From positions 206,889-270,888 of the forward strand of contig NZ_JMPJ01000066.1 in the NCBI RefSeq assembly GCF_000735345.1: a DNA stretch of 64,000 nucleotides. Reading direction: 5' to 3'. The stretch is from Ewingella americana ATCC 33852 (GTDB lineage Bacteria > Pseudomonadota > Gammaproteobacteria > Enterobacterales > Enterobacteriaceae). A program made the translations under genes and the position numbers. The stretch's first letter is position 1. Every line of letters begins with the position of its first letter. The notes below the pieces were generated by a model. That model did no database searches. It saw only the letters and a list, made by a program, of their open reading frames with translations, and had not been told where the DNA came from. Of this stretch, positions 1-64,000 are shown piece after piece.

Positions 1-2
1 CC

Positions 3-521
3 ATTGCTCGCGAGGCTGGCGTCACCTCGGCCATGCTGCATTACTACTTCAACACTCGCGAACAGTTGCTAGACGTGCTGATCGACGAGCGTTTTCTGCC
101 TGCGCGTGCCTCGGTGGGTAGTCTTTTTGAAGCACACCCGAATGACCCTGTGGCAGCCATCACCGCGCTGGCCCAGCGTTTTATCGACATTTCCGTCAAG
201 CACTCTTGGTTTGCGCCGCTGTGGATACGCGAAGTGCTCAGCGAGAGCGGTCTGTTGAAAGAGCGGATGGATGCGCGCTTTGGCGACAATGAGAAAAAAG
301 CGGTTCACCAGTGCATGTTGGGCTGGCAAAAGCAGGGTTATCTGAACCCAGACATTGAGCCGGAGCTGGTCTTTCTCTCCCTGTTTGGCCTGACGCTGCT
401 GCCGATCGCCGCCATGCAAAACCACCGTATCGCGGGGAAAACCAAGCTGACGGCCGAGGATTTATCCCGTCACGTGGCAGCCTTATTACTTCGTGGCATT
501 GCACCCCAAAATAAGGAATAA
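3..521 (+). CDS. TetR-family transcriptional regulator (5' end outside window)
   Basis: The open frame enters the window already coding. The first codons give the second half of a TetR helix-turn-helix, with the recognition-helix signature (IAREAGVTSAMLHYYF) followed by the usual KEQL-like turn (TREQLLDVL). The rest is a helical ligand-binding domain of about 130 residues ending at the stop. Only the first 30-40 residues are missing, so the internal Met at position 33 is not the true start. TetR proteins are usually repressors of a neighbouring gene; the closest candidate target is the MFS exporter that starts 107 bp downstream on the same strand. The ligand is unknown. Family assignment is firm, specific role is not. 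Confidence 0.85.
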   Translation: MAREAGVTSAMLHYYFNTREQLLDVLIDERFLPARASVGSLFEAHPNDPVAAITALAQRFIDISVKHSWFAPLWIREVLSESGLLKERMDARFGDNEKKAVHQCMLGWQKQGYLNPDIEPELVFLSLFGLTLLPIAAMQNHRIAGKTKLTAEDLSRHVAALLLRGIAPQNKE

Positions 522-628
522 ACGCAGCATTTTATAGACGTAATACCTTCATTTTTAACTTTTTTACGACACAAAAAATGCCAGATAAGAGAGTAGAGTG
601 TTTGGTCTGGTTGTTAAAAATTTGAAGG

Positions 629-1843
629 ATGAACGTTAAGAAAATGAAGGGAATGCCGCCGATTATTCTCGCTTTACTCGCCAGCTCGCTGGTTCTCACC
701 ATCGGGCGTGGCATCACGCTACCCTTCATCACCATTTATCTTACCGAGCATTATCATCTGCTGCCCAAAAGCGTCGGCGCGATAATGGGTGCCAGTCTGG
801 CGCTGGGCATCCTCAGCAGCCTGTACGGCGGCTATCTGGTGGATAAATTTAACCACCGAACGCTGATCGCCGCCTCGATAAGCTTCTTCTCGCTAAGCTT
901 TTTCCTGCTGCCTATCCTGCCTTCCATCACCGGCGTATTGGTGGTGCTGGCGCTGCTCAACTCCTCCTATGCGCTGCTGAGCATCACCATAAAAGCCTGT
1001 ATTGCCAGTTGGTTACCCGTGGATAAGCGGGTGAAAGCCTTTTCGATGAACTACACGCTGATTAACGTCGGCTGGGCAGTCGGCTCTTCCCTTGGCGTAT
1101 GGCTGGCAGGCTTTAGCCCCATGCTGCCGTTTTTGATCTCCGGCGGATTAGCGATGGTCACGGTGATCACTCTAAGCTGGGGCATTCGCAATATTCCTAA
1201 TCGCCCGGCACAGGCGGAAATCGAACAAAAGCCGCTACCGAAGCCGAATTTGCGCCAGACCCTCAGCATTTTAGCCCACGACCGCCGCCTGATTTACTTC
1301 ACCCTTGGCAGCACGCTGGGGTCGATTGTCTTCGGCCAGTTCACCGGCTACCTGTCGCAATACCTGATTTTGACCTCTGACGCCGTGTTCGCCTATAAGG
1401 TGATTGGCGCGGTGATGATCACCAACGCCTTGATTGTCATCGTGTTTCAGTATGCCCTCAGTAGCCGCATGCGACAGGCCACCCTGCTCAGATGGCTGTT
1501 CCTCGGCACGGTATTTTTCATGATTGGACTGGCAGGATTTATGCTGGCTGGGCCTTCGGTACTGATTTGGGTGATCGCGATGGCGATCTTCAGCTTCGGT
1601 GAGCTAATCGTCATTCCGGCGGAATATATGTTCATCGACTTTATTGCGCCAGACAATATGAAAGGCAGTTATTACGGCATGCAAAACCTGAGCAACCTCG
1701 GCGGGGCCATCAACCCCGTCCTCTGTGGTTTTCTGCTCAGTTACACCGCCCCGCCGGTGATGTTTATCGTCCTCATCGCCGCCGCCGCCGCCGGCCTGCT
1801 GTTCTTCTGGCTGGGGCATAGATTGGCGGTGCGGGCTGTTTGA
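629..1843 (+). CDS. MFS transporter, YdeE-like
   Basis: This is a 12-helix major facilitator protein of 404 residues. The N-terminus (LLASSLVLTIGRGITLPF, then ITIYL) resembles E. coli YdeE, an efflux-type MFS protein linked to dipeptide and arabinose export, and the loop between helices 2 and 3 carries an MFS motif A-like GGYLVDKFNHR. It follows a TetR regulator on the same strand and is followed by a rho-independent terminator at 1950-1986. The start is uncertain: the GAAGG at 624-628 directly abuts the ATG at 629, while the in-frame ATG at 644 has it about 14 bp upstream. The cytoplasmic-membrane location is clear; the substrate is unknown. Confidence 0.8.
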   Translation: MNVKKMKGMPPIILALLASSLVLTIGRGITLPFITIYLTEHYHLLPKSVGAIMGASLALGILSSLYGGYLVDKFNHRTLIAASISFFSLSFFLLPILPSITGVLVVLALLNSSYALLSITIKACIASWLPVDKRVKAFSMNYTLINVGWAVGSSLGVWLAGFSPMLPFLISGGLAMVTVITLSWGIRNIPNRPAQAEIEQKPLPKPNLRQTLSILAHDRRLIYFTLGSTLGSIVFGQFTGYLSQYLILTSDAVFAYKVIGAVMITNALIVIVFQYALSSRMRQATLLRWLFLGTVFFMIGLAGFMLAGPSVLIWVIAMAIFSFGELIVIPAEYMFIDFIAPDNMKGSYYGMQNLSNLGGAINPVLCGFLLSYTAPPVMFIVLIAAAAAGLLFFWLGHRLAVRAV

Positions 1844-1949
1844 CAGCACGGTCAATAGCGCGTAATTTCACCAGCGTAGCTAGCCGCTGGTTCTTCTCCC
1901 ATCTTAGTCATGGTGCTCAGTTCCCCGGCATAAAGCGCAAGGTTAAAGG

Positions 1950-1986
1950 CCCCGCTGTCATGAAAGTGATAGCGGGGTTTTCTTTT
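1950..1986 (+). terminator. Rho-independent terminator
   Basis: CCCCGCT (1950-1956) pairs with AGCGGGG (1971-1977), extended by TCA/TGA inside the loop, and is followed by TTTTCTTTT. It lies downstream of the MFS gene and upstream (3' side) of the convergent PEP-mutase gene. Confidence 0.85.
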
Positions 1987-2015
1987 ATATGGGCTTAGCT
2001 GATATGGCTGTCAAT

Positions 2016-2777
2016 TTAATAAAGCCCCGCTGCCCGTTGTTTTAGCTGCTCCATGGCGTCGATGTAGGGCAGCGGGCCATGGCTGATGCGGCTCACGCCG
2101 AGCTGGTGGAGGGACTCTAGTGCTGGCGTGGTCGAGGTGATCATAATGTTCACCGGCAGAAGTGAAAATTCACATAAATCAGCGATCAGCGCCTGCTGGC
2201 TCAGGCCCGGAACAAAATAGCCGTTGGCCCCGGCGGCTTGGTAGGCCAAAAGTCGCTGTTTGGCTTCGGCGATCAATGCGCTATGGGTCGATTCTGACGC
2301 GGCTTGCAGGAAGATATCGGTTCTGGCGTTGATAAACAGCGCCGTGCCGTGTTTATCTGCCACTTCGCGCAATGCGGTGATTCTCCGACACTGTTCTTCT
2401 ATGTCCACCAGCCCCGATTGGGTGATGCGCTGATCTTCAAAATTAACGCCAACCACTCCGGCGTCCAGCAATGCAGCGAGATTACGCTGGATGTTTTCCA
2501 ACGAGGTGCCATAACCTGTTTCGAAATCAACGGTGACGGGTAAATTGACCGACGCGACAATGCGTTTAACGGTATAAAGCAGGGCCGAAAATGGCATCTG
2601 TTCGCCATCGGCATAGCCCTGCGCGGCGGCACAAGACCAGCTACCGGTGGCAATGGCCTGCGCACCGGCTTCAGCCACGGCGCGCGCACTGCCCGCATCC
2701 CAGACATTATAAAGTACCAGCGGATTTTGTTTTTTGTGCAATGAGCCAAAGTGTGCTGCTTTATCACTGTTATTCAT
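2016..2777 (-). CDS. Isocitrate lyase/PEP mutase superfamily protein
   Basis: The 253-residue protein has the PEP mutase/isocitrate lyase barrel fold signatures: LYNVWDAGSARAVAEAG near the N-terminus, the metal-binding stretch PVTVDFETGYG (about residues 80-90) and VGVNFEDQ about 25 residues later. In 2-methylisocitrate and isocitrate lyases a K(K/R)CGH loop with the catalytic Cys follows the ED motif; here the corresponding sequence is RITQSGLVDIEEQ, with no Cys. It is therefore unlikely to be a true isocitrate or methylisocitrate lyase and belongs to the broad group annotated as oxaloacetate decarboxylase/phosphonomutase-like. It ends 15 bp downstream of ada on the same strand, so the two may be co-transcribed. 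Substrate unknown. Confidence 0.8.
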   Translation of the reverse strand: MNNSDKAAHFGSLHKKQNPLVLYNVWDAGSARAVAEAGAQAIATGSWSCAAAQGYADGEQMPFSALLYTVKRIVASVNLPVTVDFETGYGTSLENIQRNLAALLDAGVVGVNFEDQRITQSGLVDIEEQCRRITALREVADKHGTALFINARTDIFLQAASESTHSALIAEAKQRLLAYQAAGANGYFVPGLSQQALIADLCEFSLLPVNIMITSTTPALESLHQLGVSRISHGPLPYIDAMEQLKQRAAGLY

Positions 2778-2792
2778 GGATTATTCCTTTTC

Positions 2793-3851
2793 TTATGGTT
2801 TTATCAGCATTCTTTTTTCATGTTCGATCAGCCAGCGTTTGCGCCACACCCCGCCGCCATAACCGGTCAGAGAGCCGTCAGCGCCAATGACCCGATGACA
2901 GGGGATCAGCAGCGATATCTGGTTCTCTCCATTGGCTCGCGCGACCGCCCTTGAGGCAGAGCCACGGCCAATTTCGCGGGCAATAGAGGAATAACTTCTC
3001 AGCTCACCCAGAGGGATCGCGCGCAGCGCATCCCAAACCTGACGGCTAAATAGCGAGCCAAACTGGGCCAGTGGCGTGGTGAAGTGCCCGCAGCGGCCGC
3101 TGAAATAGGCATTCAATTCCTGTTCCAGCAGTTCTATAACCGGCGAGCGCGCCATGATGATTTGCGACCCCGACTTCTCTTTCAGCCGCTGAATCTCGTT
3201 AGGCAGTGCCTTGCGATCGACAAACTCCAGCAGGTGCAAAGCCTGCGCATCCGCAATTGCCAACAGAGTGCCAATCGGCGTATCAATCCACTCCGCTTTT
3301 AAAAACGGCAGGGTTTTCGCCTCGCGCGGCGCAATGCCAATGAGCCGGGTGATCGCCGTGCGAAAACCACTTCCCGACTCATAATTAGCTTCTAACTGCG
3401 CATCAATCACCTGATTCCCCGAGGTCAAATGGTCGACGCCTTTGCCCAAACGCCGCAGACGGGCCATTTCAAGAAAGGTAATGCCGAACTGGCGTTTGAA
3501 TGCGCGCCTGACGGTTGAAGGGTCAACCTGCATAGCGACGAAATCCTCTTCGCTCCACCTTTTATCTGGCTCACTCTCCAGTGCCGCCAACAGCTTCAAT
3601 ACCAAGGGATCTTTTTCGCCGCCAAGGGAGAGCGGGCAGCAGCGTTTGCAGGGGCGAAAACCGGCCTCCATCGCGGCGACAATGGAAGGATAGAAGGTTG
3701 AATTTTCACGTTTTGGCTTACGCGCCGGGCAGGTCAGACGGCAAAAAATGCCGGTGCTTTTCACCCCGACAAACGCAAAGCCGTTGTAGGCTGGGTCTCG
3801 GGCAATCAGGGCGTCATACAGCACATCATCACTGGGTAGGTCGAAAAGCAT
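2793..3851 (-). CDS. ada: Ada: DNA repair methyltransferase and transcriptional activator
   Basis: The 352-residue protein has the three parts of Ada. The N-terminal zinc module carries four Cys (FCRLTC near residue 35 and RPCKRC near residue 68); the first is the methylphosphotriester acceptor in E. coli Ada. An AraC-type helix-turn-helix follows (about 85-190). The C-terminal O6-methylguanine methyltransferase has the IPCHRV active-site motif with acceptor Cys near 318. The frame stays open 44 codons further upstream, but that extension looks non-coding and MLFDLPSDDVLYDALIARD aligns with the Ada start. No alkB follows; the next gene on the same strand is a PEP-mutase-like protein. E. coli Ada is 354 residues, so this copy is full length. 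It probably induces itself after methylation damage. Confidence 0.93.
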   Translation of the reverse strand: MLFDLPSDDVLYDALIARDPAYNGFAFVGVKSTGIFCRLTCPARKPKRENSTFYPSIVAAMEAGFRPCKRCCPLSLGGEKDPLVLKLLAALESEPDKRWSEEDFVAMQVDPSTVRRAFKRQFGITFLEMARLRRLGKGVDHLTSGNQVIDAQLEANYESGSGFRTAITRLIGIAPREAKTLPFLKAEWIDTPIGTLLAIADAQALHLLEFVDRKALPNEIQRLKEKSGSQIIMARSPVIELLEQELNAYFSGRCGHFTTPLAQFGSLFSRQVWDALRAIPLGELRSYSSIAREIGRGSASRAVARANGENQISLLIPCHRVIGADGSLTGYGGGVWRKRWLIEHEKRMLIKP

Positions 3852-3986
3852 GATTGAGCTCGCGCGATGGGAACAATGATTCTCAGGGTAGAGGAAGTTT
3901 CGAGGCCGTAGCGCCAAATTTCGGGCGTCTATTTTTCTTTTTGTCAGATCAAAAAAGCCCAGAGATACCTCCGGGCCTTTCATCCA

Positions 3987-6149
3987 TTACTCCTCTTTCA
4001 ACCCACGATTTATCAGCATTGGCTCAATAGATGGAGCTTTGCCGCGCCAGGTTTCATAGAGTTTTTCGAGATCTTCGCTGTTGCCGCGAGACAGGATTTG
4101 GTCACGGAACTTCTGCCCGTTTTCACGGGTCAGCCCGCCCTGCTCTTCGATACCCGCGAAGGCGTCATCAGCCAGCATTTCGGTCCACAGATAGGCGTAA
4201 TAACCCGCCGCGTATCCATTGCCCCAGATATGTTGGAAGTAGCTGGAACGATAGCGCGGTGGCACGTAGGCCAGATCGATATTATCTTTCTTCAGCGAGG
4301 CCGCTTCGAACTTGTCCACGTCCTGCTCGGGCTCATTGGCGCTCAGGCTGTGCCAGTGCATATCAAGCAGCGCAGCGGCCAGCAGCTCGGTCATATCGTA
4401 GCCTTTGTTGAACTTGCTGGCCTTCTCGATTTTGTCACGCAGCGCCTGCGGCATGGCTTCGCCGGTCTGGTAATTTTTGGCGAAATGGGAGAAGACTTTC
4501 GGGTCACTCGCCCAGTGCTCGTTGAACTGCGATGGGAATTCAACGAAGTCACGCGGCGTCGCGGTGCCGGAGAGACTCGGGTACTGCTGGTCGGCAAACA
4601 GGCCGTGCAATGCGTGGCCGAACTCGTGGAACATGGTGATCACGTCGTCCCATGACAGCAGCGCGGGCTTGCCCTCTGCCGGCTTTTGGAAGTTCGCGAC
4701 GTTATAAATCACCGGCTTGGTGCCCAGCAGCTTGGACTGATCGACGAAGTTGCTCATCCACGCGCCGCCGCCTTTGTTATCTCGCTGGTAGTAATCGGCG
4801 TAGAACAGTGCCATGGACTGGCCGTCTTTGTCGAACACCTCGAACACCCGCACGTCCGGGTTATAAACCGGCAGGTCGTGGCGCTCTTTGAAGGTCACCC
4901 CGTAGAGCAGGTTCGCGGCATAAAACACGCCGTTTTCCAGCACATTGTTCAGCTCGAAATAGGGTTTGATCTGCGCGTCGTCAAGGTCATATTTCTCTTT
5001 ACGCACCTGCTCGGAATAGTGCTGCCAGTCCCACGCCGCCAGCTTGAAGCCGCCCTTTTGCTTATCAATCAGAGCCTGAATGTCCTGCGCTTCTCGCTCA
5101 GCGCGGGCAGTGGCCGCCGGGACGATTTTATGCATGAAATCGAGCGCGGCCTGCGGCGTTTTCGCCATCTGGTTTTGCAATTTCCAAGCAGCATAAGAAG
5201 GGAAACCCAGGATCTGCGCCTGCTCGGCGCGGACCTTCGCCAGCTTGGAAATCAGCTGGCGCGTGTCGTTAGCATCGCCGTGTTCAGCACGATTTATCGA
5301 AGCCTCATACAGGGCTTTGCGCGTGTCGCGGTCTTCCAGTGGCTGAAGCAACGGCTGCTGGGTGGTGTTCTGCAACACCAGCAGCCACGCGTCGGTCATC
5401 TTGCGGTCTTTTGCCGCTTGAGACGCGGCGGAAAGCTCGGCTTCACTCAGACCGGCCAACTGTTTTTGGTCTTTCACCGTCAGCCCGCCCGCCTTGCTGG
5501 CCGCCAGCAGCTTATTGGTGAATTGGGTGCTGAGCGTCGCCGCCTGCTGGTTCAAGGCTTTGAGTTTTTCTTTGTCGGCATCAGACAGGTTGGCACCCGC
5601 CAGCTCGAAATCTTTATAAGTGACTTCAATCAGACGCTGGGATTCAGCATCTAATTTTAAGGAATTACGCTGCTCATAAACCGTTTTCAGGCGGTCAAAC
5701 AGCTTGCTGTTGAGATGAATGCTGTCGGACATGGCGGCCAGTTTTGGCGAAGTATCTTCGTCAATTTTCTGCAAGCCGTCGGTGGTGTTCGACGAGGTCA
5801 TCGCATCAAACACGCTCAACACGCGGGTCAGTAGCACGCCGGACTTCTCCAGCGCCACGTAGGTGTTCTCAAAGGTTGGCGCAGCCGAGTCGTTGGCGAT
5901 TTTATCGACCTCAGCCAGCTTCTGCTTAATACCTTCGGCAATCGCCGGGGCGTAATCACTCTCTTTATATTTATCGAACTGCGGAGCCTGATAAATCAAC
6001 GGGCTACGTTCAAAGAAAGGGTTTACCGTTTGTTCGGGACTGTTCATGACATTTTCCTGCTTTGAAGTCGCCGTGGAAGGGGTCTCCGCCACTACCGCGT
6101 ACGAGCTGCATGCCAAACTGATAGCCAAGAAGAGGTTTGAAAGACGCAT
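3987..6149 (-). CDS. dcp: Peptidyl-dipeptidase Dcp (M3 metallopeptidase), exported
   Basis: This 720-residue M3 peptidase contains the zinc motif HEFGHALHG at about residues 505-513, and further family blocks (GTATPRDFVEFPSQ and, near the C-terminus, YRSSYFQHIWGNGYAAGYY). Dcp removes dipeptides from peptide C-termini. The frame stays open to 6251, but the ATG at 6149 is preceded by AAGGAA with 7-bp spacing and begins a clear signal peptide (MRLSNLFLAISLACSSYAVVA, cleavage near residue 21), so I take 6149 as the start. The exported form suggests a periplasmic site of action. It is divergent from the qnr-like gene, sharing a 139-bp intergenic region. Confidence 0.92.
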   Translation of the reverse strand: MRLSNLFLAISLACSSYAVVAETPSTATSKQENVMNSPEQTVNPFFERSPLIYQAPQFDKYKESDYAPAIAEGIKQKLAEVDKIANDSAAPTFENTYVALEKSGVLLTRVLSVFDAMTSSNTTDGLQKIDEDTSPKLAAMSDSIHLNSKLFDRLKTVYEQRNSLKLDAESQRLIEVTYKDFELAGANLSDADKEKLKALNQQAATLSTQFTNKLLAASKAGGLTVKDQKQLAGLSEAELSAASQAAKDRKMTDAWLLVLQNTTQQPLLQPLEDRDTRKALYEASINRAEHGDANDTRQLISKLAKVRAEQAQILGFPSYAAWKLQNQMAKTPQAALDFMHKIVPAATARAEREAQDIQALIDKQKGGFKLAAWDWQHYSEQVRKEKYDLDDAQIKPYFELNNVLENGVFYAANLLYGVTFKERHDLPVYNPDVRVFEVFDKDGQSMALFYADYYQRDNKGGGAWMSNFVDQSKLLGTKPVIYNVANFQKPAEGKPALLSWDDVITMFHEFGHALHGLFADQQYPSLSGTATPRDFVEFPSQFNEHWASDPKVFSHFAKNYQTGEAMPQALRDKIEKASKFNKGYDMTELLAAALLDMHWHSLSANEPEQDVDKFEAASLKKDNIDLAYVPPRYRSSYFQHIWGNGYAAGYYAYLWTEMLADDAFAGIEEQGGLTRENGQKFRDQILSRGNSEDLEKLYETWRGKAPSIEPMLINRGLKEE

Positions 6150-6231
6150 TAAAGGGTTCCTTTGCCTAATTTCCGTTAAGTCCTTGAGCATAGTAACAGC
6201 TCGCTGAATCAGCAAAATCGTGATGAGATTA

Positions 6232-6261
6232 TTGTGAATTCTGCTGCTCATAGGTTATAAC
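6232..6261 (+). promoter_or_regulatory. Sigma-70 promoter of the qnr-like gene
   Basis: TTGTGA (6232-6237) and TTATAA (6255-6260) are separated by 17 bp; read one base later the -10 is TATAAC (5 of 6 consensus bases) with an 18-bp spacer. The expected start point falls at the LexA box just downstream. Confidence 0.6.
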
Positions 6262-6263
6262 AC

Positions 6264-6279
6264 CTGTAAATAATCACAG
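6264..6279 (+). promoter_or_regulatory. LexA (SOS) box
   Basis: The sequence is CTGT-N8-ACAG (CTGTAAATAATCACAG), a full match to the invariant bases of the enterobacterial LexA operator with an AT-rich core. It lies immediately downstream of the predicted -10 element and 9 bp before the qnr-like start codon, overlapping the Shine-Dalgarno AGG. This matches the arrangement described for plasmid qnrB genes, which are SOS induced. Confidence 0.85.
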
Positions 6280-6288
6280 GTAATCCTC

Positions 6289-6945
6289 ATGATCAAAAAT
6301 CAGATCTTCATTCAGAAACGCATCAGCCAGTTGCAGTTTACCGGCGAAATTTTAGAGGAGTGTCGCTTCCTGCAATGCCGTTTCGACGGCGCAGACCTCA
6401 GCGATACCGCCTTCCTCAATTGCAGTTTTTATGATGATGAGAACCAGAAAGGCTGCTCTTTCCAGAACGCCCAGATGAAAGATGCCAGCTTTAAACACTG
6501 TGATTTGACCATGGCGGATTTCAAATATATTCAGGCGTTAGGGCTGGAAATGCGCGAATGCAAAGCGACCGGCGCAGACTTTGCCGGGGCGAATTTCATG
6601 AACATGATCACCACCCGCAGCTGGTTTTGCAGCGCCTTTCTCACCAAGAACAACTTCAGCTACACCAATTTCAGCAAAGTGGTACTGGAGAAGTGCGAAC
6701 TGTGGGAAAACCGCTGGACCGGCGCCAATCTGCGCGGCGCGAATCTCAGCGGCTCCGACCTTTCCGGCGGCGAATTCACCGAATTCAGCTGGAATGATGT
6801 CAACGTCACCCACTGCGACCTGACCAACTCAGACCTCGGCGAACTCAACCTGCGCACGGTGGATCTCGACGGCGCAAAAATCGACGACTGGCAGCAAAGC
6901 CACCTGCTGGAGAAGCTCGGGGTGATTGTGATTCATTCTAAGTAG
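6289..6945 (+). CDS. qnr: Qnr-family pentapeptide repeat protein
   Basis: The 218-residue protein consists of pentapeptide repeats (A(D/N)LXX type) throughout. It matches my memory of QnrB closely in the second half: FMNMITTRSWFCSA, NFSKVVLEKCELWENRW and SGSDLSGGEF are nearly identical, then THCDLTNSDLG. Length and the C-terminal hydrophobic tail (LLEKLGVIVI) also fit Qnr. Qnr proteins form right-handed beta-helix dimers that mimic DNA and shield gyrase and topoisomerase IV from quinolones. This looks like a resident chromosomal copy, since base composition matches its neighbours and no mobile element is near. Expression is probably SOS controlled (LexA box at 6264-6279). Quinolone protection itself is inferred from homology. 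Confidence 0.9.
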   Translation: MIKNQIFIQKRISQLQFTGEILEECRFLQCRFDGADLSDTAFLNCSFYDDENQKGCSFQNAQMKDASFKHCDLTMADFKYIQALGLEMRECKATGADFAGANFMNMITTRSWFCSAFLTKNNFSYTNFSKVVLEKCELWENRWTGANLRGANLSGSDLSGGEFTEFSWNDVNVTHCDLTNSDLGELNLRTVDLDGAKIDDWQQSHLLEKLGVIVIHSK

Positions 6946-7056
6946 GGGTTGGGGTGAAGCTATTCAGCCTAAAAGTGCGTTTCCTCCCCCTCTGTCATCT
7001 GAACCCTCAGCAGATATGCTATAACAGCCGTTCGCTGTGATAACGAAATTAACCCC

Positions 7057-8310
7057 ATGAAAGATAATAGTATTTACTCCCCTCAAACGTCGATTCCTGA
7101 GAAGTCTCGGGTGCTCGGTTGGTCTGATTTATTCTCGCTGTGGTTCTCGCTCGGTATGGGCCTGATGGTATTGCAAGCGGGTGCGATTCTGGCGCCGGGG
7201 CTGGGTCTGGCGGGATCGCTGGCGGCCATTGTGCTGGGAAGTGCAGTGGGCGTGGCGCTGCTGGCACTGGTCGGCGTGATTGGCGGGCAGACCGGGCTGT
7301 CGTCGATGGCTTCTCTGCGGCTGACTCTCGGCAAGCGCGGCGTTGCCCTGCCCGTGCTGTTTAACCTGATACAGCTGATCGGCTGGGGCGCGTTTGAAAT
7401 CGTGGTGATGCGCGATGCGGCAAGCCTGCTGGCCCAGCGAGCTTGGGGAAGCGGCACGCCTTGGGCGAATCCGACCCTGTGGACCTTTATTTTTGGCGCG
7501 GTGGCGACACTGCTGGCGGCCAGTGGCCCTCTGGCGTTTATTCGCGTGGTGCTGCGCCGCTGGGGTATCTGGCTGCTGATGGCAAGCTGCGCGTGGCTGA
7601 CGGTTTATCTGTTCCAGCACGCTGACCTCGCCACACTGTGGCACAAAGCCGGAGACGGCTCGATGCCGTTCGCGCTGGCCTGCGATATCGTGGTGTCGAT
7701 GGCCTTTTCGTGGCTGCCGCTGGTGTCGGATTACACCCGCTTTGGCAAATCGGCGCGGCAGAACTTCTGGGGAACTGCCTGTGGGTATTTCCTTGGCAGC
7801 TGCTGGATGATGTCGCTCGGCGTGGCCTACACGCTGGCTTTCGTTACCAATTCGACTGACGCCAATGCCCTTCTGTTGGCCCTTTCGGGCGTCGCCTTGG
7901 GCATTCCTTTATTGCTGATTTTGGTCGACGAACATGAAAATGCCTTCGCGGATATTCACTCGGCGGCGGTGTCCGCTGGCACCTCGCTGCCTATTGGCAT
8001 CGGCAAACTGACGCTGGGAATTGGCCTGCTGTGTACGCTGATTGCCTGGAGCGTGCCGCTGACCCAGTATGAGAACTTCCTGCTGCTGATTGGCTCGGTG
8101 TTTGCGCCACTGTTTGGCGTGGTGCTGACCCATCACTTCATTTTACGCCGCCATACTCAGCACGACCTGAATATGCGCTCGCTTGCAGCTTGGGTAATAG
8201 GTATTGCGGTGTATCACCTGATGGCGAATTTCCTGCCAAACGTCGGGGCTACGCTGCCGTCACTGTTCATCGCTGCACTGGTTTGCTGGGGGCTGGGGCG
8301 TAAAGCGTAA
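7057..8310 (+). CDS. NCS1-family permease, CytX-like
   Basis: This 417-residue protein has about 12 hydrophobic segments and NCS1 (nucleobase-cation symporter) features: a Gly-rich first helix region (SLGMGLMVLQAGAILAPGLG), LIGWGAFEIVVMRDAAS, and SWLPLVSDYTRF in the middle. It most resembles CytX, the proposed hydroxymethylpyrimidine (thiamine precursor) transporter, rather than cytosine permease CodB. I looked for a TPP riboswitch in the 111 bp upstream and found none, so the thiamine link is unsupported by regulation here. It ends at a bidirectional terminator shared with mqo. The family is secure; the substrate is inference. Confidence 0.7.
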   Translation: MKDNSIYSPQTSIPEKSRVLGWSDLFSLWFSLGMGLMVLQAGAILAPGLGLAGSLAAIVLGSAVGVALLALVGVIGGQTGLSSMASLRLTLGKRGVALPVLFNLIQLIGWGAFEIVVMRDAASLLAQRAWGSGTPWANPTLWTFIFGAVATLLAASGPLAFIRVVLRRWGIWLLMASCAWLTVYLFQHADLATLWHKAGDGSMPFALACDIVVSMAFSWLPLVSDYTRFGKSARQNFWGTACGYFLGSCWMMSLGVAYTLAFVTNSTDANALLLALSGVALGIPLLLILVDEHENAFADIHSAAVSAGTSLPIGIGKLTLGIGLLCTLIAWSVPLTQYENFLLLIGSVFAPLFGVVLTHHFILRRHTQHDLNMRSLAAWVIGIAVYHLMANFLPNVGATLPSLFIAALVCWGLGRKA

Positions 8311-8320
8311 GCATAAAAAA

Positions 8321-8343
8321 AACCGCCCCTAAAGGCGGTTTTC
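8321..8343. terminator. Bidirectional terminator between the permease gene and mqo
   Basis: AACCGCC (8321-8327), loop CCTAAA, GGCGGTT (8334-8340). A-run on the left and T-rich stretch on the right serve both convergent genes. Confidence 0.85.
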
Positions 8344-8365
8344 ATTACTCAGAATAGAACGTAAC

Positions 8366-10033
8366 TTACAGCGCGATATCGGCTGGTTGTTTCTGTTCTT
8401 TCTTCTCGGTGTTGCCCTGTGGAGCCGGAGCAGCTTCTGCCGCCGGTGCCTGCTCAGCAGGTTGCGCTGCTGGCGTTGGGTTGTCGAGTTGCAGAACGCG
8501 GCTGGTGTAGCCCAGTTCTTTCTCGGTTGCTTCCACGTTGCCGTTCAGTTGGGTACCGTATGAAGGAATAATCTGCTTCAGTTTGGTCTGCCATTCTGGG
8601 GTAGCAACTTTATCTTTAAACACGGTTTCCATCAGGTGCAGCATGATTGGAGCCGCAGTCGATGCGCCCGGAGATGCGCCTAACAGTGCCGCGATGCTGC
8701 CATCTTTAGAGCTAACCACTTCGGTGCCCAGACGCAGTACGCCGCCTTCTTTAGGGTCTTTCTTGATGATCTGCACACGTTGGCCCGCAGTCCACAGTCT
8801 CCAGTCTTCTTTCTTCGCGCCTGGGAAGTACTCTTTCAGCGCTTCATAACGGTCGTTGTCGCTCAACATAACTTGGCTAATCAGGTATTTAACCAGGTCG
8901 AAGTTGTCGATGCCGACATCAGTCATTGGGCCGATGTTAGAGAAGTTCACGGAACCGAACAGATCCCACAGAGAACCGTTTTTCAGGAACTTGCTGGAGA
9001 AGGTCGCGAATGGCCCGAACAGCAGAACACGTTTGCCGTTGAACACGCGAGTATCCAAGTGTGGAACGGACATCGGAGGCGCGCCAACAGAGGCTTTGCC
9101 ATACACTTTCGCCAAGTGACGGTTTACGATTTCTGGGTTTTCAGTCACCAAGAATTGACCGCCAACCGGGAAACCGCCGTAGTTGTCAGCTTCTGGAATA
9201 CCGGATTTTTGCAGCAAGGTCAGAGACGCACCGCCCGCACCGATAAACACGAATTTCGCCTTCACAACGCTCTCTTTGCCGTTGTTTTTCAAGTCAGCAA
9301 CGGTCACGTTCCAGCTGTTGTCTGGGTTACGTTTGATGTCGCGAACTTCGTGGCCAAGGCTCAGAGAGAAGTTTTGATTTTTTTGCAGCGATGCCACTAA
9401 CTGGTGAGTGATTTCACCGAAGTTAACGTCAGTACCAATTGGAATGCGGGTCGCAGCAATTTTCTGGTTCGGGTCACGACCTTCCATGACCAGCGGGATC
9501 CACTCTTTAATTTTGGTTGGATCCTGAGAGTATTCCATGCCGCGGAACAGGGTGCTTTTTTGCAGAGCCAAGTAGCGTTTGTGCAGGAAGTCGACGTTCT
9601 CGTCACCCCATACAAAGCTCATGTGCGGCACGCTGTTGATGAATGAACGTGGGTTGTGCAGCACGCCATTCTCAACTTGATAAGACCAGAACTGGCGGGA
9701 AATCTGGAAACCTTCGTTGACTTCGACTGCCTTGGAGATATCGATTGAACCGTCAGCTTTTTCCGGCGTGTAGTTCATCTCAGCCAATGCCGAGTGGCCC
9801 GTACCGGCGTTGTTCCAGCCGTTAGAACTCTCTTCAGCAACGCCATCAAGACGCTCGACCATGTTGATCGACCAGTTTGGCTCAAGTTCCTGGAGGTAAG
9901 TACCCAGAGTGGCACTCATGATTCCTCCGCCGATCAGTAACACATCGACGGACTTTTCTTCTTCTGCTGCAAACGCGCGCGGGGTTAGCGCCATAGCGTT
10001 AAGGCAGAGGATCATGACGAGTAACTTTCTCAT
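8366..10033 (-). CDS. mqo: Malate:quinone oxidoreductase
   Basis: Mqo oxidises malate to oxaloacetate and passes electrons to the quinone pool at the inner membrane. The 555-residue sequence has the FAD-binding start [18 protein letters not shown] (about 29-46) and long stretches shared with E. coli Mqo, such as [24 protein letters not shown] and [18 protein letters not shown]. As in E. coli, the N-terminus resembles a signal peptide. The C-terminal 40 residues are a Pro/Ala/Gln/Lys-rich tail (roughly 515-550) ending in ADIAL, the same last residues as in E. coli Mqo. It is monocistronic, with a 300-bp upstream region and a terminator shared with the convergent permease gene. Confidence 0.96.
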
Positions 10034-10333
10034 GACGTCTGTATCTCTTAAGTTTAGTTTTGTCTTTCAGGTGAAAAATGCCCAGATTTCATTGTAGTCG
10101 GTGAAATCAATAACCTGATGCGTGCAGAGATAAGCGATTATCCCTGACAGAATGAAAGGGTTTTATTTACTGCGGAATGTGTTAACAAATTAAACACACA
10201 TTGTTGTTGCTAGATATTCCAAATATCGACCTTTCGCAACCAATGTAACATTAACGCTACGTCAGCTAAAAATAACTTTAATTATTAAACTAATTCAGTA
10301 AAGTAGTTTCTTAGGGAAATTAATAAGTTAGTT
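10034..10333. other. Intergenic region upstream of mqo
   Basis: This 300-bp AT-rich stretch holds the mqo promoter region and the 3' side of the anti-sigma gene. The imperfect inverted repeat GTGTT...AAACAC around 10178-10198 (core GTTAACAAATTAAAC) resembles ArcA-type AT-rich sites, which would suit mqo, but the match is too loose to call. No gene is visible. Confidence 0.4.
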
Positions 10334-11131
10334 TCAACTCAGCGCGCTCAACAATATTTGCCCGCGCAAAGCCATTTGGTCGGCAGGATTATGCCCAATT
10401 AACATGTAGTTAAAACCTTTGGCGCGCCAATAAATAACATTCATACCCCGGCGGATTTCACTTTGCTGGGCGGTGTCGCCGCGCTGGGATGAGCGAGTGA
10501 TGCACAGGGCCATCGGGCCGTGGGTGGCGTCGAGATAGGTTATCTGCGCAATGTTGTACTGGTCATAGTTGAGCAGGCGGGCGTTTTTCAGCGTCGCGCC
10601 CTGTAGAACAAGGCTGGCGGGAGTCAGGCTGGTGCCCAGCGCGGTGTTCACTCGCTGCAATTCTTGCTGCTGCTGTTCTGGGGATTCATGGATATCAGCC
10701 AGCGTGTCGGCTGAATAGAGCGACATATATTCTGCAACCAGATTGCGCCAGCCGAGGTCTTGCTCTGGCTGGGCAAAAGGCACGGCGTAGCGCCCGACGG
10801 CAATGCCAACTGCAAGGAAACTCACCGCGGCGGCCAGCAGATGGCGGCGGCTAACGCCCTGTTTCTGCGCTGCTTTTGGCGCTATTGCCGGGTCTGGAAT
10901 GGCATCCAGCCGGGCCTGCAAGCGACTCAACGGGGCTTCAGACAGCAAAGGCTCGTAGGCTTCGTGGAAAGGCAGATTGCTGTAAGAGAGCTGATTGAGG
11001 CGATCGGCCAACGCCTCGTCGCTCTGTAATCGCTGGGCAAACTGTTCACGCTGGGCGTCACTCAACTGATTGTCGAGCCAAGCCACCAGCACTTCATCAG
11101 GGAAAGGGATCGGCAGACGTTCTTGCGTCAT
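10334..11131 (-). CDS. Anti-sigma factor for the adjacent ECF sigma factor
   Basis: The 265-residue protein has a short N-terminal cytoplasmic domain (residues 1-90, with the DEVLVAWLDNQLSDAQREQF pattern typical of zinc-less anti-sigma domains, lacking HxxxCxxC), one transmembrane segment near 95-115 (LLAAAVSFLAVGIAVG, preceded by SRRH) and a C-terminal domain of about 140 residues expected outside the membrane. It overlaps the sigma gene by 4 bp (ATGA), so the two are translationally coupled, the normal layout of a sigma/anti-sigma pair. The upstream partners are a TPR protein and cytochrome b561. The inducing signal is unknown; I infer a redox or envelope cue from the cytochrome. Confidence 0.75.
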   Translation of the reverse strand: MTQERLPIPFPDEVLVAWLDNQLSDAQREQFAQRLQSDEALADRLNQLSYSNLPFHEAYEPLLSEAPLSRLQARLDAIPDPAIAPKAAQKQGVSRRHLLAAAVSFLAVGIAVGRYAVPFAQPEQDLGWRNLVAEYMSLYSADTLADIHESPEQQQQELQRVNTALGTSLTPASLVLQGATLKNARLLNYDQYNIAQITYLDATHGPMALCITRSSQRGDTAQQSEIRRGMNVIYWRAKGFNYMLIGHNPADQMALRGQILLSALS

Positions 11132-11583
11132 TTTTTCTCTCCCTGTTGTGGTTGGAAAGGCGTCACGGCGGATTTCGCCAAGGTTTGTCTGGCAGTCGCC
11201 AGCCGACTCATGATGGTCCCCACCGGCACGGCCAGCGTGTTGGCGGCTTCTTGATAGGTAAAACCTTCGACATAAACCAGAAACACCGCGTTTCGCTGGG
11301 CTTCGGGTAAGCCGCCGACCTGCTGCATCACCTGCAATTGCCAGCGGCGGCTCTCAAAATCACCCGATTCATGCGAAGTGCTCACTTCATCAATATCCAC
11401 AAATCCCTGTCCCTGACGAACCTGCTGCGCCCTGAGTTCATTGATCCAAATCGAATGCAAAATCGAAAATAACCAGCGATCGATGCGCGTGCCCTCTTCG
11501 AACTGCGCGCTGCGCTCAAGCGCCCGCACGCAGGTCGATTGCACTAAATCATCAGCCACATCGCGTTTTCGCGACAACACCAT
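11128..11583 (-). CDS. ECF RNA polymerase sigma factor
   Basis: Region 2 (RKRDVADDLVQSTCVRAL, then WLFSILHSIWINELRA) and region 4 with a helix-turn-helix (GLPEAQRNAVFLVYVEGFTYQEA...VPVGTIMSRL) identify an ECF sigma factor. The first ATG (11583) would cut off the first helix of region 2. The frame continues upstream without a stop for 21 more codons and encodes a conserved-looking HELSLCLARLWRYG before MVLS, but it has no ATG, GTG or TTG. An ATC codon at 11644-11646, 8 bp after a GAGGT Shine-Dalgarno (11655-11659), would give an N-terminus of normal length. The true start is probably there, making 172 residues. It is co-transcribed with the anti-sigma gene (4-bp overlap) and follows the TPR gene by 27 bp. 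Confidence 0.85.
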   Translation of the reverse strand: MVLSRKRDVADDLVQSTCVRALERSAQFEEGTRIDRWLFSILHSIWINELRAQQVRQGQGFVDIDEVSTSHESGDFESRRWQLQVMQQVGGLPEAQRNAVFLVYVEGFTYQEAANTLAVPVGTIMSRLATARQTLAKSAVTPFQPQQGEKK

Positions 11584-11654
11584 GCCGTAACGCCAAAGAC
11601 GCGCCAGACAGAGGCTTAATTCATGCCGGATCTCTGTGGATGTGATTTTTCACT

Positions 11655-11659
11655 ACCTC
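11655..11659 (-). promoter_or_regulatory. Shine-Dalgarno supporting an AUC start for the sigma gene
   Basis: GAGGT (minus strand) stands 8 bp upstream of an in-frame ATC at 11646-11644. No ATG/GTG/TTG exists in this frame between the preceding stop (11650-11652 region) and 11583. Confidence 0.45.
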
Positions 11660-11673
11660 GTGGTCAATCGATT

Positions 11674-12210
11674 TTATGATTCCGGGTGGCCCTCAATCGC
11701 GGCATTCAGGTCGCGATACTCTTCACAGCCCGTGCCGCAAATCCCTTTAATCGTGGCGAGCTGCGCCTTGGCTAAATCCGGACGCCCTTTGATCATGTAC
11801 GCCTCACCGAGGTATTCACGCACTTTGGCGTAATGCCCGTCGAGAGCGATTGAACGCTGATAATAGCCGATCCCTTCATCGGTGCGACCCAATTTACGCG
11901 TGGCGTAACCGCGATAATTCCAGGCTTCGCGGGTGTTCGGCTGTTGCAGCGTATCGAGCAGATCCAAAGCTTCCTGAAAACGGCCAGTTTTCGCCAGATG
12001 ATAAGCATATTGGGTCTTATCTTGATCAGAGATCTTACTGCCTTTTTCTACCATACAGCTTTTGGTTTTACTGTCATAAACCTGCCCTTTCGGGCAGTCC
12101 GGCGTTTTCTCCGAGTCGTCACCCATGGCGTGGGCCGCGATTGAGAACATCGACAGACCCGCGCACAGGCACAGGGCGGACAGCGTGGTGAGATTATTAT
12201 TTTTTTTCAT
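11674..12210 (-). CDS. Secreted tetratricopeptide-repeat protein
   Basis: The 178-residue protein starts at the ATG at 12210, preceded by AGGA with 7-bp spacing, although the frame is open further upstream. It has a signal peptide (MKKNNNLTTLSALCLCAGLS..., cleavage after AHA near residue 28), a short Cys-containing segment (PDCPKGQVYDSKTKSCM) and two to three TPR units (residues 65-165: AYHLAKTGRFQEALDLLD, WNYRGYATRKLGRTDEGIGYY, YLGEAYMIKGRPDLAKAQL). A second Cys pair (GICGTGC) lies near the C-terminus. It is probably a periplasmic scaffold. It sits between cytochrome b561 and the sigma gene in the same apparent operon. No enzymatic role is visible. Confidence 0.75.
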   Translation of the reverse strand: MKKNNNLTTLSALCLCAGLSMFSIAAHAMGDDSEKTPDCPKGQVYDSKTKSCMVEKGSKISDQDKTQYAYHLAKTGRFQEALDLLDTLQQPNTREAWNYRGYATRKLGRTDEGIGYYQRSIALDGHYAKVREYLGEAYMIKGRPDLAKAQLATIKGICGTGCEEYRDLNAAIEGHPES

Positions 12211-12247
12211 TGTAGGGTCCTGAGTATCAAGGTGTTGGCTTTGTTTC

Positions 12248-12844
12248 TTATGAGCGGCCGTGGCTGCCCGGTAGCATGCGACGCAGCGTGCCGTCGCGTA
12301 AGACGTAGTGGTGGAATAGCGCCGCCAGAGCATGCACCCCGGCCACAATAATCAATGCCCACGCCACGTTGTTATGCAGCATGCCGAAGGTGCGCGGCAT
12401 GACGCTGTCGAAGTCGAACACGTCGGGGATCGGGAATAAGCCGAAGAAGTAGAACGGCTCGGCCTGCGCCCAGCGAAATAAGAAGCCGAGAACAATTTGC
12501 GAAATCAGCAGCAGGTAAAGCACCAGATGGGTCAGGTGCGACGCGGCTTTCATCGCCGTCGGCATGGCAATAGGCTCCTGCTTGCTGCGGCCGGTACTCA
12601 CGGTAAATAAGCGCCACAGCAAACGCCCGATAATGATCACCGCCAACAGAATACCGACGGAGATATGCACGGATTGCAGCCCTTTGCGCAGCGGAGTGCC
12701 GCGATCCAGAACTTCCCAGATATGCGCGCTGGCAAACATGAAGATAACAATGAGCGCCGTGGCCCAGTGCAGGAGGATAGTCAGGCCGTCATAGCGGCGG
12801 CGCAGAGTTGGAGCAGAAGTGTTTTGCATAAAGGAAAAGCCCAT
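12248..12844 (-). CDS. Cytochrome b561 family protein
   Basis: The 198-residue membrane protein has four hydrophobic segments and the His residues expected for two b-type haems: YDGLTILLHWATALIVIF (His near 27), LQSVHISVGILLAVI (near 60), and WALIIVAGVHALAALFHHYVLRDGTL in the last helix. Such proteins carry electrons within the inner membrane, usually from quinol. It is the first gene of the minus-strand cluster b561-TPR-sigma-anti-sigma. An alternative start is the Met at 12829; neither has a strong Shine-Dalgarno. Related clusters in other proteobacteria also encode a catalase-like protein, which is absent here. Confidence 0.85.
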   Translation of the reverse strand: MGFSFMQNTSAPTLRRRYDGLTILLHWATALIVIFMFASAHIWEVLDRGTPLRKGLQSVHISVGILLAVIIIGRLLWRLFTVSTGRSKQEPIAMPTAMKAASHLTHLVLYLLLISQIVLGFLFRWAQAEPFYFFGLFPIPDVFDFDSVMPRTFGMLHNNVAWALIIVAGVHALAALFHHYVLRDGTLRRMLPGSHGRS

Positions 12845-12966
12845 AAGTGTCCGATTTATCAGTAAACACTTGAGTGGTGATTTTTATTCGATGGTTTTAA
12901 AAATTTTTTTTCGATTTTTTAATTTGCGGCGATTTTGCCGTTATTCGCAATAAAGAGAAAAAAGCA

Positions 12967-12993
12967 TCAAGCTTCTACAAGCCCTGCCGATAA
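12967..12993 (+). promoter_or_regulatory. Sigma-28 (FliA) promoter of ycgR
   Basis: TCAAGCTT (12967-12974), 11-bp spacer, GCCGATAA (12986-12993). The consensus is TAAAGTTT-N11-GCCGATAA: the -10 is a perfect match and the -35 matches 6 of 8. It ends 71 bp before the ycgR start. E. coli ycgR is a class 3 flagellar gene, which agrees. Confidence 0.85.
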
Positions 12994-13064
12994 CCGTTGT
13001 GGACATCCTTTAAGTCAAATTAAAACCATTACAATCATAAAAACTGTCAGGTGGGGTATCGCTG

Positions 13065-13808
13065 GTGAATGAAGCATCTAAAGAGCAGTTTGTCCGACGC
13101 AACAAGCTAGGCATTTTGGCCGTTCTGCGTGATTTGAAGAAGAACAACACGCTGGTCATGGTGTCCCACGGGCGCGGGCAATTTATCAGCAAAATTCTGG
13201 ACGTTTTGCCGGATACCAACCAATTGCTGTTTGATCTGGGCAGTGGCGATTACGACAACCAGCTGGCGAAAGAGGCGCAAACCCTGAATTTCGTGGCGGA
13301 ACCGGCGGGTGCGAAAGTCGAGTTCACCTCGGGACAGGCGCAGGAAATCAGCTGGCAGAATCTACCTACATTTAGCTGTGAAATTCCGCCGGAGCTCTAT
13401 TTTATTCAGCGTCGCGAATATTTCCGCGTCAATATTCCACTGCAACCGGCCTATGTCTGTAGCGGCAAATTCCCCGACGCCAGCGACTTCAGCTTCCGCC
13501 TAAAAGATATCTCGCTCGGCGGCATTGGCCTGCACGTCGACAAAGTGATGCCACTGGCAATTGAAGCCGGCGCGGTGATCAAAGACTCTCTGGTGGAGTT
13601 GGCCGAGTTTGGCTCTTTCAAGCTAGATTTGGAGTTTATCAGCGCGATGGACCGACAGACGGTGAGCAGTAAAGGAGAAACGGTCACCAGCCAGCGGCTC
13701 AGTTTCCGTTTTCCTTATTTATCCCCCGCGCAGGAACGCGACCTGCAACGGGCGATATTTGAGCTGGAAAAGCAGCAGCATCAGAAAGCCAAACGCTTTC
13801 GCGATTAA
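13065..13808 (+). CDS. ycgR: YcgR, flagellar brake protein
   Basis: YcgR binds c-di-GMP and then acts on the flagellar motor to slow swimming. The 247-residue protein has the N-terminal YcgR domain (about 10-110) and a C-terminal PilZ domain (about 112-235) with the binding motifs QRREYFRV (RxxxR) and DISLGGIG (DxSxxG). The start codon is GTG at 13065, preceded by AGGTGGGG; there is no better upstream start. It is driven by the sigma-28 promoter at 12967-12993, so it is co-expressed with late flagellar genes. Its phosphodiesterase counterpart pdeH, which has the same promoter class, lies 9 kb downstream. Confidence 0.95.
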   Translation: MNEASKEQFVRRNKLGILAVLRDLKKNNTLVMVSHGRGQFISKILDVLPDTNQLLFDLGSGDYDNQLAKEAQTLNFVAEPAGAKVEFTSGQAQEISWQNLPTFSCEIPPELYFIQRREYFRVNIPLQPAYVCSGKFPDASDFSFRLKDISLGGIGLHVDKVMPLAIEAGAVIKDSLVELAEFGSFKLDLEFISAMDRQTVSSKGETVTSQRLSFRFPYLSPAQERDLQRAIFELEKQQHQKAKRFRD

Positions 13809-13821
13809 TCGCTAACCAGCG

Positions 13822-14580
13822 TTATAAGAACATACCGCCCGATGCTTCCACGCGTTGGGCGTTCATCCAGCCACCCGCATCGCTAAGCATCAGCGCCACC
13901 ATGTGGCCGATATCATCCGGCAGGCCGACGCGCCCCAGCGCGGTATTGGACGCCACCATCTGATTGGTTTGTTTATTGTCACGCACGTGGCCGCCGCCGA
14001 AGTCAGTCTCAATCGCCCCTGGCGCCAGAATATTGACGCGGATGCCGCGCGCGCCCAGCTCTTTCGCCTGATACTTGGTGAGAACTTCCATCGCGCCTTT
14101 CATCGCCGCATACACTGAATAACCCGGCAGAGAGAAACGCGTTAGGCCAGTAGAGACGTTGAGAATGCGGCCACCGTCGGCAATCAGCGGCAGCAGTTTT
14201 TGGGTCAAGAACAGCGGCCCTTTCAGGTGAATATTCATCAGCAGGTCAAACTGCTCTTCGCTCACCTCAGCAAAAGGCACGCCTAAGCCGATACCGGCGT
14301 TATTGACCAGAAAATCAAAGCTGTCGCGCTGCCAGATATCCGCCAGCAGGGTCTTCACCTGCGCGGCAAACGCGGTAAAGGATTTGCTGTCGCCGACATC
14401 CAACTGCAACGCAGCGGCTTTGCCGCCTTTGGCCTGCACGGCGCGAACAATGCTGTCGGCTTCTTCCCGCTGGCTGTGATAAGTCAAAATCACATCCACA
14501 CCCTGATCTGCCAGTTTTTCTACTGCATTCTTGCCCAAACCACGGCTTGCGCCGGTAACGATCGCGATTTTATTGCTCAT
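13822..14580 (-). CDS. Short-chain dehydrogenase/reductase (SDR)
   Basis: A 252-residue classical SDR: cofactor motif TGASRGLG (about 9-16), NNAG (about 92), catalytic Ser in NVSTGL and YxxxK as YAAMK (about 155-159), and the C-terminal GGM(F)L end common in this group. The basic residue after the first motif (YHSQREEAD) suggests NADPH. The start at 14580 has GGAG 7 bp upstream; the frame's extension to 14721 is not conserved-looking. It is divergent from a LysR regulator with a 126-bp gap, so LysR probably controls it. The substrate is unknown. Confidence 0.88.
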   Translation of the reverse strand: MSNKIAIVTGASRGLGKNAVEKLADQGVDVILTYHSQREEADSIVRAVQAKGGKAAALQLDVGDSKSFTAFAAQVKTLLADIWQRDSFDFLVNNAGIGLGVPFAEVSEEQFDLLMNIHLKGPLFLTQKLLPLIADGGRILNVSTGLTRFSLPGYSVYAAMKGAMEVLTKYQAKELGARGIRVNILAPGAIETDFGGGHVRDNKQTNQMVASNTALGRVGLPDDIGHMVALMLSDAGGWMNAQRVEASGGMFL

Positions 14581-14706
14581 AGTAGACTCCGCAGTGAATA
14601 TCGTGGGTACTCGTTGTATGAAATAGAGTCTATTGGCAGAATAGGAAACGATAAACAGGGGTAAATGGGTTTCACTGTTCCATGAAAAACAACAATAGGC
14701 GAAAAT

Positions 14707-15606
14707 GTGGATAAAATTCAATCGATGCAGGTGTTTGTTCGTGTTGCAGAAATGAACAGCTTCACCCGCGCCGCCGAAAGTCTGAGCCTTCCCAAGGCCA
14801 GCGTCTCACGCCTGATCCAACAGCTAGAGAGCCAACTCGGCGTGCGCCTGCTGCATCGCTCAACCCGCCGGGTGCAACTGACGCAGGACGGTCAGGTCTA
14901 TTACGACCGCTGCAAAGAGCTGTTAGCCAGCGTCGAAGAGATGGAAACCCTGTTTCAGGCTAACCCGGCGACCATCAGCGGCCGCCTGCGGGTGGATATG
15001 TCGGTCGCCATGGCGCGCGATTTTGTGCTGCCAAAGCTGGGCGAATTCCTCAACCGCTACCCGGCCATCGAGATTGAACTCAGCAGCACCGACCATCGGG
15101 TTGATGTCATTCGCGAAGGTTTTGACTGCGTGATCCGCGTCGGCACGTTGAAGGATTCGGGGCTGATCGCTCGCCCGCTCGGGCAACTCAGCATGATAAA
15201 TTGCGCCAGCCCGGCTTATCTCCAACGCCACGGCACGCCGCTGCACCCGGACGAATTATCCCAGCACGCCATGGTGCATTACGAGCAGACGCTGGGCGCA
15301 CGGACCTCCAGCTTTGAATATGTAGAAGGCAAAACGCTGCGTTCGGTGAAGACTGGCGGCGCGGTGACGGTCAACAGCACTCAGACTTACTCCAGCGCCT
15401 GCTTGGCGGGTTTAGGCATTATTCAGGTGCCAATGATGGGGATGCGTGACTACCTTGAGACAGGCCGTTTAGTCAAAATCTTGCCGCAGTACAACGCGCC
15501 GCCGATGCCCATCTCACTGGTTTATCCGCACCGGCTGAACCTCTCACGGCGCGCCAAAGTGTTTATGGATTGGCTGACCGAAATCACCCACGCCTATCTG
15601 AAATAA
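14707..15606 (+). CDS. LysR-family transcriptional regulator
   Basis: This 299-residue protein has an N-terminal winged helix (FVRVAEMNSFTRAAESLSLPKASVSRLIQQLE, residues 9-40) and a LysR substrate-binding domain from about 90. It belongs to the CrgA/DsdC-like subgroup seen with many oxidoreductases. The start is GTG at 14707; the ATG at 14705 is out of frame. It is divergent from the SDR gene, the classical layout for a regulator and its target. The effector is unknown. Confidence 0.88.
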   Translation: MDKIQSMQVFVRVAEMNSFTRAAESLSLPKASVSRLIQQLESQLGVRLLHRSTRRVQLTQDGQVYYDRCKELLASVEEMETLFQANPATISGRLRVDMSVAMARDFVLPKLGEFLNRYPAIEIELSSTDHRVDVIREGFDCVIRVGTLKDSGLIARPLGQLSMINCASPAYLQRHGTPLHPDELSQHAMVHYEQTLGARTSSFEYVEGKTLRSVKTGGAVTVNSTQTYSSACLAGLGIIQVPMMGMRDYLETGRLVKILPQYNAPPMPISLVYPHRLNLSRRAKVFMDWLTEITHAYLK

Positions 15607-15719
15607 CGGCGCTTCGCTGGACAATGGATAAGCAATCAGCCCGTGGCCCGGCAGCGGGCGCGATTGAGCAGCTATACTAAACTGATGGAAAATCTCAAAA
15701 ATAAGGACTCCGTGGATTA

Positions 15720-16736
15720 ATGCCAACCACCAAAAACTCAGAAACGCTCGAACAGGAAGACGCTAAGCCGCTGATTAATATCAAGACCGGCAACCACACG
15801 GTGGATAAAAACATCACTCGCGCTTCGAAGCTGGTAACCCGCGTGCAGTCATGGGGCTGGGTCGCGCACTTGCTGCGCGCCACGGAGCGATTCAACGATC
15901 GCCTCGGCAGCCAGTTCGGCGCGGCTATTACCTATTTCTCCTTTTTGTCGCTGATCCCGATTTTGATGGTGTCATTCGCCGCCGTGGGTTTCATTCTGGC
16001 CTCCAACCCCGACCTGCTGGCGCGGCTGATTGGCAAAATCGTCAACAGCATTAGCGATCCGAACCTTGCCAGCACGCTGAAAAACACCGTCAACACGGCG
16101 ATTCAGCAGCGCACGGCAGTTGGTCTATCCGGCTTGCTGATTGCTCTGTACTCCGGGATTAGCTGGATGGGGAATCTGCGCGAAGCGATCCGCGCCCAGT
16201 CTCGCGACGTGTGGGAGCGCAATCCGCAGGATAAAGAGGTGATTTACAAACGCTATATCCGCGATTTCATCTCGCTGACCGGTCTGGTGCTGGCGCTGAT
16301 CATCACGCTGTCGCTGACCTCGATTGCCGGTTCGGCGCAAAAATCGATTGTTGATGCGTTAGGTCTTGGCGGCATTGAGTGGCTGCGCCCGGTGATGACC
16401 TCGGTCACACTGGTGATTTCCATTGCGGCTAACTATCTGTTGTTCCTGTGGATATTCTGGATGCTGCCGCGCCACAAGCCGCGTAAAAAAGCCCTGCTGC
16501 GTGGCACGCTGCTGGCGGCTATCGGCTTTGAGGTGATCAAATTCGTCATGACCATGACCTTGCCACGACTGGCAAGCTCGCCCTCCGGCGCGGCTTTCGG
16601 CTCGGTTATCGGCCTGATGGCCTTCTTCTATTTCTTCGCCCGGCTGACGCTGTTCGTCGCCGCATGGATTGCCACCGCGCAATACAAAGGGGATAAGGAA
16701 GTCGAGCAGCCAGAGACTCATAACGCCGCTCAATAA
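15720..16736 (+). CDS. yhjD: YhjD, YihY/BrkB-family inner membrane protein
   Basis: The 338-residue protein matches E. coli YhjD in length (337) and in context, directly before yhjE. It is a YihY/virulence-factor BrkB family protein with six membrane segments; QFGAAITYFSFLSLIPILMV and GAAFGSVIGLMAFFYFFARLTLF are family signatures. In E. coli an altered YhjD suppresses loss of essential Kdo-lipid A modification, suggesting a part in lipid IVA export, but its normal function is unsettled. It ends at a strong terminator (16755-16788). The upstream neighbour, the LysR gene, is on the same strand 113 bp away. Confidence 0.93.
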   Translation: MPTTKNSETLEQEDAKPLINIKTGNHTVDKNITRASKLVTRVQSWGWVAHLLRATERFNDRLGSQFGAAITYFSFLSLIPILMVSFAAVGFILASNPDLLARLIGKIVNSISDPNLASTLKNTVNTAIQQRTAVGLSGLLIALYSGISWMGNLREAIRAQSRDVWERNPQDKEVIYKRYIRDFISLTGLVLALIITLSLTSIAGSAQKSIVDALGLGGIEWLRPVMTSVTLVISIAANYLLFLWIFWMLPRHKPRKKALLRGTLLAAIGFEVIKFVMTMTLPRLASSPSGAAFGSVIGLMAFFYFFARLTLFVAAWIATAQYKGDKEVEQPETHNAAQ

Positions 16737-16754
16737 GTACCCTGATTTACATCG

Positions 16755-16788
16755 TGCCAGACAATATTCGTTGTCTGGCATTTTATTT
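16755..16788 (+). terminator. Rho-independent terminator after yhjD
   Basis: TGCCAGACAA (16755-16764), loop TATTCG, TTGTCTGGCA (16771-16780), then TTTTATTT. Confidence 0.92.
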
Positions 16789-17006
16789 GGCCATTTACCA
16801 GTGAGTTATTCTGGTTTTTATCTGCTTATTGAACAGATAAACCTGATATCACTTCAGATGGAAAACATTCCCCCATTTGGTGCAATTCCGCCTTTTCCCC
16901 TCCATCCTCTGGCGTTGAAAACGTCACATTCCCTGCTTAATATGCCTTTAGCAAACATTTCTTTACATAACATCCATCCTTTCAATCACAATAAGAATCA
17001 TCGCTT

Positions 17007-18329
17007 ATGCAAGCCTCAGTCACACCAGAATTAGCAGCTGACGCCCATCTGGTCAGCCAAAACTCCCGCGGCAAAGTCATCGTGGCGTCGCTTATCGGCA
17101 CGGCCATCGAATTTTTCGACTTCTATATCTATGCCACGGCGGCGGTGATCGTTTTCCCGCACATCTTCTTCCCGCAGGGTGACCCTACGGCGGCGACGCT
17201 GCAGTCTCTGGCGACCTTCGCCATTGCCTTTATTGCTCGCCCGATTGGTTCGGCGCTGTTCGGCCACTTCGGCGACCGCGTTGGCCGTAAAGCCACGCTG
17301 GTTGCTTCGCTGCTCACCATGGGGGTTTCAACCGTGGTGATCGGCCTGCTGCCAACCTATGCCAGCATCGGCGTTTTCGCTCCTCTGCTGCTGGCACTGG
17401 CGCGTTTTGGTCAGGGCCTGGGTCTGGGTGGTGAATGGGGCGGCGCGGCGCTGCTGGCGACAGAGAATGCGCCAGCCAAGAAGCGCGCGCTTTACGGCTC
17501 TTTCCCGCAGCTTGGGGCGCCGATTGGCTTCTTCTTCGCCAACGGCATGTTCCTGCTGCTGTCGTGGTTACTGACTGAACAGCAATTTATCGACTGGGGC
17601 TGGCGCGTGCCTTTCCTTCTCTCCGCCGTGCTAGTGCTGATTGGCCTGTATGTCCGCGTTTCTCTGCATGAGACGCCGGTGTTCGCCAAAATCGCCAAGG
17701 CGGGCAAGCAGGTTCGCGTTCCTATCGGCACCCTGTTTAGCAAGCACCTGAAAGCGACCGTGCTGGGCATGTTTATCATGGTGGCGACTTACACCCTGTT
17801 CTACATTATGACTGTCTATTCATTGAGTTACGGCACACAGCCAAAGCCGCTGGGCTTGGGTATTACACGTAATGACTTCCTGCTGATGCTGATGATTGGC
17901 GTGGTCGGTTTTGGCGTGATGGTGCCAATTGCCGGTCAACTGGCGGACTCCTTTGGCCGTCGCAGAACCATGATTTGCATTACTTTGCTGATGATTGTCT
18001 TCGCCCTGCTGTTCCCTTCTCTGCTGGGTTCAGGTTCACAGACGCTGGTGATGATCTTCCTGCTGTGCGGCTTTGTGGTGATGGGGCTGACCTTCGGCCC
18101 GATGGGCGCTCTGCTGCCTGAACTGTTCCCGACCGAAGTTCGCTATACCGGCGCGTCATTCTCTTATAATGTGGCATCGATTCTTGGTGCATCGGTTGCG
18201 CCTTACATCGCGACCTGGCTGGCGACCCGCTACGGCTTGTTCTATGTCGGCGTCTATCTGGCTTCAATGGCGCTGATCACCCTGATCGCGCTGCTGCTGT
18301 CGAAAGAGACTCGCGACCAGTCACTCTGA
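17007..18329 (+). CDS. yhjE: YhjE, MHS-family MFS transporter
   Basis: The 440-residue protein is a metabolite:H+ symporter subfamily MFS member, the same group as ProP, KgtP and ShiA. Signatures include IGTAIEFFDFYIYATAAV in helix 1, FGHFGDRVGRKATL (motif A), GQGLGLGGEWGGAALLATENAP and GQLADSFGRRRTM. Length and position agree with E. coli YhjE, whose substrate is not known. It has its own terminator (18338-18365) and a 220-bp upstream region after the yhjD terminator in which I see no other gene. Confidence 0.93.
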   Translation: MQASVTPELAADAHLVSQNSRGKVIVASLIGTAIEFFDFYIYATAAVIVFPHIFFPQGDPTAATLQSLATFAIAFIARPIGSALFGHFGDRVGRKATLVASLLTMGVSTVVIGLLPTYASIGVFAPLLLALARFGQGLGLGGEWGGAALLATENAPAKKRALYGSFPQLGAPIGFFFANGMFLLLSWLLTEQQFIDWGWRVPFLLSAVLVLIGLYVRVSLHETPVFAKIAKAGKQVRVPIGTLFSKHLKATVLGMFIMVATYTLFYIMTVYSLSYGTQPKPLGLGITRNDFLLMLMIGVVGFGVMVPIAGQLADSFGRRRTMICITLLMIVFALLFPSLLGSGSQTLVMIFLLCGFVVMGLTFGPMGALLPELFPTEVRYTGASFSYNVASILGASVAPYIATWLATRYGLFYVGVYLASMALITLIALLLSKETRDQSL

Positions 18330-18337
18330 TTGATTCC

Positions 18338-18365
18338 CCCGCGCCACTCGGTGCGGGGATTTTCT
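18338..18365 (+). terminator. Rho-independent terminator after yhjE
   Basis: CCCCGCGCC (18338-18346), loop ACTC, GGTGCGGGG (18351-18359; one G-T pair), then ATTTTCT. It separates yhjE from cdh. Confidence 0.85.
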
Positions 18366-18380
18366 AAGGACTTACCCCTC

Positions 18381-19154
18381 ATGCGTTTGACTCGCCGTTC
18401 CCTCATTTCGCTGCTGATTTTGGTGGTCATCATCGCCGCCGCTTTATGGTTTTTCCTGCCCAATAAATCTAACCCGGACGCCCTGTGGAACATCATCAGC
18501 CAGAAGTGTGTGCCTAACCAGCGCGCCAATGGGCAGCCAGCTCCTTGCTCTCAGGTCGATGAAAAGCAAGGTTTTGTGGTAATGAAGGATAGAAACGGGC
18601 CGCTGCAATTTCTGCTGATGCCGACGGCTAAAGTCACCGGCATGGAAAGTCCGGCGCTGCTCGAAGACGCCACGCCGAACTACTTCAGCCAAGCGTGGGA
18701 AGCGCGGCACTATATGGCGGATAAATACGGTAAACCTATTGATGACAGCAATGTCTCGCTGGCCATCAACTCGCAGTATGGCCGCACTCAAAACCAGCTG
18801 CATATCCATATCTCCTGCCTGCTGCCAGAAGTGAAAAATACGCTGGTGAAAGACGCCGGGCAGATAGGCTATCGCTGGCAAGAGCTGCCGGATCAGCTGA
18901 TTGGCCACACTTACTTAGTGCGCAAAGTCGAGCCTGCGGAGCTGAATCAGAAAGGCGCATTCCGCCTGCTGGTCGAGGGTGTTCCCGAAGCGCGCGAGAA
19001 GATGGGGCATTTTGGTATGGCGATGGTGAACCTGTCTGGCGGGGATTTCCTGCTGCTGGCCAACCAGCGTAATCTGCTCAAAATGAACAACGCCTCGACC
19101 GAAGAAATTCAGGACCACGATTGCGCAGTCCTGAATCCTGTGCCGAAGCCTTGA
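18381..19154 (+). CDS. cdh: CDP-diacylglycerol pyrophosphatase
   Basis: Cdh hydrolyses CDP-diacylglycerol to phosphatidate and CMP at the inner membrane. The 257-residue protein begins with a single membrane anchor (SLISLLILVVIIAAALWFFL, about 8-27), followed by the Cdh domain with the HIT-like motif QLHIHISCL (about 145) and the N-terminal block NIISQKCVPNQ. E. coli Cdh is 251 residues. The start at 18381 (RLTRRSL...) has AAGGA 10 bp upstream; the frame opens 17 codons earlier within the terminator stem, which is unlikely to be translated. In E. coli cdh is elsewhere, so this gene is a local difference within the yhj block. Confidence 0.93.
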   Translation: MRLTRRSLISLLILVVIIAAALWFFLPNKSNPDALWNIISQKCVPNQRANGQPAPCSQVDEKQGFVVMKDRNGPLQFLLMPTAKVTGMESPALLEDATPNYFSQAWEARHYMADKYGKPIDDSNVSLAINSQYGRTQNQLHIHISCLLPEVKNTLVKDAGQIGYRWQELPDQLIGHTYLVRKVEPAELNQKGAFRLLVEGVPEAREKMGHFGMAMVNLSGGDFLLLANQRNLLKMNNASTEEIQDHDCAVLNPVPKP

Positions 19155-19159
19155 ACAAC

Positions 19160-19570
19160 TCAGATAAACAGAGCGGGTGAGATTTCAAACCGTTTTGCCA
19201 GTTTATCAATGTGGTCAACGGTGAACTGACGTTGACCACTCAGGATACGAGAGACGAGGGATTTGCCTCCGATCTCGTCCTGAAAATCGGTCTGTTTCAG
19301 GCCATACTGCTCCATTAACGTCGCCAACACGGCAACTCCGCTCGGCAGCGCTTCCATCTCAGCCCGGAAGGCAACCACCTCTGGCAGGCTATTTTCATAT
19401 TCGCGGATTTTATTGCTGACAATATCCAACAGCGGACTGTGTGGGTGATTCATCAATAAATACTCCACCAGCTCCAACGCTTCTCGATAGTCCTTTTCGC
19501 TGGCGTGCTGCCCAAGCAAAGGTACCGCGTTAACCAATTCTTCAGTCGCTTTGATGGCGTCGCTAATCAT
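19160..19570 (-). CDS. higA: HigA antitoxin
   Basis: The 136-residue protein matches E. coli HigA (YgjM, 138 residues) in layout: an N-terminal toxin-neutralising helical part (DAIKATEELVNAVPLLG) and a C-terminal Xre-type helix-turn-helix (MEQYGLKQTDFQDEIGGKSLVSRILSGQRQFTVDHIDKLAKRF, residues 86-128). It overlaps higB by 4 bp, with the toxin gene first, the reverse of most type II systems but normal for higBA. It is expected to repress its promoter through the repeats at 19890-19940. Confidence 0.92.
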   Translation of the reverse strand: MISDAIKATEELVNAVPLLGQHASEKDYREALELVEYLLMNHPHSPLLDIVSNKIREYENSLPEVVAFRAEMEALPSGVAVLATLMEQYGLKQTDFQDEIGGKSLVSRILSGQRQFTVDHIDKLAKRFEISPALFI

Positions 19571-19878
19571 TTCTTTTTACCTCGATGTAAATGGGTAAAG
19601 CGATCGTATTCGGCGTGGTTAAAAATCCCCTTCAAATAGAACTTTTGGCTTTCGAAGAAGATCAGGGCTACGACTCTGATTTCGTTCCTGCCGATGTCGA
19701 TAACATAATGTTTATCCAGATATTTAAAATTATCTAACGACGGATAAACCTTCTTTAATGCTGCCGGTGTTGGAAAATTCCCTTTTTCTATCACTTTGCC
19801 GAAGTTGAGCAATTCCGTCTTAAATTGAGGAAATCTTATAGCTGCTTCTGCTAAAGCGCGCATGGTGATCAGATGCAT
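19567..19878 (-). CDS. higB: HigB toxin (ribosome-dependent mRNA interferase)
   Basis: HigB cuts mRNA on the translating ribosome. The 103-residue sequence aligns with E. coli HigB (YgjN): MHLIT at the start, PSLDNFKYLDKHYV in the middle and VVALIFFESQKFY before the Lys-rich end (HRGKKK). It is the promoter-proximal gene of the higBA pair inserted between cdh and yhjG. No inactivating change is visible. Confidence 0.93.
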   Translation of the reverse strand: MHLITMRALAEAAIRFPQFKTELLNFGKVIEKGNFPTPAALKKVYPSLDNFKYLDKHYVIDIGRNEIRVVALIFFESQKFYLKGIFNHAEYDRFTHLHRGKKK

Positions 19879-19889
19879 TACTTCTCCCT

Positions 19890-19940
19890 AAGTTGACAAC
19901 TTGGGAACATGCTATCACTCACACATTAAGTTGCCAAGAT
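19890..19940 (-). promoter_or_regulatory. higBA promoter region with repeated operator-like sites
   Basis: AAGTTG-A-CAACTT (19890-19902) is a near-perfect palindrome 12 bp upstream of higB. A related half, AAGTTGCCAAGAT (19928-19940), follows 38 bp away. Both are candidates for HigA binding. The spacing would place an RNA polymerase site between them. Confidence 0.55.
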
Positions 19941-19972
19941 GGAAACTCATACTTTGCGAGAAGGCTCGAAAT

Positions 19973-20000
19973 AAAAAACCCTCTACTGGAAGAGAGGGTT
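19973..20000 (-). terminator. Rho-independent terminator after yhjG
   Basis: On the minus strand AACCCTCT (20000-19993), 8-base loop, AGAGGGTT (19984-19977), then TTTTAT. It closes the yhjG transcript before the higBA promoter. Confidence 0.85.
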
Positions 20001-20025
20001 TAGAAGGACTACGCCAGTGTTGCTG

Positions 20026-22089
20026 CTACTTCTCTTTCATCTTCTGCAAGATTGGGCCGCACTGGTTTTGCTCATTATCACTTGGGGAAATCAGCGCCAG
20101 CAGGGCGGCGGCTGGGGCAACTACCGCGCCGAGGGCGACGGCGGCGGCACCGCGAGCAATCAGTGGGCCGGGTTTCACACCGGCATCCGGGCTTTTATAG
20201 GTACCGCGCACGTAGAGCGGCGAACGCAGGGTCAGCACGCGAACACCCTTACTTTCCGGATCGATCGTTAAATCGAGACGCTCCGTCGCCATATTGGTGG
20301 TACCGGTAATGTTGATCACCGCATTTTCCGTGTCGAAGACGAACAGCCGTGGCGAAACCAAACCGTTTTTGATATTCACATTGGCTGCGGCGCAGTTGAT
20401 CGCCACTTCGTCATCGCCGAAGATTTTACCCACCACGTAGTTACCGACGTTCAGGCCGACAATCTCCATCAGGCTGCGGCTGATGACCCCGTCATTGATC
20501 AATAGCTTCATATCGCCATTACTGCTGCCCAGCAGCGCGGCTACCGAGTTGCCGGTGCCTGACAGGGTGGCATCACCGTTCAAATCACCCAGACTGCGCT
20601 CCATCGACTGGACATTCGGCAGCAGCTGTTTCAGCTTCAAGCCGCGCGCATGCATATCCACGCGACCCTGCATTGGTGACTTATCGCCTTCCAGCCGCAC
20701 AGTGGAGTTGAGGTTACCGCCCGCCACGCCGAAGCGCAGAGGGTCCATCAGGATCACGCCGTTGGTGAGTTTAAGATGGGTGCTCAGGTCGCTCAGCGGC
20801 AGCGATTTACCGTGTTCAATGCGTTTGGCGCTGAACTTCACGTCCGCGTCCATCACGTCCCAGCTCTTGGTGTCGAATTTCTCCACCGGCAGCACTTTGT
20901 CTGAAGGCTGACGGGTGGTTTCGCCGCGCTTGGCTTTGTCTTTGTTGGAATCAGCACCAATCAGCGGCGCAAGGTCGGCAAAGCGCAGCTGCTTGGATTC
21001 CACGCTGCCGCTCAGGCTTGGGCGAGGTTTGCTGGCGCGATAGGTCAACGAGCCGTGAATATCACTGTCGCCAATCTGGCCGTTGAAGTTCTGGTAGCGA
21101 TAGACCGCGCCGTCTTTGTCGTGCAGCGTCGCGGTTAAGTGGCCGTCGGTGGAATAGGACGGAGTCTGCGGCAGCAGCACGCCCGTCAGGCCATAGAGGT
21201 CGGACAGCGTCTGGCCGGAGAATTTCAGGCGTAAGTCCAGCGCGCCGAGGTTCATCGGGTCGGTCAGGGTCCCGGCGACGGCAACGCGAGTGTTACCTGA
21301 ACGCACGTCAGCCTGAAGCGGGAAGCGGGAGTCCGGGTCTTTCAGCGCCAGCATGCCGCCGATTTTGCCGCTACCCGACAATGGCTCGCCGTTGTACTTA
21401 CCGTCCACTTTCCAGCCGAAAACGTAATCTGGCGTTTTGCCTTTATCCGCCGTCTTCTTATCGCCCTTCTCGCCGACCACCTCGGTGAACGGCAGCGGTT
21501 TGCCCAATGGGTCAATCACCGCGCGGAAATCCGCCTTCAGCGGCGCGTCTTTGTAATCAATCTGACCACGGTCAAACACGATGTCATTGAGGGTGAAGGA
21601 CCATGGCGAGGCTGGCTGGTCTTTATCTTTGCTGTCGCTGTTCGCCAGATTAAACGTCCAGTTATTTTTGCCGTTGGCGAGGCGAACCAGTGAAGCATTA
21701 GGCTGCTTGAGCCAGATGCGCGGGATAAGCACTTCTTTATGCAGCAGGGCCAGCGGCGCTAGGCTGGCGTCAACGCGGGCCAGCGTAACCATTTGCGCGT
21801 CTTTGGTGGCGCCCGGCACATCATCTGGGTTACCCAAAACGATATCTTCGGCATGCACGTGCGGCCATGGCACCCAAGCTCGCCAACCTGCTTCATCTTT
21901 TTGACGCGACCAGTCGACGCCAAGATTTCCGCGTATCGCAAAGCTGCGATTTAATTCGGCAGAGACCTTCTGATTGATGGTGGGCTTGAGGCGATTCCAG
22001 TCAAACAGCGAGATGAAAATCACGATGGCAATCAACAGAATAACGATGATCCCCACCACCCAGCTAACCACTTTACCTGTGCGCGTCAT
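20026..22089 (-). CDS. yhjG: YhjG, AsmA-family inner membrane protein
   Basis: The 687-residue protein equals E. coli YhjG in length (686). It has one N-terminal transmembrane helix (VVSWVVGIIVILLIAIVIFISLF) and a large periplasmic AsmA domain with the family start DWNRLKPTINQKVSAEL and the C-terminal block (GDMKLLINDGVISRSLMEIVGLNVG, then TTNMATERLDLTIDPESKG). AsmA-like proteins are thought to bridge the periplasm and move phospholipids; YhjG's own role is not defined. It lies upstream of higBA and downstream of pdeH, preserving the E. coli order except for the cdh-higBA insertion. Confidence 0.93.
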   Translation of the reverse strand: MTRTGKVVSWVVGIIVILLIAIVIFISLFDWNRLKPTINQKVSAELNRSFAIRGNLGVDWSRQKDEAGWRAWVPWPHVHAEDIVLGNPDDVPGATKDAQMVTLARVDASLAPLALLHKEVLIPRIWLKQPNASLVRLANGKNNWTFNLANSDSKDKDQPASPWSFTLNDIVFDRGQIDYKDAPLKADFRAVIDPLGKPLPFTEVVGEKGDKKTADKGKTPDYVFGWKVDGKYNGEPLSGSGKIGGMLALKDPDSRFPLQADVRSGNTRVAVAGTLTDPMNLGALDLRLKFSGQTLSDLYGLTGVLLPQTPSYSTDGHLTATLHDKDGAVYRYQNFNGQIGDSDIHGSLTYRASKPRPSLSGSVESKQLRFADLAPLIGADSNKDKAKRGETTRQPSDKVLPVEKFDTKSWDVMDADVKFSAKRIEHGKSLPLSDLSTHLKLTNGVILMDPLRFGVAGGNLNSTVRLEGDKSPMQGRVDMHARGLKLKQLLPNVQSMERSLGDLNGDATLSGTGNSVAALLGSSNGDMKLLINDGVISRSLMEIVGLNVGNYVVGKIFGDDEVAINCAAANVNIKNGLVSPRLFVFDTENAVINITGTTNMATERLDLTIDPESKGVRVLTLRSPLYVRGTYKSPDAGVKPGPLIARGAAAVALGAVVAPAAALLALISPSDNEQNQCGPILQKMKEK

Positions 22090-22195
22090 TAGTCTATTCC
22101 TATCAGAGAGTTAACTGATTCATAGACTTAACCATAGTTGAGTTTGCCGCAGCTTGCATAATCGGCACGGGAGGGAAAAACGTGACAGAACGTGA

Positions 22196-22972
22196 TTATT
22201 CTGGGAAATGTATAGGAAGTTTATCGAGTTGATCGAAGGTTTGAGGCCGCGATAAATAGTATCCCTGAGCCGCCAGCGCGTCAGATTCACGCACCATTTG
22301 CCACTCTTGCGCCGTCTCAACGCCCTCGATAATTACCCCTTTACTGTAGCGATTCATCAGCGTCACGAGGGTGAAAAACAGCCTCGAACCCTCTTCGCTC
22401 TGGCGCAACAAGATAAATAGGTCGCGGGCGATTTTGATGTATTCGTAATGCCAGGTGGTAAAGGAAGAGAAGTTGGCGATACCCTGACCGAAATCGTCGA
22501 GCCACAGGCGGTCGGATTGCTCAATTTTGGAAAGCGGGATGCTCAGCGCGTGTTCAGCACTTTCGACTAACTCGAAGCGCACATAAGGCATGGTATTGAT
22601 TTGCCGCTTCAGGGCGCTATCCGACTGCAAAGCCTCCAGCACTTGCCCATCAACGTTAATCGAGGCAAGCAGGCCATGCTCAACAAACAGCTGCTGCCAC
22701 TGCTGCAATAAATCGAGTTGTTCTTGAACGATTTGTACACGTTTACCTATCGCAACGGCGACAAAATACTCTTCGGGTGAGACAAATTTCTGTGGTGCTG
22801 ACGGATGGAAAATCCCGGTAAGTAATTCAATACCCAGTAACTTTCCAGACGTGCGGTAAATGGGCTGAAAGCGATACACCCTCTGACATTGGCGCCAGTA
22901 GGACTGTGCCCTGACGCGTTCGATGACAGAAAATGTTGGCATCATCAGACCTAACATCATCTTCGTTATCAT
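22196..22972 (-). CDS. pdeH: PdeH (YhjH), c-di-GMP phosphodiesterase
   Basis: PdeH lowers c-di-GMP so that YcgR does not brake the flagella. The 258-residue EAL-only protein has the metal and catalytic motifs GIELLT (EAL equivalent), SINVDG, RFELVE, LWLDDFGQG, YIKIA, GVIIEGVET and AQGYYLSRP, each with the corresponding E. coli PdeH residues. The frame opens upstream with TTG at 23020; the ATG at 22972 matches the E. coli protein's length. The region upstream carries a sigma-28 promoter (23098-23124), giving a leader of about 120 nt. Flagellar regulation agrees with E. coli. Confidence 0.93.
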   Translation of the reverse strand: MITKMMLGLMMPTFSVIERVRAQSYWRQCQRVYRFQPIYRTSGKLLGIELLTGIFHPSAPQKFVSPEEYFVAVAIGKRVQIVQEQLDLLQQWQQLFVEHGLLASINVDGQVLEALQSDSALKRQINTMPYVRFELVESAEHALSIPLSKIEQSDRLWLDDFGQGIANFSSFTTWHYEYIKIARDLFILLRQSEEGSRLFFTLVTLMNRYSKGVIIEGVETAQEWQMVRESDALAAQGYYLSRPQTFDQLDKLPIHFPE

Positions 22973-23097
22973 ATTTTTATGCCGCCATACTTTCTGTTGC
23001 CAGAAATAAAAATCATCCAATCAGGTCACATGCGGCAACATGCTTTTGCGTGGCTATACCGACAGCCCGCCCCCCTGCTTCCACTTCATAGTGATAA

Positions 23098-23124
23098 CTA
23101 TCGGCGTCGCAGGGGGAAACTTTA
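23098..23124 (-). promoter_or_regulatory. Sigma-28 (FliA) promoter of pdeH
   Basis: Minus strand: TAAAGTTT (23124-23117), 11-bp spacer, GCCGATAG (23105-23098). The -35 is a perfect match and the -10 matches 7 of 8 positions of GCCGATAA. Confidence 0.9.
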
Positions 23125-23242
23125 ATCACCTTGGCCGGTACTGCCCGCGGCAGCACAAAATACCCCGCCATCAGGCTAGACGTCTCACACCTCAAGCTCT
23201 ACATTGAATGACTTAACAACGGTTATAAATATGGAGAAAGCC

Positions 23243-23446
23243 ATGCCTTACGTGAATATTAAAATTACCCGCGATGGTGCAACCGCTGAACAGAAAAAGG
23301 CGTTAATTGAAGGGGTTACCCAATTACTGGTAGACACTCTCGACAAAAACCCAGCCACCACCACGGTTATCATCGACGAGATCGACACCGACAATTGGGG
23401 CATTGGCGGCCAGACCGTGACCGAGCGTCGCAACGCGGCCAAATAA
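23243..23446 (+). CDS. 4-oxalocrotonate tautomerase family protein
   Basis: The protein is 67 residues, the normal length for small tautomerases. After removal of Met the chain starts with Pro (PYVNIKITRDGATAEQK), the catalytic base of this family. The start at 23243 has GGAG 6 bp upstream. The C-terminal IDTDNWGIGGQTVTERR matches the family substrate pocket (NWGIGG). It is not in E. coli at this position; it lies between pdeH and kdgK, has its own terminator, and its substrate is unknown. Confidence 0.88.
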   Translation: MPYVNIKITRDGATAEQKKALIEGVTQLLVDTLDKNPATTTVIIDEIDTDNWGIGGQTVTERRNAAK

Positions 23447-23473
23447 GCTTCACTTCTCGTCACCAAGATAACG

Positions 23474-23501
23474 GCGAAAGCTTCCCGGCTTTCGCTTTTT
23501 T
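23474..23501 (+). terminator. Rho-independent terminator after the tautomerase gene
   Basis: GCGAAAGC (23474-23481), loop TTCCCG, GCTTTCGC (23488-23495), then TTTTTT. Confidence 0.9.
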
Positions 23502-23542
23502 AATGGCTATTTTTCACTTCTTCGAGACGCCTCGAAAAAAAG

Positions 23543-23557
23543 TAAAACTGCGTTTTA
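23543..23557 (+). promoter_or_regulatory. KdgR-box-like palindrome upstream of kdgK
   Basis: TAAAAC-TGC-GTTTTA is a perfect palindrome and fits the KdgR operator pattern (TRAAAY...RTTTYA). It stands 106 bp before the kdgK start, next to a TTGACT -35-like hexamer at 23564-23569. KdgR represses pectin and 2-keto-3-deoxygluconate genes in enterobacteria, so kdgK is an expected target. Confidence 0.6.
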
Positions 23558-23662
23558 ATAGTATTGACTGCCCCCTCGTCAGCGAAGAGACTACGTGCAT
23601 GATTTCGCCAGCTTGATTGCGCCAAACAGTCGCTTCCATCTCTTAAGACAAGGCCCGCTTGA

Positions 23663-24592
23663 ATGACCAGCAAAAAAATTGCCGTTATCGGCGAATGCAT
23701 GATTGAACTGTCCCAGAAAGGCTCCTCCCTGAATCGCGGCTTCGGCGGCGACACCCTCAACACCTCGGTTTATATCGCCCGTCAGGTTCCGGCCGACGCG
23801 CTGGAAGTGCAGTACGTCACGGCACTGGGCACTGACAGTTTCAGCGATGAAATGCTGTCGGCATGGCAGCAGGAAGGGGTGAAAACTGATTTGACCCAGC
23901 GTCTGGATAACAAGCTGCCGGGTCTGTACGTGATTGAAACCGATGAATCGGGCGAGCGCACCTTCTATTACTGGCGTAATGACGCCGCCGCGCGCTATTG
24001 GCTCGACAGCCCGAAGTCCGCCGAGATCTGCCAGCAGCTGGCCGAGTTTGATTACATTTATCTCAGCGGCATCAGCCTCGCCATTCTCAATGATGAAAGC
24101 CGCGAACGCCTGATGACCCTGTTGCAAGCTTGTCGCTCACGCGGCGGCAAAGTCATTTTCGACAACAATTACCGCCCGCGCCTGTGGGCCAGCAAAGAGA
24201 AAACGCAGGCGGCTTATAACGCGATGCTCTCTTGCACCGACATCGCCTTCTTGACGTTGGACGACGAAGACATGCTGTGGGGCACGAAGCCTTATGACGA
24301 GGTTATCGCCCGCACTCACGTGCTTGGCGTCAGTGAAGTGGTGATCAAACGCGGCGCAGAGAGCTGTATCGTCTCCGCCTCCGACGGCAAGCTGTATGAC
24401 GTGCCCGCGGTGAAACTGCCAAAAGAGAAAGTCATCGACACCACTGCCGCCGGAGACTCCTTCAGCGCCGGCTACCTCGCCGTCCGCCTGAACGGCGGCA
24501 GCCCAGAAGAAGCCGCCATTCGCGGCCACAAGACAGCCAGCACGGTTATTCAGTATCGCGGGGCGATCATTCCTGGGGATGTGGCTTTTTGA
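23663..24592 (+). CDS. kdgK: 2-dehydro-3-deoxygluconate kinase
   Basis: KdgK phosphorylates 2-keto-3-deoxygluconate for the Entner-Doudoroff aldolase step of pectin and hexuronate catabolism. The 309-residue PfkB-family protein has the N-terminal IGECMIELS, GGDTLNTSVY (substrate), and the C-terminal anion-hole motif DTTAAGDSFSAGYL (catalytic Asp near 255). E. coli KdgK has 309 residues. The gene keeps its E. coli neighbours (pdeH upstream, yhjJ convergent), except for the tautomerase gene and the 0.7-kb palindromic element. Confidence 0.96.
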   Translation: MTSKKIAVIGECMIELSQKGSSLNRGFGGDTLNTSVYIARQVPADALEVQYVTALGTDSFSDEMLSAWQQEGVKTDLTQRLDNKLPGLYVIETDESGERTFYYWRNDAAARYWLDSPKSAEICQQLAEFDYIYLSGISLAILNDESRERLMTLLQACRSRGGKVIFDNNYRPRLWASKEKTQAAYNAMLSCTDIAFLTLDDEDMLWGTKPYDEVIARTHVLGVSEVVIKRGAESCIVSASDGKLYDVPAVKLPKEKVIDTTAAGDSFSAGYLAVRLNGGSPEEAAIRGHKTASTVIQYRGAIIPGDVAF

Positions 24593-24625
24593 AAAAAGCT
24601 GGGTAAAAAGTTTTAGGGGAAGGGG

Positions 24626-24721
24626 AAACCTTGCGTTGCCACGCAAACTGACCTTTAAGGTCAAGGTCAAAACCGTGCGCTGCCGCCACACCGCTAAAAC
24701 CTTGCGTTGCCACGCAAACTG
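24626..24721. repeat. Two 25-bp direct repeats inside the palindromic element
   Basis: An identical 25-bp sequence occurs at 24626-24650 and 24697-24721. It starts AAACCTTGCGTTGCC and contains a small stem, TTGCGT/ACGCAA. Only the left arm has it, so it is a local duplication within the larger element. Confidence 0.85.
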
Positions 24722-25190
24722 GCCCAGAAGGCGCGTAAGCGCGCGCCCTCTGGACTCCCGCGCTTTTGTTGCTGTGTTACCGAGGCTGCGCAGGGTTGGA
24801 ATGGACCTGTTTCAGCCGCCGCAGTGATCGCCACGAAATGCCGCCGCTTAGGCGGTTCCCTCAGTTCGGGCTTCGAGCCATAGGTCTCGAACCACTCCCT
24901 CGGCGTCACTTCTGAACGTGGCCTACTGGCACTTACGCCGTGCCGTTTCATTGGGTTTTGACTTGCTCCTCCCCTAATTAGGAGGAGCAGAGCAGTACTT
25001 CAATGAAACGGCACGGTTGAAATGCCTCAAAACCGCAGTCAAAAATGGCGCTGAGCGAACGGTTCGAGACCTAGGGCTCGAAGCCTGAAGCGAAGGCACC
25101 GCCTAAGCGGCGACATTTTGCGGTGGAGAACTAAAGTAACTGAAACACGTCCGCCCAGCGAGCGGAGCGCGTAGTTAAGAGCCGGGGATT

Positions 25191-25222
25191 CTCAAGGGGC
25201 GCGGCGATAGGCGCCCCTTGAG
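25191..25222. repeat. Strong hairpin in the right arm of the palindromic element
   Basis: CTCAAGGGGCGC (25191-25202), 8-base loop, GCGCCCCTTGAG (25211-25222). A 12-bp perfect stem without a T-run, so not an ordinary terminator. The left arm has a different, weaker hairpin here (GCGCGTAAGCGCGC near 24731). Confidence 0.85.
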
Positions 25223-25319
25223 GCCGGTGTGGCGGCAGCGCACGGTTTTGACCTTAAGGCCAGTATGGGCGGCGAGCCCACGGTTTTCGGGAACAGGGGC
25301 CGAAGCCCCCTCTAAAACT

Positions 25320-26843
25320 TTATTGCCCCTGCACTGCCGCCGGTGCATTACTCGCCGCATCGGCAGGTGCTGCCTCAGGCGCTACAGCAGGAACCATGAT
25401 TTGATCGTAGGTTTCCTGCAACAGCTTGACGCTCATCTCTGGCTCGCCTTTCGGCTGTACCAGTAACAAGGCTGGGTCGCGGGAAAGCTGCTGTTTCAGC
25501 TCCTGATTCAATACCGGCAGAGTCAAGGAAGAGAGGAACTCCTGACGTAATTTCTGATACTGCTCTGGCGCGATATCCACCACACCATTCTGCTGAGAAC
25601 GCAGGCGCTGGCTCATTAGCACGTCGGTGTCAGTGCGGGCATAAGTCGCAAACAGTTTGCTGAGCTGATCGTTCTTCTGAGCAATCAACGCGTCAAACTC
25701 AGCCTGAGACAGGCCAGTATCGCGCATTTTAAGCAACTCTTGAGACAGGTGCTTCAGCGAATCAAGCATCTTGTCTTGGGCAGCATCCATACGGATTGCA
25801 CACTGGGCGCGCTGATATTGCACGCGGCAGTCAAAGCTTAAGTTAGGCACCGGCATCTCGGCGCTGGCTTTAGACTCTTTACCGTCAGGCGAGGTTTTCA
25901 GCGCCTGCTGCAAATGCCAGAACAAGGCTTCGCGCGCCAAATCACTGCGCCAGTAAGTGCTCAATGCCTGTGAATCTTGAATCGGCTGCCACGGCGTGTC
26001 CCATAACAGCGACAACTTATCTTGCGTGATGGAGTCATCCATCAGCGTCATGGCTTTTGGTGGCAGGCTGGCAAGCGTTGGCAAGGTCTGCGGCGTCTCG
26101 CGAGTGCCTTTCAGCTTGGAGAAGGTTTTGTTGATCTGCTCGCTGAGATTACGGCTGCTATCAACATTACCCACCACGTACAGCGTCATGGCGTCCGGGG
26201 TGTACCACTGATGATAGAACTGGCTCAGCGCCTTGGCATCTACCGGGTGCGCAGGAGACTGGCTCGGATCGTGGCCCAACAATGTTGAACCTTTCAGGCG
26301 ATAACGCCACCAAGCATCTTGGGTATCCATCGGGATGGCACCCACGGGATCAGGAGAAATGCGCGCGCCGTCGCTGACGGTTTCAGGAGTGATAGGCAAC
26401 TGACCGGCGGTTGACGCCAACCATGACAAGGCTTCTTTCAGCAGATCAGCGCGGCCATTGGGCAGGCTGATGTTGTACATGGTGAAATCATAAGAAGAGA
26501 CGGCTGGCGGAAGAGGTCTTACGGTGCTGATAGCCTGTTGCCAGAAAGATTGTAACTGAGCGCTGCTGAAACCTTCGGAATGCGTTAAGGCGATACGAGG
26601 AAGGAAATGCGCGAAGCCGGTTTGTTGGCTTGATTCGGCTAAAGAGCCGGTACGGACAATAAGACGTAATTCAATGCGATCGCTTGGACGTTGCGGCGTT
26701 GCCAGCATCTGCCAGGTAAAACCATTGTCTAATTTACCCTGTTGCCAGGCTGGGTCGGGTTGTAGCGCCTCAGCCTGAACATTGCCTGCGGCAACTGCCA
26801 GCAGCAATCCACCAACGAGTAAACGAATTTTGGTGCCCTGCAT
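25320..26843 (-). CDS. yhjJ: YhjJ, periplasmic M16-peptidase-like protein
   Basis: The 507-residue protein starts at 26843 (AGGGG 6 bp upstream) with a signal peptide (cleavage after VQA near residue 24). It has the M16 (pitrilysin/insulinase) fold: LDNGFTWQML, then a region where active M16 enzymes have HxxEH. Here that site reads HFLPR, so the Glu and second His are lost and the protein is unlikely to be a zinc peptidase; E. coli YhjJ is likewise regarded as non-catalytic. The second M16 domain begins near 190 (HPVDAKALSQFYHQWYTPDAMTLYVVG). The tail is Ala/Pro-rich. The stop codon overlaps the end of the palindromic element. Confidence 0.9.
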   Translation of the reverse strand: MQGTKIRLLVGGLLLAVAAGNVQAEALQPDPAWQQGKLDNGFTWQMLATPQRPSDRIELRLIVRTGSLAESSQQTGFAHFLPRIALTHSEGFSSAQLQSFWQQAISTVRPLPPAVSSYDFTMYNISLPNGRADLLKEALSWLASTAGQLPITPETVSDGARISPDPVGAIPMDTQDAWWRYRLKGSTLLGHDPSQSPAHPVDAKALSQFYHQWYTPDAMTLYVVGNVDSSRNLSEQINKTFSKLKGTRETPQTLPTLASLPPKAMTLMDDSITQDKLSLLWDTPWQPIQDSQALSTYWRSDLAREALFWHLQQALKTSPDGKESKASAEMPVPNLSFDCRVQYQRAQCAIRMDAAQDKMLDSLKHLSQELLKMRDTGLSQAEFDALIAQKNDQLSKLFATYARTDTDVLMSQRLRSQQNGVVDIAPEQYQKLRQEFLSSLTLPVLNQELKQQLSRDPALLLVQPKGEPEMSVKLLQETYDQIMVPAVAPEAAPADAASNAPAAVQGQ

Positions 26844-27180
26844 GTGAACCCCTACGTAATGACAATCCAATTTTCAATTTGTCTGTCCTGCCGGTGTCTG
26901 ACGACTGGCCCACAGGATATCGATGTGTTGAAACGAAGACGGCAAAGTTTAGCACTGTGTTAGACCGCACGTTTTCGCCGATGTCACCGTTCACATGAAA
27001 ATTTTCTAAGAAAAAACTGCCTCAGGGACATCGGGGATGCACATTATGAAGATAATCTTAGGGTTACATCAAGCAACCGTTGGATTTATAGGGAAATTAA
27101 GCATGAAAAAGGCAGGTTTGGAGTATTCCAACCTGCCTTTTTTATAACTTACGAACGGTTTTTAGAAACAACGGATCCGA
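26844..27180. other. Intergenic region between yhjJ and dctA
   Basis: The left part must hold the yhjJ promoter (minus strand). The right part carries the dctA terminator at 27109-27142. I see no gene; a 14-codon ATG frame at 27102 lies inside the terminator stem and is not credible. Confidence 0.5.
27109..27142 (-). terminator. Terminator after dctA
   Basis: AAGGCAGGTT and AACCTGCCTT form the stem around a loop near TGGAGTATTCC (further paired TGGA/TCCA); T-runs occur on both strands, so it could act in both directions. It follows the dctA stop. Confidence 0.88.
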
Positions 27181-28464
27181 TTAGACCGTTTTCCCTGCCG
27201 CCAGCTCGGTATTTTTCCCGGACAGCTCGGCGTTCATTTGGCCTTCATCCAGTTGGTCACACCATTTGGCGACCACGATTGTAGCTACACCGTTACCCAC
27301 CAAGTTGGTCAAGGCACGCGCTTCGGACATGAAACGGTCGATACCCAGAATCAGGGCCAGACCCGCCACCGGCAAGTGCCCTACTGCTGACAGGGTTGCG
27401 GCCAGAACGATAAAGCCGCTGCCGGTCACGCCCGCCGCGCCTTTAGAGGAGAGCAGCAGCACCACCAACAGGGTGATTTGGTGCCAGATATCCATGTGGG
27501 TATTGGTTGCCTGAGCAATAAACACTGCCGCCATGGTCAGGTAAATCGAGGTGCCATCAAGGTTGAAGGAGTAGCCTGTTGGGATAACCAGACCCACCAC
27601 TGACTTCTTACAGCCAAGACGCTCCATCTTGTTCAGCATGCGTGGCAGAACAGATTCAGATGAGGAGGTGCCGAGAACGATCAGCAGCTCTTCTTTTATG
27701 TAGCTGATAAATTTGAAGATGCTAAAACCGGTGAAGCGAGCAATCAGGCCCAGCACCACCACCACAAACAGCACGCAGGTCAGGTAGAAGCAGAGGATAA
27801 GCTGGCCCAGCTGCACCAGTGAACCCACGCCATATTTACCAATGGTAAAGGCCATCGCGCCGAACGCACCCAGTGGAGCAAGGCGCATGATCATGTTGAT
27901 GATGCCGAAAATGACTTTTGAGAAGCTGTCGATGAAGTTGAAGACCAGCTGGCCTTTATCGCCCAGACGGTGCAGCGCGAAGCCGAACAACACAGCAAAC
28001 ATCAGCACTTGCAGGATGTTGCCGCTGGCAAAGGCACCAATCACGCTACCCGGAATAATGTCTAACAGGAAAGGAATGATCCCCTGACTCTGCGCTTGTT
28101 CCGCGTACACCGCGACGGCTTTGGCATCCAACGCGGCTGGGTCAACGTTCATGCCCGCGCCCGGTTGGACGATGTTGACGATCACCAGACCAATAATCAG
28201 CGCGATGGTGCTGACGATTTCGAAATAGAGCAGAGCAATGGCGCCGGTGCGGCCCACGGCTTTCATGCTCTCCATTCCGGCAATACCGGTAACCACGGTA
28301 CAGAAAATCACCGGAGCGATGATCATCTTGATTAATTTAACAAAGCCGTCACCTAACGGCTTCATCTGTGCGCCTAGATCCGGATAGAAGTGCCCAAGCA
28401 ACACGCCCAGCGTAATTGCCGTTAATACCTGGAAATAGAGGCTTTTGAAGAGACTTTTTTTCAT
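27181..28464 (-). CDS. dctA: C4-dicarboxylate transporter DctA
   Basis: DctA imports succinate, fumarate, malate and aspartate aerobically. The 427-residue protein (E. coli 428) is a DAACS-family carrier with the substrate-binding signature [20 protein letters not shown], the [22 protein letters not shown] motif and eight transmembrane helices plus two re-entrant loops. It stands alone between yhjJ and pdeK as in E. coli. The 306-bp upstream region should hold its promoter, but I could not assign a CRP or DcuR site. Confidence 0.97.
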
Positions 28465-28770
28465 TTATTGCCCACCCTGTATAGATACAACAGCCTTGGT
28501 AAATACCAAGGCTACCGCTCAAAATTGATAGGCGGGAAAATAACACCGCCATAACAAGATGGAAATAATTTGTTCCGCTTTGTAATTATCTTTGTTTTAA
28601 AATAAGAACTGAAACGATTCAGTTAAAAAGTAATAGGCTGCAAAATACATAAGAAATGCCGCCCCACGGGTAAAAGTCGGCAAAACCTTGGCGATATTTT
28701 TGGAATTAAAACCAGAGGGGCTTTTGTTGCGGATAAATAACTTCCGATAACTTTAGTTTCAAAACTAAAG
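28465..28770. other. Intergenic region between dctA and pdeK
   Basis: AT-rich region upstream of dctA (minus strand). It contains the 13-bp perfect palindrome described at 28747-28774 at its right end. No gene is visible. Confidence 0.4.
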
Positions 28771-28774
28771 TTAT
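28747..28774. repeat. Perfect AT-rich palindrome at the pdeK stop
   Basis: ATAACTTTAGTTT (28747-28759), two-base spacer CA, AAACTAAAGTTAT (28762-28774), a perfect 13-bp inverted repeat overlapping the pdeK TAA (28771-28773). With only two loop bases and few GC pairs it is not a standard terminator, but a T-run (28774-28777) sits on the + strand side. Confidence 0.8.
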
Positions 28775-30750
28775 TTTCCGCAGAACTTACTTTCGAATTC
28801 TGCCTGCGGTAAAGGCGGTGAGAAATAATAACCTTGGCCGAAAATAATATTGTTTTCCAGCAACCATTGGCGTTGTTCATTGGTTTCAACGCCTTCGGCG
28901 ATCAGCTGAATGTCCATGGCTTTGCCAATAGACGCAACAATGTTCACCATCACGTCATCATCTGGCAGCACGTTGATAAAGCTGCGGTCGATTTTGATAA
29001 CGTCAATGGGCAGGCTGCGCAGGCGGTTGAGGTACTCCAGTCCGGAATAGCCGAGACCAAAATCATCCAGCTCAATAGAGACACCGGCGGCGCGCAATTC
29101 ACTTAACAGTAATAATGCGCGGTCCAAATCCTCAATGCGCGCCGTTTCTGTGATCTCTAACACCAGTTGGCCCGGATTGATTTTATAACGGCTGAGCAAG
29201 CTGCGCAGTTCAGGTAAGAAGTTTCGCTGCTGAATTTGAATTCCAGACAGATTAACCGACAGCGGCAGCGTAATTCCCCTCTGCTGCCAATCCGCCAAAA
29301 TGCCGCAGCCTAATTCCAGCACTTTATATCCCAGCAGCCCCATCACGCCTATTTCTTCCGCCAGCACGATGAAATCACTTTCCAGCCCATAACTGCCGTC
29401 CACCATTCTGCGGCGCAGCAGGGCTTCGGCCCCCATGACTTTGCCGGTCTGCATATTGAACTGGGGCTGAATAAATAAGATGAAGTCATTTTGGCCGACG
29501 GCGTGCAGGATTTCATTTTCCTGTAGCAGCCGTTTTTGAATTCGGTCAGTCAGCTCTGGCTCGAAGAACAAAATCTGGTTTTTGCCTTGCTGGTAGGCGG
29601 AAACGCGCGCCGCGCGCGCATTGGCCATTAGCTGCGTGGCGGTGACTGGCGCTTCGCCATCATAATGCACAATGCCGATGCTGCCAGTCGGGTGCAGCGC
29701 CAGCGGGGCGACGTCACTCTGCTGCGGCGCATTAATGCGCTCCATAATCTGGCGCGCCAGTCGCATCGCCATAAACGGGCGCGGAATGTCACTCGCCAGC
29801 AGGGCCAGCTCGTTATAACTCAGCCTTGCCAGCACGCAGTTGGACGGCAGCACGTCAATAATCGAGTTGATCAGCGGGCAGCTCAGATGGCCGTCGTCGC
29901 GCAGGCTTTCAATACCAATCAGCAGCAGGTGGAAATCTTTCTCCTTGGGCGCGGCATTCAGCCGCATCTGCAACTGCGCCATAAACTGCGCTTCATTATT
30001 TAACGCGCTGTCGGTCGTCGAAGTGATGTCCTGCACCTTCTGCTGCATTTTGAGCAAATGCTGCTGATTGCGGTTATAGCTGCGTATCAGCATGCCGAAC
30101 TCATCATCCTCGTGGCGCGGAGGCAGAGTCAGCTGATGGCTGCAAATTTCGTTTTCCGGCAGAGATTCCAGCTCGCGCGCAATGGCCCGCAAGGGTTTTA
30201 CCACCAGACGATTCACGCACCAGCTCACGGAAATGGTCAAAATCAGCGCCAGCAGCAGGTAAGTGGTCAGCATGGTCGACAGCGCGCTGATGATGAACTG
30301 GTACATCCGATAGGAGTCAGCCTGAAGCACTAAATAAGCTAAGGGTTTGGGGTCTTTAGGGCTAGCCGCCGCCGAGTAGAGCGGCACGGAAATCTTCACC
30401 GGCAGGTTAAAACCGCGAGTTATCCATTCTGGGACCGGGCGGCCCGCAGGAAAATTGGTATGCAGCGCGGCAATTTCATTGGGCATTACCACGTCGGCGC
30501 GGCTGAGAATACCCACCGGACGCAGCGTGTTGAGAATTTCTTGTGTTTCGTTGAGGTTGACGTCAAGCACCGCCTGCGACAGGGGCTTTCTCACGGAATG
30601 GGCAATATTTTCAAGCTGTTGGGCGTAATCCTCCCTCCGCTGCTGCACAAAGTGAAACAGTTGGATGAGGATAAAAATACAGATAGTGATCACCGCAACG
30701 GTGGATACCGCCGCCATCTGTTTAATGGTTAATGAACGCCTGACCCGCAA
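28771..30750 (-). CDS. pdeK: PdeK/HmsP-type c-di-GMP phosphodiesterase
   Basis: The 659-residue protein has a transmembrane helix (about 8-30), a periplasmic domain (about 35-150), a second helix (about 155-180), a HAMP-like linker, a degenerate GGDEF domain (about 250-390) and a C-terminal EAL domain (about 400-655). The GGDEF signature is lost (YNEL at the expected site), while the EAL domain keeps EALLRRR, SVNLSG, LEITE, ELDDFG, IDVIKIDRSF, IAEGVET and QGYYFSPP. It matches E. coli PdeK/YhjK and Yersinia HmsP, which restrain biofilm polysaccharide. It is divergent from the cellulose operon with a 589-bp shared control region, so it may tune c-di-GMP supplied to BcsA. Confidence 0.93.
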   Translation of the reverse strand: MRVRRSLTIKQMAAVSTVAVITICIFILIQLFHFVQQRREDYAQQLENIAHSVRKPLSQAVLDVNLNETQEILNTLRPVGILSRADVVMPNEIAALHTNFPAGRPVPEWITRGFNLPVKISVPLYSAAASPKDPKPLAYLVLQADSYRMYQFIISALSTMLTTYLLLALILTISVSWCVNRLVVKPLRAIARELESLPENEICSHQLTLPPRHEDDEFGMLIRSYNRNQQHLLKMQQKVQDITSTTDSALNNEAQFMAQLQMRLNAAPKEKDFHLLLIGIESLRDDGHLSCPLINSIIDVLPSNCVLARLSYNELALLASDIPRPFMAMRLARQIMERINAPQQSDVAPLALHPTGSIGIVHYDGEAPVTATQLMANARAARVSAYQQGKNQILFFEPELTDRIQKRLLQENEILHAVGQNDFILFIQPQFNMQTGKVMGAEALLRRRMVDGSYGLESDFIVLAEEIGVMGLLGYKVLELGCGILADWQQRGITLPLSVNLSGIQIQQRNFLPELRSLLSRYKINPGQLVLEITETARIEDLDRALLLLSELRAAGVSIELDDFGLGYSGLEYLNRLRSLPIDVIKIDRSFINVLPDDDVMVNIVASIGKAMDIQLIAEGVETNEQRQWLLENNIIFGQGYYFSPPLPQAEFESKFCGK

Positions 30751-31339
30751 CCTAGTTCTCCATGAGATGCCAACCTGATCAACCCGCCTATCCTAACAGT
30801 GCAAACGGGAGGAACAATAGCTTGGCGCAGTATACCTGATAAGCCCCCTTTCTCATGCCCTAACCGAGGGTTTTATGCATTAAAATCCTTGTTTTATATC
30901 AAAGGATAATAGCGATTTAATCCCTGATAACTTCATGGTATCCCTAATATAAATAGTTAATATCAATGCTCTTAGCCACGCGGCAGCCAATAAAGCGACT
31001 AAAATCGGCTATTAGTCTAACGCTGAGCATGCCAGAGGGGTTAATGTGCTGTATAAGCAGCGAAAACCGAGATCAATGAGTCAGCTCGCCAGCTAACAAA
31101 AGCAGATCACATCTAACCCTCTGTTTATCATGAAATTACATCAAAATAGGTCTGAGAGAGCCACCAGCTTATTTTTCGTAAATACTGGTTATAAACGGAC
31201 AATAACTGATACATTAAGATTATTCCTACGTCATAAATAATCTAGATTTTAACTAAGACATTCTGAAAAATAGCGGCACTGAGCAGGGAAGTTTTACGCC
31301 TAATACCTCTGATAACAAAAATCCTATCGGGCATAAAAT
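30751..31339. promoter_or_regulatory. Divergent control region of pdeK and the bcs operon
   Basis: This 589-bp AT-rich stretch has no gene. It must hold the promoters for both directions. I see the palindrome AATCTAGATT at 31239-31248, about 90 bp upstream of bcsO, but no recognisable CsgD, RcsB or sigma-factor match strong enough to call. The bcsO start is preceded by a weak Shine-Dalgarno. Confidence 0.5.
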
Positions 31340-31927
31340 ATGAATAATTATGACGACATTAAGCGTTTCATTGATAAATCAAAAACTGAAGGTCTTGATT
31401 ATAAAGAAATAAATGAAAAGTCGATGGGGAATGGCATCACCAGCTCGATGAATAAATGGACGCTGATTAAGCAAATTTCCTCTGGCGATGAGCCACAGGG
31501 GGCGCTAGACAATGGCCGCACGACCCAGCCAACGCCACAGCCAGTGAGCCAGGAAGAGTTCAAAAACGTGGCTCCCGCCGCGCATAAAACAGAGATCTCC
31601 TCTCCGACTCCCGCACGTGCCGCCGAAGCTAAAAATGTCTCAAATGACATCGTCAGTTCCTCGATCACGCCAGTCGACATGAATATTCTCGACACTCTGC
31701 GCGCCGCCCTGCCGGACGCCGAAGTCGCGCCGCAGCCAGCTCCTGCGCCTCAGGCTGTCTCTCCTTTTGCCACCAGACAGCCTGCCCCGGCAGCCGTTCA
31801 GCCAAAAGAGACCAGCAACCCATTTCGCCAAATGTTTAAACAAAAAGCGCCACAGCCCGAGGGGAATACCCTGCCTCGCGACACGCCGCTTCAACCCCTG
31901 TTAGAGATGATTGCCTCATGCCGTTAG
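31340..31927 (+). CDS. bcsO: BcsO, proline-rich cellulose biosynthesis protein
   Basis: The 195-residue protein opens the cellulose operon and overlaps bcsQ by 10 bp. Residues about 60-175 are rich in Pro, Ala and Gln (PTPQPVSQE, APQPAPAPQAVSPF, RQPAPAAVQP) and are probably disordered; the C-terminus ends in a short hydrophobic helix (LQPLLEMIASC). The gene position immediately before bcsQ fits bcsO of type I operons, where it is thought to help BcsD organise crystalline cellulose secretion. The N-terminal 45 residues resemble E. coli BcsR: DDI...LDY..I.......KW.L. aligns with BcsR DI...IDY..I......KRW.L., as recalled. That part is inference. Confidence in the bcsO call comes mainly from context. 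Confidence 0.75.
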   Translation: MNNYDDIKRFIDKSKTEGLDYKEINEKSMGNGITSSMNKWTLIKQISSGDEPQGALDNGRTTQPTPQPVSQEEFKNVAPAAHKTEISSPTPARAAEAKNVSNDIVSSSITPVDMNILDTLRAALPDAEVAPQPAPAPQAVSPFATRQPAPAAVQPKETSNPFRQMFKQKAPQPEGNTLPRDTPLQPLLEMIASCR

Positions 31928-32721
31928 TTTGTGTGTGTTCCCCAAAAGGCGGGGTCGGTAAAACCACGGTCGCGTCGAATCTGGCGTATTCACTTGCCCG
32001 CAGCGGCAGCAAAGTGCTGGTTATCGATTTCGACGTACAAAATGCCCTGCGCCTGCACTTTGGCGTGCCTATCTCTGACACGCGCGGCTTCGTGGCGGGC
32101 TCAGGGAATGAATCCGACTGGAGCCAGTTCATCCTCAAGGCCGGTTCAAACACCTTCGTGCTGCCTTATGGCGAAGTCACCGAAGAGCAGCGGATGGAGT
32201 TCGAACATCAGTTAACCCTCGATCCCCACTTCTTGCAGCGCGGCCTAAATACCGTGCTCAACTATCCGGGGTTGGTGATCATTGCCGATTTCCCTCCCGG
32301 CCCAAGCCCGGCATTGAAAGCAGTGCAGGCGCTGGCGGATCTCCACGTGGTGGTGATGCTGGCGGACACCGCGTCGCTGTCGTTATTACCCTTGATGGAA
32401 AAAAACCGGCTGATTGGCACGCCTTTGAATAATAAAAAAGGTGAGTATTACGTGGTCAACCAAAGTGACACCCGCCGGACATTAAGCCGCGACGTCACCC
32501 AGTTCTTCGAACAGCGTTTGAATGAACGCTTGTTAGGCACCATCCACAGGGATGAATGTGTGCCAGAGGCCAACGCCTCGCAGCGATCGATTATTGATTT
32601 CAGCCCGGTATCGGCCTCGGCCTTTGATATTGAGCTGATCAGCAAAAAAGTCGCCGCTATTTTAGGGATCAAAGTCGGCGATGGGGAATTGCATGCCTCT
32701 CCAAAGCCAGACAATTATTAA
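31918..32721 (+). CDS. bcsQ: BcsQ, MinD/ParA-type ATPase
   Basis: The 267-residue protein has the deviant Walker A motif SPKGGVGKTT at residues 8-17, the second Walker region VLVIDFDVQNAL (about 38-49) and IADFPPGPSPALKA (switch II area), all features of the BcsQ/YhjQ family. BcsQ positions or assembles the Bcs secretion complex at the cytoplasmic face. It is complete, with no premature stop (some E. coli K-12 strains carry one). It overlaps bcsO and precedes bcsA by 30 bp. Confidence 0.95.
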   Translation: MPLVCVCSPKGGVGKTTVASNLAYSLARSGSKVLVIDFDVQNALRLHFGVPISDTRGFVAGSGNESDWSQFILKAGSNTFVLPYGEVTEEQRMEFEHQLTLDPHFLQRGLNTVLNYPGLVIIADFPPGPSPALKAVQALADLHVVVMLADTASLSLLPLMEKNRLIGTPLNNKKGEYYVVNQSDTRRTLSRDVTQFFEQRLNERLLGTIHRDECVPEANASQRSIIDFSPVSASAFDIELISKKVAAILGIKVGDGELHASPKPDNY

Positions 32722-32751
32722 TAGCTCCAGCAGAAAGCGACCCTATAAGCG

Positions 32752-34851
32752 ATGAATAAATTCCTATTCTCCCTGCTCGTACTTCTTTTACTGCCCGTTG
32801 CGGCAGTTATTATCATTACCCCTATGGATAGCCAGAAACAGTATATTTTTGGCTTAATCAGTATCGGCCTGTTATTTATTCTGGGTCGCATCAAGCACCG
32901 CCGAATTTCTATTGTATTGGTTATTCTGTCGTTGCTGATGTCCACCCGATATATCTACTATCGGGCCACTGAAACCCTGCATTTCAATTCCACTATTGAA
33001 ACCATTTTGGGCTTGGGCTTATTTTTGGCGGATATTTATGTCTGGGTGGTGTTAATTCTGGCCTATTTGCAGACCATGTGGCCATTGAATCGCACCATCG
33101 AACCATTGCCTGCCGACATGTCATTGTGGCCGACGGTGGATATTTATATCCCCAGTTATAACGAAAGTCTGGACGTGGTTCGTGACACAGTACTTGCGGC
33201 ACAATGCATTGATTACCCTAAAGATAAGCTCAAAATCTATCTATTGGATGACGGCAAGCGCGACGAGTTTGCGGTGTTCGCCGCCGACGTCGGCGTGGGG
33301 TATATCACCCGCAATAATAACGCTCACGCCAAAGCCGGTAATTTAAATAACGCGATGAAATTAACCCGTGGCGAGTTGATTTGTATTTTCGACTGCGACC
33401 ACGTGGCGACCCGAGTCTTTTTACAGGCCACCGTCGGTGGTTTCCTGAAAGACGAAAAATTGGCGCTGGTGCAGACGCCGCACTATTTCTATTCCCCCGA
33501 TCCTTTCGAGCGCAACCTGTCGATTGGTCGCAATATTCCCAAAGAAGGCTCGCTGTTTTATGGCCCCATTCAGAAAGGGAATGATAATTGGAACGCCACC
33601 TTCTTCTGCGGCTCCTGCGCCGTTATTCGCCGCAGCGCGCTGGATGAAATTGGCGGCTTTGCGGTAGAAACCGTGACTGAAGATGCCCACACCGCGCTGA
33701 AAATGCAGCGTCTGGGCTGGAAATCGGCTTTCTTGGCTATTCCGCTGGCGGCGGGTTTAGCTACCGAGCGACTGGGGCTGCACGTCATTCAGCGTACTCG
33801 CTGGGCGCGCGGCATGACGCAAATCCTGCGCATGGATAACCCACTGTTTGGTCGCGGCCTGACCTTCCCGCAGCGTCTTTGCTACCTGAACGCGATGATA
33901 AGCTTCCAGTCCGGCTTGCCGCGCGTGGTGTTCCTGACCGCGCCAATCGCCTTCCTGCTGTTCAACCTGAATATCATCGCCTCCTCTTCAAGCCTGATTT
34001 TTGCCTACGCCCTGCCGCATCTGGTGATGTCGATTTACATGAACTCGCGGCTGAACGGTAAATTCCGCTACTCCTTCTGGGGCGAAGTGTATGACACGGT
34101 CATGGCCTTCCATCTGATTATCCCGACCCTGCTGACGCTGGTTTCGCCGAAAAGAGGCAAATTCAACGTGACGGACAAAGGCGGGCTGCTCGACAACGGC
34201 TTCTTTGACTTCCACATCGTTAAGCCACACATGATCGCGCTGGCACTGATGCTGATGGGCATCGGCTGGGGGCTGATCCGCGTGGTGTTCCACAACTATT
34301 TCGACGTCGATCCGAGCGTTATCGCGCTCAACGTGGCGTGGGGCAGCTTCAGCGTGCTTATCCTGCTGGCGGCCATCGCCGTGGCGAAAGAGACCCGTCA
34401 GGTGCGCAAAACCATTCGGGTGGAAGCCGCCATTCCGGCCATCATTCACTACGCCAACGGCATCTCCCTGCGCACCCAAACCATTGATATGTCGATGGGC
34501 GGCGTGCAGTTGGTGACGCCGGACGAGCGTTATATCAATGAAGAGATTGAAGAGGTAGAAATCCAGCTGGCCTCGGGCGCGGAGAGCTTCCCGGTCAGCC
34601 AGATCAGCGCCAATAAAGACCGTATCCGCCTGCAATTCGAAAATCTGCCGTTGGATAAACGCCGCGAGCTGGTGCGCGTGGTGCTGTCGCGCGCCGATGC
34701 GTGGATTGGTGATGAATACCCGCAAGACCGCCCGCTTCATTCGCTGTTCGGCATTGCGCGTTGCGTCTTTGACCTGTTCTTCGGCACTTGGCGCGAGCGT
34801 CGGGTCAAAAATAAGCTGCAAAAATCAGCCAGCAAGAGTGAGGCAGCATGA
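32752..34851 (+). CDS. bcsA: Cellulose synthase catalytic subunit BcsA
   Basis: BcsA polymerises UDP-glucose into beta-1,4-glucan and extrudes it through its own channel, activated by c-di-GMP. The 699-residue protein has N-terminal helices (about 1-110), a GT2 domain with YLLDDGKRDEF (DDG), IFDCDHV (DCD), VTEDAHT (TED) and VIQRTRWARG (QxxRW), further membrane helices, and a C-terminal PilZ domain with RQVRKTIR (RxxxR) and DMSMGGV (DxSxxG). It lacks the longer N-terminal extension of E. coli BcsA (872 residues). It overlaps bcsB by 4 bp. Confidence 0.97.
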   Translation: MNKFLFSLLVLLLLPVAAVIIITPMDSQKQYIFGLISIGLLFILGRIKHRRISIVLVILSLLMSTRYIYYRATETLHFNSTIETILGLGLFLADIYVWVVLILAYLQTMWPLNRTIEPLPADMSLWPTVDIYIPSYNESLDVVRDTVLAAQCIDYPKDKLKIYLLDDGKRDEFAVFAADVGVGYITRNNNAHAKAGNLNNAMKLTRGELICIFDCDHVATRVFLQATVGGFLKDEKLALVQTPHYFYSPDPFERNLSIGRNIPKEGSLFYGPIQKGNDNWNATFFCGSCAVIRRSALDEIGGFAVETVTEDAHTALKMQRLGWKSAFLAIPLAAGLATERLGLHVIQRTRWARGMTQILRMDNPLFGRGLTFPQRLCYLNAMISFQSGLPRVVFLTAPIAFLLFNLNIIASSSSLIFAYALPHLVMSIYMNSRLNGKFRYSFWGEVYDTVMAFHLIIPTLLTLVSPKRGKFNVTDKGGLLDNGFFDFHIVKPHMIALALMLMGIGWGLIRVVFHNYFDVDPSVIALNVAWGSFSVLILLAAIAVAKETRQVRKTIRVEAAIPAIIHYANGISLRTQTIDMSMGGVQLVTPDERYINEEIEEVEIQLASGAESFPVSQISANKDRIRLQFENLPLDKRRELVRVVLSRADAWIGDEYPQDRPLHSLFGIARCVFDLFFGTWRERRVKNKLQKSASKSEAA

Positions 34852-37328
34852 AGTCATTACCCCATAAATCAATAGCTTCTGGGCTATATCGCCGTTTGTC
34901 CCAAGGCGCGCTGCTGGCGTTAGGCATGCTGCCTCTGGCGCAAACCAGCGCGGAAGATGCGCCCGTGGCGGCTAATACCGACGCCAGCGCCCTGCCCGCT
35001 TCACCTTCGTGGATGCCACCCGCGCCTGCGGCTTCCGCCGTGGAAACCGCGACGCCGCAGCCGGAAACCGCCACACCAGCAGAAACAGCGCCCGCGCCGG
35101 TGGTACAAGCCACGCCTGCACCGGTAGAAACCGCCCCGGCCCCGGCTGCCGTTGAAGCCGCGCCAGCGCCGGTCGCCATGGTTCAGCCTTTCGCCAACAG
35201 CATTAGCGTGGCCGATATGGGCCAGAAGCACGGCTTAACCCTGAGTGGCGGTCAGCTTCAGTCCGGGATTATCTTCACCCTGCCAACCGATCAGGTGATC
35301 ACCAACGCCAAGCTATCACTGGCTTTGAAAATCTCCCCGGCGCTGATTGCCCGCAACACCACGCTGGAGCTGATGCTCAACGGCCAGCCGCTGGGCAGCC
35401 TGCCGCTGAGCGAAGAGAGCAGCGCCGGTGACCTGTTCGAGCTGGATATCCCGTCAGCCATGGTGGTGTCGCGCAACAACCTCAGTTTCCGCGTGCATGA
35501 CAACAACACCATGGCCTGCGAGAAAGACCAGTCCGACAAGTATTGGGTGACGGTGCGGCCCACCTCGCACATCAATTTGGAAGGCCAGCAGCTGAATACC
35601 GGCCGCGACCTCGGCAAGTTCCCGCGCCCGTTCTTCGACGCGCTGGAGATGCAGGAATCCACCGTGCCGATGGCCTTCACCTCGTCGCTACAGCCGCAGG
35701 ATGTCAGCGCGGCGGCGATGGTCGCCTCCTATTTGGGCGTGCTGTCTGACTATCGCGGCGTAGACTTCCCGGTGGTGCTGAATGACTTACCTCAGCAGAG
35801 CGGGATTGTTTTTGGCAAACCGGGGGACAAAATTGGCTCACTGACGCTACCTGTCAGTCAGGGTCCGCGCATCCAACTGATTGATAACCCGAATAATCCG
35901 GTCTACAAGCTGCTGCTGATCACCGGCAATGACGAAAATCAGCTGCGTCAGGCGGCCTATCGTCTGGTCAGCGCCCCGCTTCCGGCCAACACCGAGTCTC
36001 TGGACGTCACCCAGCAGACCATTCCGGCGCGCCAGCCTTACGACGCGCCGCACTGGATTGACACTTCGCGCCCGGTGACGCTGGGTGAACTGGTCGCGCG
36101 CGACCAGAGTCCGCTGACCGCCACCGGCATTTACCATAACGAAATCCACGTGCCGTTCCGCGCCGCGCCGGACCTGTTTATGTGGGATGGTCACACCATT
36201 CCGGTGAAAATCGATTACCGTTTCCCGACAGAAAACTGGATTGATGAAGAGAACTCGCAGCTCAATGTGTCGATTAACGGCACCTTCCTGCGCAACCTGA
36301 CGGTGAATAAAGTTGGCCTGCTGGAGAGCGTCTGGCGGCGCATCGGCTTCGACAGCCGTCAGGAGAGCTACAACCTTCAGCTCCAGCCATACCTGATTTA
36401 TGGTGATAACCAGCTGGCGTTCTACTTCGATATTCAGCCGAAGAAAGACGCGCCGTGCAGCATCATGAGCAGCGACAACATTAAGAGCCGCATCGACCCG
36501 AACTCTTACATCGACCTGAGCAACAGCTACCACTTTGCCCAGCTGCCGAACCTCTCTTACTTCGTCGGCGCGTCCTTCCCGTTCTCCAAACAGGCGGACT
36601 TCGCCGACACGCTGATGCTGTTGCCAGAAGCGCCGTCGGCCGGGGAGATCCATACCCTGCTAAACATGGCGGCGCGCGCGGGCAATGCCACCGGCGTGCC
36701 GGTAAATCATGTGGAAGTAGCGTTTGGGCTGAAAGGCAACGAGCAGGATAACCCGCTGTTTGATCGCGATATTTTGGCTATCAGCACGCTGGGAGATTCG
36801 CCGTTTAACCAGCAACTGCTGCACGACTCGCCGTTTGCCATCAACAACAGTTCGCTGAGTGTGAAAACGCCGGACCAGTGGCAAAGCGTGCTGGACGCAC
36901 TGACTGGCGACTGGTATCGCCAGCCGCTGGACGCCGACCGTTACCTCTCTTCCACCGGCGCGTGGCGCGGCTTTGTGAGCTATCGCTCGCCGTGGTCGCC
37001 GTCCCACGTGGTGGTGGTCGCCACCGGCACCGACGACCAGCAGCTGCTGAAAATCCACAGCGACCTAAAGTCGTCGAAGATTAACGCCGGGGTGCGTGGC
37101 GACTTAGCCATTGTCACCGATGAAAACGGCATTCGCAGCTTCACCGTCGGCAAGCAGTTCCCGACTGGCCAGATGCCGTGGTACATGATGGTCATCTGGT
37201 ACGCCAGCTCGCACATCGTGATTTTGTCGCTGATAACCGTGGGCATTTCCCTGCTGCTTGGCCTCAGCCTGTATGTCCTGCTGGCAAGGCACGCGGCGAA
37301 GCGCCTGGGTAAGAAGCCGACGCAATGA
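34848..37328 (+). CDS. bcsB: Cellulose synthase regulatory subunit BcsB
   Basis: BcsB is the periplasmic, membrane-anchored partner that guides the glucan from BcsA. The 826-residue protein has a signal peptide, then a low-complexity Pro/Ala/Thr/Glu linker (about residues 40-110) with APAP-type repeats, then the carbohydrate-binding and flavodoxin-like domain pairs (starting near IFTLPTDQVITNAKLSL, with later HEIHVPFRAAPDLFMWDG), and one C-terminal helix (WYASSHIVILSLITVGISLL). Its length is near the usual 750-800. The linker is longer than in E. coli. It overlaps bcsA by 4 bp and lies 48 bp before bcsC. Confidence 0.95.
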   Translation: MKSLPHKSIASGLYRRLSQGALLALGMLPLAQTSAEDAPVAANTDASALPASPSWMPPAPAASAVETATPQPETATPAETAPAPVVQATPAPVETAPAPAAVEAAPAPVAMVQPFANSISVADMGQKHGLTLSGGQLQSGIIFTLPTDQVITNAKLSLALKISPALIARNTTLELMLNGQPLGSLPLSEESSAGDLFELDIPSAMVVSRNNLSFRVHDNNTMACEKDQSDKYWVTVRPTSHINLEGQQLNTGRDLGKFPRPFFDALEMQESTVPMAFTSSLQPQDVSAAAMVASYLGVLSDYRGVDFPVVLNDLPQQSGIVFGKPGDKIGSLTLPVSQGPRIQLIDNPNNPVYKLLLITGNDENQLRQAAYRLVSAPLPANTESLDVTQQTIPARQPYDAPHWIDTSRPVTLGELVARDQSPLTATGIYHNEIHVPFRAAPDLFMWDGHTIPVKIDYRFPTENWIDEENSQLNVSINGTFLRNLTVNKVGLLESVWRRIGFDSRQESYNLQLQPYLIYGDNQLAFYFDIQPKKDAPCSIMSSDNIKSRIDPNSYIDLSNSYHFAQLPNLSYFVGASFPFSKQADFADTLMLLPEAPSAGEIHTLLNMAARAGNATGVPVNHVEVAFGLKGNEQDNPLFDRDILAISTLGDSPFNQQLLHDSPFAINNSSLSVKTPDQWQSVLDALTGDWYRQPLDADRYLSSTGAWRGFVSYRSPWSPSHVVVVATGTDDQQLLKIHSDLKSSKINAGVRGDLAIVTDENGIRSFTVGKQFPTGQMPWYMMVIWYASSHIVILSLITVGISLLLGLSLYVLLARHAAKRLGKKPTQ

Positions 37329-37376
37329 ACATAACAATAACGATGATATCTGACTCGGCGATCACCGGAGTTAACC

Positions 37377-40300
37377 ATGAAAAACAATAAGCTATCTCTG
37401 GCGGTGTTCAGGGCTATTTATCTGGTAGGGATCGCCGGGTTGGGAAGTGCTGCGTGGGCGGCTCAGGCGGCGGATACCTCCAATCCGGCGTTGAAAGCCT
37501 TGTTCGATCAGGCGGCCTACTGGCATGACCGCGCCCACGACGATTTAGCCAAAGACGCGCTGAACAAAGTGCTGCTGGTTGACCCGAATAACGCGCAGGC
37601 GCTCTATTTGATGTCGCTCTATTCGATGCAAAGCGGCGACAAGGCGGCAGCCAACCAGTGGCGGGACAAACTGAGCGCGGTTTCGCCGCAGGACCCGCGC
37701 CTCGACTCGCTGAACAACGCCAAGGCAGTGCAATCTATTCCTCCGGCCCAGCTAGCCGCCGCGCGACAGATGGCGACTCAGGGCAATATCAGCGGCGCGC
37801 TGACCGCCTACCGTTCGCTGTTCAATGGCGACCAGCCGCTGGACAGTCTGGCCAACGAATATTACCTGACCATGGCGGGCGACAAGTCCCTGCAACCGCA
37901 GGCGATTCAAGGCTTACAACAGCGCGTGGCCCAGCATCCGGAAGACGCCACGGCGCGGCTGGCTTTGGGAAAAGTACTGACTTATCAGGAATCTACTCGC
38001 CGTGACGGCATTAATCTGCTCGGCAGCATGGCGGCCAACAGCCCGGAGGCCGATCGCTCACTGCGTCAGGCTTTATTGTGGATGGTGCCGCGCGAAAGCG
38101 ATCGCGAGTTGTATCAGGGTTATCAGGCACGTCATCCCAATGACACCAGCGTGATGGCCTATTTCCAGAAAAACATTGGCGGCGCGGCGAAAAGTCAGGG
38201 GTTCGACGAGCTGAATAGCGGCAACGTCAACGATGCCAAATCGCAATTCGAAACCGTGTTAAACGGCAATCCAAACGACGCCGACGCGCTCGCCGGGCTG
38301 GGTTATATCGCCCAGCGCAACGGCGATTTCGCTGCGGCGGCGGATTACCTCTCGCGCGCGGCGCAACAGGGCGGCAGCAACAGCGCCCTGTTGGCGGCAC
38401 AGGCGCAGGACTCGCAGTTTTATGCGCAACTGAGCAAAGCCAAAAATGACGCCGGAGCGGGCAACTTCGACGCCGCGCTTGCCAGCGTCACGCCGCTGAC
38501 TCAGGCCAGTGGCGACAAAGGGCTGTCCGCCAGCCTGCTGCGCGCCGATATTTTGCGCCGTAAAGGCGACCTGCCCTCCGCCGAGCAGCAGTACAGCCAG
38601 CTCGGTGACAATCAGGATGCCCGCGCGGGGCTGTACTACGTTTTACGCCAGCAAAATAAAACCGCCGAGGCCAATCAGGTGCTGCAAACCCTGCCGACCG
38701 CGCTGCGCAATAAGCTGCAACCCCCGGCGGTGGCTGACGTCATCGAGCCGATGCGCCGCCAAGCCGCGCAGGCCGTGGCTAATAATGACCCGCAGCGCGC
38801 CTTGATGATTCTGCAACAGGCGCGCGAGCGTCAGCCGAACAATGTCTGGGTGAAGCTGGACATCGCACGCATCCTGCAAAGACAAGGGCAAACCGGACAG
38901 GCGCAGTCTCTGATGGCGAGCGCGAATCAGCCGGGCGCAGGAGCAACCGAACTCTACGCCGCCGCACTGTTCGCTTCAGAAACGCAGAACTGGTCCACCG
39001 CCAGCGCCCTGCTGGCGCGCATTCCACGTGCCAGCCAGACTCCCGCCATGCGTGAACTTGGCCAGCGGGCGAACTTCAATCAGCAGATGGCTTCGGCTGA
39101 AACCTATTTACGCCAAGGGGACAGCGCCGCGGCCGCCAACACCCTGCGTGCCTTAGCGCAGAACCCGCCCTCGGCCCCCGCCGATGCGGGCGCGCTGGCG
39201 AAAAACTTAGCCGCCACCGGGCAAATTCCGCTGGCGGTGCAGATTGTCCGCCAGAATATGCGCCAAGGGGTGCATGGCAATGCCGGAGACTATGCCGACC
39301 AGATAACCGTGCTGAATCAGGCCGGGCTGAGCGGCGAGGCGCAGGCGTTCTTGCAAAATCCGCAGATTCAGGCCAGCTCGACGCCGACCGAAATGGCCGG
39401 AATGCGCAACGGCTTTGTGATTAATCAGGCCGACGAACTGCGCGAGCAGGGCCAATACGCGGCGGCTTATGACAAGCTGGTTGTCGCCCTGCAGGCCGAT
39501 CCGCAAAACCGCGACCTGATGCTGGCGATGGCTCGTCTGTACCAGTCCGGCAAAATGAATAAGCAGGCGGGTCAGGTTTATAACTACCTGATGAGCAACG
39601 ATACTCCGACACAGGACGCGCGCGTCGGCGCGATCAACGTCGCGCTGGCCGATGGCGATACCTCGCGGGCGCACCAATTGATGAATGGCTTAACCGGGCC
39701 ACGCACGCCAGACCGCCTGCTGCTGGCCGCAAGAGTTGCCGAAGCCGAAGGCGACCACCAGCAGGCGCTGGCGCTGCTGCGCTCGGCCAAAGGCAAGATG
39801 ATCGGGCTGGAAGGCGCGGACGGCGGCTCGTCGCAGATTGCCGGATTGCAACTGAGCGACAATCCGTTCATCAACCGTTCTACCCGCACCTCGCGCACCA
39901 CCACGCAGTCGGTGTATGGCACAGTGATGCCGTGGCAGCAGCCGGACCAAGTATCCTCCACCAGTACCGTGCCTCTGCCGGGCGCAGCGCCAACCGCCGT
40001 GGTTCAGCGCAATGCCACTGAAAAGCAGATTGACGACATGCTCGACCAGCTGCAAGACAGAACCGCCAACTGGGTGCAGGGCGAACTGTCGGTGCGCGGG
40101 CGCGATGGGGAAAGTGGTCTGAGCCAGCTGACCGAAGCCAAAGCGCCGATGAGCTTCTCCTTCGTACCGTTCGACACGTCGCGCGTCACGCTGGGGGTCA
40201 CGCCGGTCACGCTGGACGCGGGTTCAAGCAGCGGCAGCGCCAACAACCGCTTTGGTACTGGCGCGCTGCACGGCGAACTCAGCCCGCTGGCTCAGGCGCA

Positions 40301-41213
40301 GCAAAACGCCTCCAACACCCCGGCCTCGCCGTCGCAGTACATCGCCAAAGAGTCTTCGGGTTCGCAGAGCGAGTCCGGCGTCGAGCTGAACGCCGCGCTG
40401 AGTGGCGACAACTACAAGGTGGACGTCGGCTCCACGCCGCTGGGTCAGGATTTAACTTCACTGGTCGGCGGCGCGCAGTGGGCGCCTAAGCTGGGCGACT
40501 TCACCACCCTGACCGTGACCGCCGAACGCCGCGCGGTCAACGACAGCCTGCTTTCCTATGTCGGGGCCAGAGACGCCTATACGGGCAGCAAGTGGGGGCA
40601 AGTCACCAAAAACGGCGGCAGCGTCAATTTATCCTATGACGACGGCGACGCCGGTTTCTACGCCGGTGGCGGCTACTACAGCTATCTAGGCGACCACGTC
40701 ACCTCGAACAAGGCGGTGAACGCCAATGTCGGCCTGTACATTCGCCCGTACCGCTATGACGACCGCGAGTTGAAAACCGGGGTCAACGTCGGCTATATGA
40801 ACTTCGACAAAAACCTTAGTTACTTCAGCTATGGTCAGGGTGGCTATTTCAGCCCGCAGAACTACGTCAGCGTCTCCTTCCCGGTGGAGTACACCCAGAA
40901 GTATGATGATTGGGATCTGAAACTCAGCGGCTCGGTCGGCTACCAGTCTTACACGCAGGACGAAAGCCCTTACTTCCCTGAAGACTCAAACCTGCAAAAC
41001 CAGTTAGAACAGCTGGTCGCCGACGGCAAAGCGCAGGAAGCCTTCTACTCCGGCGGCTCGAAGAACGGCATCGGCTGGAACGCGGGGATCGGCGGCAACT
41101 ACCACCTGAACAAAAATATGCAGATTGGCGGGCAAGTGGGCTATGACACTTTCGGCGACTACAATGAAAGCAAAGCTCAACTCTACTTCCGCTATCTTAT
41201 GGGCCAGAATTGA
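37377..41213 (+). CDS. bcsC: BcsC, cellulose export outer membrane protein
   Basis: BcsC carries cellulose across the periplasm and out through an outer membrane beta-barrel. The 1278-residue protein has a signal peptide (cleavage near residue 33), about 19 tetratricopeptide repeats over residues 35-790, a Gln/Ser-rich linker (about 830-930, the PQQ/TSSTSTVPLPGAA area), and a C-terminal beta-barrel domain (about 950-1278; alternating aromatic strands such as GFYAGGGYYSYLGD). Length is in the range of type I BcsC proteins (E. coli 1157). The stop is directly followed by bcsD. Confidence 0.95.
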   Translation: MKNNKLSLAVFRAIYLVGIAGLGSAAWAAQAADTSNPALKALFDQAAYWHDRAHDDLAKDALNKVLLVDPNNAQALYLMSLYSMQSGDKAAANQWRDKLSAVSPQDPRLDSLNNAKAVQSIPPAQLAAARQMATQGNISGALTAYRSLFNGDQPLDSLANEYYLTMAGDKSLQPQAIQGLQQRVAQHPEDATARLALGKVLTYQESTRRDGINLLGSMAANSPEADRSLRQALLWMVPRESDRELYQGYQARHPNDTSVMAYFQKNIGGAAKSQGFDELNSGNVNDAKSQFETVLNGNPNDADALAGLGYIAQRNGDFAAAADYLSRAAQQGGSNSALLAAQAQDSQFYAQLSKAKNDAGAGNFDAALASVTPLTQASGDKGLSASLLRADILRRKGDLPSAEQQYSQLGDNQDARAGLYYVLRQQNKTAEANQVLQTLPTALRNKLQPPAVADVIEPMRRQAAQAVANNDPQRALMILQQARERQPNNVWVKLDIARILQRQGQTGQAQSLMASANQPGAGATELYAAALFASETQNWSTASALLARIPRASQTPAMRELGQRANFNQQMASAETYLRQGDSAAAANTLRALAQNPPSAPADAGALAKNLAATGQIPLAVQIVRQNMRQGVHGNAGDYADQITVLNQAGLSGEAQAFLQNPQIQASSTPTEMAGMRNGFVINQADELREQGQYAAAYDKLVVALQADPQNRDLMLAMARLYQSGKMNKQAGQVYNYLMSNDTPTQDARVGAINVALADGDTSRAHQLMNGLTGPRTPDRLLLAARVAEAEGDHQQALALLRSAKGKMIGLEGADGGSSQIAGLQLSDNPFINRSTRTSRTTTQSVYGTVMPWQQPDQVSSTSTVPLPGAAPTAVVQRNATEKQIDDMLDQLQDRTANWVQGELSVRGRDGESGLSQLTEAKAPMSFSFVPFDTSRVTLGVTPVTLDAGSSSGSANNRFGTGALHGELSPLAQAQQNASNTPASPSQYIAKESSGSQSESGVELNAALSGDNYKVDVGSTPLGQDLTSLVGGAQWAPKLGDFTTLTVTAERRAVNDSLLSYVGARDAYTGSKWGQVTKNGGSVNLSYDDGDAGFYAGGGYYSYLGDHVTSNKAVNANVGLYIRPYRYDDRELKTGVNVGYMNFDKNLSYFSYGQGGYFSPQNYVSVSFPVEYTQKYDDWDLKLSGSVGYQSYTQDESPYFPEDSNLQNQLEQLVADGKAQEAFYSGGSKNGIGWNAGIGGNYHLNKNMQIGGQVGYDTFGDYNESKAQLYFRYLMGQN

Positions 41214-41233
41214 TCTTAGTGACGGAAAAAACC

Positions 41234-41713
41234 ATGCAACAACAAGACTATACACAGGTAGAGCAGCAGTATTATCGCCAGCGTAAACAGACTTCAGGCT
41301 GGCAAAATCTGGTGCAGGTGCTGTTCTCAGGGATCCTTTCCTCAGCGGATGATGAAGACGGGCGACGCTTTCTGGCACTGATGGGCAGCAATCTAGCCAA
41401 GCAGTACCCGCTGGCGGCGGCAGCCACCTTGGGCGAGTTGGAAGACCAGCTCAATCAACTGCTCGGCCAGTTCGACTGGGGTGTAGTGAAGATTGAAGCC
41501 ACCAACCAACAGCTGACGCTGGCGCACATCGCTTGGCCTGCGGCCCCGCAGGGCAGCGATGAATCCCTGTGGCAAATGGCGCTGGTTGCGGTACTGGAAG
41601 GGGCTTACGGCGAATGGTTACTGGCACAGGGCGGGCAGCCTTCGGTGTCACTCCGCTGGCAGGAAAGCGGCCGCGAAGGCGCGCTGCTTTTCCGTTATCA
41701 AAATGGATTGTAA
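41234..41713 (+). CDS. bcsD: BcsD, periplasmic cellulose assembly protein
   Basis: BcsD forms an octameric ring in the periplasm that aligns parallel glucan chains in Komagataeibacter (156 residues). This protein has 159 residues from ATG 41234, which has GGA 7 bp upstream; the frame is open to 41210 (TTG) and includes GTG 41219, but those lack a Shine-Dalgarno. Family features are seen in SGWQNLVQVLFSGIL, GRRFLALMGSNLAKQYPL and the acidic helix that follows (TLGELEDQLNQLL). bcsD is the mark of a type I operon; E. coli (type II) lacks it. It sits between bcsC and bcsZ (10-bp gap). Confidence 0.92.
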   Translation: MQQQDYTQVEQQYYRQRKQTSGWQNLVQVLFSGILSSADDEDGRRFLALMGSNLAKQYPLAAAATLGELEDQLNQLLGQFDWGVVKIEATNQQLTLAHIAWPAAPQGSDESLWQMALVAVLEGAYGEWLLAQGGQPSVSLRWQESGREGALLFRYQNGL

Positions 41714-41722
41714 GGAATTTTT

Positions 41723-42751
41723 ATGTTGTCAGTTCGGGCACGTCGCCTGCTGTTGTGGCTTGGCGTTTTCTGTTCACTGGTTTCAGCAACACTGTTCTCA
41801 GCGGCAGTAATGGCGCAGAACAGTGGCTGGTCAGAGTATAAAAGTCGATTTCTGCTGGCCGACGGGCGCATCGCCGATACCGCCAACAAAGGCGTGAGTC
41901 ACACCGAGGGGCAGGGTTTCAGCATGCTGCTGGCGGTGTACAACAATGACCAGAAGAGTTTCGACCAGCTGTGGCAGTGGGCCAATAAGAATCTTTATCG
42001 CAAGGATATTGGCCTCTATTCTTGGCGCTATGACCCGAACGCCACCCCCAAAGTGGCGGATAAAAACAACGCGTCTGATGGCGATACCTTGATGGCTTGG
42101 GCGCTGCTGCTGGCGGGCGATCAGTGGCATGACCCGCGCTACACGCAGGCTTCGAACAAACTCCAGTCCGCGCTCATCAAGAATACGGTGATCGACTACG
42201 CCGGATATAAAGTGATGCTGCCGGGTGTTTCGGGCTTTAACCAGACCAGCTCGATAACCCTCAATCCGTCCTATTTTCTGTTCCCCGCGTGGCAGGCTTT
42301 CTACCAGCATAGCCATTTGAAAGTATGGAAAGATCTCGACGAAAGCGGCGTCGCGCTGCTCGGCAAGATGACCTTTGGCGAACTGCGTTTGCCGACCGAC
42401 TGGGTGACGCTGCAAGCCGACGGCACCCTGCTGCCTTCCAGCAAATGGCCGCCGCGCTTTAGCTACGACGCAGTGCGCATCCCGCTGTACCTCGGCTGGG
42501 CGCACGCTGGCAGCCCAAATCTCGCGCCCTATATCCAGTGGTGGCAGAAGTCCCCGCGCGACACCACGCCTGCTTGGGTTGACGTCATGACCGGCACCAA
42601 AGCCGACTACAACATGTCCCCCGGCCTGCTGGCCATCCGCGACTTCACCATGGCCAACCGCAGCGCCATCAGCCCCGACCTCGCCCCCAAAGATGACTAC
42701 TACTCCTCGTCCCTGCAACTGCTGGCGTGGTGGGCGAGTCAGGGGAAATAA
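41723..42751 (+). CDS. bcsZ: BcsZ, periplasmic endoglucanase (GH8)
   Basis: BcsZ cleaves beta-1,4-glucan in the periplasm and limits or trims cellulose. The 342-residue protein has a signal peptide (cleavage near residue 32, MAQNSG), the catalytic acid in SHTEGQGFSMLLAV (Glu near 57), the substrate-binding NASDGDTLMAWALLLAG and FSYDAVRIPLYLGWA (catalytic Asp). The start has AAGGAA 8 bp upstream. It ends the bcs operon; a 13-bp inverted repeat (42758-42792) and a bidirectional terminator (42810-42841) follow. Confidence 0.97.
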   Translation: MLSVRARRLLLWLGVFCSLVSATLFSAAVMAQNSGWSEYKSRFLLADGRIADTANKGVSHTEGQGFSMLLAVYNNDQKSFDQLWQWANKNLYRKDIGLYSWRYDPNATPKVADKNNASDGDTLMAWALLLAGDQWHDPRYTQASNKLQSALIKNTVIDYAGYKVMLPGVSGFNQTSSITLNPSYFLFPAWQAFYQHSHLKVWKDLDESGVALLGKMTFGELRLPTDWVTLQADGTLLPSSKWPPRFSYDAVRIPLYLGWAHAGSPNLAPYIQWWQKSPRDTTPAWVDVMTGTKADYNMSPGLLAIRDFTMANRSAISPDLAPKDDYYSSSLQLLAWWASQGK

Positions 42752-42757
42752 TTGTAT

Positions 42758-42792
42758 ATATGCAATGGATTGGCTGAGTATCCATTGCATAT
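42758..42792. repeat. 13-bp inverted repeat 3' of bcsZ
   Basis: ATATGCAATGGAT (42758-42770), 9-base loop, ATCCATTGCATAT (42780-42792), perfect. It has no GC-rich core and no long T-run, so it may act as an mRNA 3' stabilising structure. Confidence 0.8.
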
Positions 42793-42809
42793 TTAATATG
42801 ATTTGGACG

Positions 42810-42841
42810 AAAAAAAGCCCGCAATCGCGGGCTTTTTGTTT
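42810..42841. terminator. Bidirectional terminator between bcsZ and dppF
   Basis: AGCCCGC (42816-42822), loop AATC, GCGGGCT (42827-42833), with A-run to the left and TTTTTGTTTT to the right. It serves the convergent bcs and dpp operons. Confidence 0.9.
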
Positions 42842-42867
42842 TGCAGCAGACGGGTCGAAGCCAGAGG

Positions 42868-43884
42868 TTAGGCCACGGTTTGCGTCTGGCCGTTCTCGTC
42901 TTGATCGACGGCGAAGCAGGCAACCAGCTGGTCGCCGTACTGCTTGAGCTGCGGCTGGAACTGTTTGCAGGTGCTGAAGGCGCGGCGGCAGCGGGCGTTG
43001 AACGCGCAACCGGCCGGTGGGTTCAGCGGGCTTGGCAGTTCGCCGGTCAGCTTGATGCGCTCGCGGCGTTCATCCGGGTTCAGGCGCGGCGTCGCGGAGA
43101 GCAGCGCTTGGGTGTACGGATGGCGCGGATTGTTGAAGATGGCGTCTTTCGAGCCTTTCTCCACGCAGCGGCCGAGGTACATCACCATCACTTCGTCGGC
43201 GATGTGCTCCACCACGGAGAGGTCGTGCGAGATGAAGACATAAGACAGACCGAGGTCTTTCTGTAAGTCCATCATCAAGTTCAGTACCTGTGCGCGCACC
43301 GAGACGTCCAGCGCGGAAACTGGCTCATCGGCGATCACCACGTCCGGGTCTAACATCAGCCCACGGGCAATGGCGATACGCTGACGTTGGCCGCCGGAGA
43401 ACATGTGCGGATAGCGGTCGTAATGCTCGGTTTTCAGACCCACTTTGGCCATCATTTCGAGTGCTTTTTCGCGGCGCTCTTTGGCTGACAGCTTGGTGTT
43501 GATCAGCAGCGGCTCTTCGAGGATCTGCCCGACTTTCTTACGCGGGTTCAGCGATCCGTAAGGATTCTGGAACACGATTTGGATCTTCTGGCGACGCAGC
43601 TTTTCAGCCGTGGCGTCAGGCTTGAGCAAATCCTGCCCGCGATAGTAAAGCTCACCGCCGGTTGGGATTTCAATCATGGTCAGCAAGCGGCCCAGCGTGG
43701 ATTTCCCACAGCCAGACTCGCCCACCACCGCCAGCGTTTTACCGCGCTCAAGGTCAAAAGAGACGCCGTCGAGGGCTTTTACCGTGCGCTCAGGAGCAAA
43801 CAGCCCCTTCTTCACCGGATAGTGTTTCTTCAGGTCAATCGCCTGCAACAGCGGCTCTGACTTCACAGAATTATCATGACTCAT
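42868..43884 (-). CDS. dppF: Dipeptide ABC transporter ATPase DppF
   Basis: The 338-residue protein starts at ATG 43884; the frame opens far upstream within dppD, but [22 protein letters not shown] matches the DppF N-terminus. It has Walker [10 protein letters not shown] (about 57), Q-loop (QIVFQNPYG), signature [13 protein letters not shown], Walker [14 protein letters not shown] and the OppD/DppF C-terminal extension with a Cys-rich site ([15 protein letters not shown]). It energises dipeptide and haem uptake with DppD. It overlaps dppD by 11 bp and is last in the operon. Confidence 0.96.
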
Positions 43885-44899
43885 AAGTTGGTCTCCCGGC
43901 ATCATCGAGCGGGTAGTGGCACTTCGACTGGCGTCCATTGCCCAAGTCGCGCAGTGCAGGTTCTTCTTTACGGCAGCGATCGTTAGCATACGGGCAGCGC
44001 GGGTTGAGCAGGCAGCCGTTCGGGCGGTCATATTTACCCGGCACGACGCCCGGCAATGACTGCAAACGGGCCTTGTCCGCCGCGAATTCCGGCAGGGAGC
44101 GCAGAAGGGCTTGGGTGTACGGATGGCGCGGCGCGCGGAAAATTTCCGACGCGCGGGCGGACTCAACCACCTGCCCGGCGTACATCACGATGATGTGCTG
44201 CGCGGCCTCGGCAACCAGTGCCAAGTCGTGCGTGATCAGCATCAGCGCCATGTTCTCTTTCTGTTGCAGCTCCAGCAGCAGCTCAATGATCTGCGCCTGA
44301 ATGGTCACGTCGAGCGCGGTAGTCGGCTCATCGGCAATCAACAGTTTCGGACGGCAAGCGATCGCCATCGCAATCATCACGCGCTGGCTCATACCGCCAG
44401 AAAGCTGGTGCGGATAAACATCAAGGCGCGAAGCGGGGTCAGGAATACCCACCAGCGTCAGCAGGTCGATAGTGCGCTGACGACGCGTTTTACGGTTGCC
44501 GCCCTGATGCACCTTGATGGCTTCCATGATCTGGAAACCTACGGTGTAGCAAGGGTTGAGGCTGGTCATCGGGTCTTGGAAAATCATCGCGACTTCGGCA
44601 CCGACAATCTGGCGGCGCTCTTTTTCGCTCATTTTCTGCAGGTCGCGACCACCAAACTCCAGCGTTTCAGCCATCACTTTGCCGGGGAAGTCGATAAGCC
44701 CCATCAGCGCCAGTGAACTGACTGATTTACCCGAGCCGGACTCGCCAACAATCCCGACGACTTCACCCTGTTTAACGCTGTAGCTGATACGGTCAACCGC
44801 GCGGAACGGCGTGCCTTCGTCACCAAAGTGAACCGAAAGCTTATCTACGGTCAGCAGGGTTTTGCCAACCGGTACATCTTTAATCAATGTGGTTTCCAT
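43874..44899 (-). CDS. dppD: Dipeptide ABC transporter ATPase DppD
   Basis: The 341-residue ATPase has Walker [10 protein letters not shown], signature [13 protein letters not shown], Walker [15 protein letters not shown], switch His ([12 protein letters not shown]) and the C-terminal Cys cluster ([15 protein letters not shown]). The start at 44899 (METTLIKD) has GGGA 8 bp upstream; the frame is open to 44953 but that overlaps dppC's end. It is co-transcribed with dppC (10-bp gap) and dppF. Confidence 0.96.
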
Positions 44900-44909
44900 C
44901 TCTCGTCCC

Positions 44910-45824
44910 TTACTGCTTGAGTTTAGGGTCAAGGGCGTCGCGCAGACCGTCACCCATCAGGTTAAATGCCAGTACCGTCAACAGAATGATCACGCCCGGG
45001 AAGGTCACAACCCACCACGCGCTCTGAGCAAACTGCAATACGTCGGACAGCATAGTGCCCCACTCAGGCGTTGGCGGCTGTGCGCCCATGCCGAGGAAGC
45101 CGAGAGCCGCCATATCCAGAATGGCGTTGGAGAAGCCGAGCGATGCCTGAACAATCAGCGGCGCTAAGCAGTTAGGTAAAATGTTCACGAACATCTGGCG
45201 CGCGGAACCTGCACCCGCCACGCGAGAAGCCGTCACGTAGTCACGGTTCACTTCGACCAGCACCGCGGCGCGGGTCAAACGCACATAGTGCGGCAAGGCG
45301 ACGAAGGTCAGAGCCAACGAGGCGTTGACTATCGACGGGCCGAAAATCGCCACCAGTACCAGTGCTAACAGCAGGCTTGGCAGCGCCAGCATGATGTCAA
45401 CGATACGCATGATAGTGGCGTCAACCACGCCGCCGTAGTAACCGGCGAACAGGCCGAAAACCACGCCGAGGATCAGCGACAGTACCACCACCAGACAACC
45501 AACCAGCAGCGACAGGCGCGCGCCGTACATCAGGCGGGACAAGATGTCGCGACCCACGTCGTCGGTGCCTAACAGGAACTTCCAGCTGCCGCCTTCTTGC
45601 CAGACCGGCGGGCGCAGCAGCGCGTCACGGAACTGTTCGGCCGGGCCGTGGGGTGCAATCACGTTAGCGCCAATGGCGATAACCAGCATGATGATGATGT
45701 AAACCAGGCCAGTCACGGCCCCTTTGTTGCGCTTAAAGTAGTGCCAGAATTCGCGCATTGGCGGCATCGGCGTCGGCGCTGCCGTCACTATTTCGTTAGC
45801 AACGGGCTCTGTAACTTGAGACAT
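44910..45824 (-). CDS. dppC: Dipeptide ABC transporter permease DppC
   Basis: A 304-residue BPD-type permease with a hydrophobic start after a short cytoplasmic N-terminus ([21 protein letters not shown]), the DppC-characteristic [22 protein letters not shown], and the EAA loop motif ([24 protein letters not shown]). It pairs with DppB in the inner membrane channel for dipeptides. It starts 10 bp after dppB in the dppABCDF order. Confidence 0.96.
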
Positions 45825-45834
45825 AGTGAGCCCC

Positions 45835-46854
45835 TTATTTTCTGTGGCGAATACGCGGGTTGACCACGCCGTAGAGCACGTCTACCAGCAGGTTAACCAC
45901 GATAATCAGAATGGCGACCAGCAAGACACCGCCCTGCACGACCGGATAGTCGCGGCGTTGTAATGCATCAATCAACCAGCGGCCGAGTCCTGGCCAAGAG
46001 AAGATGGTTTCCGTCAGGATGGCACCGCCAAGCAGCGTACCGACCTGCAAACCAATGATGGTCACGACCGGCAGCAGCGCATTGCGCAGTGCGTGGACCA
46101 CGATGACGCGCATACGGCTCACGCCTTTAGCGCGCGCGGTGCGGATGTAGTCTTCGCCCAGCACTTCCAGCATGGAAGAACGGGTCATACGCACGATAAC
46201 CGCCAGCGGGATAGTCCCGAGCACGATGGCAGGCAGGATCATGTGCATCACGGCGTCTTTGAAGTCACCCGGCTCGCCCCAGATTAAGGAGTCGATCAGC
46301 ATGAAGCCGGTCAGCGGCTGGCTGTCATCAAGGAACACCGTGTCGCTTATTCGCCCCGACACGGGCGTGAGATTAAGATGCACCGAGACCAGCATCACCA
46401 GCATGATGCCCCACCAGAAGATAGGCATTGAGTATCCCGTCAATGAGATACCTACGGCGGTGTGGTCAAAGATGGAGCCGCGCTTCACCGCCGCCAATAC
46501 CCCCACGGGTATACCGACGATCACCGCGAAAATCATGGCGCAAATGCCTAATTCCAGCGTGGCTTTGAAACGTGGCACGAACTCCTGCCAAACAGGGACG
46601 CGGCTTTTTAACGAGACGCCAAGGTCGCCGTGCAGCACCCCTGTCACATAGTTGAAGTATTGTTGATACAGCGGCTTGTCGAGGCCCATTTCGGCCATCA
46701 GCTGTGCGTGGCGCTCAGCAGAAATACCGCGTTCTCCGGCCATGATGGTCACCGGGTCGCCTGGAATCATGTGCACGAAGGCAAAAGTCAGCAAAGTTAT
46801 GCCGATAAACGTTGGGATAACTAACCCCAGACGTCGGAGTATGAACTGAAACAT
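45835..46854 (-). CDS. dppB: Dipeptide ABC transporter permease DppB
   Basis: The 339-residue permease begins MFQFILRRLGLVIPTFIGITLLTFAFVHMIPGDP, the typical DppB/OppB first helix and loop, and contains the EAA loop (RTARAKGVSRMRVIVVHALRNALLPVV). E. coli DppB has 339 residues. It is separated from dppA by 206 bp containing hairpins, so its expression should be lower than that of dppA. Confidence 0.96.
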   Translation of the reverse strand: MFQFILRRLGLVIPTFIGITLLTFAFVHMIPGDPVTIMAGERGISAERHAQLMAEMGLDKPLYQQYFNYVTGVLHGDLGVSLKSRVPVWQEFVPRFKATLELGICAMIFAVIVGIPVGVLAAVKRGSIFDHTAVGISLTGYSMPIFWWGIMLVMLVSVHLNLTPVSGRISDTVFLDDSQPLTGFMLIDSLIWGEPGDFKDAVMHMILPAIVLGTIPLAVIVRMTRSSMLEVLGEDYIRTARAKGVSRMRVIVVHALRNALLPVVTIIGLQVGTLLGGAILTETIFSWPGLGRWLIDALQRRDYPVVQGGVLLVAILIIVVNLLVDVLYGVVNPRIRHRK

Positions 46855-46878
46855 ATCCCGTACTCTCTTGTATAAAAT

Positions 46879-46904
46879 GCCCGGAGAACCGTAGCTCGCC
46901 GGGC
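46879..46904 (-). terminator. Intercistronic hairpin after dppA
   Basis: GCCCGG (46879-46884) and CCGGGC (46899-46904) pair, extended by GA/TC after an A-G mismatch; on the minus strand ATTTTATA follows. It can act as a partial terminator between the binding-protein gene and the permease genes. Confidence 0.55.
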
Positions 46905-46978
46905 TTATTGTTAGCTCACAAAACTATAAACTACTGAACTGAAGGACGTAGTGAGCGCTCAGCGAGCAAGGCGGAGGA

Positions 46979-47025
46979 GCGCCGCAATTGAGACATACCA
47001 TCAGGTAGGCGAAAATTGCGAGCGC
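46979..47025. repeat. Inverted repeat in the dppA-dppB gap
   Basis: GCGCCGCAATT (46979-46989) pairs with AATTGCG-A-GCGC (47014-47025, one bulged A). It is nested inside a looser repeat: CACTACT-like and GAGCGC/GCGCTC segments near 46945 and 47045. It may protect the dppA mRNA 3' end or be an intergenic repeat family member. Confidence 0.6.
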
Positions 47026-47060
47026 CGCACAACGCAGCTCCCTGTGCGCTCAGTAGTCGA

Positions 47061-48668
47061 TCACTCCACAGAAACGTTTTCGAAGTGGTGTTTGCCCAGT
47101 GGATCTACCACATAGCCTTTGACTTCTTTACGCACTGGCTCATAAACGGTGGAGTGAGCCACGATCAGCGCAGGCGCTTGGTCATGCATCACAACCTGAG
47201 CCTGTTGGTACAGCGCAGCACGTTTGGCGTGATCAGATTCAGCACGAGCTGGCTGGATCAGGTCTTCAAACGGCTTGTAGCACCAGCGAGAGTAGTTAGA
47301 ACCGTCTTTCGCCGCTGCGCAGCTGAACAGGGTGGCGAAGAAGTTGTCTGGATCCCCATTGTCGCCGGTCCAGCCCATCATCACAGCCTGATGCTCACCC
47401 GCTTTGGCGCGTTTCAGGTACTCGCCCCACTCGTAAGTCACGATGTTGGCTTTCACGCCCACTTTCGCCCAGTCAGCCTGAATCATCTCAGCCATGCGGC
47501 GAGCGTTCGGGTTGTATGGACGCTGAACAGGCATTGCCCACAGGTCGATGGTGAAGCCGTCAGCGTGGCCAGACTCTTTCAGCAGCTCTTTGGCTTTAAC
47601 TGGATCGTATGGGTAATCAACGATGTCTTTGTTGTAGCCCCACATTGTTGGTGGGATCAGGTTTTTAGCCGCAGAGCCAGCACCCTGATAAACCGCGTCG
47701 ATGATGGCTTGTTTGTTCACAGCCATGGTCAGTGCTTGGCGCACTTTCACGTCATCCAGTGGTTTTTTCTCAACGTTGAAGGAGACATAACCCACGTTCA
47801 GACCCGGTTGTTGCATCAGGTTGATGGTTTTGTCTTTCTTCATTGCAGCGATGTCAGCTGGGTTAGGGAACGGCATAACCTGGCATTCGTTTTTCTGCAA
47901 TTTGGCGTAACGCACAGAAGCGTCAGGCGTGATGGAGAAGACTAAACGGTCGATCTGCGGCTTGGTGCCCCAGTAGCCTGGGAAGGCTTTGTACAGGATG
48001 CGGGAGTCTTTCTGGTATTGCAGCAGCTGGAATGGACCAGTACCGATTGGGTTCAGGTCAACTTTCTCCGGCGTACCGGCTTTCAGCATGTTCGCTGCAT
48101 ATTCACCCGACAGGATTGACGCGAAGTCCATACCCAGGTCAGCCAAGAATGGCGCTTCAGGGCGGTTCAACACGAACTGAACGGTGTAATCGTCAACTTT
48201 AACGATTTTGTTGATCAGGTCAGGCATGCCCATGCCTTCGAAGTATTCGTAGCTGCCGCCAGAAACGCCGTGGTATGGGTTGTTTTTGTCTAACTGACGC
48301 TCAAAGGAGTAAACCACGTCATCCGCGTTGAAATCGCGAGTCGGTTTGAAATCTTTGCTGTCTTGCCACTTCACGCCTTTGCGCAGGTGGAAGGTGTAGG
48401 TTTTGCCATCTGGGGAGATGTCCCACTTCTCAGCCAAACCAGGCTGCAATTCAGTGGTACCAATTTTGAACTCTACCAAACGGTTGTAGATAGGCACGGA
48501 GCTGGCATCGTAAGTCGTACCAGAGGTGAACAGCTGTGGGTTAAAGCCTTCAGGCGAGCCTTCAGAACAATAAACTAAAGTTTTGGCTTGGACGCTGGCG
48601 GCCACGGTCAGCGCTATCAGGCCCATACTGAATTTCAGTAGCCCTGCTTTACCCAAGGAGATTTTCAT
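47061..48668 (-). CDS. dppA: Dipeptide-binding protein DppA
   Basis: DppA binds dipeptides (and haem in E. coli) in the periplasm and delivers them to DppBC. The 535-residue SBP5-family protein has a signal peptide (cleavage after VQA near residue 28, before KTLVYCSEGSPEGFNPQ) and family blocks TYTFHLRKGVKWQDSKDF, LNPIGTGPFQLL and the peptide-contact region. E. coli DppA has 535 residues. Its 5' leader is CA-rich (GcvB target, 48689-48714) and its promoter is at 48741-48768. Confidence 0.97.
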   Translation of the reverse strand: MKISLGKAGLLKFSMGLIALTVAASVQAKTLVYCSEGSPEGFNPQLFTSGTTYDASSVPIYNRLVEFKIGTTELQPGLAEKWDISPDGKTYTFHLRKGVKWQDSKDFKPTRDFNADDVVYSFERQLDKNNPYHGVSGGSYEYFEGMGMPDLINKIVKVDDYTVQFVLNRPEAPFLADLGMDFASILSGEYAANMLKAGTPEKVDLNPIGTGPFQLLQYQKDSRILYKAFPGYWGTKPQIDRLVFSITPDASVRYAKLQKNECQVMPFPNPADIAAMKKDKTINLMQQPGLNVGYVSFNVEKKPLDDVKVRQALTMAVNKQAIIDAVYQGAGSAAKNLIPPTMWGYNKDIVDYPYDPVKAKELLKESGHADGFTIDLWAMPVQRPYNPNARRMAEMIQADWAKVGVKANIVTYEWGEYLKRAKAGEHQAVMMGWTGDNGDPDNFFATLFSCAAAKDGSNYSRWCYKPFEDLIQPARAESDHAKRAALYQQAQVVMHDQAPALIVAHSTVYEPVRKEVKGYVVDPLGKHHFENVSVE

Positions 48669-48688
48669 CGCTTGTGCTCCATCTATTA

Positions 48689-48714
48689 ATGGTGATGTGG
48701 ATGTGTGTGTTGTA
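48689..48714 (-). promoter_or_regulatory. CA-rich GcvB-target leader of dppA
   Basis: On the minus strand the leader reads ACAACACACACATCCACATC, 20-45 nt before the dppA start. GcvB's G/U-rich R1 region pairs with such CA-rich sequences in dppA and oppA of E. coli and Salmonella. Whether this genome's GcvB pairs here is inferred. Confidence 0.65.
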
Positions 48715-48740
48715 TTTGCAGCTCACGCCCCCCTTTATTT

Positions 48741-48768
48741 TTTATAGACGGGAGGCTGTGTTGCCCAA
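48741..48768 (-). promoter_or_regulatory. Candidate dppA promoter
   Basis: Minus strand: -35 TTGGGC (48768-48763), 16-bp spacer, -10 TATAAA (48746-48741). The predicted start gives a leader of about 65 nt that includes the CA-rich site. Confidence 0.55.
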
Positions 48769-49290
48769 TTCGCTGCGGAAAGTCTTTCCAGAAAAAGGGA
48801 GGAACGCCGAGGAGGCGTTTTCTCAGGCAAAACTCGTAAACTTAGCGTTACAAAAAATTACCGGAAAAATCTTCTGGTCTTACTTCGGGCTATCAATTTG
48901 GCAACTCTGATGGATGACGTCAATATAACCAATAGGCATTTACAAAGACTGTGAGTAACAGCAAACAAACATAAAAAAACCTTTCTTTAACATATGCAGG
49001 ATGAAAGTTCAGCCATAAGCCTTAAAGTCAACACATTCACCTATCTGACAGAATCATCTCAGCGCTTTACCCCGTTTTCATTCAAAAAAAATTTCTTGCC
49101 AAATGATGATTATATGAACGGTTATTGGTGTGATCGGGCCATAAGCCAGCGGAAAATGCTGGGAACGGATAAGATAATTTGCCGCGAACGCGCCAGAAAA
49201 GGGTGCAGATGGACGCCAAAATAGAGCCGGCGATCCATTTTGGTGCAGAGGGGAAAAGGGTGTTTGTTACCGAGTGAAAGAATTTTACTT
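48769..49290. other. Non-coding region upstream of dppA
   Basis: Roughly 520 bp between the dppA promoter and the toxin-antitoxin operator, low in GC after 48,900. A small hairpin, AACGCC-GAGGA-GGCGTT then TTC, lies near 48802-48818. I found no gene in either strand with convincing start, length and composition. Confidence 0.5.
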
Positions 49291-49332
49291 GCGACATTTT
49301 GTTGCGCATAGCGACATTATGGCGCACATTAT
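49291..49332 (+). promoter_or_regulatory. Repeats upstream of the toxin-antitoxin pair
   Basis: GCGACATTTT (49291-49300) and GCGACATTAT (49311-49320) are direct repeats 20 bp apart, followed by GCGCACATTAT (49322-49332). They stand 33-74 bp before the antitoxin start and are candidates for autorepression sites. Confidence 0.4.
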
Positions 49333-49364
49333 TGACTAATATGCACTCAAATAAAGGTGAAATT

Positions 49365-49601
49365 ATGGCAACCAGCATCAGGCTTGATGATGATTTTGTC
49401 AGCGAAGTGAAAATCCACGCAGAAGCTACCCATCGCAGCATTCCAAAGCAGATCGAACATTGGGCGAAAATAGGCCGAATTGCCGAAGATAACCCCGACC
49501 TTACGTATCGATTTATTATGGAAACACTCTTAGCCAAAAGTGAAATTGATAACCACAAGGTAACGCGTTATGTCAGAAGGACAGAGCGGTCAAAGGATTG
49601 A
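49365..49601 (+). CDS. ParD-like type II antitoxin
   Basis: The 78-residue protein starts at ATG 49365 (AAAGGTGA 6 bp upstream) and opens MATSIRLDDDFVSEVKIHAEATHRS, an Arc/MetJ-type ribbon-helix-helix with the dimer-forming beta strand (TSIRL). The segment IPKQIEHWAKIGRIAEDNPDLTYRFI is shared with ParD-like antitoxins (IPKQIEHWA). It overlaps the toxin by 32 bp. It should bind the upstream repeats and neutralise the toxin. Confidence 0.85.
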   Translation: MATSIRLDDDFVSEVKIHAEATHRSIPKQIEHWAKIGRIAEDNPDLTYRFIMETLLAKSEIDNHKVTRYVRRTERSKD

Positions 49602-49899
49602 TACGTTTGAGTCTCATCGTTTCTCAAAGGCATTAAATCGCTTACCGCAACAGCAACAAGCCGTGGTGGAAGATGAGATTGAACGCATACAGGACAACCC
49701 GACTATCGGCGAGTTAAAGAAAGGGGACTTGAATTACCTGCGAGTGCACAAATTCCAACTCAACCATCAGCTCGCGCTAATAGGCTATAGCTGGGTCGAA
49801 GATAAAATTGCGCTGTATTTGCTGAGTCTGGATTCTCATGAAAACTTCTATAAGGATCAGAAGAATCATCGGAAGGCTGATTTAAAGCTAATGAAGTAA
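49570..49899 (+). CDS. RelE/ParE-superfamily toxin
   Basis: The 109-residue protein begins 32 bp inside the antitoxin gene. RFSKALNRLPQQQQAVVEDEIERIQDNPTIGELKKGDL (helical pair, then the first strand LRVHKFQLNHQLALIGYSW) and ALYLLSLDSHENFYKDQK match the RelE toxin fold of this ParD-like group. It is either an mRNA interferase or gyrase-directed toxin; sequence alone does not decide. It is adjacent to the duplicated tRNA 3' end. Confidence 0.85.
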   Translation: MSEGQSGQRIDTFESHRFSKALNRLPQQQQAVVEDEIERIQDNPTIGELKKGDLNYLRVHKFQLNHQLALIGYSWVEDKIALYLLSLDSHENFYKDQKNHRKADLKLMK

Positions 49900-49943
49900 C
49901 CACCAACCTCCTTCGGAGGTTCTCATCCTCATAAACTCCAGAC

Positions 49944-49975
49944 GAAAAAAAACCTGCTTTAAAAAGCAGGTTTTT
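49944..49975. terminator. Terminator (left copy)
   Basis: AACCTGCTTT and AAAGCAGGTT form the stem with A-run upstream and T-run downstream. It can end the toxin transcript from the left. Confidence 0.8.
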
Positions 49976-50107
49976 CAAATGTGGTCGGCGAGAGAGGATT
50001 ACGCGCATCTGCGATGCTTGCCCTGCGGGCCGTTGCTAAAGCAACGTGGTCTCGCTTCGCTCGGCTCAAACCTCCTTCGGAGGTTCTCATCCTCATAAAC
50101 TTCAGAC

Positions 50108-50138
50108 GAAAAAAAACCTGCTTTAAAAAGCAGGTTTC
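50108..50138 (-). terminator. Terminator of the tRNA-Pro transcript
   Basis: On the minus strand AAACCTGCTT/AAGCAGGTTT followed by TTTTTTCG, directly after the tRNA 3' end. Confidence 0.88.
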
Positions 50139-50145
50139 TTAAATG

Positions 50146-50222
50146 TGGTCGGCGAGAGAGGATTCGAACCTCCGACCCACTGGTCCCAAACCAGTTGCGC
50201 TACCAAGCTGCGCTACTCGCCG
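50146..50222 (-). tRNA. tRNA-Pro (anticodon UGG)
   Basis: 77 nt, minus strand, starting CGGCGAGTAGCGCAGC and ending with encoded CCA. The acceptor stem CGGCGAG/CTCGCCG, D-loop GCTTGGTA, anticodon stem-loop ACTGG-TTTGGGA-CCAGT (anticodon TGG) and T-arm GGTTCGAATCC all fold normally. E. coli's tRNA at this locus (proK) reads CGG; this one equals the proM-type UGG sequence as I recall it. Confidence 0.97.
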
Positions 50223-50323
50223 AATTGGGCCGCATGTTACTGCTGCTGATTCGGAGCGTCAACGCCTTTTTATGACAACTCTGCTGACTGCTTAGAAATT
50301 CAGCGGAACCGGCATTTTCAGCC

Positions 50324-52009
50324 TTAAATACTGTCAGCAGACTGAGGTTTGGCACACCAATTATTGGCGGGATTAATACCACCGTCAGGCGAGGTGTATC
50401 CCAAACAGCCCAAGATGGAGTCGAATAACTCTTCGTGGCGTTTTTTGCCACCAACGCGCTGCTGGGCTTTTAACCTGTCGAAAGCTTCCTGATGGTCCGG
50501 CTGGGCGAGGAAACTGTCGGACGCCCAGGCAATCATCGGGACGCGGAATTGCTCGTCAGGGGCCATCTGGCGCGGCGTACCGTGCAGGTGCGAGTTCTCA
50601 TCAATCGACTCGCCGTGATCGGCGGCATAGAACACCACGGCCTTTTTATCGCGCAGTGAGTCAATCACGTTGCCAATAAAGGTGTCGGTATACAGCACGC
50701 TATTGTCGAAGGCGTTAATCAGCTGCGCCTTCGAACAAGAGCGGTCAACGCCCATGCACTCTGGCGTGTAGCGCGCAAAACTGCGCGGATAGCGCTGCGA
50801 GTACTGATAGTGCGAGCCTTTGGTGTGCAGAATGACTAAATGCTTGCCCTGCGGATGGTTTTTCACCGACTCCTGCAACTCATTCACCAGCAGCATGTCA
50901 TCTACCGGCTTGCCGTCGTTGCGCTTTTCCGACGCGATGATTTCGCGGAATGAGTAATTGTCAGTATTGGTGTTGTTGTAGAACCACACTTCACTTTGCA
51001 TCGCGAACAGTTCAGAGCTGAACCCCAGCGACTTGAGCACTGAAAACACGTTTTTCTCTTTCAAGGTTCGCTGCGGATTATCTTCCGCCCCGCCTTCCCG
51101 CACGAACATACAGCGCAGGGAGAGCTTAGTGGCGGTGTCGCACGAGGTACCACGGAAAGCCACCAGATTCTCTTCTTGCGACAAACGCGGGGTGGTATCG
51201 CGCTCATAGCCGAGGATGCCCATATGGTCCCAGCGGGTGGTCTCGCCGATGATAAACACCACGTAAGTGTCATCAATTCCGGCCGGAGGAATGTAAGTAA
51301 ACTTTTTCGCTGGGTCTAACAAGTTACTGGTGTCAGTGCTTTCATCCACCTGCGTGTAGGCAAAAAGCCCCAGCGCGGCCAGCCAGTTAGAAGGTAAATA
51401 GGAGTGTGCGACCACGCCGCCGTAGCTCGGCAAATCGACGTTAGTCAGCTTCTCATTCAAGCTCTGCTGGCGATCGAGCATGCGCAGCGGCAACCATACC
51501 AGTGCCACCACCGCGAGCAAAATAGCCAGCGGGATCAGGCGCTGGCCCGGCGTTTTCATCTGCTCAATCAGCGTCAGCCGCAGGTCATTCTTCCAGATAA
51601 AAATCAGAGGAATAATGCTGACAACGGCCATCCACAAGAAGAAATACCAGCCAATCACTTCCTTGCTCAGGTCAATGTCGGTGGTCATAACCGAGGCGAT
51701 AATGCCGTAGCCAATGACCACGTTGAACATCACCATGTAATAGCTGGCGGCCACCGATATCAGCAGCAAAAAGCTGGCGATGACGCGGAAAAACAGGCGT
51801 CCACCGAGTGATAACAGGCGCAGCAGGAAGAAGGTGAACAGCACGATGGCCACCACTTCAGTGACGGCCTGCATGACTTCGGTCAGATTGACGTTGTGGG
51901 CCATCGGTGCGAAACGGCGGTAAAACACGGAGACATTGAGGAAAATGCCGATGTAGATCGCTAACAAGAAGGAGAGATTTTGCTGCGATAGAGTCTTCAC
52001 TCTATTCAT
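50324..52009 (-). CDS. eptB: EptB, Kdo2-lipid A phosphoethanolamine transferase
   Basis: EptB adds phosphoethanolamine to the Kdo residue of lipopolysaccharide at the periplasmic face. The 561-residue protein has five N-terminal helices and a periplasmic sulfatase-type domain with VVFIIGETTRWDH (metal), nucleophile Thr in SCDTATKLSLRC (about 290), ILHTKGSHYQYSQRYP, and ADHGESIDENSHLHG. E. coli eptB also lies beside this tRNA-Pro gene, confirming synteny. Metal and nucleophile residues are intact. Confidence 0.95.
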   Translation of the reverse strand: MNRVKTLSQQNLSFLLAIYIGIFLNVSVFYRRFAPMAHNVNLTEVMQAVTEVVAIVLFTFFLLRLLSLGGRLFFRVIASFLLLISVAASYYMVMFNVVIGYGIIASVMTTDIDLSKEVIGWYFFLWMAVVSIIPLIFIWKNDLRLTLIEQMKTPGQRLIPLAILLAVVALVWLPLRMLDRQQSLNEKLTNVDLPSYGGVVAHSYLPSNWLAALGLFAYTQVDESTDTSNLLDPAKKFTYIPPAGIDDTYVVFIIGETTRWDHMGILGYERDTTPRLSQEENLVAFRGTSCDTATKLSLRCMFVREGGAEDNPQRTLKEKNVFSVLKSLGFSSELFAMQSEVWFYNNTNTDNYSFREIIASEKRNDGKPVDDMLLVNELQESVKNHPQGKHLVILHTKGSHYQYSQRYPRSFARYTPECMGVDRSCSKAQLINAFDNSVLYTDTFIGNVIDSLRDKKAVVFYAADHGESIDENSHLHGTPRQMAPDEQFRVPMIAWASDSFLAQPDHQEAFDRLKAQQRVGGKKRHEELFDSILGCLGYTSPDGGINPANNWCAKPQSADSI

Positions 52010-52151
52010 GTAATGTGGTTATCCAGACAGTTTTAGAAAGATTCTGAATCATTGTGACATGTTTGTTACCCACTGGTTCATAGATATTGGTCAGAAACGG
52101 GATTTGGCTAGGATTTCCAGAATGATCTGCATAAGCCAACCATCAACGAGA

Positions 52152-52173
52152 AAAGGAGGCCGAAGCCTCCTTG
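52152..52173 (-). terminator. Terminator after ohr
   Basis: Minus strand: AAGGAGGC, loop TTCG, GCCTCCTT, TTCTC. It follows the ohr stop. Confidence 0.8.
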
Positions 52174-52232
52174 AGATATAAAAACTGGTGTGGCAAACGC
52201 GTTATTAATAGGTTTCCACTGATGCCGTGATT

Positions 52233-52655
52233 TTATTTTACGTTCAGAGTGACATCAATGTTGCCACGCGTGGCGTTGGAGTAAGGGCAAACGTGGTGCG
52301 CTTTCTCAACCAGCGCTTCGGCTTCGCTGCGTTCAATACCTGGCAGAGTGATGTCCAGCTGCACTTCTAAACCGTAGCCGCCTGGGATTTCACCTATACC
52401 CACGGTGGCTTCGATTTTAGCGTCGGCAGGAATTTTCACCTTTTCTTTCGCGCCAACGGCTTTCAAAGCACCCAAGAAACAGGCTGAGTAACCCGCGCCG
52501 AACAGCTGCTCAGGGTTAGTTGCACCACCCAAACCACCCATCTCTTTCGGCAGGCCCAGTTTGACATCCAGCAGACCGTCGTCAGAAACCGCACGGCCAT
52601 CACGACCACCGGTGGAAGAGACATGAGCGCGGTACATTACTTTTTCGATAGACAT
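52233..52655 (-). CDS. ohr: Organic hydroperoxide reductase Ohr
   Basis: Ohr reduces organic and lipid hydroperoxides using a Cys pair. The 140-residue OsmC-family protein has the peroxidatic Cys in GAGYSACFLGAL (about 60), catalytic Arg region GRDGRAVSDDG (about 18-28) and the resolving Cys in AHHVCPYSNATRGN (about 125). It lies 156 bp downstream of ohrR, the regulator, in the same direction, with a shared operator-like motif (52712-52724). Confidence 0.96.
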   Translation of the reverse strand: MSIEKVMYRAHVSSTGGRDGRAVSDDGLLDVKLGLPKEMGGLGGATNPEQLFGAGYSACFLGALKAVGAKEKVKIPADAKIEATVGIGEIPGGYGLEVQLDITLPGIERSEAEALVEKAHHVCPYSNATRGNIDVTLNVK

Positions 52656-52711
52656 ATTTCATTCCTTTAAGACAGGTTAGGTTTAGGGTAAGAATTAATA
52701 TCGCTATTTAA

Positions 52712-52724
52712 TAGCGCACGACTT
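52712..52724 (-). promoter_or_regulatory. OhrR-operator-like motif upstream of ohr
   Basis: TAGCGCACGACTT (+ strand) matches the motif upstream of ohrR (TAGTGCACGATTT at 53292-53304) at 11 of 13 bases. It lies 57 bp before ohr. Confidence 0.6.
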
Positions 52725-52811
52725 GTTAATTATTCGCAGACAAACTCGAAACTCTACTCCGGACTTATCTGCTTACTGCAAAGAATGTTGTTGCTGCCTG
52801 ATAGTCAACAA

Positions 52812-53285
52812 TCAGGACTTATCTTTCAGCCTTTCACGCAGGGACTCAAGCTGGCCCTTCAACGCTGACATTTCTTCGATATCACATTCGGTGGCGCACA
52901 TAATCGCCTCCGGGATACCTTTTGCTTTCTCTTTCAGCGCCTTGCCTGCGTCGGTCAGGGTAATAATCACCTGACGCTCATCGCTTTTAGCGCGATTGCG
53001 AACCAGCAGCCCGGCGGTTTCCAGACGCTTCAACAGCGGCGTCAGGGTCGCGGAGTCAAGGAACAGCTTTTCGCCAATCTCCGATACGATCACATCATCA
53101 CGCTGCCACAGCACCAGCATCACCAAGTATTGCGGATAGGTGAGATCCAGCTCGCCCAGCAGCTTACGGTAGACCTTATGCAGTGCCAGATTCGCGGAAT
53201 AGAGCGCAAAACACATCTGTTGGTCCAGATGGAGCAGAGCATTGGTAGGTATCGGTGATTCAGTTTTCGTCTTCATGAGACTCAA
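52812..53285 (-). CDS. ohrR: OhrR, MarR-family organic-peroxide sensor
   Basis: The 157-residue MarR protein has the sensing Cys in [18 protein letters not shown] (Cys near 25), the [11 protein letters not shown] helix with Tyr residues that contact it in OhrR, and the winged helix ([32 protein letters not shown]...[10 protein letters not shown]). Oxidation of the Cys releases OhrR from DNA and induces ohr. It lies upstream of ohr, on the same strand. Confidence 0.93.
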
Positions 53286-53291
53286 TATATA

Positions 53292-53304
53292 TAGTGCACG
53301 ATTT
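53292..53304 (-). promoter_or_regulatory. OhrR-operator-like motif upstream of ohrR
   Basis: TAGTGCACGATTT (+ strand), 7 bp before the ohrR start codon, matches the site upstream of ohr; OhrR repressors commonly bind both their own and the ohr promoters. Confidence 0.6.
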
Positions 53305-53341
53305 TATCGCAAGCATTTTTTGACGGAATTTTGCTCGAAAG

Positions 53342-53466
53342 CTATTCGGGCCATTGCCGTGCGCTGTGTAAAACACGCAATATCTTGATCTTGTTAGGAG
53401 TTGATGGAAGAACAGCATAGACCACAATGAAGTGTGTTTCCGGAATAATCAGTTCGCGGGTTTCCG
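53342..53466 (-). pseudogene. 3' remnant of a RelE/ParE-type toxin gene
   Basis: Directly after the orphan antitoxin stop, the minus strand encodes LAETRELIIPETHFIVVYAV (about 40 codons), then PNKIKILRVLHTA; the last codons shift frame to read ARQWPE and stop (53344-53342), the normal ParE/RelE end. The 5' two-thirds of the toxin gene are absent and a 2-bp shift lies near the end. No intact toxin start is present, so it is inactive. Confidence 0.7.
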
Positions 53467-53754
53467 CTAAACGCCCTTTTCTTCCCTGCGCTTGGCGAAA
53501 TACGCCTCCACCTCTTCATGAGGTATGCCCGGCGAGTCGTCTTCCAAGGACTCCCGAACTTTAGCCTTAAACCATATATCGTAAGCTTTTGAATCCGAGA
53601 CAAACCCGGCTGGCAACCCTCCTTCATTGGCGACTCGCGTCAATAAAATCCTCACAACGTCAGAGAGGGTCAAACCAAGGCTTTCAAGCACTGCGCTTGC
53701 TTTGTCCTTAATTTCTGAATCGATACGCGCCTGAACCAGAGCATTTGGCATCAT
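53467..53754 (-). CDS. RelB/DinJ-family antitoxin (orphan)
   Basis: The 95-residue protein begins MMPNALVQARIDSEIKDKASAVLESLGLTLSDVVRILLTR, the ribbon-helix-helix of RelB/DinJ antitoxins; the C-terminal toxin-binding part (PHEEVEAYFAKRREEKG) resembles the one in the antitoxin at 55559. The start at 53754 has GAGGAA 5 bp upstream. Its partner toxin is only a remnant (53342-53466), so it now stands alone. It may still repress its own promoter or act against other toxins. Confidence 0.85.
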   Translation of the reverse strand: MMPNALVQARIDSEIKDKASAVLESLGLTLSDVVRILLTRVANEGGLPAGFVSDSKAYDIWFKAKVRESLEDDSPGIPHEEVEAYFAKRREEKGV

Positions 53755-53813
53755 GTTTTCCTCATTGGGCATTAAGCCCTTATTGTCATTCAATTGAATG
53801 ACAACATCCACCT

Positions 53814-55256
53814 TCACTGCGCGATTCTTTGCAGCATGTAGGGATAGAACGGGTTGGATGACACGCGCATTAGCTGATCCATACTGACCACCAGCGCCCC
53901 GCTTTCACCCCGCGCGGCCAAACGCCCGAGGTGAATGCCGTATTGCGGTGCGCCCTGCGGATTTCGCCCATACAGGGAGTCGTCCAGTGGGAAAGGCAGC
54001 GCGACGTGTGATAGCGAATAAAACTCTGATGGATAATCAATACCCAGCGGCGTGGTGGTGGCCTGAGCCTGCTCCGCCTCGGTGATTTGCGCCACTGTCG
54101 CCGCCTGCTCTGGCGACGCGTTGGTGATAACCGTGGTTTGATAGTGACGCGGCGCGGCGGGCAGCAGCCGCTCGATGGCGGTTTCGCTAGACGCACGCAG
54201 CAATGGCCCGACATAAGCATTGCGGTTGATATCAATTAACACCAGCTGGCTGCCATTGGCGGGCAACTGGTTAAACAGGTGCGTGACCACGGCGCGGGTG
54301 CTGACTGTCGAGTCCAACACTGATTGGAAAGCCAGAATCGGCGGCAGTTGCTCCAGCTTGCCCGACTTGGCATCTGCACTGACCTGCTTTTGCAAGGCGC
54401 GGGTCAACAGATAGGACTGTCGCGCGCCGTTCACCGGAAATGAGTTGTATTTGAACGGATTGAACTCCGGCAAAATATTTAGCCACGCCGTCTTGGCGAA
54501 GGCGGGGAAAATCGCCGGCCAGCCAGCGATACCGGCAAAGCGCGCAAAGCTGGTGACGCCGATCATCGGCGAGATAAGCACTAAACGCGCCGGCCGTTCA
54601 AGGGAGGCATTATCCAACGCGTCCAGCGTGTACTTCACCGCCAGCGCCCCGCCGTTTGAGAAACCGACCATTTGTAGCGGGACATCGGGACCTGCCGCGC
54701 GCCGCGCTTCCCTTACGGCGAGCCTTGTGGCGGCTAGCCACTGCGGCCAATCAACATTGGTCAGCCCGCCCGGCACGGTGCCATGACCCGGCAGACGAAT
54801 GCCCACCGCCACAAAACCGCGCCGCTGATAATCTTGTGCAATGTGCCGCAGGCTATAAGGCGAGTCAGTCAGGCCATGCAGCAACACCACCGCGCCTCGG
54901 GGTTTCCCCTCGGGCATTAGCTCGTAAGACCGATTCCAGTCCGTCGCAAAATGCTCGGGATAAATCGGGCTACGGTCATAATAGCGATTCAAAGGAATAC
55001 GCTCTTCAGGCTCCAGTTTGTCCGTCACCTGCTGTTTCACTTCTTCAAACGCGCGCTGTTCTGCCTTGAGATAATCCGCCCAAGTGCTTTTATCAAGCTG
55101 CGCCTCGGTGAGTTCATCCGGAACCAAACGATGCCAAGGCTCAAGGGGTGCTCCTTGAAGGGAGTCGTAAGCACGGACGCCAAACAGGGTGAGTGCCACC
55201 AGCAACAGGGCAAATAGCCCTCTTTTCAAACGGCGCGACAATTTTCGAAAGTGCAT
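53814..55256 (-). CDS. Membrane-anchored alpha/beta hydrolase
   Basis: The 480-residue protein has one N-terminal membrane helix (LKRGLFALLLVALTLFGVRAY, about 14-34) and an alpha/beta-hydrolase domain: GAVVLLHGLTDSPYSLRHIA (oxyanion, about 122-141), catalytic Ser in MVGFSNGGALAVKY (about 196-209), and the family's DSTVS and SHVA regions for Asp and His. It is most like bacterial lysophospholipase/esterase proteins, substrate unknown. Starts at 55280 and 55256 are both possible; neither has a strong Shine-Dalgarno, and the 55280 ATG overlaps the toxin stop by 10 bp. It is flanked on both sides by toxin-antitoxin genes. Confidence 0.8.
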   Translation of the reverse strand: MHFRKLSRRLKRGLFALLLVALTLFGVRAYDSLQGAPLEPWHRLVPDELTEAQLDKSTWADYLKAEQRAFEEVKQQVTDKLEPEERIPLNRYYDRSPIYPEHFATDWNRSYELMPEGKPRGAVVLLHGLTDSPYSLRHIAQDYQRRGFVAVGIRLPGHGTVPGGLTNVDWPQWLAATRLAVREARRAAGPDVPLQMVGFSNGGALAVKYTLDALDNASLERPARLVLISPMIGVTSFARFAGIAGWPAIFPAFAKTAWLNILPEFNPFKYNSFPVNGARQSYLLTRALQKQVSADAKSGKLEQLPPILAFQSVLDSTVSTRAVVTHLFNQLPANGSQLVLIDINRNAYVGPLLRASSETAIERLLPAAPRHYQTTVITNASPEQAATVAQITEAEQAQATTTPLGIDYPSEFYSLSHVALPFPLDDSLYGRNPQGAPQYGIHLGRLAARGESGALVVSMDQLMRVSSNPFYPYMLQRIAQ

Positions 55257-55270
55257 GAAGTCAGTATTCC

Positions 55271-55543
55271 CTAGGGCCATCGCTGGGCGTGGTGAATGAT
55301 TCTAACGATATGAAGTTCAACGCACCGTATCTGATAAATCATAATGTAATTTGGCCGAATCACTGCCTCACGTAAACCCGCGACTCTACTCTCTCTATAA
55401 ATTAGCGGGTCGATACAGACCCGCTCGGCAAAAATGTCAAACTCATCATCAAGCGCTATCGCAGCCTGCACATTCTGGGCTGATAGCCAGTCAAAAATGC
55501 GTTCACGGTCCTCGAGTGCCATTGGTTTCCATACCAGTTGCAT
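55271..55543 (-). CDS. RelE/ParE-superfamily toxin
   Basis: The 90-residue protein has the ParE/RelE pattern: MQLVWKPMALEDRERIFDWLSAQ, a helical pair, then VAGLREAVIRPNYIMIYQI and HIVRIIHHAQRWP at the end. It starts 15 bp after the antitoxin at 55559-56005. It is intact, unlike the remnant at 53342-53466, with which it shares the same end motif. Its stop overlaps the possible hydrolase ATG. Confidence 0.88.
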   Translation of the reverse strand: MQLVWKPMALEDRERIFDWLSAQNVQAAIALDDEFDIFAERVCIDPLIYRESRVAGLREAVIRPNYIMIYQIRCVELHIVRIIHHAQRWP

Positions 55544-55558
55544 AGTTTTCCTTAACGC

Positions 55559-56005
55559 TTATTCACTCTCTTTTTTATTCAGCACGGCTTTTCGGGCTGC
55601 GAAGTAGGCTTTGACGTCTTCATGAGCAACGGTGGGCCGTGGGTCATCAAGTGATTCTTGGACCTGTTCGCGCAGCCAAGCATCAAGAGCCGCAGCCTCG
55701 TGGGCACGTTTGAGGGCTTCGGAACGGTCCGGGCGGGTCACTCCTCCACCGTTCGCGGGGTCAAAGTCGGTGATATCCACTTCAAAGCGATTGATACCGA
55801 ACTCTTTTAAGTAAGCGGCGAGCGTTTCAAACCGTTTGAAAACGCGCACCTTACCACTGCGTTGGGCCATAAGGGCCGCCTGACTTACGCCATATTTAAT
55901 CATTATTGTCCATCCTCCATGTTGGGCTATCACACTTACCTGACTCACTACTCCCGCCTCGTTCAAGCGGGTCAGTGATCCGTGGTCGATCATCTCTTGT
56001 GCCAT
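55559..56005 (-). CDS. Antitoxin, ParD/StbD-like stability protein
   Basis: The 148-residue protein is an unusual antitoxin type that starts MIDHGSLTRLNEAG (within MAQEMIDHG...) and has SVIAQHGGWTIMIKYGVSQAALMAQRSGKVRVFKRFETLAAYLKEFGI (about 25-75), an IKYG/RKVRLF-like domain seen in addiction modules, and a C-terminal ParD-like toxin-binding helix (ALDAWLREQVQESLDDPRPTVAHEDVKAYFAARK). The end resembles the orphan antitoxin at 53467. It precedes the toxin by 15 bp. Confidence 0.82.
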   Translation of the reverse strand: MAQEMIDHGSLTRLNEAGVVSQVSVIAQHGGWTIMIKYGVSQAALMAQRSGKVRVFKRFETLAAYLKEFGINRFEVDITDFDPANGGGVTRPDRSEALKRAHEAAALDAWLREQVQESLDDPRPTVAHEDVKAYFAARKAVLNKKESE

Positions 56006-56275
56006 AGGTCAGCTCACTTTCCTGTAATCAACAATAAATCATTTATGCAATTATCTATACATCGCAGAGAATAGAAAGCCGATTTTATCTGTTTTGTGCG
56101 TGGCAACTCGCAAAATTCCCGCGCCATTTTCGGTCAGTTGCATAGCAACGGTGGTGCAACATTTGTGCAGTGGATATTTTACCCACCACAAAACCCTTTA
56201 AAATCAAAAACTAAAAATATGGCACAGCCTTTGCTTTGTTGAATTCAATCTTGTGTACCAGATGGAATTCAACCA
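56006..56275. promoter_or_regulatory. Control region of the urea degradation operon
   Basis: 270 AT-rich bases between divergent genes (antitoxin minus, atzF plus). The repeat TTGTGTACCAGATGGAATTCAACC just before the start of atzF and GTGGTGCAAC...GTGCAGTGG near 56150 could be NtrC/GntR-type sites, but I could not assign them. A TTTGCTTTGTTGAATTC stretch may hold the -10. No gene is visible. Confidence 0.4.
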
Positions 56276-58123
56276 ATGAACGACAGCAAAAGCTCGGTAA
56301 CTACACCTTTTCATGCCTTCACTTTACCTGACTGGCAACGGCACTATCTTTCTGCACCGGACAGTTTGCGCAGTTCGCTGTCAATGGTTCTGGCCAGCCT
56401 GAATCCGCAAGACACCGCATGGCTCTATTTGGCGACGCCTGACCAGCTCGAGGCGCAATTCGCCCATTTGGAGCAGTTACGCCGCGATGCCAATGGCTCA
56501 CTGGCTTCACTGCCGTTGTTTGGCGTGCCTTTCGCGGTCAAAGACAACATCGACGTCGGCGGCTGGCCGACCAGCGCCGCCTGCCCTGAATTCACCTACG
56601 TCGCCCAAGACGATGCCACCGTGGTCGCTAACCTGCGCGCCAAAGGGGCCATTGTGGTCGGCAAAACCAACCTCGACCAATTCGCCACCGGACTGGTGGG
56701 CACTCGCTCTCCGCGCGGGGCGGTGCGCAACACTTTCAACCCAGATTACGTCAGCGGTGGCTCAAGCTCCGGCTCGGCCTCGGTGCTGGCGCACGGGCTG
56801 GTTGCCTTCTCTCTGGGCACTGACACCGCAGGCTCCGGCCGCGTACCGGCGGGCTTCAACAATATTGTGGGTTTGAAGCCCACCAAGGGCTGGCTGTCGA
56901 ATAAAGGCGTGGTTCCGGCCTGCCGATTGAACGACGCCGTCTCCGTTTTCGCTCTCACCGTGGAAGACGCCCAAGCCGTGGCCCACGCCGCCGGGGGATA
57001 TGACGCCGCTGATGCCTATTCGCGCGCCAATCCGCACACCGCGCCAGCCGCCATGTCCGCCCACCCGCGCTTCGCCGTGCCGAACAGTCTGGAATTCTTC
57101 GGCGACGCGCTGGCCGAGTTTGAATTTGAGCAATCTCTTGAGCGCCTGTCTGCCAGCGGCGTGACGCTGGTGCCTATCGACTTCACGCCGTTCCGCGAAC
57201 TGGCGGAGCAGCTCTATTACGGCGCGTGGGTCGCCGAGCGCACGGTGGCGGTGGGGAAAATTTTCGAAGAAACGCCAGAAGTGATGGACCCCACGGTGCG
57301 CGGCATTGTGGCGAACGGGCTGAATTACAGCGCCTGTGATGCTTGGCGGGCCGAATACCTGCGGGCCGAGCTGGCGCGCAAAATCAATCTGGCGCTCGAA
57401 GGTTTTGACGCGCTGATCGTGCCGACCTCCCCGACCATTCGCACGCTGGAAGAGATGGCGCAGGAGCCGGTGCGCTACAACTCGCAGTTCGGCACCTATA
57501 CCAACTTCACCAATCTGGCGGACCTTTCTGCGCTGGCGCTGCCTGCCAGCATTCGCGCCGACGGCCTGCCGTCCGGCATCACGCTGATTGCTCCGGCATG
57601 GCACGACGACGCGCTGGCCGCCTTTGGTCGCCAGTGGCAGCGCAGCCTTTCTCTGCCTCTCGGTGCAACCGGCCGCGAACTGAGCGCCAACGCGCTGATG
57701 CACGCCATTCCGACCAGTAAAGACCACGTGCGCGTCGCCGTGGTGGGGGCGCACCTGACCGGCATGCCGCTGAACTTCCAACTGACCCAGCGCAAAGCCG
57801 TGCGGGTCGAGCAGACCACCACCGCTGCCAACTACAAGCTGTTTGCGCTGGCCAACACCCAGCCGCCAAAACCGGGCTTGGTTCGCGCCGAGGGCGGCAG
57901 CGCCATCATCGTCGAGCTGTGGGACATTCCGCTGGCGCGCTTCGGCGAGTTCGTGGCGGAGATCCCCGCGCCGCTGGGCATTGGCTCGCTGCAACTGGCC
58001 GACGGCCGCACGGTGAAAGGCTTTATCTGCGAGCCGTGGGCAATTTCCGACGCTACCGACATCACCCATTTTGGCGGCTGGAGAAGCTACATCTCCCACC
58101 TCGCCTCCCTGAATCACGCCTGA
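56276..58123 (+). CDS. atzF: Allophanate hydrolase
   Basis: Allophanate hydrolase converts allophanate (from urea carboxylase) into ammonia and bicarbonate. The 615-residue protein has an amidase-signature domain (1-470) with catalytic Lys in FAVKDNIDV (about 82), the Ser-rich GGSSSGSASVLA (cis-Ser about 160) and nucleophile Ser in TDTAGSGRVPAG (about 184), then a C-terminal domain (about 480-610) typical of AtzF. It overlaps no neighbour and is followed after 11 bp by urea carboxylase, the usual pair of the ATP-dependent, nickel-free urea pathway. Confidence 0.95.
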   Translation: MNDSKSSVTTPFHAFTLPDWQRHYLSAPDSLRSSLSMVLASLNPQDTAWLYLATPDQLEAQFAHLEQLRRDANGSLASLPLFGVPFAVKDNIDVGGWPTSAACPEFTYVAQDDATVVANLRAKGAIVVGKTNLDQFATGLVGTRSPRGAVRNTFNPDYVSGGSSSGSASVLAHGLVAFSLGTDTAGSGRVPAGFNNIVGLKPTKGWLSNKGVVPACRLNDAVSVFALTVEDAQAVAHAAGGYDAADAYSRANPHTAPAAMSAHPRFAVPNSLEFFGDALAEFEFEQSLERLSASGVTLVPIDFTPFRELAEQLYYGAWVAERTVAVGKIFEETPEVMDPTVRGIVANGLNYSACDAWRAEYLRAELARKINLALEGFDALIVPTSPTIRTLEEMAQEPVRYNSQFGTYTNFTNLADLSALALPASIRADGLPSGITLIAPAWHDDALAAFGRQWQRSLSLPLGATGRELSANALMHAIPTSKDHVRVAVVGAHLTGMPLNFQLTQRKAVRVEQTTTAANYKLFALANTQPPKPGLVRAEGGSAIIVELWDIPLARFGEFVAEIPAPLGIGSLQLADGRTVKGFICEPWAISDATDITHFGGWRSYISHLASLNHA

Positions 58124-58134
58124 GGATCACGACG

Positions 58135-61100
58135 ATGTTTACTACCGTATTAGTGGCAAACCGCGGCGAAATTGCCTGCCGCGCAATTCGTACTCTGAAA
58201 CGCCTCGGCGTGACCAGCGTGGCGGTCTATTCCGACGCCGATCGCAATGCGCCGCACGTCACCGACGCCGATATCGCCATTGCGTTGGGCGGTGAGAAGG
58301 CCAGCGACAGCTATTTGGTGATCGACAAGATTCTGGCCGCCGCCAAACAGACCGGCGCGCAGGCGATTTATCCGGGCTACGGTTTCCTGTCCGAAAGCGC
58401 CGAATTCGCTGACGCCTGTGAAGCAGCGGGCATCGCCTTTATTGGCCCGAGCGCGGCGCAAATCCGCGAGTTTGGCCTTAAACACCGGGCGCGCGAGCTG
58501 GCGGGAGCCGCCAATGTGCCAATGACGCCGGGCACCGGCCTGCTGGATAGCATTGAAGAAGCCGTCAGCGCGGCGGCTGAAATTGGCTACCCGATTATGT
58601 TGAAAAGCACCGCGGGTGGTGGCGGTATCGGCCTGACTCGCTGTGATGACGAAGCCGCCCTGCGCGCCGCGTGGGACAGTGTGAAACGCCTCGGCGAGCA
58701 CTTCTTCCGTGACGCGGGGGTGTTTTTAGAGCGTTTTGTAGATCGCGCGCGCCATGTAGAAGTGCAGATTTTTGGTGACGGCAAAGGCCGGGTGGTGGCC
58801 CTCGGCGAGCGTGACTGTTCGCTGCAACGCCGCAACCAAAAAGTGGTTGAGGAGACGCCAGCGCCGAACCTGCCACAGGCCACGCGAGAAGCCTTGCACC
58901 GCGCCGCCGTGCAGCTCGGGGAGTCGGTCAGCTATCGCAGCGCGGGCACTGTCGAGTTTATTTTCGACCCGGCGCGCAACGAATTTTACTTCCTCGAAGT
59001 GAATACCCGCCTGCAAGTTGAGCATCCGGTCACCGAAATGGTCACCGGGCTGGACCTGATTGAGTGCATGCTGCGCGTGGCCGCCGATCAGCCGCTAGAC
59101 TGGGCTGCGATGGAAAAAGCCCCGCAGGGCGCAGCGATGGAAGTGCGTATTTACGCCGAAGACCCGCTGAAAAACTTCCAGCCAAGCCCCGGCGTGCTGA
59201 CGGAAGTGGTGTTCCCTGACGACGTACGCGTCGACGGCTGGGTCTCTACCGGCAGTGAAGTTTCAGCGTTTTATGACCCGATGATCGCCAAGCTTATCGT
59301 TCACGGTAAAGACCGCGAAGAGGCTCTTGAGAAGATGTCCCGTGCGCTGGCCGCCACCCGCCTGCACGGCATCAGCAGCAACATTGATTATCTGCGCCAA
59401 GTGGTCGCCACGCCGGTGTTCCATCAGGGCGAGATGTGGACGCGGATGCTCGACAGCTTCGAGTACGCGCCGCAGGCCGTCGAAGTGATTGCGCCCGGCA
59501 CCTACAGCAGCATTCAGGATTACCCCGGCCGCCTCGGCTATTGGGATATCGGCGTGCCACCGTCCGGCCCGATGGACGATTTTGCCTTCCGTCTGGCTAA
59601 CCGCATCGTGGGCAACCACCTCGACGCCGCCGGGCTGGAATTCACCCTGCAAGGCCCGACCCTGCGTTTCCACTGCGACGCCACTATCGCGCTGGCCGGC
59701 GCACTCTGCCCGGCAGACCTTGATGGCGAAACCGTGGACTATTGGCAGCCGGTGCAGGTCAAAGCCGGGCAGACGCTAACTCTTGGCCGCGCCACTCAGG
59801 GCTGTCGCACCTATCTGGCGGTGCGCAACGGCTTCGACGTGCCGGTTTACCTCGGCAGCCGTTCGACCTTTGCCCTCGGCCAGTTTGGCGGCCACGCGGG
59901 CCGCACGCTGCGCGTCGCCGATATGCTCACCGTTTCCCAGCCGGAGCTTGACGCCTGCACCACCCCTGCGCCGGTAGATTTGCCGCAGGCCGCTGCACCG
60001 CACATCGTGCCGACTTACGGCAATGTCTGGAATATCGGCGTGCTTTACGGGCCGCACGGCGCACCGGACTTCTTCACCAAAGAGTCCATCGACGCCTTCT
60101 TCGAAGCCGAGTGGCAAGTGCATTACAACTCCAACCGCCTCGGCGTGCGCCTGACCGGACCAAAGCCGCAGTGGGCGCGGCTGGACGGCGGCGAAGCGGG
60201 CCTGCACCCGTCCAACGTGCATGACTGCGAATACGCCATCGGCGCAATCAACTTTACCGGCGACTTCCCGGTGATTTTGACCCGCGACGGGCCAAGCCTC
60301 GGCGGTTTCGTCTGCCCGGTGACCATTGCCAAAGCCGAGCTGTGGAAAGTCGGTCAGGTGAAACCGGGGGATAAAATTCGCTTCCACCCTATCAGCTTTG
60401 AGCAAGCGCAGGCGCTGGAGCTGGCCCAGCAGGGCACCATCGACTCATTAATGCCGGTCGAAGCTATGGCGCTGGCCACGCCGTCCCTGCTGCCTGACAC
60501 CACGGCGTCCGCCACCGTGCTGGCTGAACTTCCGGCCAGCGCCGAGCGCCCGTCGGTGCAATATCGTCAGGCCGGTGACGGCTACATTCTGATCGAGTAC
60601 GGCGACAACGTGCTGGATTTGGCCCTGCGTCTGCGCCTTTATCTGCTGATGAAAGCCATCCGCGAAGCCGCCGAGCCGGGCATTGAGGAGCTGTCGCCGG
60701 GCGTGCGCTCGCTGCAAATTCGCTATGACAGCCGGGTGATTCACCAGTCGCACCTGCTTCAGCACCTGTTGACGCTGGAGCACGACTTGGCCGACGTCAG
60801 CCAGCTAAAAATCCCTACCCGCATCGTGCATATGCCGATGGCGTTCGAAGACTCCGCCACCCTTGGCGCGGTGGAGCGCTACCAGCAAACCGTGCGCGCC
60901 GAAGCGCCGTGGCTGCCGAACAACGTCGACTTTATTCAGCGCACCAACGGGCTGGCGAGCCGTCAGGAAGTGAAAGACATCATCTTCAACGCCAGCTACC
61001 TGATCCTCGGGCTGGGAGATGTCTACCTCGGCGCGCCGTGCGCCGTGCCTGTCGACCCGCGCCATCGTCTGCTGAGTTCGAAATACAACCCGGCGCGTAC

Positions 61101-61773
61101 TTACACCGCCGAAGGCACCGTCGGCATTGGCGGCATGTACATGTGCATCTACGGCATGGACTCGCCGGGGGGCTACCAGTTGGTGGGCCGCACCCTGCCG
61201 ATTTGGAACAAGTATCTGAAAAATGCCCAGTTCAAAAACGGCGAGCCGTGGCTGCTGCACTTCTTCGATCAGGTGCGTTTCTATGAAGTGACTGAAGAGG
61301 AGCTTGAGGCCCAGCGCGACGCCTTCCGCGAAGGCCGCGCGCAGGTGCGGATTGAAGAAACCGAGTTTGATTTTGCCCAGTACACCCAGTTCTTGGCTGA
61401 CAACGCGGAGGATATCGCCGACTTCCGCTCGCGCCAGTCCGCCGCTTTCACCGCCGAAGTCGCCCACTGGGCCGCGCAGGAGAGTGCGGCCGTGGAAGCC
61501 GCCGCCAACGCGGTGCAAGTGGTTGAATATCAAAGCGAACAGGACGGCCATCTGGTGAGCGCCGACCTGAATGGCAACGTGTGGAAGATTCTGGTCGAGC
61601 CGGGCCAGCAGGTGGAAGAGGGTCAGGCGCTGATCGTGGTGGAAGCGATGAAAATGGAGCTGTCGGTCTACGCCCCTTGCGCGGGCCGAGTAAGCAAAAT
61701 CAGCTGTCAGCAAGGCCGTCCGGTCGGCCCCGGCGACGCACTGCTATGGCTAGACGTCGCGCAATCGGCCTAA
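58135..61773 (+). CDS. uca: Urea carboxylase
   Basis: Urea carboxylase uses ATP, bicarbonate and biotin to carboxylate urea to allophanate. The 1212-residue protein is multidomain: biotin carboxylase (about 1-450; VLVANRGEIACRAIRTLKRLG, ATP-grasp GGGGIGLTR), carboxyltransferase of KipA/AHS2 type (about 465-780; IQDYPGRLGYWDIGVPPSGPMD) then KipI/AHS1 type (about 810-1050), and a C-terminal biotinyl domain with VEAMKMEL (Lys about 1172). The start at 58135 (MFTTVLVANRG) has GAGGA upstream; the reading frame opens further up within atzF but that is shadow. Full length. Confidence 0.96.
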   Translation: MFTTVLVANRGEIACRAIRTLKRLGVTSVAVYSDADRNAPHVTDADIAIALGGEKASDSYLVIDKILAAAKQTGAQAIYPGYGFLSESAEFADACEAAGIAFIGPSAAQIREFGLKHRARELAGAANVPMTPGTGLLDSIEEAVSAAAEIGYPIMLKSTAGGGGIGLTRCDDEAALRAAWDSVKRLGEHFFRDAGVFLERFVDRARHVEVQIFGDGKGRVVALGERDCSLQRRNQKVVEETPAPNLPQATREALHRAAVQLGESVSYRSAGTVEFIFDPARNEFYFLEVNTRLQVEHPVTEMVTGLDLIECMLRVAADQPLDWAAMEKAPQGAAMEVRIYAEDPLKNFQPSPGVLTEVVFPDDVRVDGWVSTGSEVSAFYDPMIAKLIVHGKDREEALEKMSRALAATRLHGISSNIDYLRQVVATPVFHQGEMWTRMLDSFEYAPQAVEVIAPGTYSSIQDYPGRLGYWDIGVPPSGPMDDFAFRLANRIVGNHLDAAGLEFTLQGPTLRFHCDATIALAGALCPADLDGETVDYWQPVQVKAGQTLTLGRATQGCRTYLAVRNGFDVPVYLGSRSTFALGQFGGHAGRTLRVADMLTVSQPELDACTTPAPVDLPQAAAPHIVPTYGNVWNIGVLYGPHGAPDFFTKESIDAFFEAEWQVHYNSNRLGVRLTGPKPQWARLDGGEAGLHPSNVHDCEYAIGAINFTGDFPVILTRDGPSLGGFVCPVTIAKAELWKVGQVKPGDKIRFHPISFEQAQALELAQQGTIDSLMPVEAMALATPSLLPDTTASATVLAELPASAERPSVQYRQAGDGYILIEYGDNVLDLALRLRLYLLMKAIREAAEPGIEELSPGVRSLQIRYDSRVIHQSHLLQHLLTLEHDLADVSQLKIPTRIVHMPMAFEDSATLGAVERYQQTVRAEAPWLPNNVDFIQRTNGLASRQEVKDIIFNASYLILGLGDVYLGAPCAVPVDPRHRLLSSKYNPARTYTAEGTVGIGGMYMCIYGMDSPGGYQLVGRTLPIWNKYLKNAQFKNGEPWLLHFFDQVRFYEVTEEELEAQRDAFREGRAQVRIEETEFDFAQYTQFLADNAEDIADFRSRQSAAFTAEVAHWAAQESAAVEAAANAVQVVEYQSEQDGHLVSADLNGNVWKILVEPGQQVEEGQALIVVEAMKMELSVYAPCAGRVSKISCQQGRPVGPGDALLWLDVAQSA

Positions 61774-61795
61774 GCCAAGAAGAGTAGGAGCCAAG

Positions 61796-62533
61796 ATGCA
61801 ACTGACTGATTCACGTAACGCTGCGGATAAAAAGCGCACCAAAATCCGCCCGGAAGGGCTGGCCGAGCGCATTTATTTGCAGCTCAAGGACGACATTTTC
61901 AACTTTCGCCTGCTGCCGGGCGACAGGTTCAGTGAGAACGATGTTGCAGACCGCATGGAAACCAGCCGCACGCCGGTGCGTCAGGCGTTGTTTTGGCTGG
62001 AGCGCGAAGGCTATGTCGAGGTGTTTTTCCGCAGCGGTTGGCAGGTCAGGCCGTTCGACTTCGACTATTTCGAGCAGCTTTACGACCTGCGCATCGTGCT
62101 GGAGCTGGAGGCGGTGAAACGCCTCTGCGCCCTGCCTGCGGCCTTGCAGCCGGTGCAACTCGGCCAGCTAAAGGCGTTCTGGGTAGAGGCGCCGCGCCTC
62201 GAGGACGGGCAGGAAGTCTCGCGCTATGACGAAGCTTTCCACATGACGCTGGTCGAGGCCGCGGGCAATGCCGAAATGGCGCGTATTCACCGCGACCTGA
62301 CGGAGAAAATCCGCATCATTCGCCGCCTCGATTTCACCAAAGGCTCGCGCATTGATGCCACGTATCACGAACACGCGAGCATTCTGCTCGCTATCTTGCA
62401 CCAGCAAACCGAGGAGGCTCAGCGCCAACTTCACGACCACATCTCGGGCAGTAAGGCCGAGGTACGCAAAATCACGCTGCACATGCTGCATCAGGCTCGA
62501 AATGATGAGGGCAACCCATCAGGACTTTTATAA
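61796..62533 (+). CDS. GntR-family (FadR/FCD) regulator
   Basis: The 245-residue protein has an N-terminal winged helix (GLAERIYLQLKDDIFNFRLLPGDRFSENDVADRMETSRTPVRQALFWLEREG, residues 20-70) and an FCD ligand-binding domain (about 95-220, with DEAFHMTLVEAAGNAEM and YHEHASILLAILHQQ supplying metal-binding residues). It lies in the urea operon between urea carboxylase (22 bp) and urtA, so it probably regulates this operon in response to a urea-related ligand. Confidence 0.9.
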   Translation: MQLTDSRNAADKKRTKIRPEGLAERIYLQLKDDIFNFRLLPGDRFSENDVADRMETSRTPVRQALFWLEREGYVEVFFRSGWQVRPFDFDYFEQLYDLRIVLELEAVKRLCALPAALQPVQLGQLKAFWVEAPRLEDGQEVSRYDEAFHMTLVEAAGNAEMARIHRDLTEKIRIIRRLDFTKGSRIDATYHEHASILLAILHQQTEEAQRQLHDHISGSKAEVRKITLHMLHQARNDEGNPSGLL

Positions 62534-62574
62534 AAATTTTTCGACTTAAACCAATAACCAACAGGGGTTTTACT

Positions 62575-63843
62575 ATGCATCGTCGACATTTTATTAAAGC
62601 TTTTGCTCTCTCTGCGACCGTGGTCAGCATGGGTCTGGCCTGGGGCGCGCAGGCCGCCGACACCATCAAAGTCGGCATCATGCACTCGCTCTCCGGCACC
62701 ATGGCAATTTCTGAAACGCCTTTAAAAGACGTGGCGCTGATGACCATTGACGACATCAATGCCCACGGCGGCGTGCTGGGTAAAAAGCTCGAGCCGGTGG
62801 TGGTTGACCCAGCGTCGAACTGGCCGCTGTTCGCCGAAAAAGCCCGCCAGCTGCTGACGCAAGACAAGGTGGCGGCGGTGTTTGGCTGCTGGACATCGGT
62901 ATCGCGCAAATCAGTGCTGCCGGTGTTCGAAGAGCTGAACGGCCTGCTGTTCTACCCGGTGCAGTATGAAGGGGAAGAGATGTCGCCAAACGTGTTCTAC
63001 ACCGGCGCGGCACCAAACCAGCAGGCTATTCCGGCGGTGGAATACCTGATGAGCGAAGATGGCGGCAGCGCCAAACGCTTCTTCCTGCTGGGTACTGACT
63101 ATGTTTACCCGCGCACCACCAACAAAATTCTGCGCGCCTTCCTGCACTCGAAAGGGGTGAAAGACAGCGATATTCAGGAAGTCTATACGCCGTTCGGCTA
63201 CAGCGATTACCAGACTATTGTTTCCGACATTAAGAAATTCTCCGCCGGTGGCAAAACTGCAGTGATCTCCACCATCAACGGCGACTCCAACGTGCCGTTC
63301 TACAAAGAGCTGGCGAATCAGGGCGTTAAAGCCACCGACGTACCGGTTGTCGCTTTCTCCGTGGGTGAAGAAGAGCTGCGCGGTATCGACACCAAGCCGC
63401 TGGTCGGCGACCTCGCCGCGTGGAACTACTTCGAATCCGTGGATAACCCGGTGAACAAGAAATTCGTCGCCGAGTGGAAGGCTTACGCCAAGGCCCACAA
63501 ACTGCCAAATGCTGACACCGCCGTGACCAATGACCCGATGGAAGCCACCTACGTGGGCATTCATATGTGGGCGCAAGCCGTGGAAAAAGCTGGGACGACG
63601 GATGTCGATAAAGTCCGCGCCGCCATGGCCGGGCAGACCTTCGCCGCGCCGTCTGGCTTCACCCTGACCATGGACGCCACCAACCACCACCTGCACAAGC
63701 CGGTGATGATTGGCGAGATTGAGTCCAACGGCCAGTTCAACGTGGTATGGCAGACCGACAAGCCTATCCGCGCCCAGCCGTGGAGCCCGTATATCGCCGG
63801 GAACGACAAAAAGCCTGACACCCCGGTGAAAAGCACTAACTGA
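62575..63843 (+). CDS. urtA: Urea ABC transporter substrate-binding protein UrtA
   Basis: UrtA captures urea for the UrtBCDE transporter. The 422-residue protein has a Tat-like signal (HRRHFIKAFALSATVVSMG, cleavage near residue 27), and branched-chain-amino-acid-type binding-protein features: IKVGIMHSLSGTMAISETPLKD, FGCWTSVSRKSVLPVFEE and GTDYVYPRTTNKILRAFL. Downstream urtBCDE genes would lie beyond the window. It follows the GntR gene by 41 bp in the urea degradation operon. Confidence 0.93.
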   Translation: MHRRHFIKAFALSATVVSMGLAWGAQAADTIKVGIMHSLSGTMAISETPLKDVALMTIDDINAHGGVLGKKLEPVVVDPASNWPLFAEKARQLLTQDKVAAVFGCWTSVSRKSVLPVFEELNGLLFYPVQYEGEEMSPNVFYTGAAPNQQAIPAVEYLMSEDGGSAKRFFLLGTDYVYPRTTNKILRAFLHSKGVKDSDIQEVYTPFGYSDYQTIVSDIKKFSAGGKTAVISTINGDSNVPFYKELANQGVKATDVPVVAFSVGEEELRGIDTKPLVGDLAAWNYFESVDNPVNKKFVAEWKAYAKAHKLPNADTAVTNDPMEATYVGIHMWAQAVEKAGTTDVDKVRAAMAGQTFAAPSGFTLTMDATNHHLHKPVMIGEIESNGQFNVVWQTDKPIRAQPWSPYIAGNDKKPDTPVKSTN

Positions 63844-63860
63844 TTGTTAGGTAAGGGATA

Positions 63861-63978
63861 ACTCCTTCTCTCCTCACGGGGAAAGCAGGATGAGCCTCTA
63901 CTCCTTCTCCCCTCATGGGGAAAGCAGGATGAGCCTTAACTCCTTCTCCCCTCACGGGGAGAAGGCTGGGATGAGGGG
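63861..63978. repeat. Three tandem 39-bp repeat units
   Basis: Units begin at 63861, 63900 and 63939 with ACTCCTTCTC(T/C)CCTCA, each followed by a GGGGA(A/G)A and a GATGAG stretch. The third unit contains the palindrome CCTTCTCCCC/GGGGAGAAGG around TCAC. It resembles REP-type intergenic palindromes and lies between urtA and whatever gene follows. Confidence 0.8.
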
Positions 63979-64000
63979 TGGTTTCAACCCGAGGTGATAA

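Follow-up and report, generated by a model that had tools for sequence, protein, structure and literature searches.

A probable old family of mosaic palindromes at fixed chromosomal sites of the Ewingella-Rahnella lineage

The gap between kdgK and yhjJ in Ewingella americana ATCC 33852 holds one copy of a dispersed palindrome family. We consider it probable, at about 0.7, that this family of the Ewingella-Rahnella lineage is old, mosaic and BIME-like, has fixed sites and is turned over by recombination and collapse. The palindromes of this group of bacteria are apparently undescribed so far, and the accessible parts of the open-access literature, including PMC7281767, PMC12267313, PMC3733652 and PMC12306157, gave no account of the family. 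The window, meaning the whole stretch of 64,000 nucleotides that was analysed, comes from a draft genome of 4.87 Mb in 92 contigs (G000). It was compared with a more complete sister genome (G001) and with further congeners (G002-G005), six genomes of the genus in all with G000 included.

The two genes, whose names are taken from the earlier note, encode a PfkB kinase and an M16 peptidase-family protein and face each other. The earlier note had described a nested palindrome in this convergent gap, and a repeat finder confirmed its inverted blocks. The perfect block given there as 29 bp is present, albeit with a length of 31 bp (24663-24693 / 25225-25255), the middle inverted blocks are covered by a 123-nt inverted arm pair of 77% identity (the two core regions in Table 1), and the additional 12-bp stem was found inside the right arm, at its inner hairpin. 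Folded as RNA, the 715 nt form one rod of -427.6 kcal/mol (z = -18.9; none of 20 dinucleotide shuffles was equally stable). The ends proposed for the element did not hold. There is a 13-nt outer inverted pair with one mismatch (24607-24619 / 25309-25321), but the outermost pair, AAAGTTTTAG / CTAAAACTTT, occurs at one of the 40 G000 sites and one of the 41 G001 sites and is no end of the palindrome family; the same ends in several copies, suggested as a check for a dispersed element, were thus not found for this pair. The stretch that matches other copies runs from about 24626 to 25291 (blastn pieces covering query positions 27-692 of 24600-25330). The GGGGCC..GCCCC hairpin adjoining yhjJ recurs, slightly altered, beside yhjJ in G002-G005 and therefore seems to be ordinary flank.

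Table 1. Features of the palindrome copy and its neighbouring genes, in positions of the window
Feature	Position	Strand	Basis or remark
Family-homologous element, A-core arm left, B-core arm right	24626..25291	.	blastn pieces; G001 orthologue 96%
Left tip: three REP-like small hairpins AAACCTTGCGTTGCCACGCAA.., AAAACCGTGCGCTGCCGCCAC.., AAAACCTTGCGTTGCCACGCAA..	24626..24721	.	sequence; direct repeat D1
Left inner hairpin H2 (CCAGAAGGCGCG TAAG CGCGCGCCCTCTGG), one of many variants of the module	24724..24753	.	
Left arm core region, type A	24831..24953	.	core motif, one mismatch, minus strand 24832-24855
Hairpin H4 of left arm	near 24868-24895	.	
Loop hairpin GCTCCTCCCCTAATTAGGAGGAGC	24965..24988	.	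sequence
Right arm core region, type B	25001..25123	.	core motif CCGCCTAAGCGGCGACATTTTGCG at 25099-25122
Right inner hairpin H2 (CTCAAGGGGCGC GGCGATAG GCGCCCCTTGAG)	25191..25222	.	repeat finder; module covaries
Right tip: two REP-like hairpins, GGTTTTGACCTT linker	25225..25287	.	
Left end according to the earlier note, AAAGTTTTAGGGG	24607..24619	.	site-specific, no family end; 1/40 + 1/41 sites
Hairpin AGGGGCCGAAGCCCC + CTCTAAAACTTT next to yhjJ stop	25295..25321	.	hairpin looks like flank
kdgK, PfkB-family kinase, left convergent neighbour	23663..24592	+	ORF; PF00294
yhjJ-like M16 peptidase-family protein, right convergent neighbour	25320..26870	-	ORF; PF00675/PF05193

A full copy consists of two diverged inverted arms around a variable loop and has a size of about 500-750 bp. 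Each arm is a chain of short hairpins, arranged from tip to loop as hexamer runs, at least one REP-like tip hairpin, the inner hairpin H2, a spacer, the conserved core CCGCCTAAGCGG and the hairpin H4. Runs of at least two hexamers (e.g. GACCTT or GAATTT) were present at 31 of 41 G001 sites and 24 of 40 G000 sites. When arms were typed as A or B from the 24-bp core alone, 24 of the 27 two-armed G001 copies paired A with B, an excess that carries no evidential weight because the copies may be inherited as A-B units. The left and right arms within one G000 copy are about 0.55-0.67 identical, likewise in two A-A copies. The two-core copies examined in G000 and G001 always had their arms in the same inverted sense; the congener stretch L104, with two same-sense cores 392 bp apart, perhaps represents two neighbouring copies. 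G001 contains 54 occurrences of the tip hairpin GTGGGC(3-6)GCCCAC as opposed to three of a reversed control. Among 50 listed places of this hairpin, 47 adjoin a core-motif site, and for two of the remaining three, a full copy is present at the corresponding G000 site. The hairpin modules occur in many combinations across copies. Modules like those of the left tip of the window copy are also found at the tips of other copies. A hairpin similar to the loop hairpin GCTCCTCCCCTAATTAGGAGGAGC stands armless at the G001 site L207, and in the orthologous copies L192/L072 the arms lie about 0.9 kb apart. In L192, a gene for a P-loop protein (PF13238, just above the cut-off) is located between the arms, so the loop is able to hold a gene.

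That the palindrome could belong to a dispersed repeat family, as had been suggested, was borne out by blastn searches of its own genome and its relatives. Besides the window copy, G000 contains at least about 40 related stretches (top E = 5e-163), a lower bound with 40 of 79 candidates scored, and pieces of the family were also found in five of eight further stretches. Contigs of G000 often end inside copies, so some of these stretches are two ends of one site. G001 has 68 arms at 41 sites. All six genomes of the genus, the own genome included, gave matches, and 34 genomes of other genera gave none. The exact core motif was present in 4 of 295 genomes of the bacterial family, all from this genus and thus from one of 154 genera (the sample included four of the six genus genomes), and a query from a Rahnella plasmid found 7 of the 295 genomes in two of the 154 genera, this genus and one other. 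The ten matching records in a plasmid collection are all from Rahnella. A scan of public genomes for the exact core, in which records near the window may be left out, returned 42 stretches, from Ewingella americana E4, Hafnia psychrotolerans, one metagenome assembly and 'Enterobacterales bacterium AwEntero' only. Neither 20,395 E. coli records, searched by blastn, nor 50,697 phage records contained a match. Viral contigs contained one exact core match, in a stretch that is 88-90% like several G000 copies in its best pieces and less like others. We rejected a phage origin, given the 50,697 phage records without a match and a single viral-contig match that is most simply a piece of host DNA.

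Most G000 copies occupy sites that exist in G001 as well. A flank in common with a G001 copy was found for 36 of the 40 G000 stretches, and for at least 12 of the 41 G001 sites, a congener at greater distance has family sequence enclosed by the same pair of flanks. The kdgK-yhjJ gap is occupied in all six genus genomes. There, G000 and G001 have the same modules, with 96% identity in the element and 93% in kdgK; G003, G004 and G005 show the same plan with other modules, and G002 has a collapsed form, its gap of 222 bp containing tip hairpins plus a single hybrid inner hairpin. By eye, no modules were seen in the kdgK-yhjJ gaps of six outgroups (L146 in part, L147, L149, L150, L151 and L152). 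One site is occupied by a full copy in one Rahnella plasmid and by a collapsed copy in another. Four G000 sites have no partner copy in G001: at two of them G001 shows a single tip hairpin, at another the loop with one tip, and at the last the loop hairpin only; one of these four was also read in G002-G005.

Copies have changed in place as well as by apparent exchange between sites. In the pair L046/L190, collinear flanks enclose 612 bp that are reversed in place at 98.2% identity, and an inverted run of about 37 bp, with one mismatch, is common to both ends and long enough for recombination. It was the one inversion among 16 G000/G001 pairs compared. Of 47 outer arm halves in G000, 15 matched the orthologous site best, 3 tied and 29 matched another site better, and the 42 inner halves gave 12, 3 and 27, respectively; some orthologous arms with an off-motif core are missing from this comparison, which inflates the count for other sites. 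A strict set of nine pairs, all of them contig-internal and two-cored in either genome (18 arms), gave 6, 2 and 10 for the outer halves and 7, 2 and 9 for the inner halves in the same order, so about half of the safest arms look exchanged. For example, L047, L049 and L063 look exchanged, while the window copy, L046 and L052 remain with their own site; a contig end truncates L072 in this comparison. Because the draft contigs often end inside copies, some of the arm swaps in G000 may be assembly chimeras of short reads.

Local hairpins covary, and the element-wide mirror is not specifically kept. We used single modules, as the whole-arm RNAalifold alignment was poor (604 columns). From 37 distinct 34-mers, a collection that missed 19 of 157 arms and admitted a few stretches other than H2, we took the 16 distinct typed H2 hairpins whose loop has 8 nt. 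In this set, 94.8% of 192 cells were paired, compared with 77.8% after shuffling, and none of 500 shuffles reached as high; counting standard changes, two-sided changes were seen in 35 cells and one-sided changes in none. Further pair types, one of five covariation measures, were at the level of the shuffles (402 of 500). Read on the tip-to-core strand, 34 H2 hairpins of all types contained 383 Watson-Crick, 2 G-T, 14 A-C and 2 other pairs. The 14 A-C pairs become G-T on the core-to-tip strand, so an RNA read outward would tolerate them. The folding energies of 157 arms were -102.0 tip-to-core versus -103.4 core-to-tip (p = 0.01), with -88.3 and -89.1 for 80 shuffled arms, and the difference between strands grows rather than shrinks when G-U pairs are forbidden. 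Any preference of the hairpins for one RNA strand is weak and ambiguous. The two arms within one G001 element matched each other no better than arms of different elements did (inner 0.656 versus 0.669, outer 0.633 versus 0.632; n = 24), as was also found for the inner half in G000 (0.652 versus 0.666; n = 11). The mirror is therefore less a maintained long stem than a pair of diverged inverted arms, and selection for a giant long stem is unsupported. Template-switch mutation has been described in quasipalindromes of E. coli, according to the accessible text of PMC7202029. The hairpin covariation could come from such template switching in quasipalindromes, as far as the available portions of PMC7202029 and PMC8604942 go, and the symmetry of the hairpins may be made by mutation without selection.

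The copies are unevenly distributed over the chromosome. The sequence that we take to be the dif consensus has a single exact match in G001, at 2,094,452 of the main contig (4,662,831 bp), and the GC skew switches sign at dif and near 4.53 Mb, which fits the terminus and the origin. For core motifs with up to three mismatches in this one genome, a test that misses copies with other cores, 34 of 41 sites lie less than 1 Mb from dif (17.6 expected; KS p = 1e-7) and 15 within 250 kb (4.4 expected). Samples of 400 kb from G001 contained 17 blocks round dif and 2 on the origin side, compared with 68 and 62 convergent gaps, of which 10 and 2, respectively, were occupied (p = 0.03). The window copy itself is among the few on the origin side. 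With genes called by simple open-frame rules, under which single context classes may be wrong, 29 of the 41 G001 sites are convergent, 8 tandem and 4 divergent, and 130 of 687 neighbouring gene pairs in two 400-kb samples are convergent (enrichment p = 8e-13). This larger baseline was used as the less favourable one; a smaller baseline from the window and five stretches had 14 of 110 and 10 of 97 convergent pairs. The dif sample under a second gene-call rule gave 10 convergent, 3 tandem and 3 divergent sites, and G000 gave 15, 2 and 2 among 19, after 21 of the 40 stretches had been dropped for short flanks; the counts relied on are those of G001, with every one of its 41 sites classed. In the 400 kb round dif, 16 copy positions were checked for what is presumably the matS consensus, exact or with one mismatch. 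None has such a match within 600 bp, and the matS/MatP terminus system was rejected on this basis.

Four open reading frames in or over the element had no Pfam or NCBIfam match at E 0.05, which speaks against protein coding. As the earlier note had stated, no transposase was recognised, neither in these frames nor, for PF01797 (the RAYT-type transposase family), in the own genome. PF01797 was also absent from G001 and G005, and G002, G003 and G004 have one each, at three loci with none of the searched element motifs and no blast match to copies. G000 and G001 have the highest core-motif counts among the four genomes counted, yet they are without PF01797. With PF01797 either absent or unlinked to the copies, mobilisation by RAYTs was rejected. 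Furthermore, no terminal sequence common to the copies was seen, the tips of those examined differ, and no clean target duplication was seen at four compared sites. The element gave no Rfam match at the gathering threshold, the only ones in the window being RtT and a tRNA elsewhere, and terminator-like sites in the copies were no more frequent than in shuffles.

An active non-autonomous mobile element, MITE- or REPIN-like and moved in trans by a transposase, would turn the observed turnover into transposition. It would account for a palindrome dispersed in about 40 copies, and gains do occur, as follows from the site with a full G000 copy, a lone G001 hairpin and nothing seen by eye in G002-G005. 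However, the flanks of 36 of the 40 G000 stretches match a G001 copy, PF01797 is lacking in G000 and G001 and stands apart from element sequence at its three loci in G002-G004, and neither a terminal sequence in common nor target duplication at the four sites was found, which makes active mobility quite unlikely; with most sites fixed, the suggestion of a mobile element stands in a historical sense only. A structured RNA or 3'-UTR element, whose hairpins would end or stabilise the transcripts of both neighbours, fits the strong compensatory changes, the fold with z = -18.9, the 3' location and the core-to-tip mispairs that are mostly G-T (14 A-C and 2 G-T as counted on the other strand). We regard it as unlikely, given that no one-sided standard changes occur in 192 cells, that the energy difference between strands is small and grows when G-U is forbidden, and that there is no Rfam family and a terminator scan at chance. 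The structured RNA of the earlier note thus keeps the hairpin covariation in its favour, but upkeep at the DNA level explains the covariation equally; its idea that the structure ends both transcripts is plausible from the 3'-3' context, but the terminator-like sites are at shuffle level.

The convergent and dif-near biases of the copies, together with hairpin symmetry that is kept with no one-sided changes, would also be in line with a boundary in DNA topology as proposed for BIMEs, absorbing positive supercoils via gyrase or cruciform extrusion. Such a boundary appears improbable to us, as no matS lies within 600 bp of the 16 copy positions near dif and as the 20,395 E. coli records, at the sensitivity of blastn, contain no relative that would make the family an E. 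coli BIME by descent. The repeats might, alternatively, be passive baggage, old and tolerated only in convergent gaps and near the terminus, with a symmetry created by template-switch mutation. Collapsed and decayed forms are indeed seen, and convergent gaps hold no promoters of the neighbouring genes. The mutational process has been described for E. coli quasipalindromes (PMC7202029, in the text accessible). Nevertheless, sites kept across species at about 80-83% kdgK identity and the keeping of long arms are more than neutral decay suggests, and we find passive baggage somewhat doubtful; tolerance without function is still a serious rival. We also think it rather unlikely that giant composite palindromes form a distinct class, in which hairpin cassettes would make up a genome-wide pool, located at about 40 fixed boundaries that are mostly 3'-3' and concentrated round dif. 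These cassettes would be reassorted through recombination between sites and flipped in place, with hairpin shape but not sequence being kept, and would serve transcription or topology where genes converge in the terminus region.

Among known systems, BIMEs are built of REP units that alternate in orientation and bind gyrase, IHF or Pol I. Like BIMEs, the family is a mosaic of hairpin motifs and linkers, extragenic and downstream of genes; unlike them, it follows an arm-loop-inverted-arm plan rather than runs of alternating REPs and has no blastn match in E. coli records. An unpaired GT(A/G)G head before the palindrome is a feature of REPs; by eye, GTGG sits inside the stem of the tip hairpin GTGGGC..GCCCAC. 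Full copies are far longer than a REP of 20-40 bp or a doublet of about 100 bp, and collapsed copies approach the size of a doublet. Collapsed copies also resemble REP doublets. ERIC, which E. coli records carry, is about 127 bp long, and the copies of the family are several times this length. As far as the accessible text of PMC3116915 and PMC2817692 goes, REPINs are hairpin-forming doublets of REPs with a link to RAYTs, and they share with the family inverted pairs of short hairpins foldable into a larger hairpin, many intergenic copies and solo-hairpin remnants. In contrast, the copies described here have about 500-750 bp with long conserved arms and undergo exchange and inversion in place, and G000, G001 and G005 have no PF01797 match. 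Because unit size and RAYT linkage fail, we did not file the family under REPIN. According to the available part of PMC3733652, GTAG/CGTC-tagged REPs are units of 20-40 bp, mostly between unidirectional and convergent ORFs; they are similar in having many units close together in opposite orientation and differ from the present family in its convergent-gap bias and a unit more than ten times longer. The same source names MITEs of the ERIC, YPAL and NEMIS type, which are likewise intergenic, non-coding and foldable repeats, some of them enterobacterial, and gives 15-30 bp for the terminal repeats of MITEs, whereas no terminal repeat was seen in common between the copies here.

For the favoured reading, an old and site-fixed mosaic family, the following course could be envisaged. 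The family would have spread long ago by a mechanism no longer visible. Exchange between sites would be homologous recombination between copies, the collapsed forms would derive from slippage or from recombination between hairpins, and the small hairpins, not the giant stem, would be the target of upkeep. Its most likely role, if it has any, would be that of a common 3' boundary of convergent genes, presumably as a structure that ends or protects transcripts or absorbs supercoils. It is equally possible that convergent gaps are merely places that tolerate such DNA.

Long palindromes are usually unstable in bacterial chromosomes. The Ewingella-Rahnella family offers a natural case in which long palindromes are kept at tens of fixed chromosomal sites, and in which close species differ visibly by inversion, module exchange and collapse. 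Two old questions become accessible to tests in a single system: do interspersed palindromes at the ends of convergent genes affect transcripts or supercoiling, and is the symmetry of their hairpins kept by selection or by template-switch mutation?

In the inner hairpins of 157 arms of the palindrome family, the mispairs are biased by strand: read on the tip-to-core strand, 14 are A-C versus 2 G-T.

An independent palindromic repeat rich in CTCC..GGAG lies inside certain loops of the family (in the stretches L054, L060 and L066). In the more complete sister genome (G001), such a repeat also adjoins what looks like a collapsed copy of the palindrome (L208, 5350-5680). The CTCC/GGGG-rich tandem repeat of the window gave no blast matches at E 1e-30 to the CTCC-rich loops of L054 and L060.

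PF01797, the RAYT-type transposase family considered as a possible mobiliser, had no matches in the window's own genome (G000), in G001 or in G005; short single frames of this type occur in three other genomes of the genus (Table). Judged by eye only, the frames next to the PF01797-type one in L278 and L280 look like a tellurite-type cluster.

Table. Features of the window and PF01797-type frames in congeners
Feature	Location	Strand	Source or stretch
RtT RNA and tRNA	window 49982-50222	minus	Rfam
Tandem repeat, 39-bp unit, 2.6 copies, CTCC/GGGG-rich	window 63860-63960		
Short PF01797-type frame, single	G002:C9:187853		L280
Short PF01797-type frame, single	G003:C2:50538		L279
Short PF01797-type frame, single	G004:C23:144862		L278

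The viral-labelled contig IMGVR_UViG_3300031110_000610 (L277) contains a stretch 88-90% similar to several G000 copies, and this palindrome-like stretch is probably host sequence.

About 0.9 kb separates the two arms of the copy in L192 of G001, and likewise in the orthologous stretch L072 of G000. Between the arms in L192, at 2383-2925, lies a 180-aa P-loop NTPase frame, matching PF13238 just above the cut-off. The arrangement looks like a loop that has taken up a gene, or like a gene with half a copy on either side.
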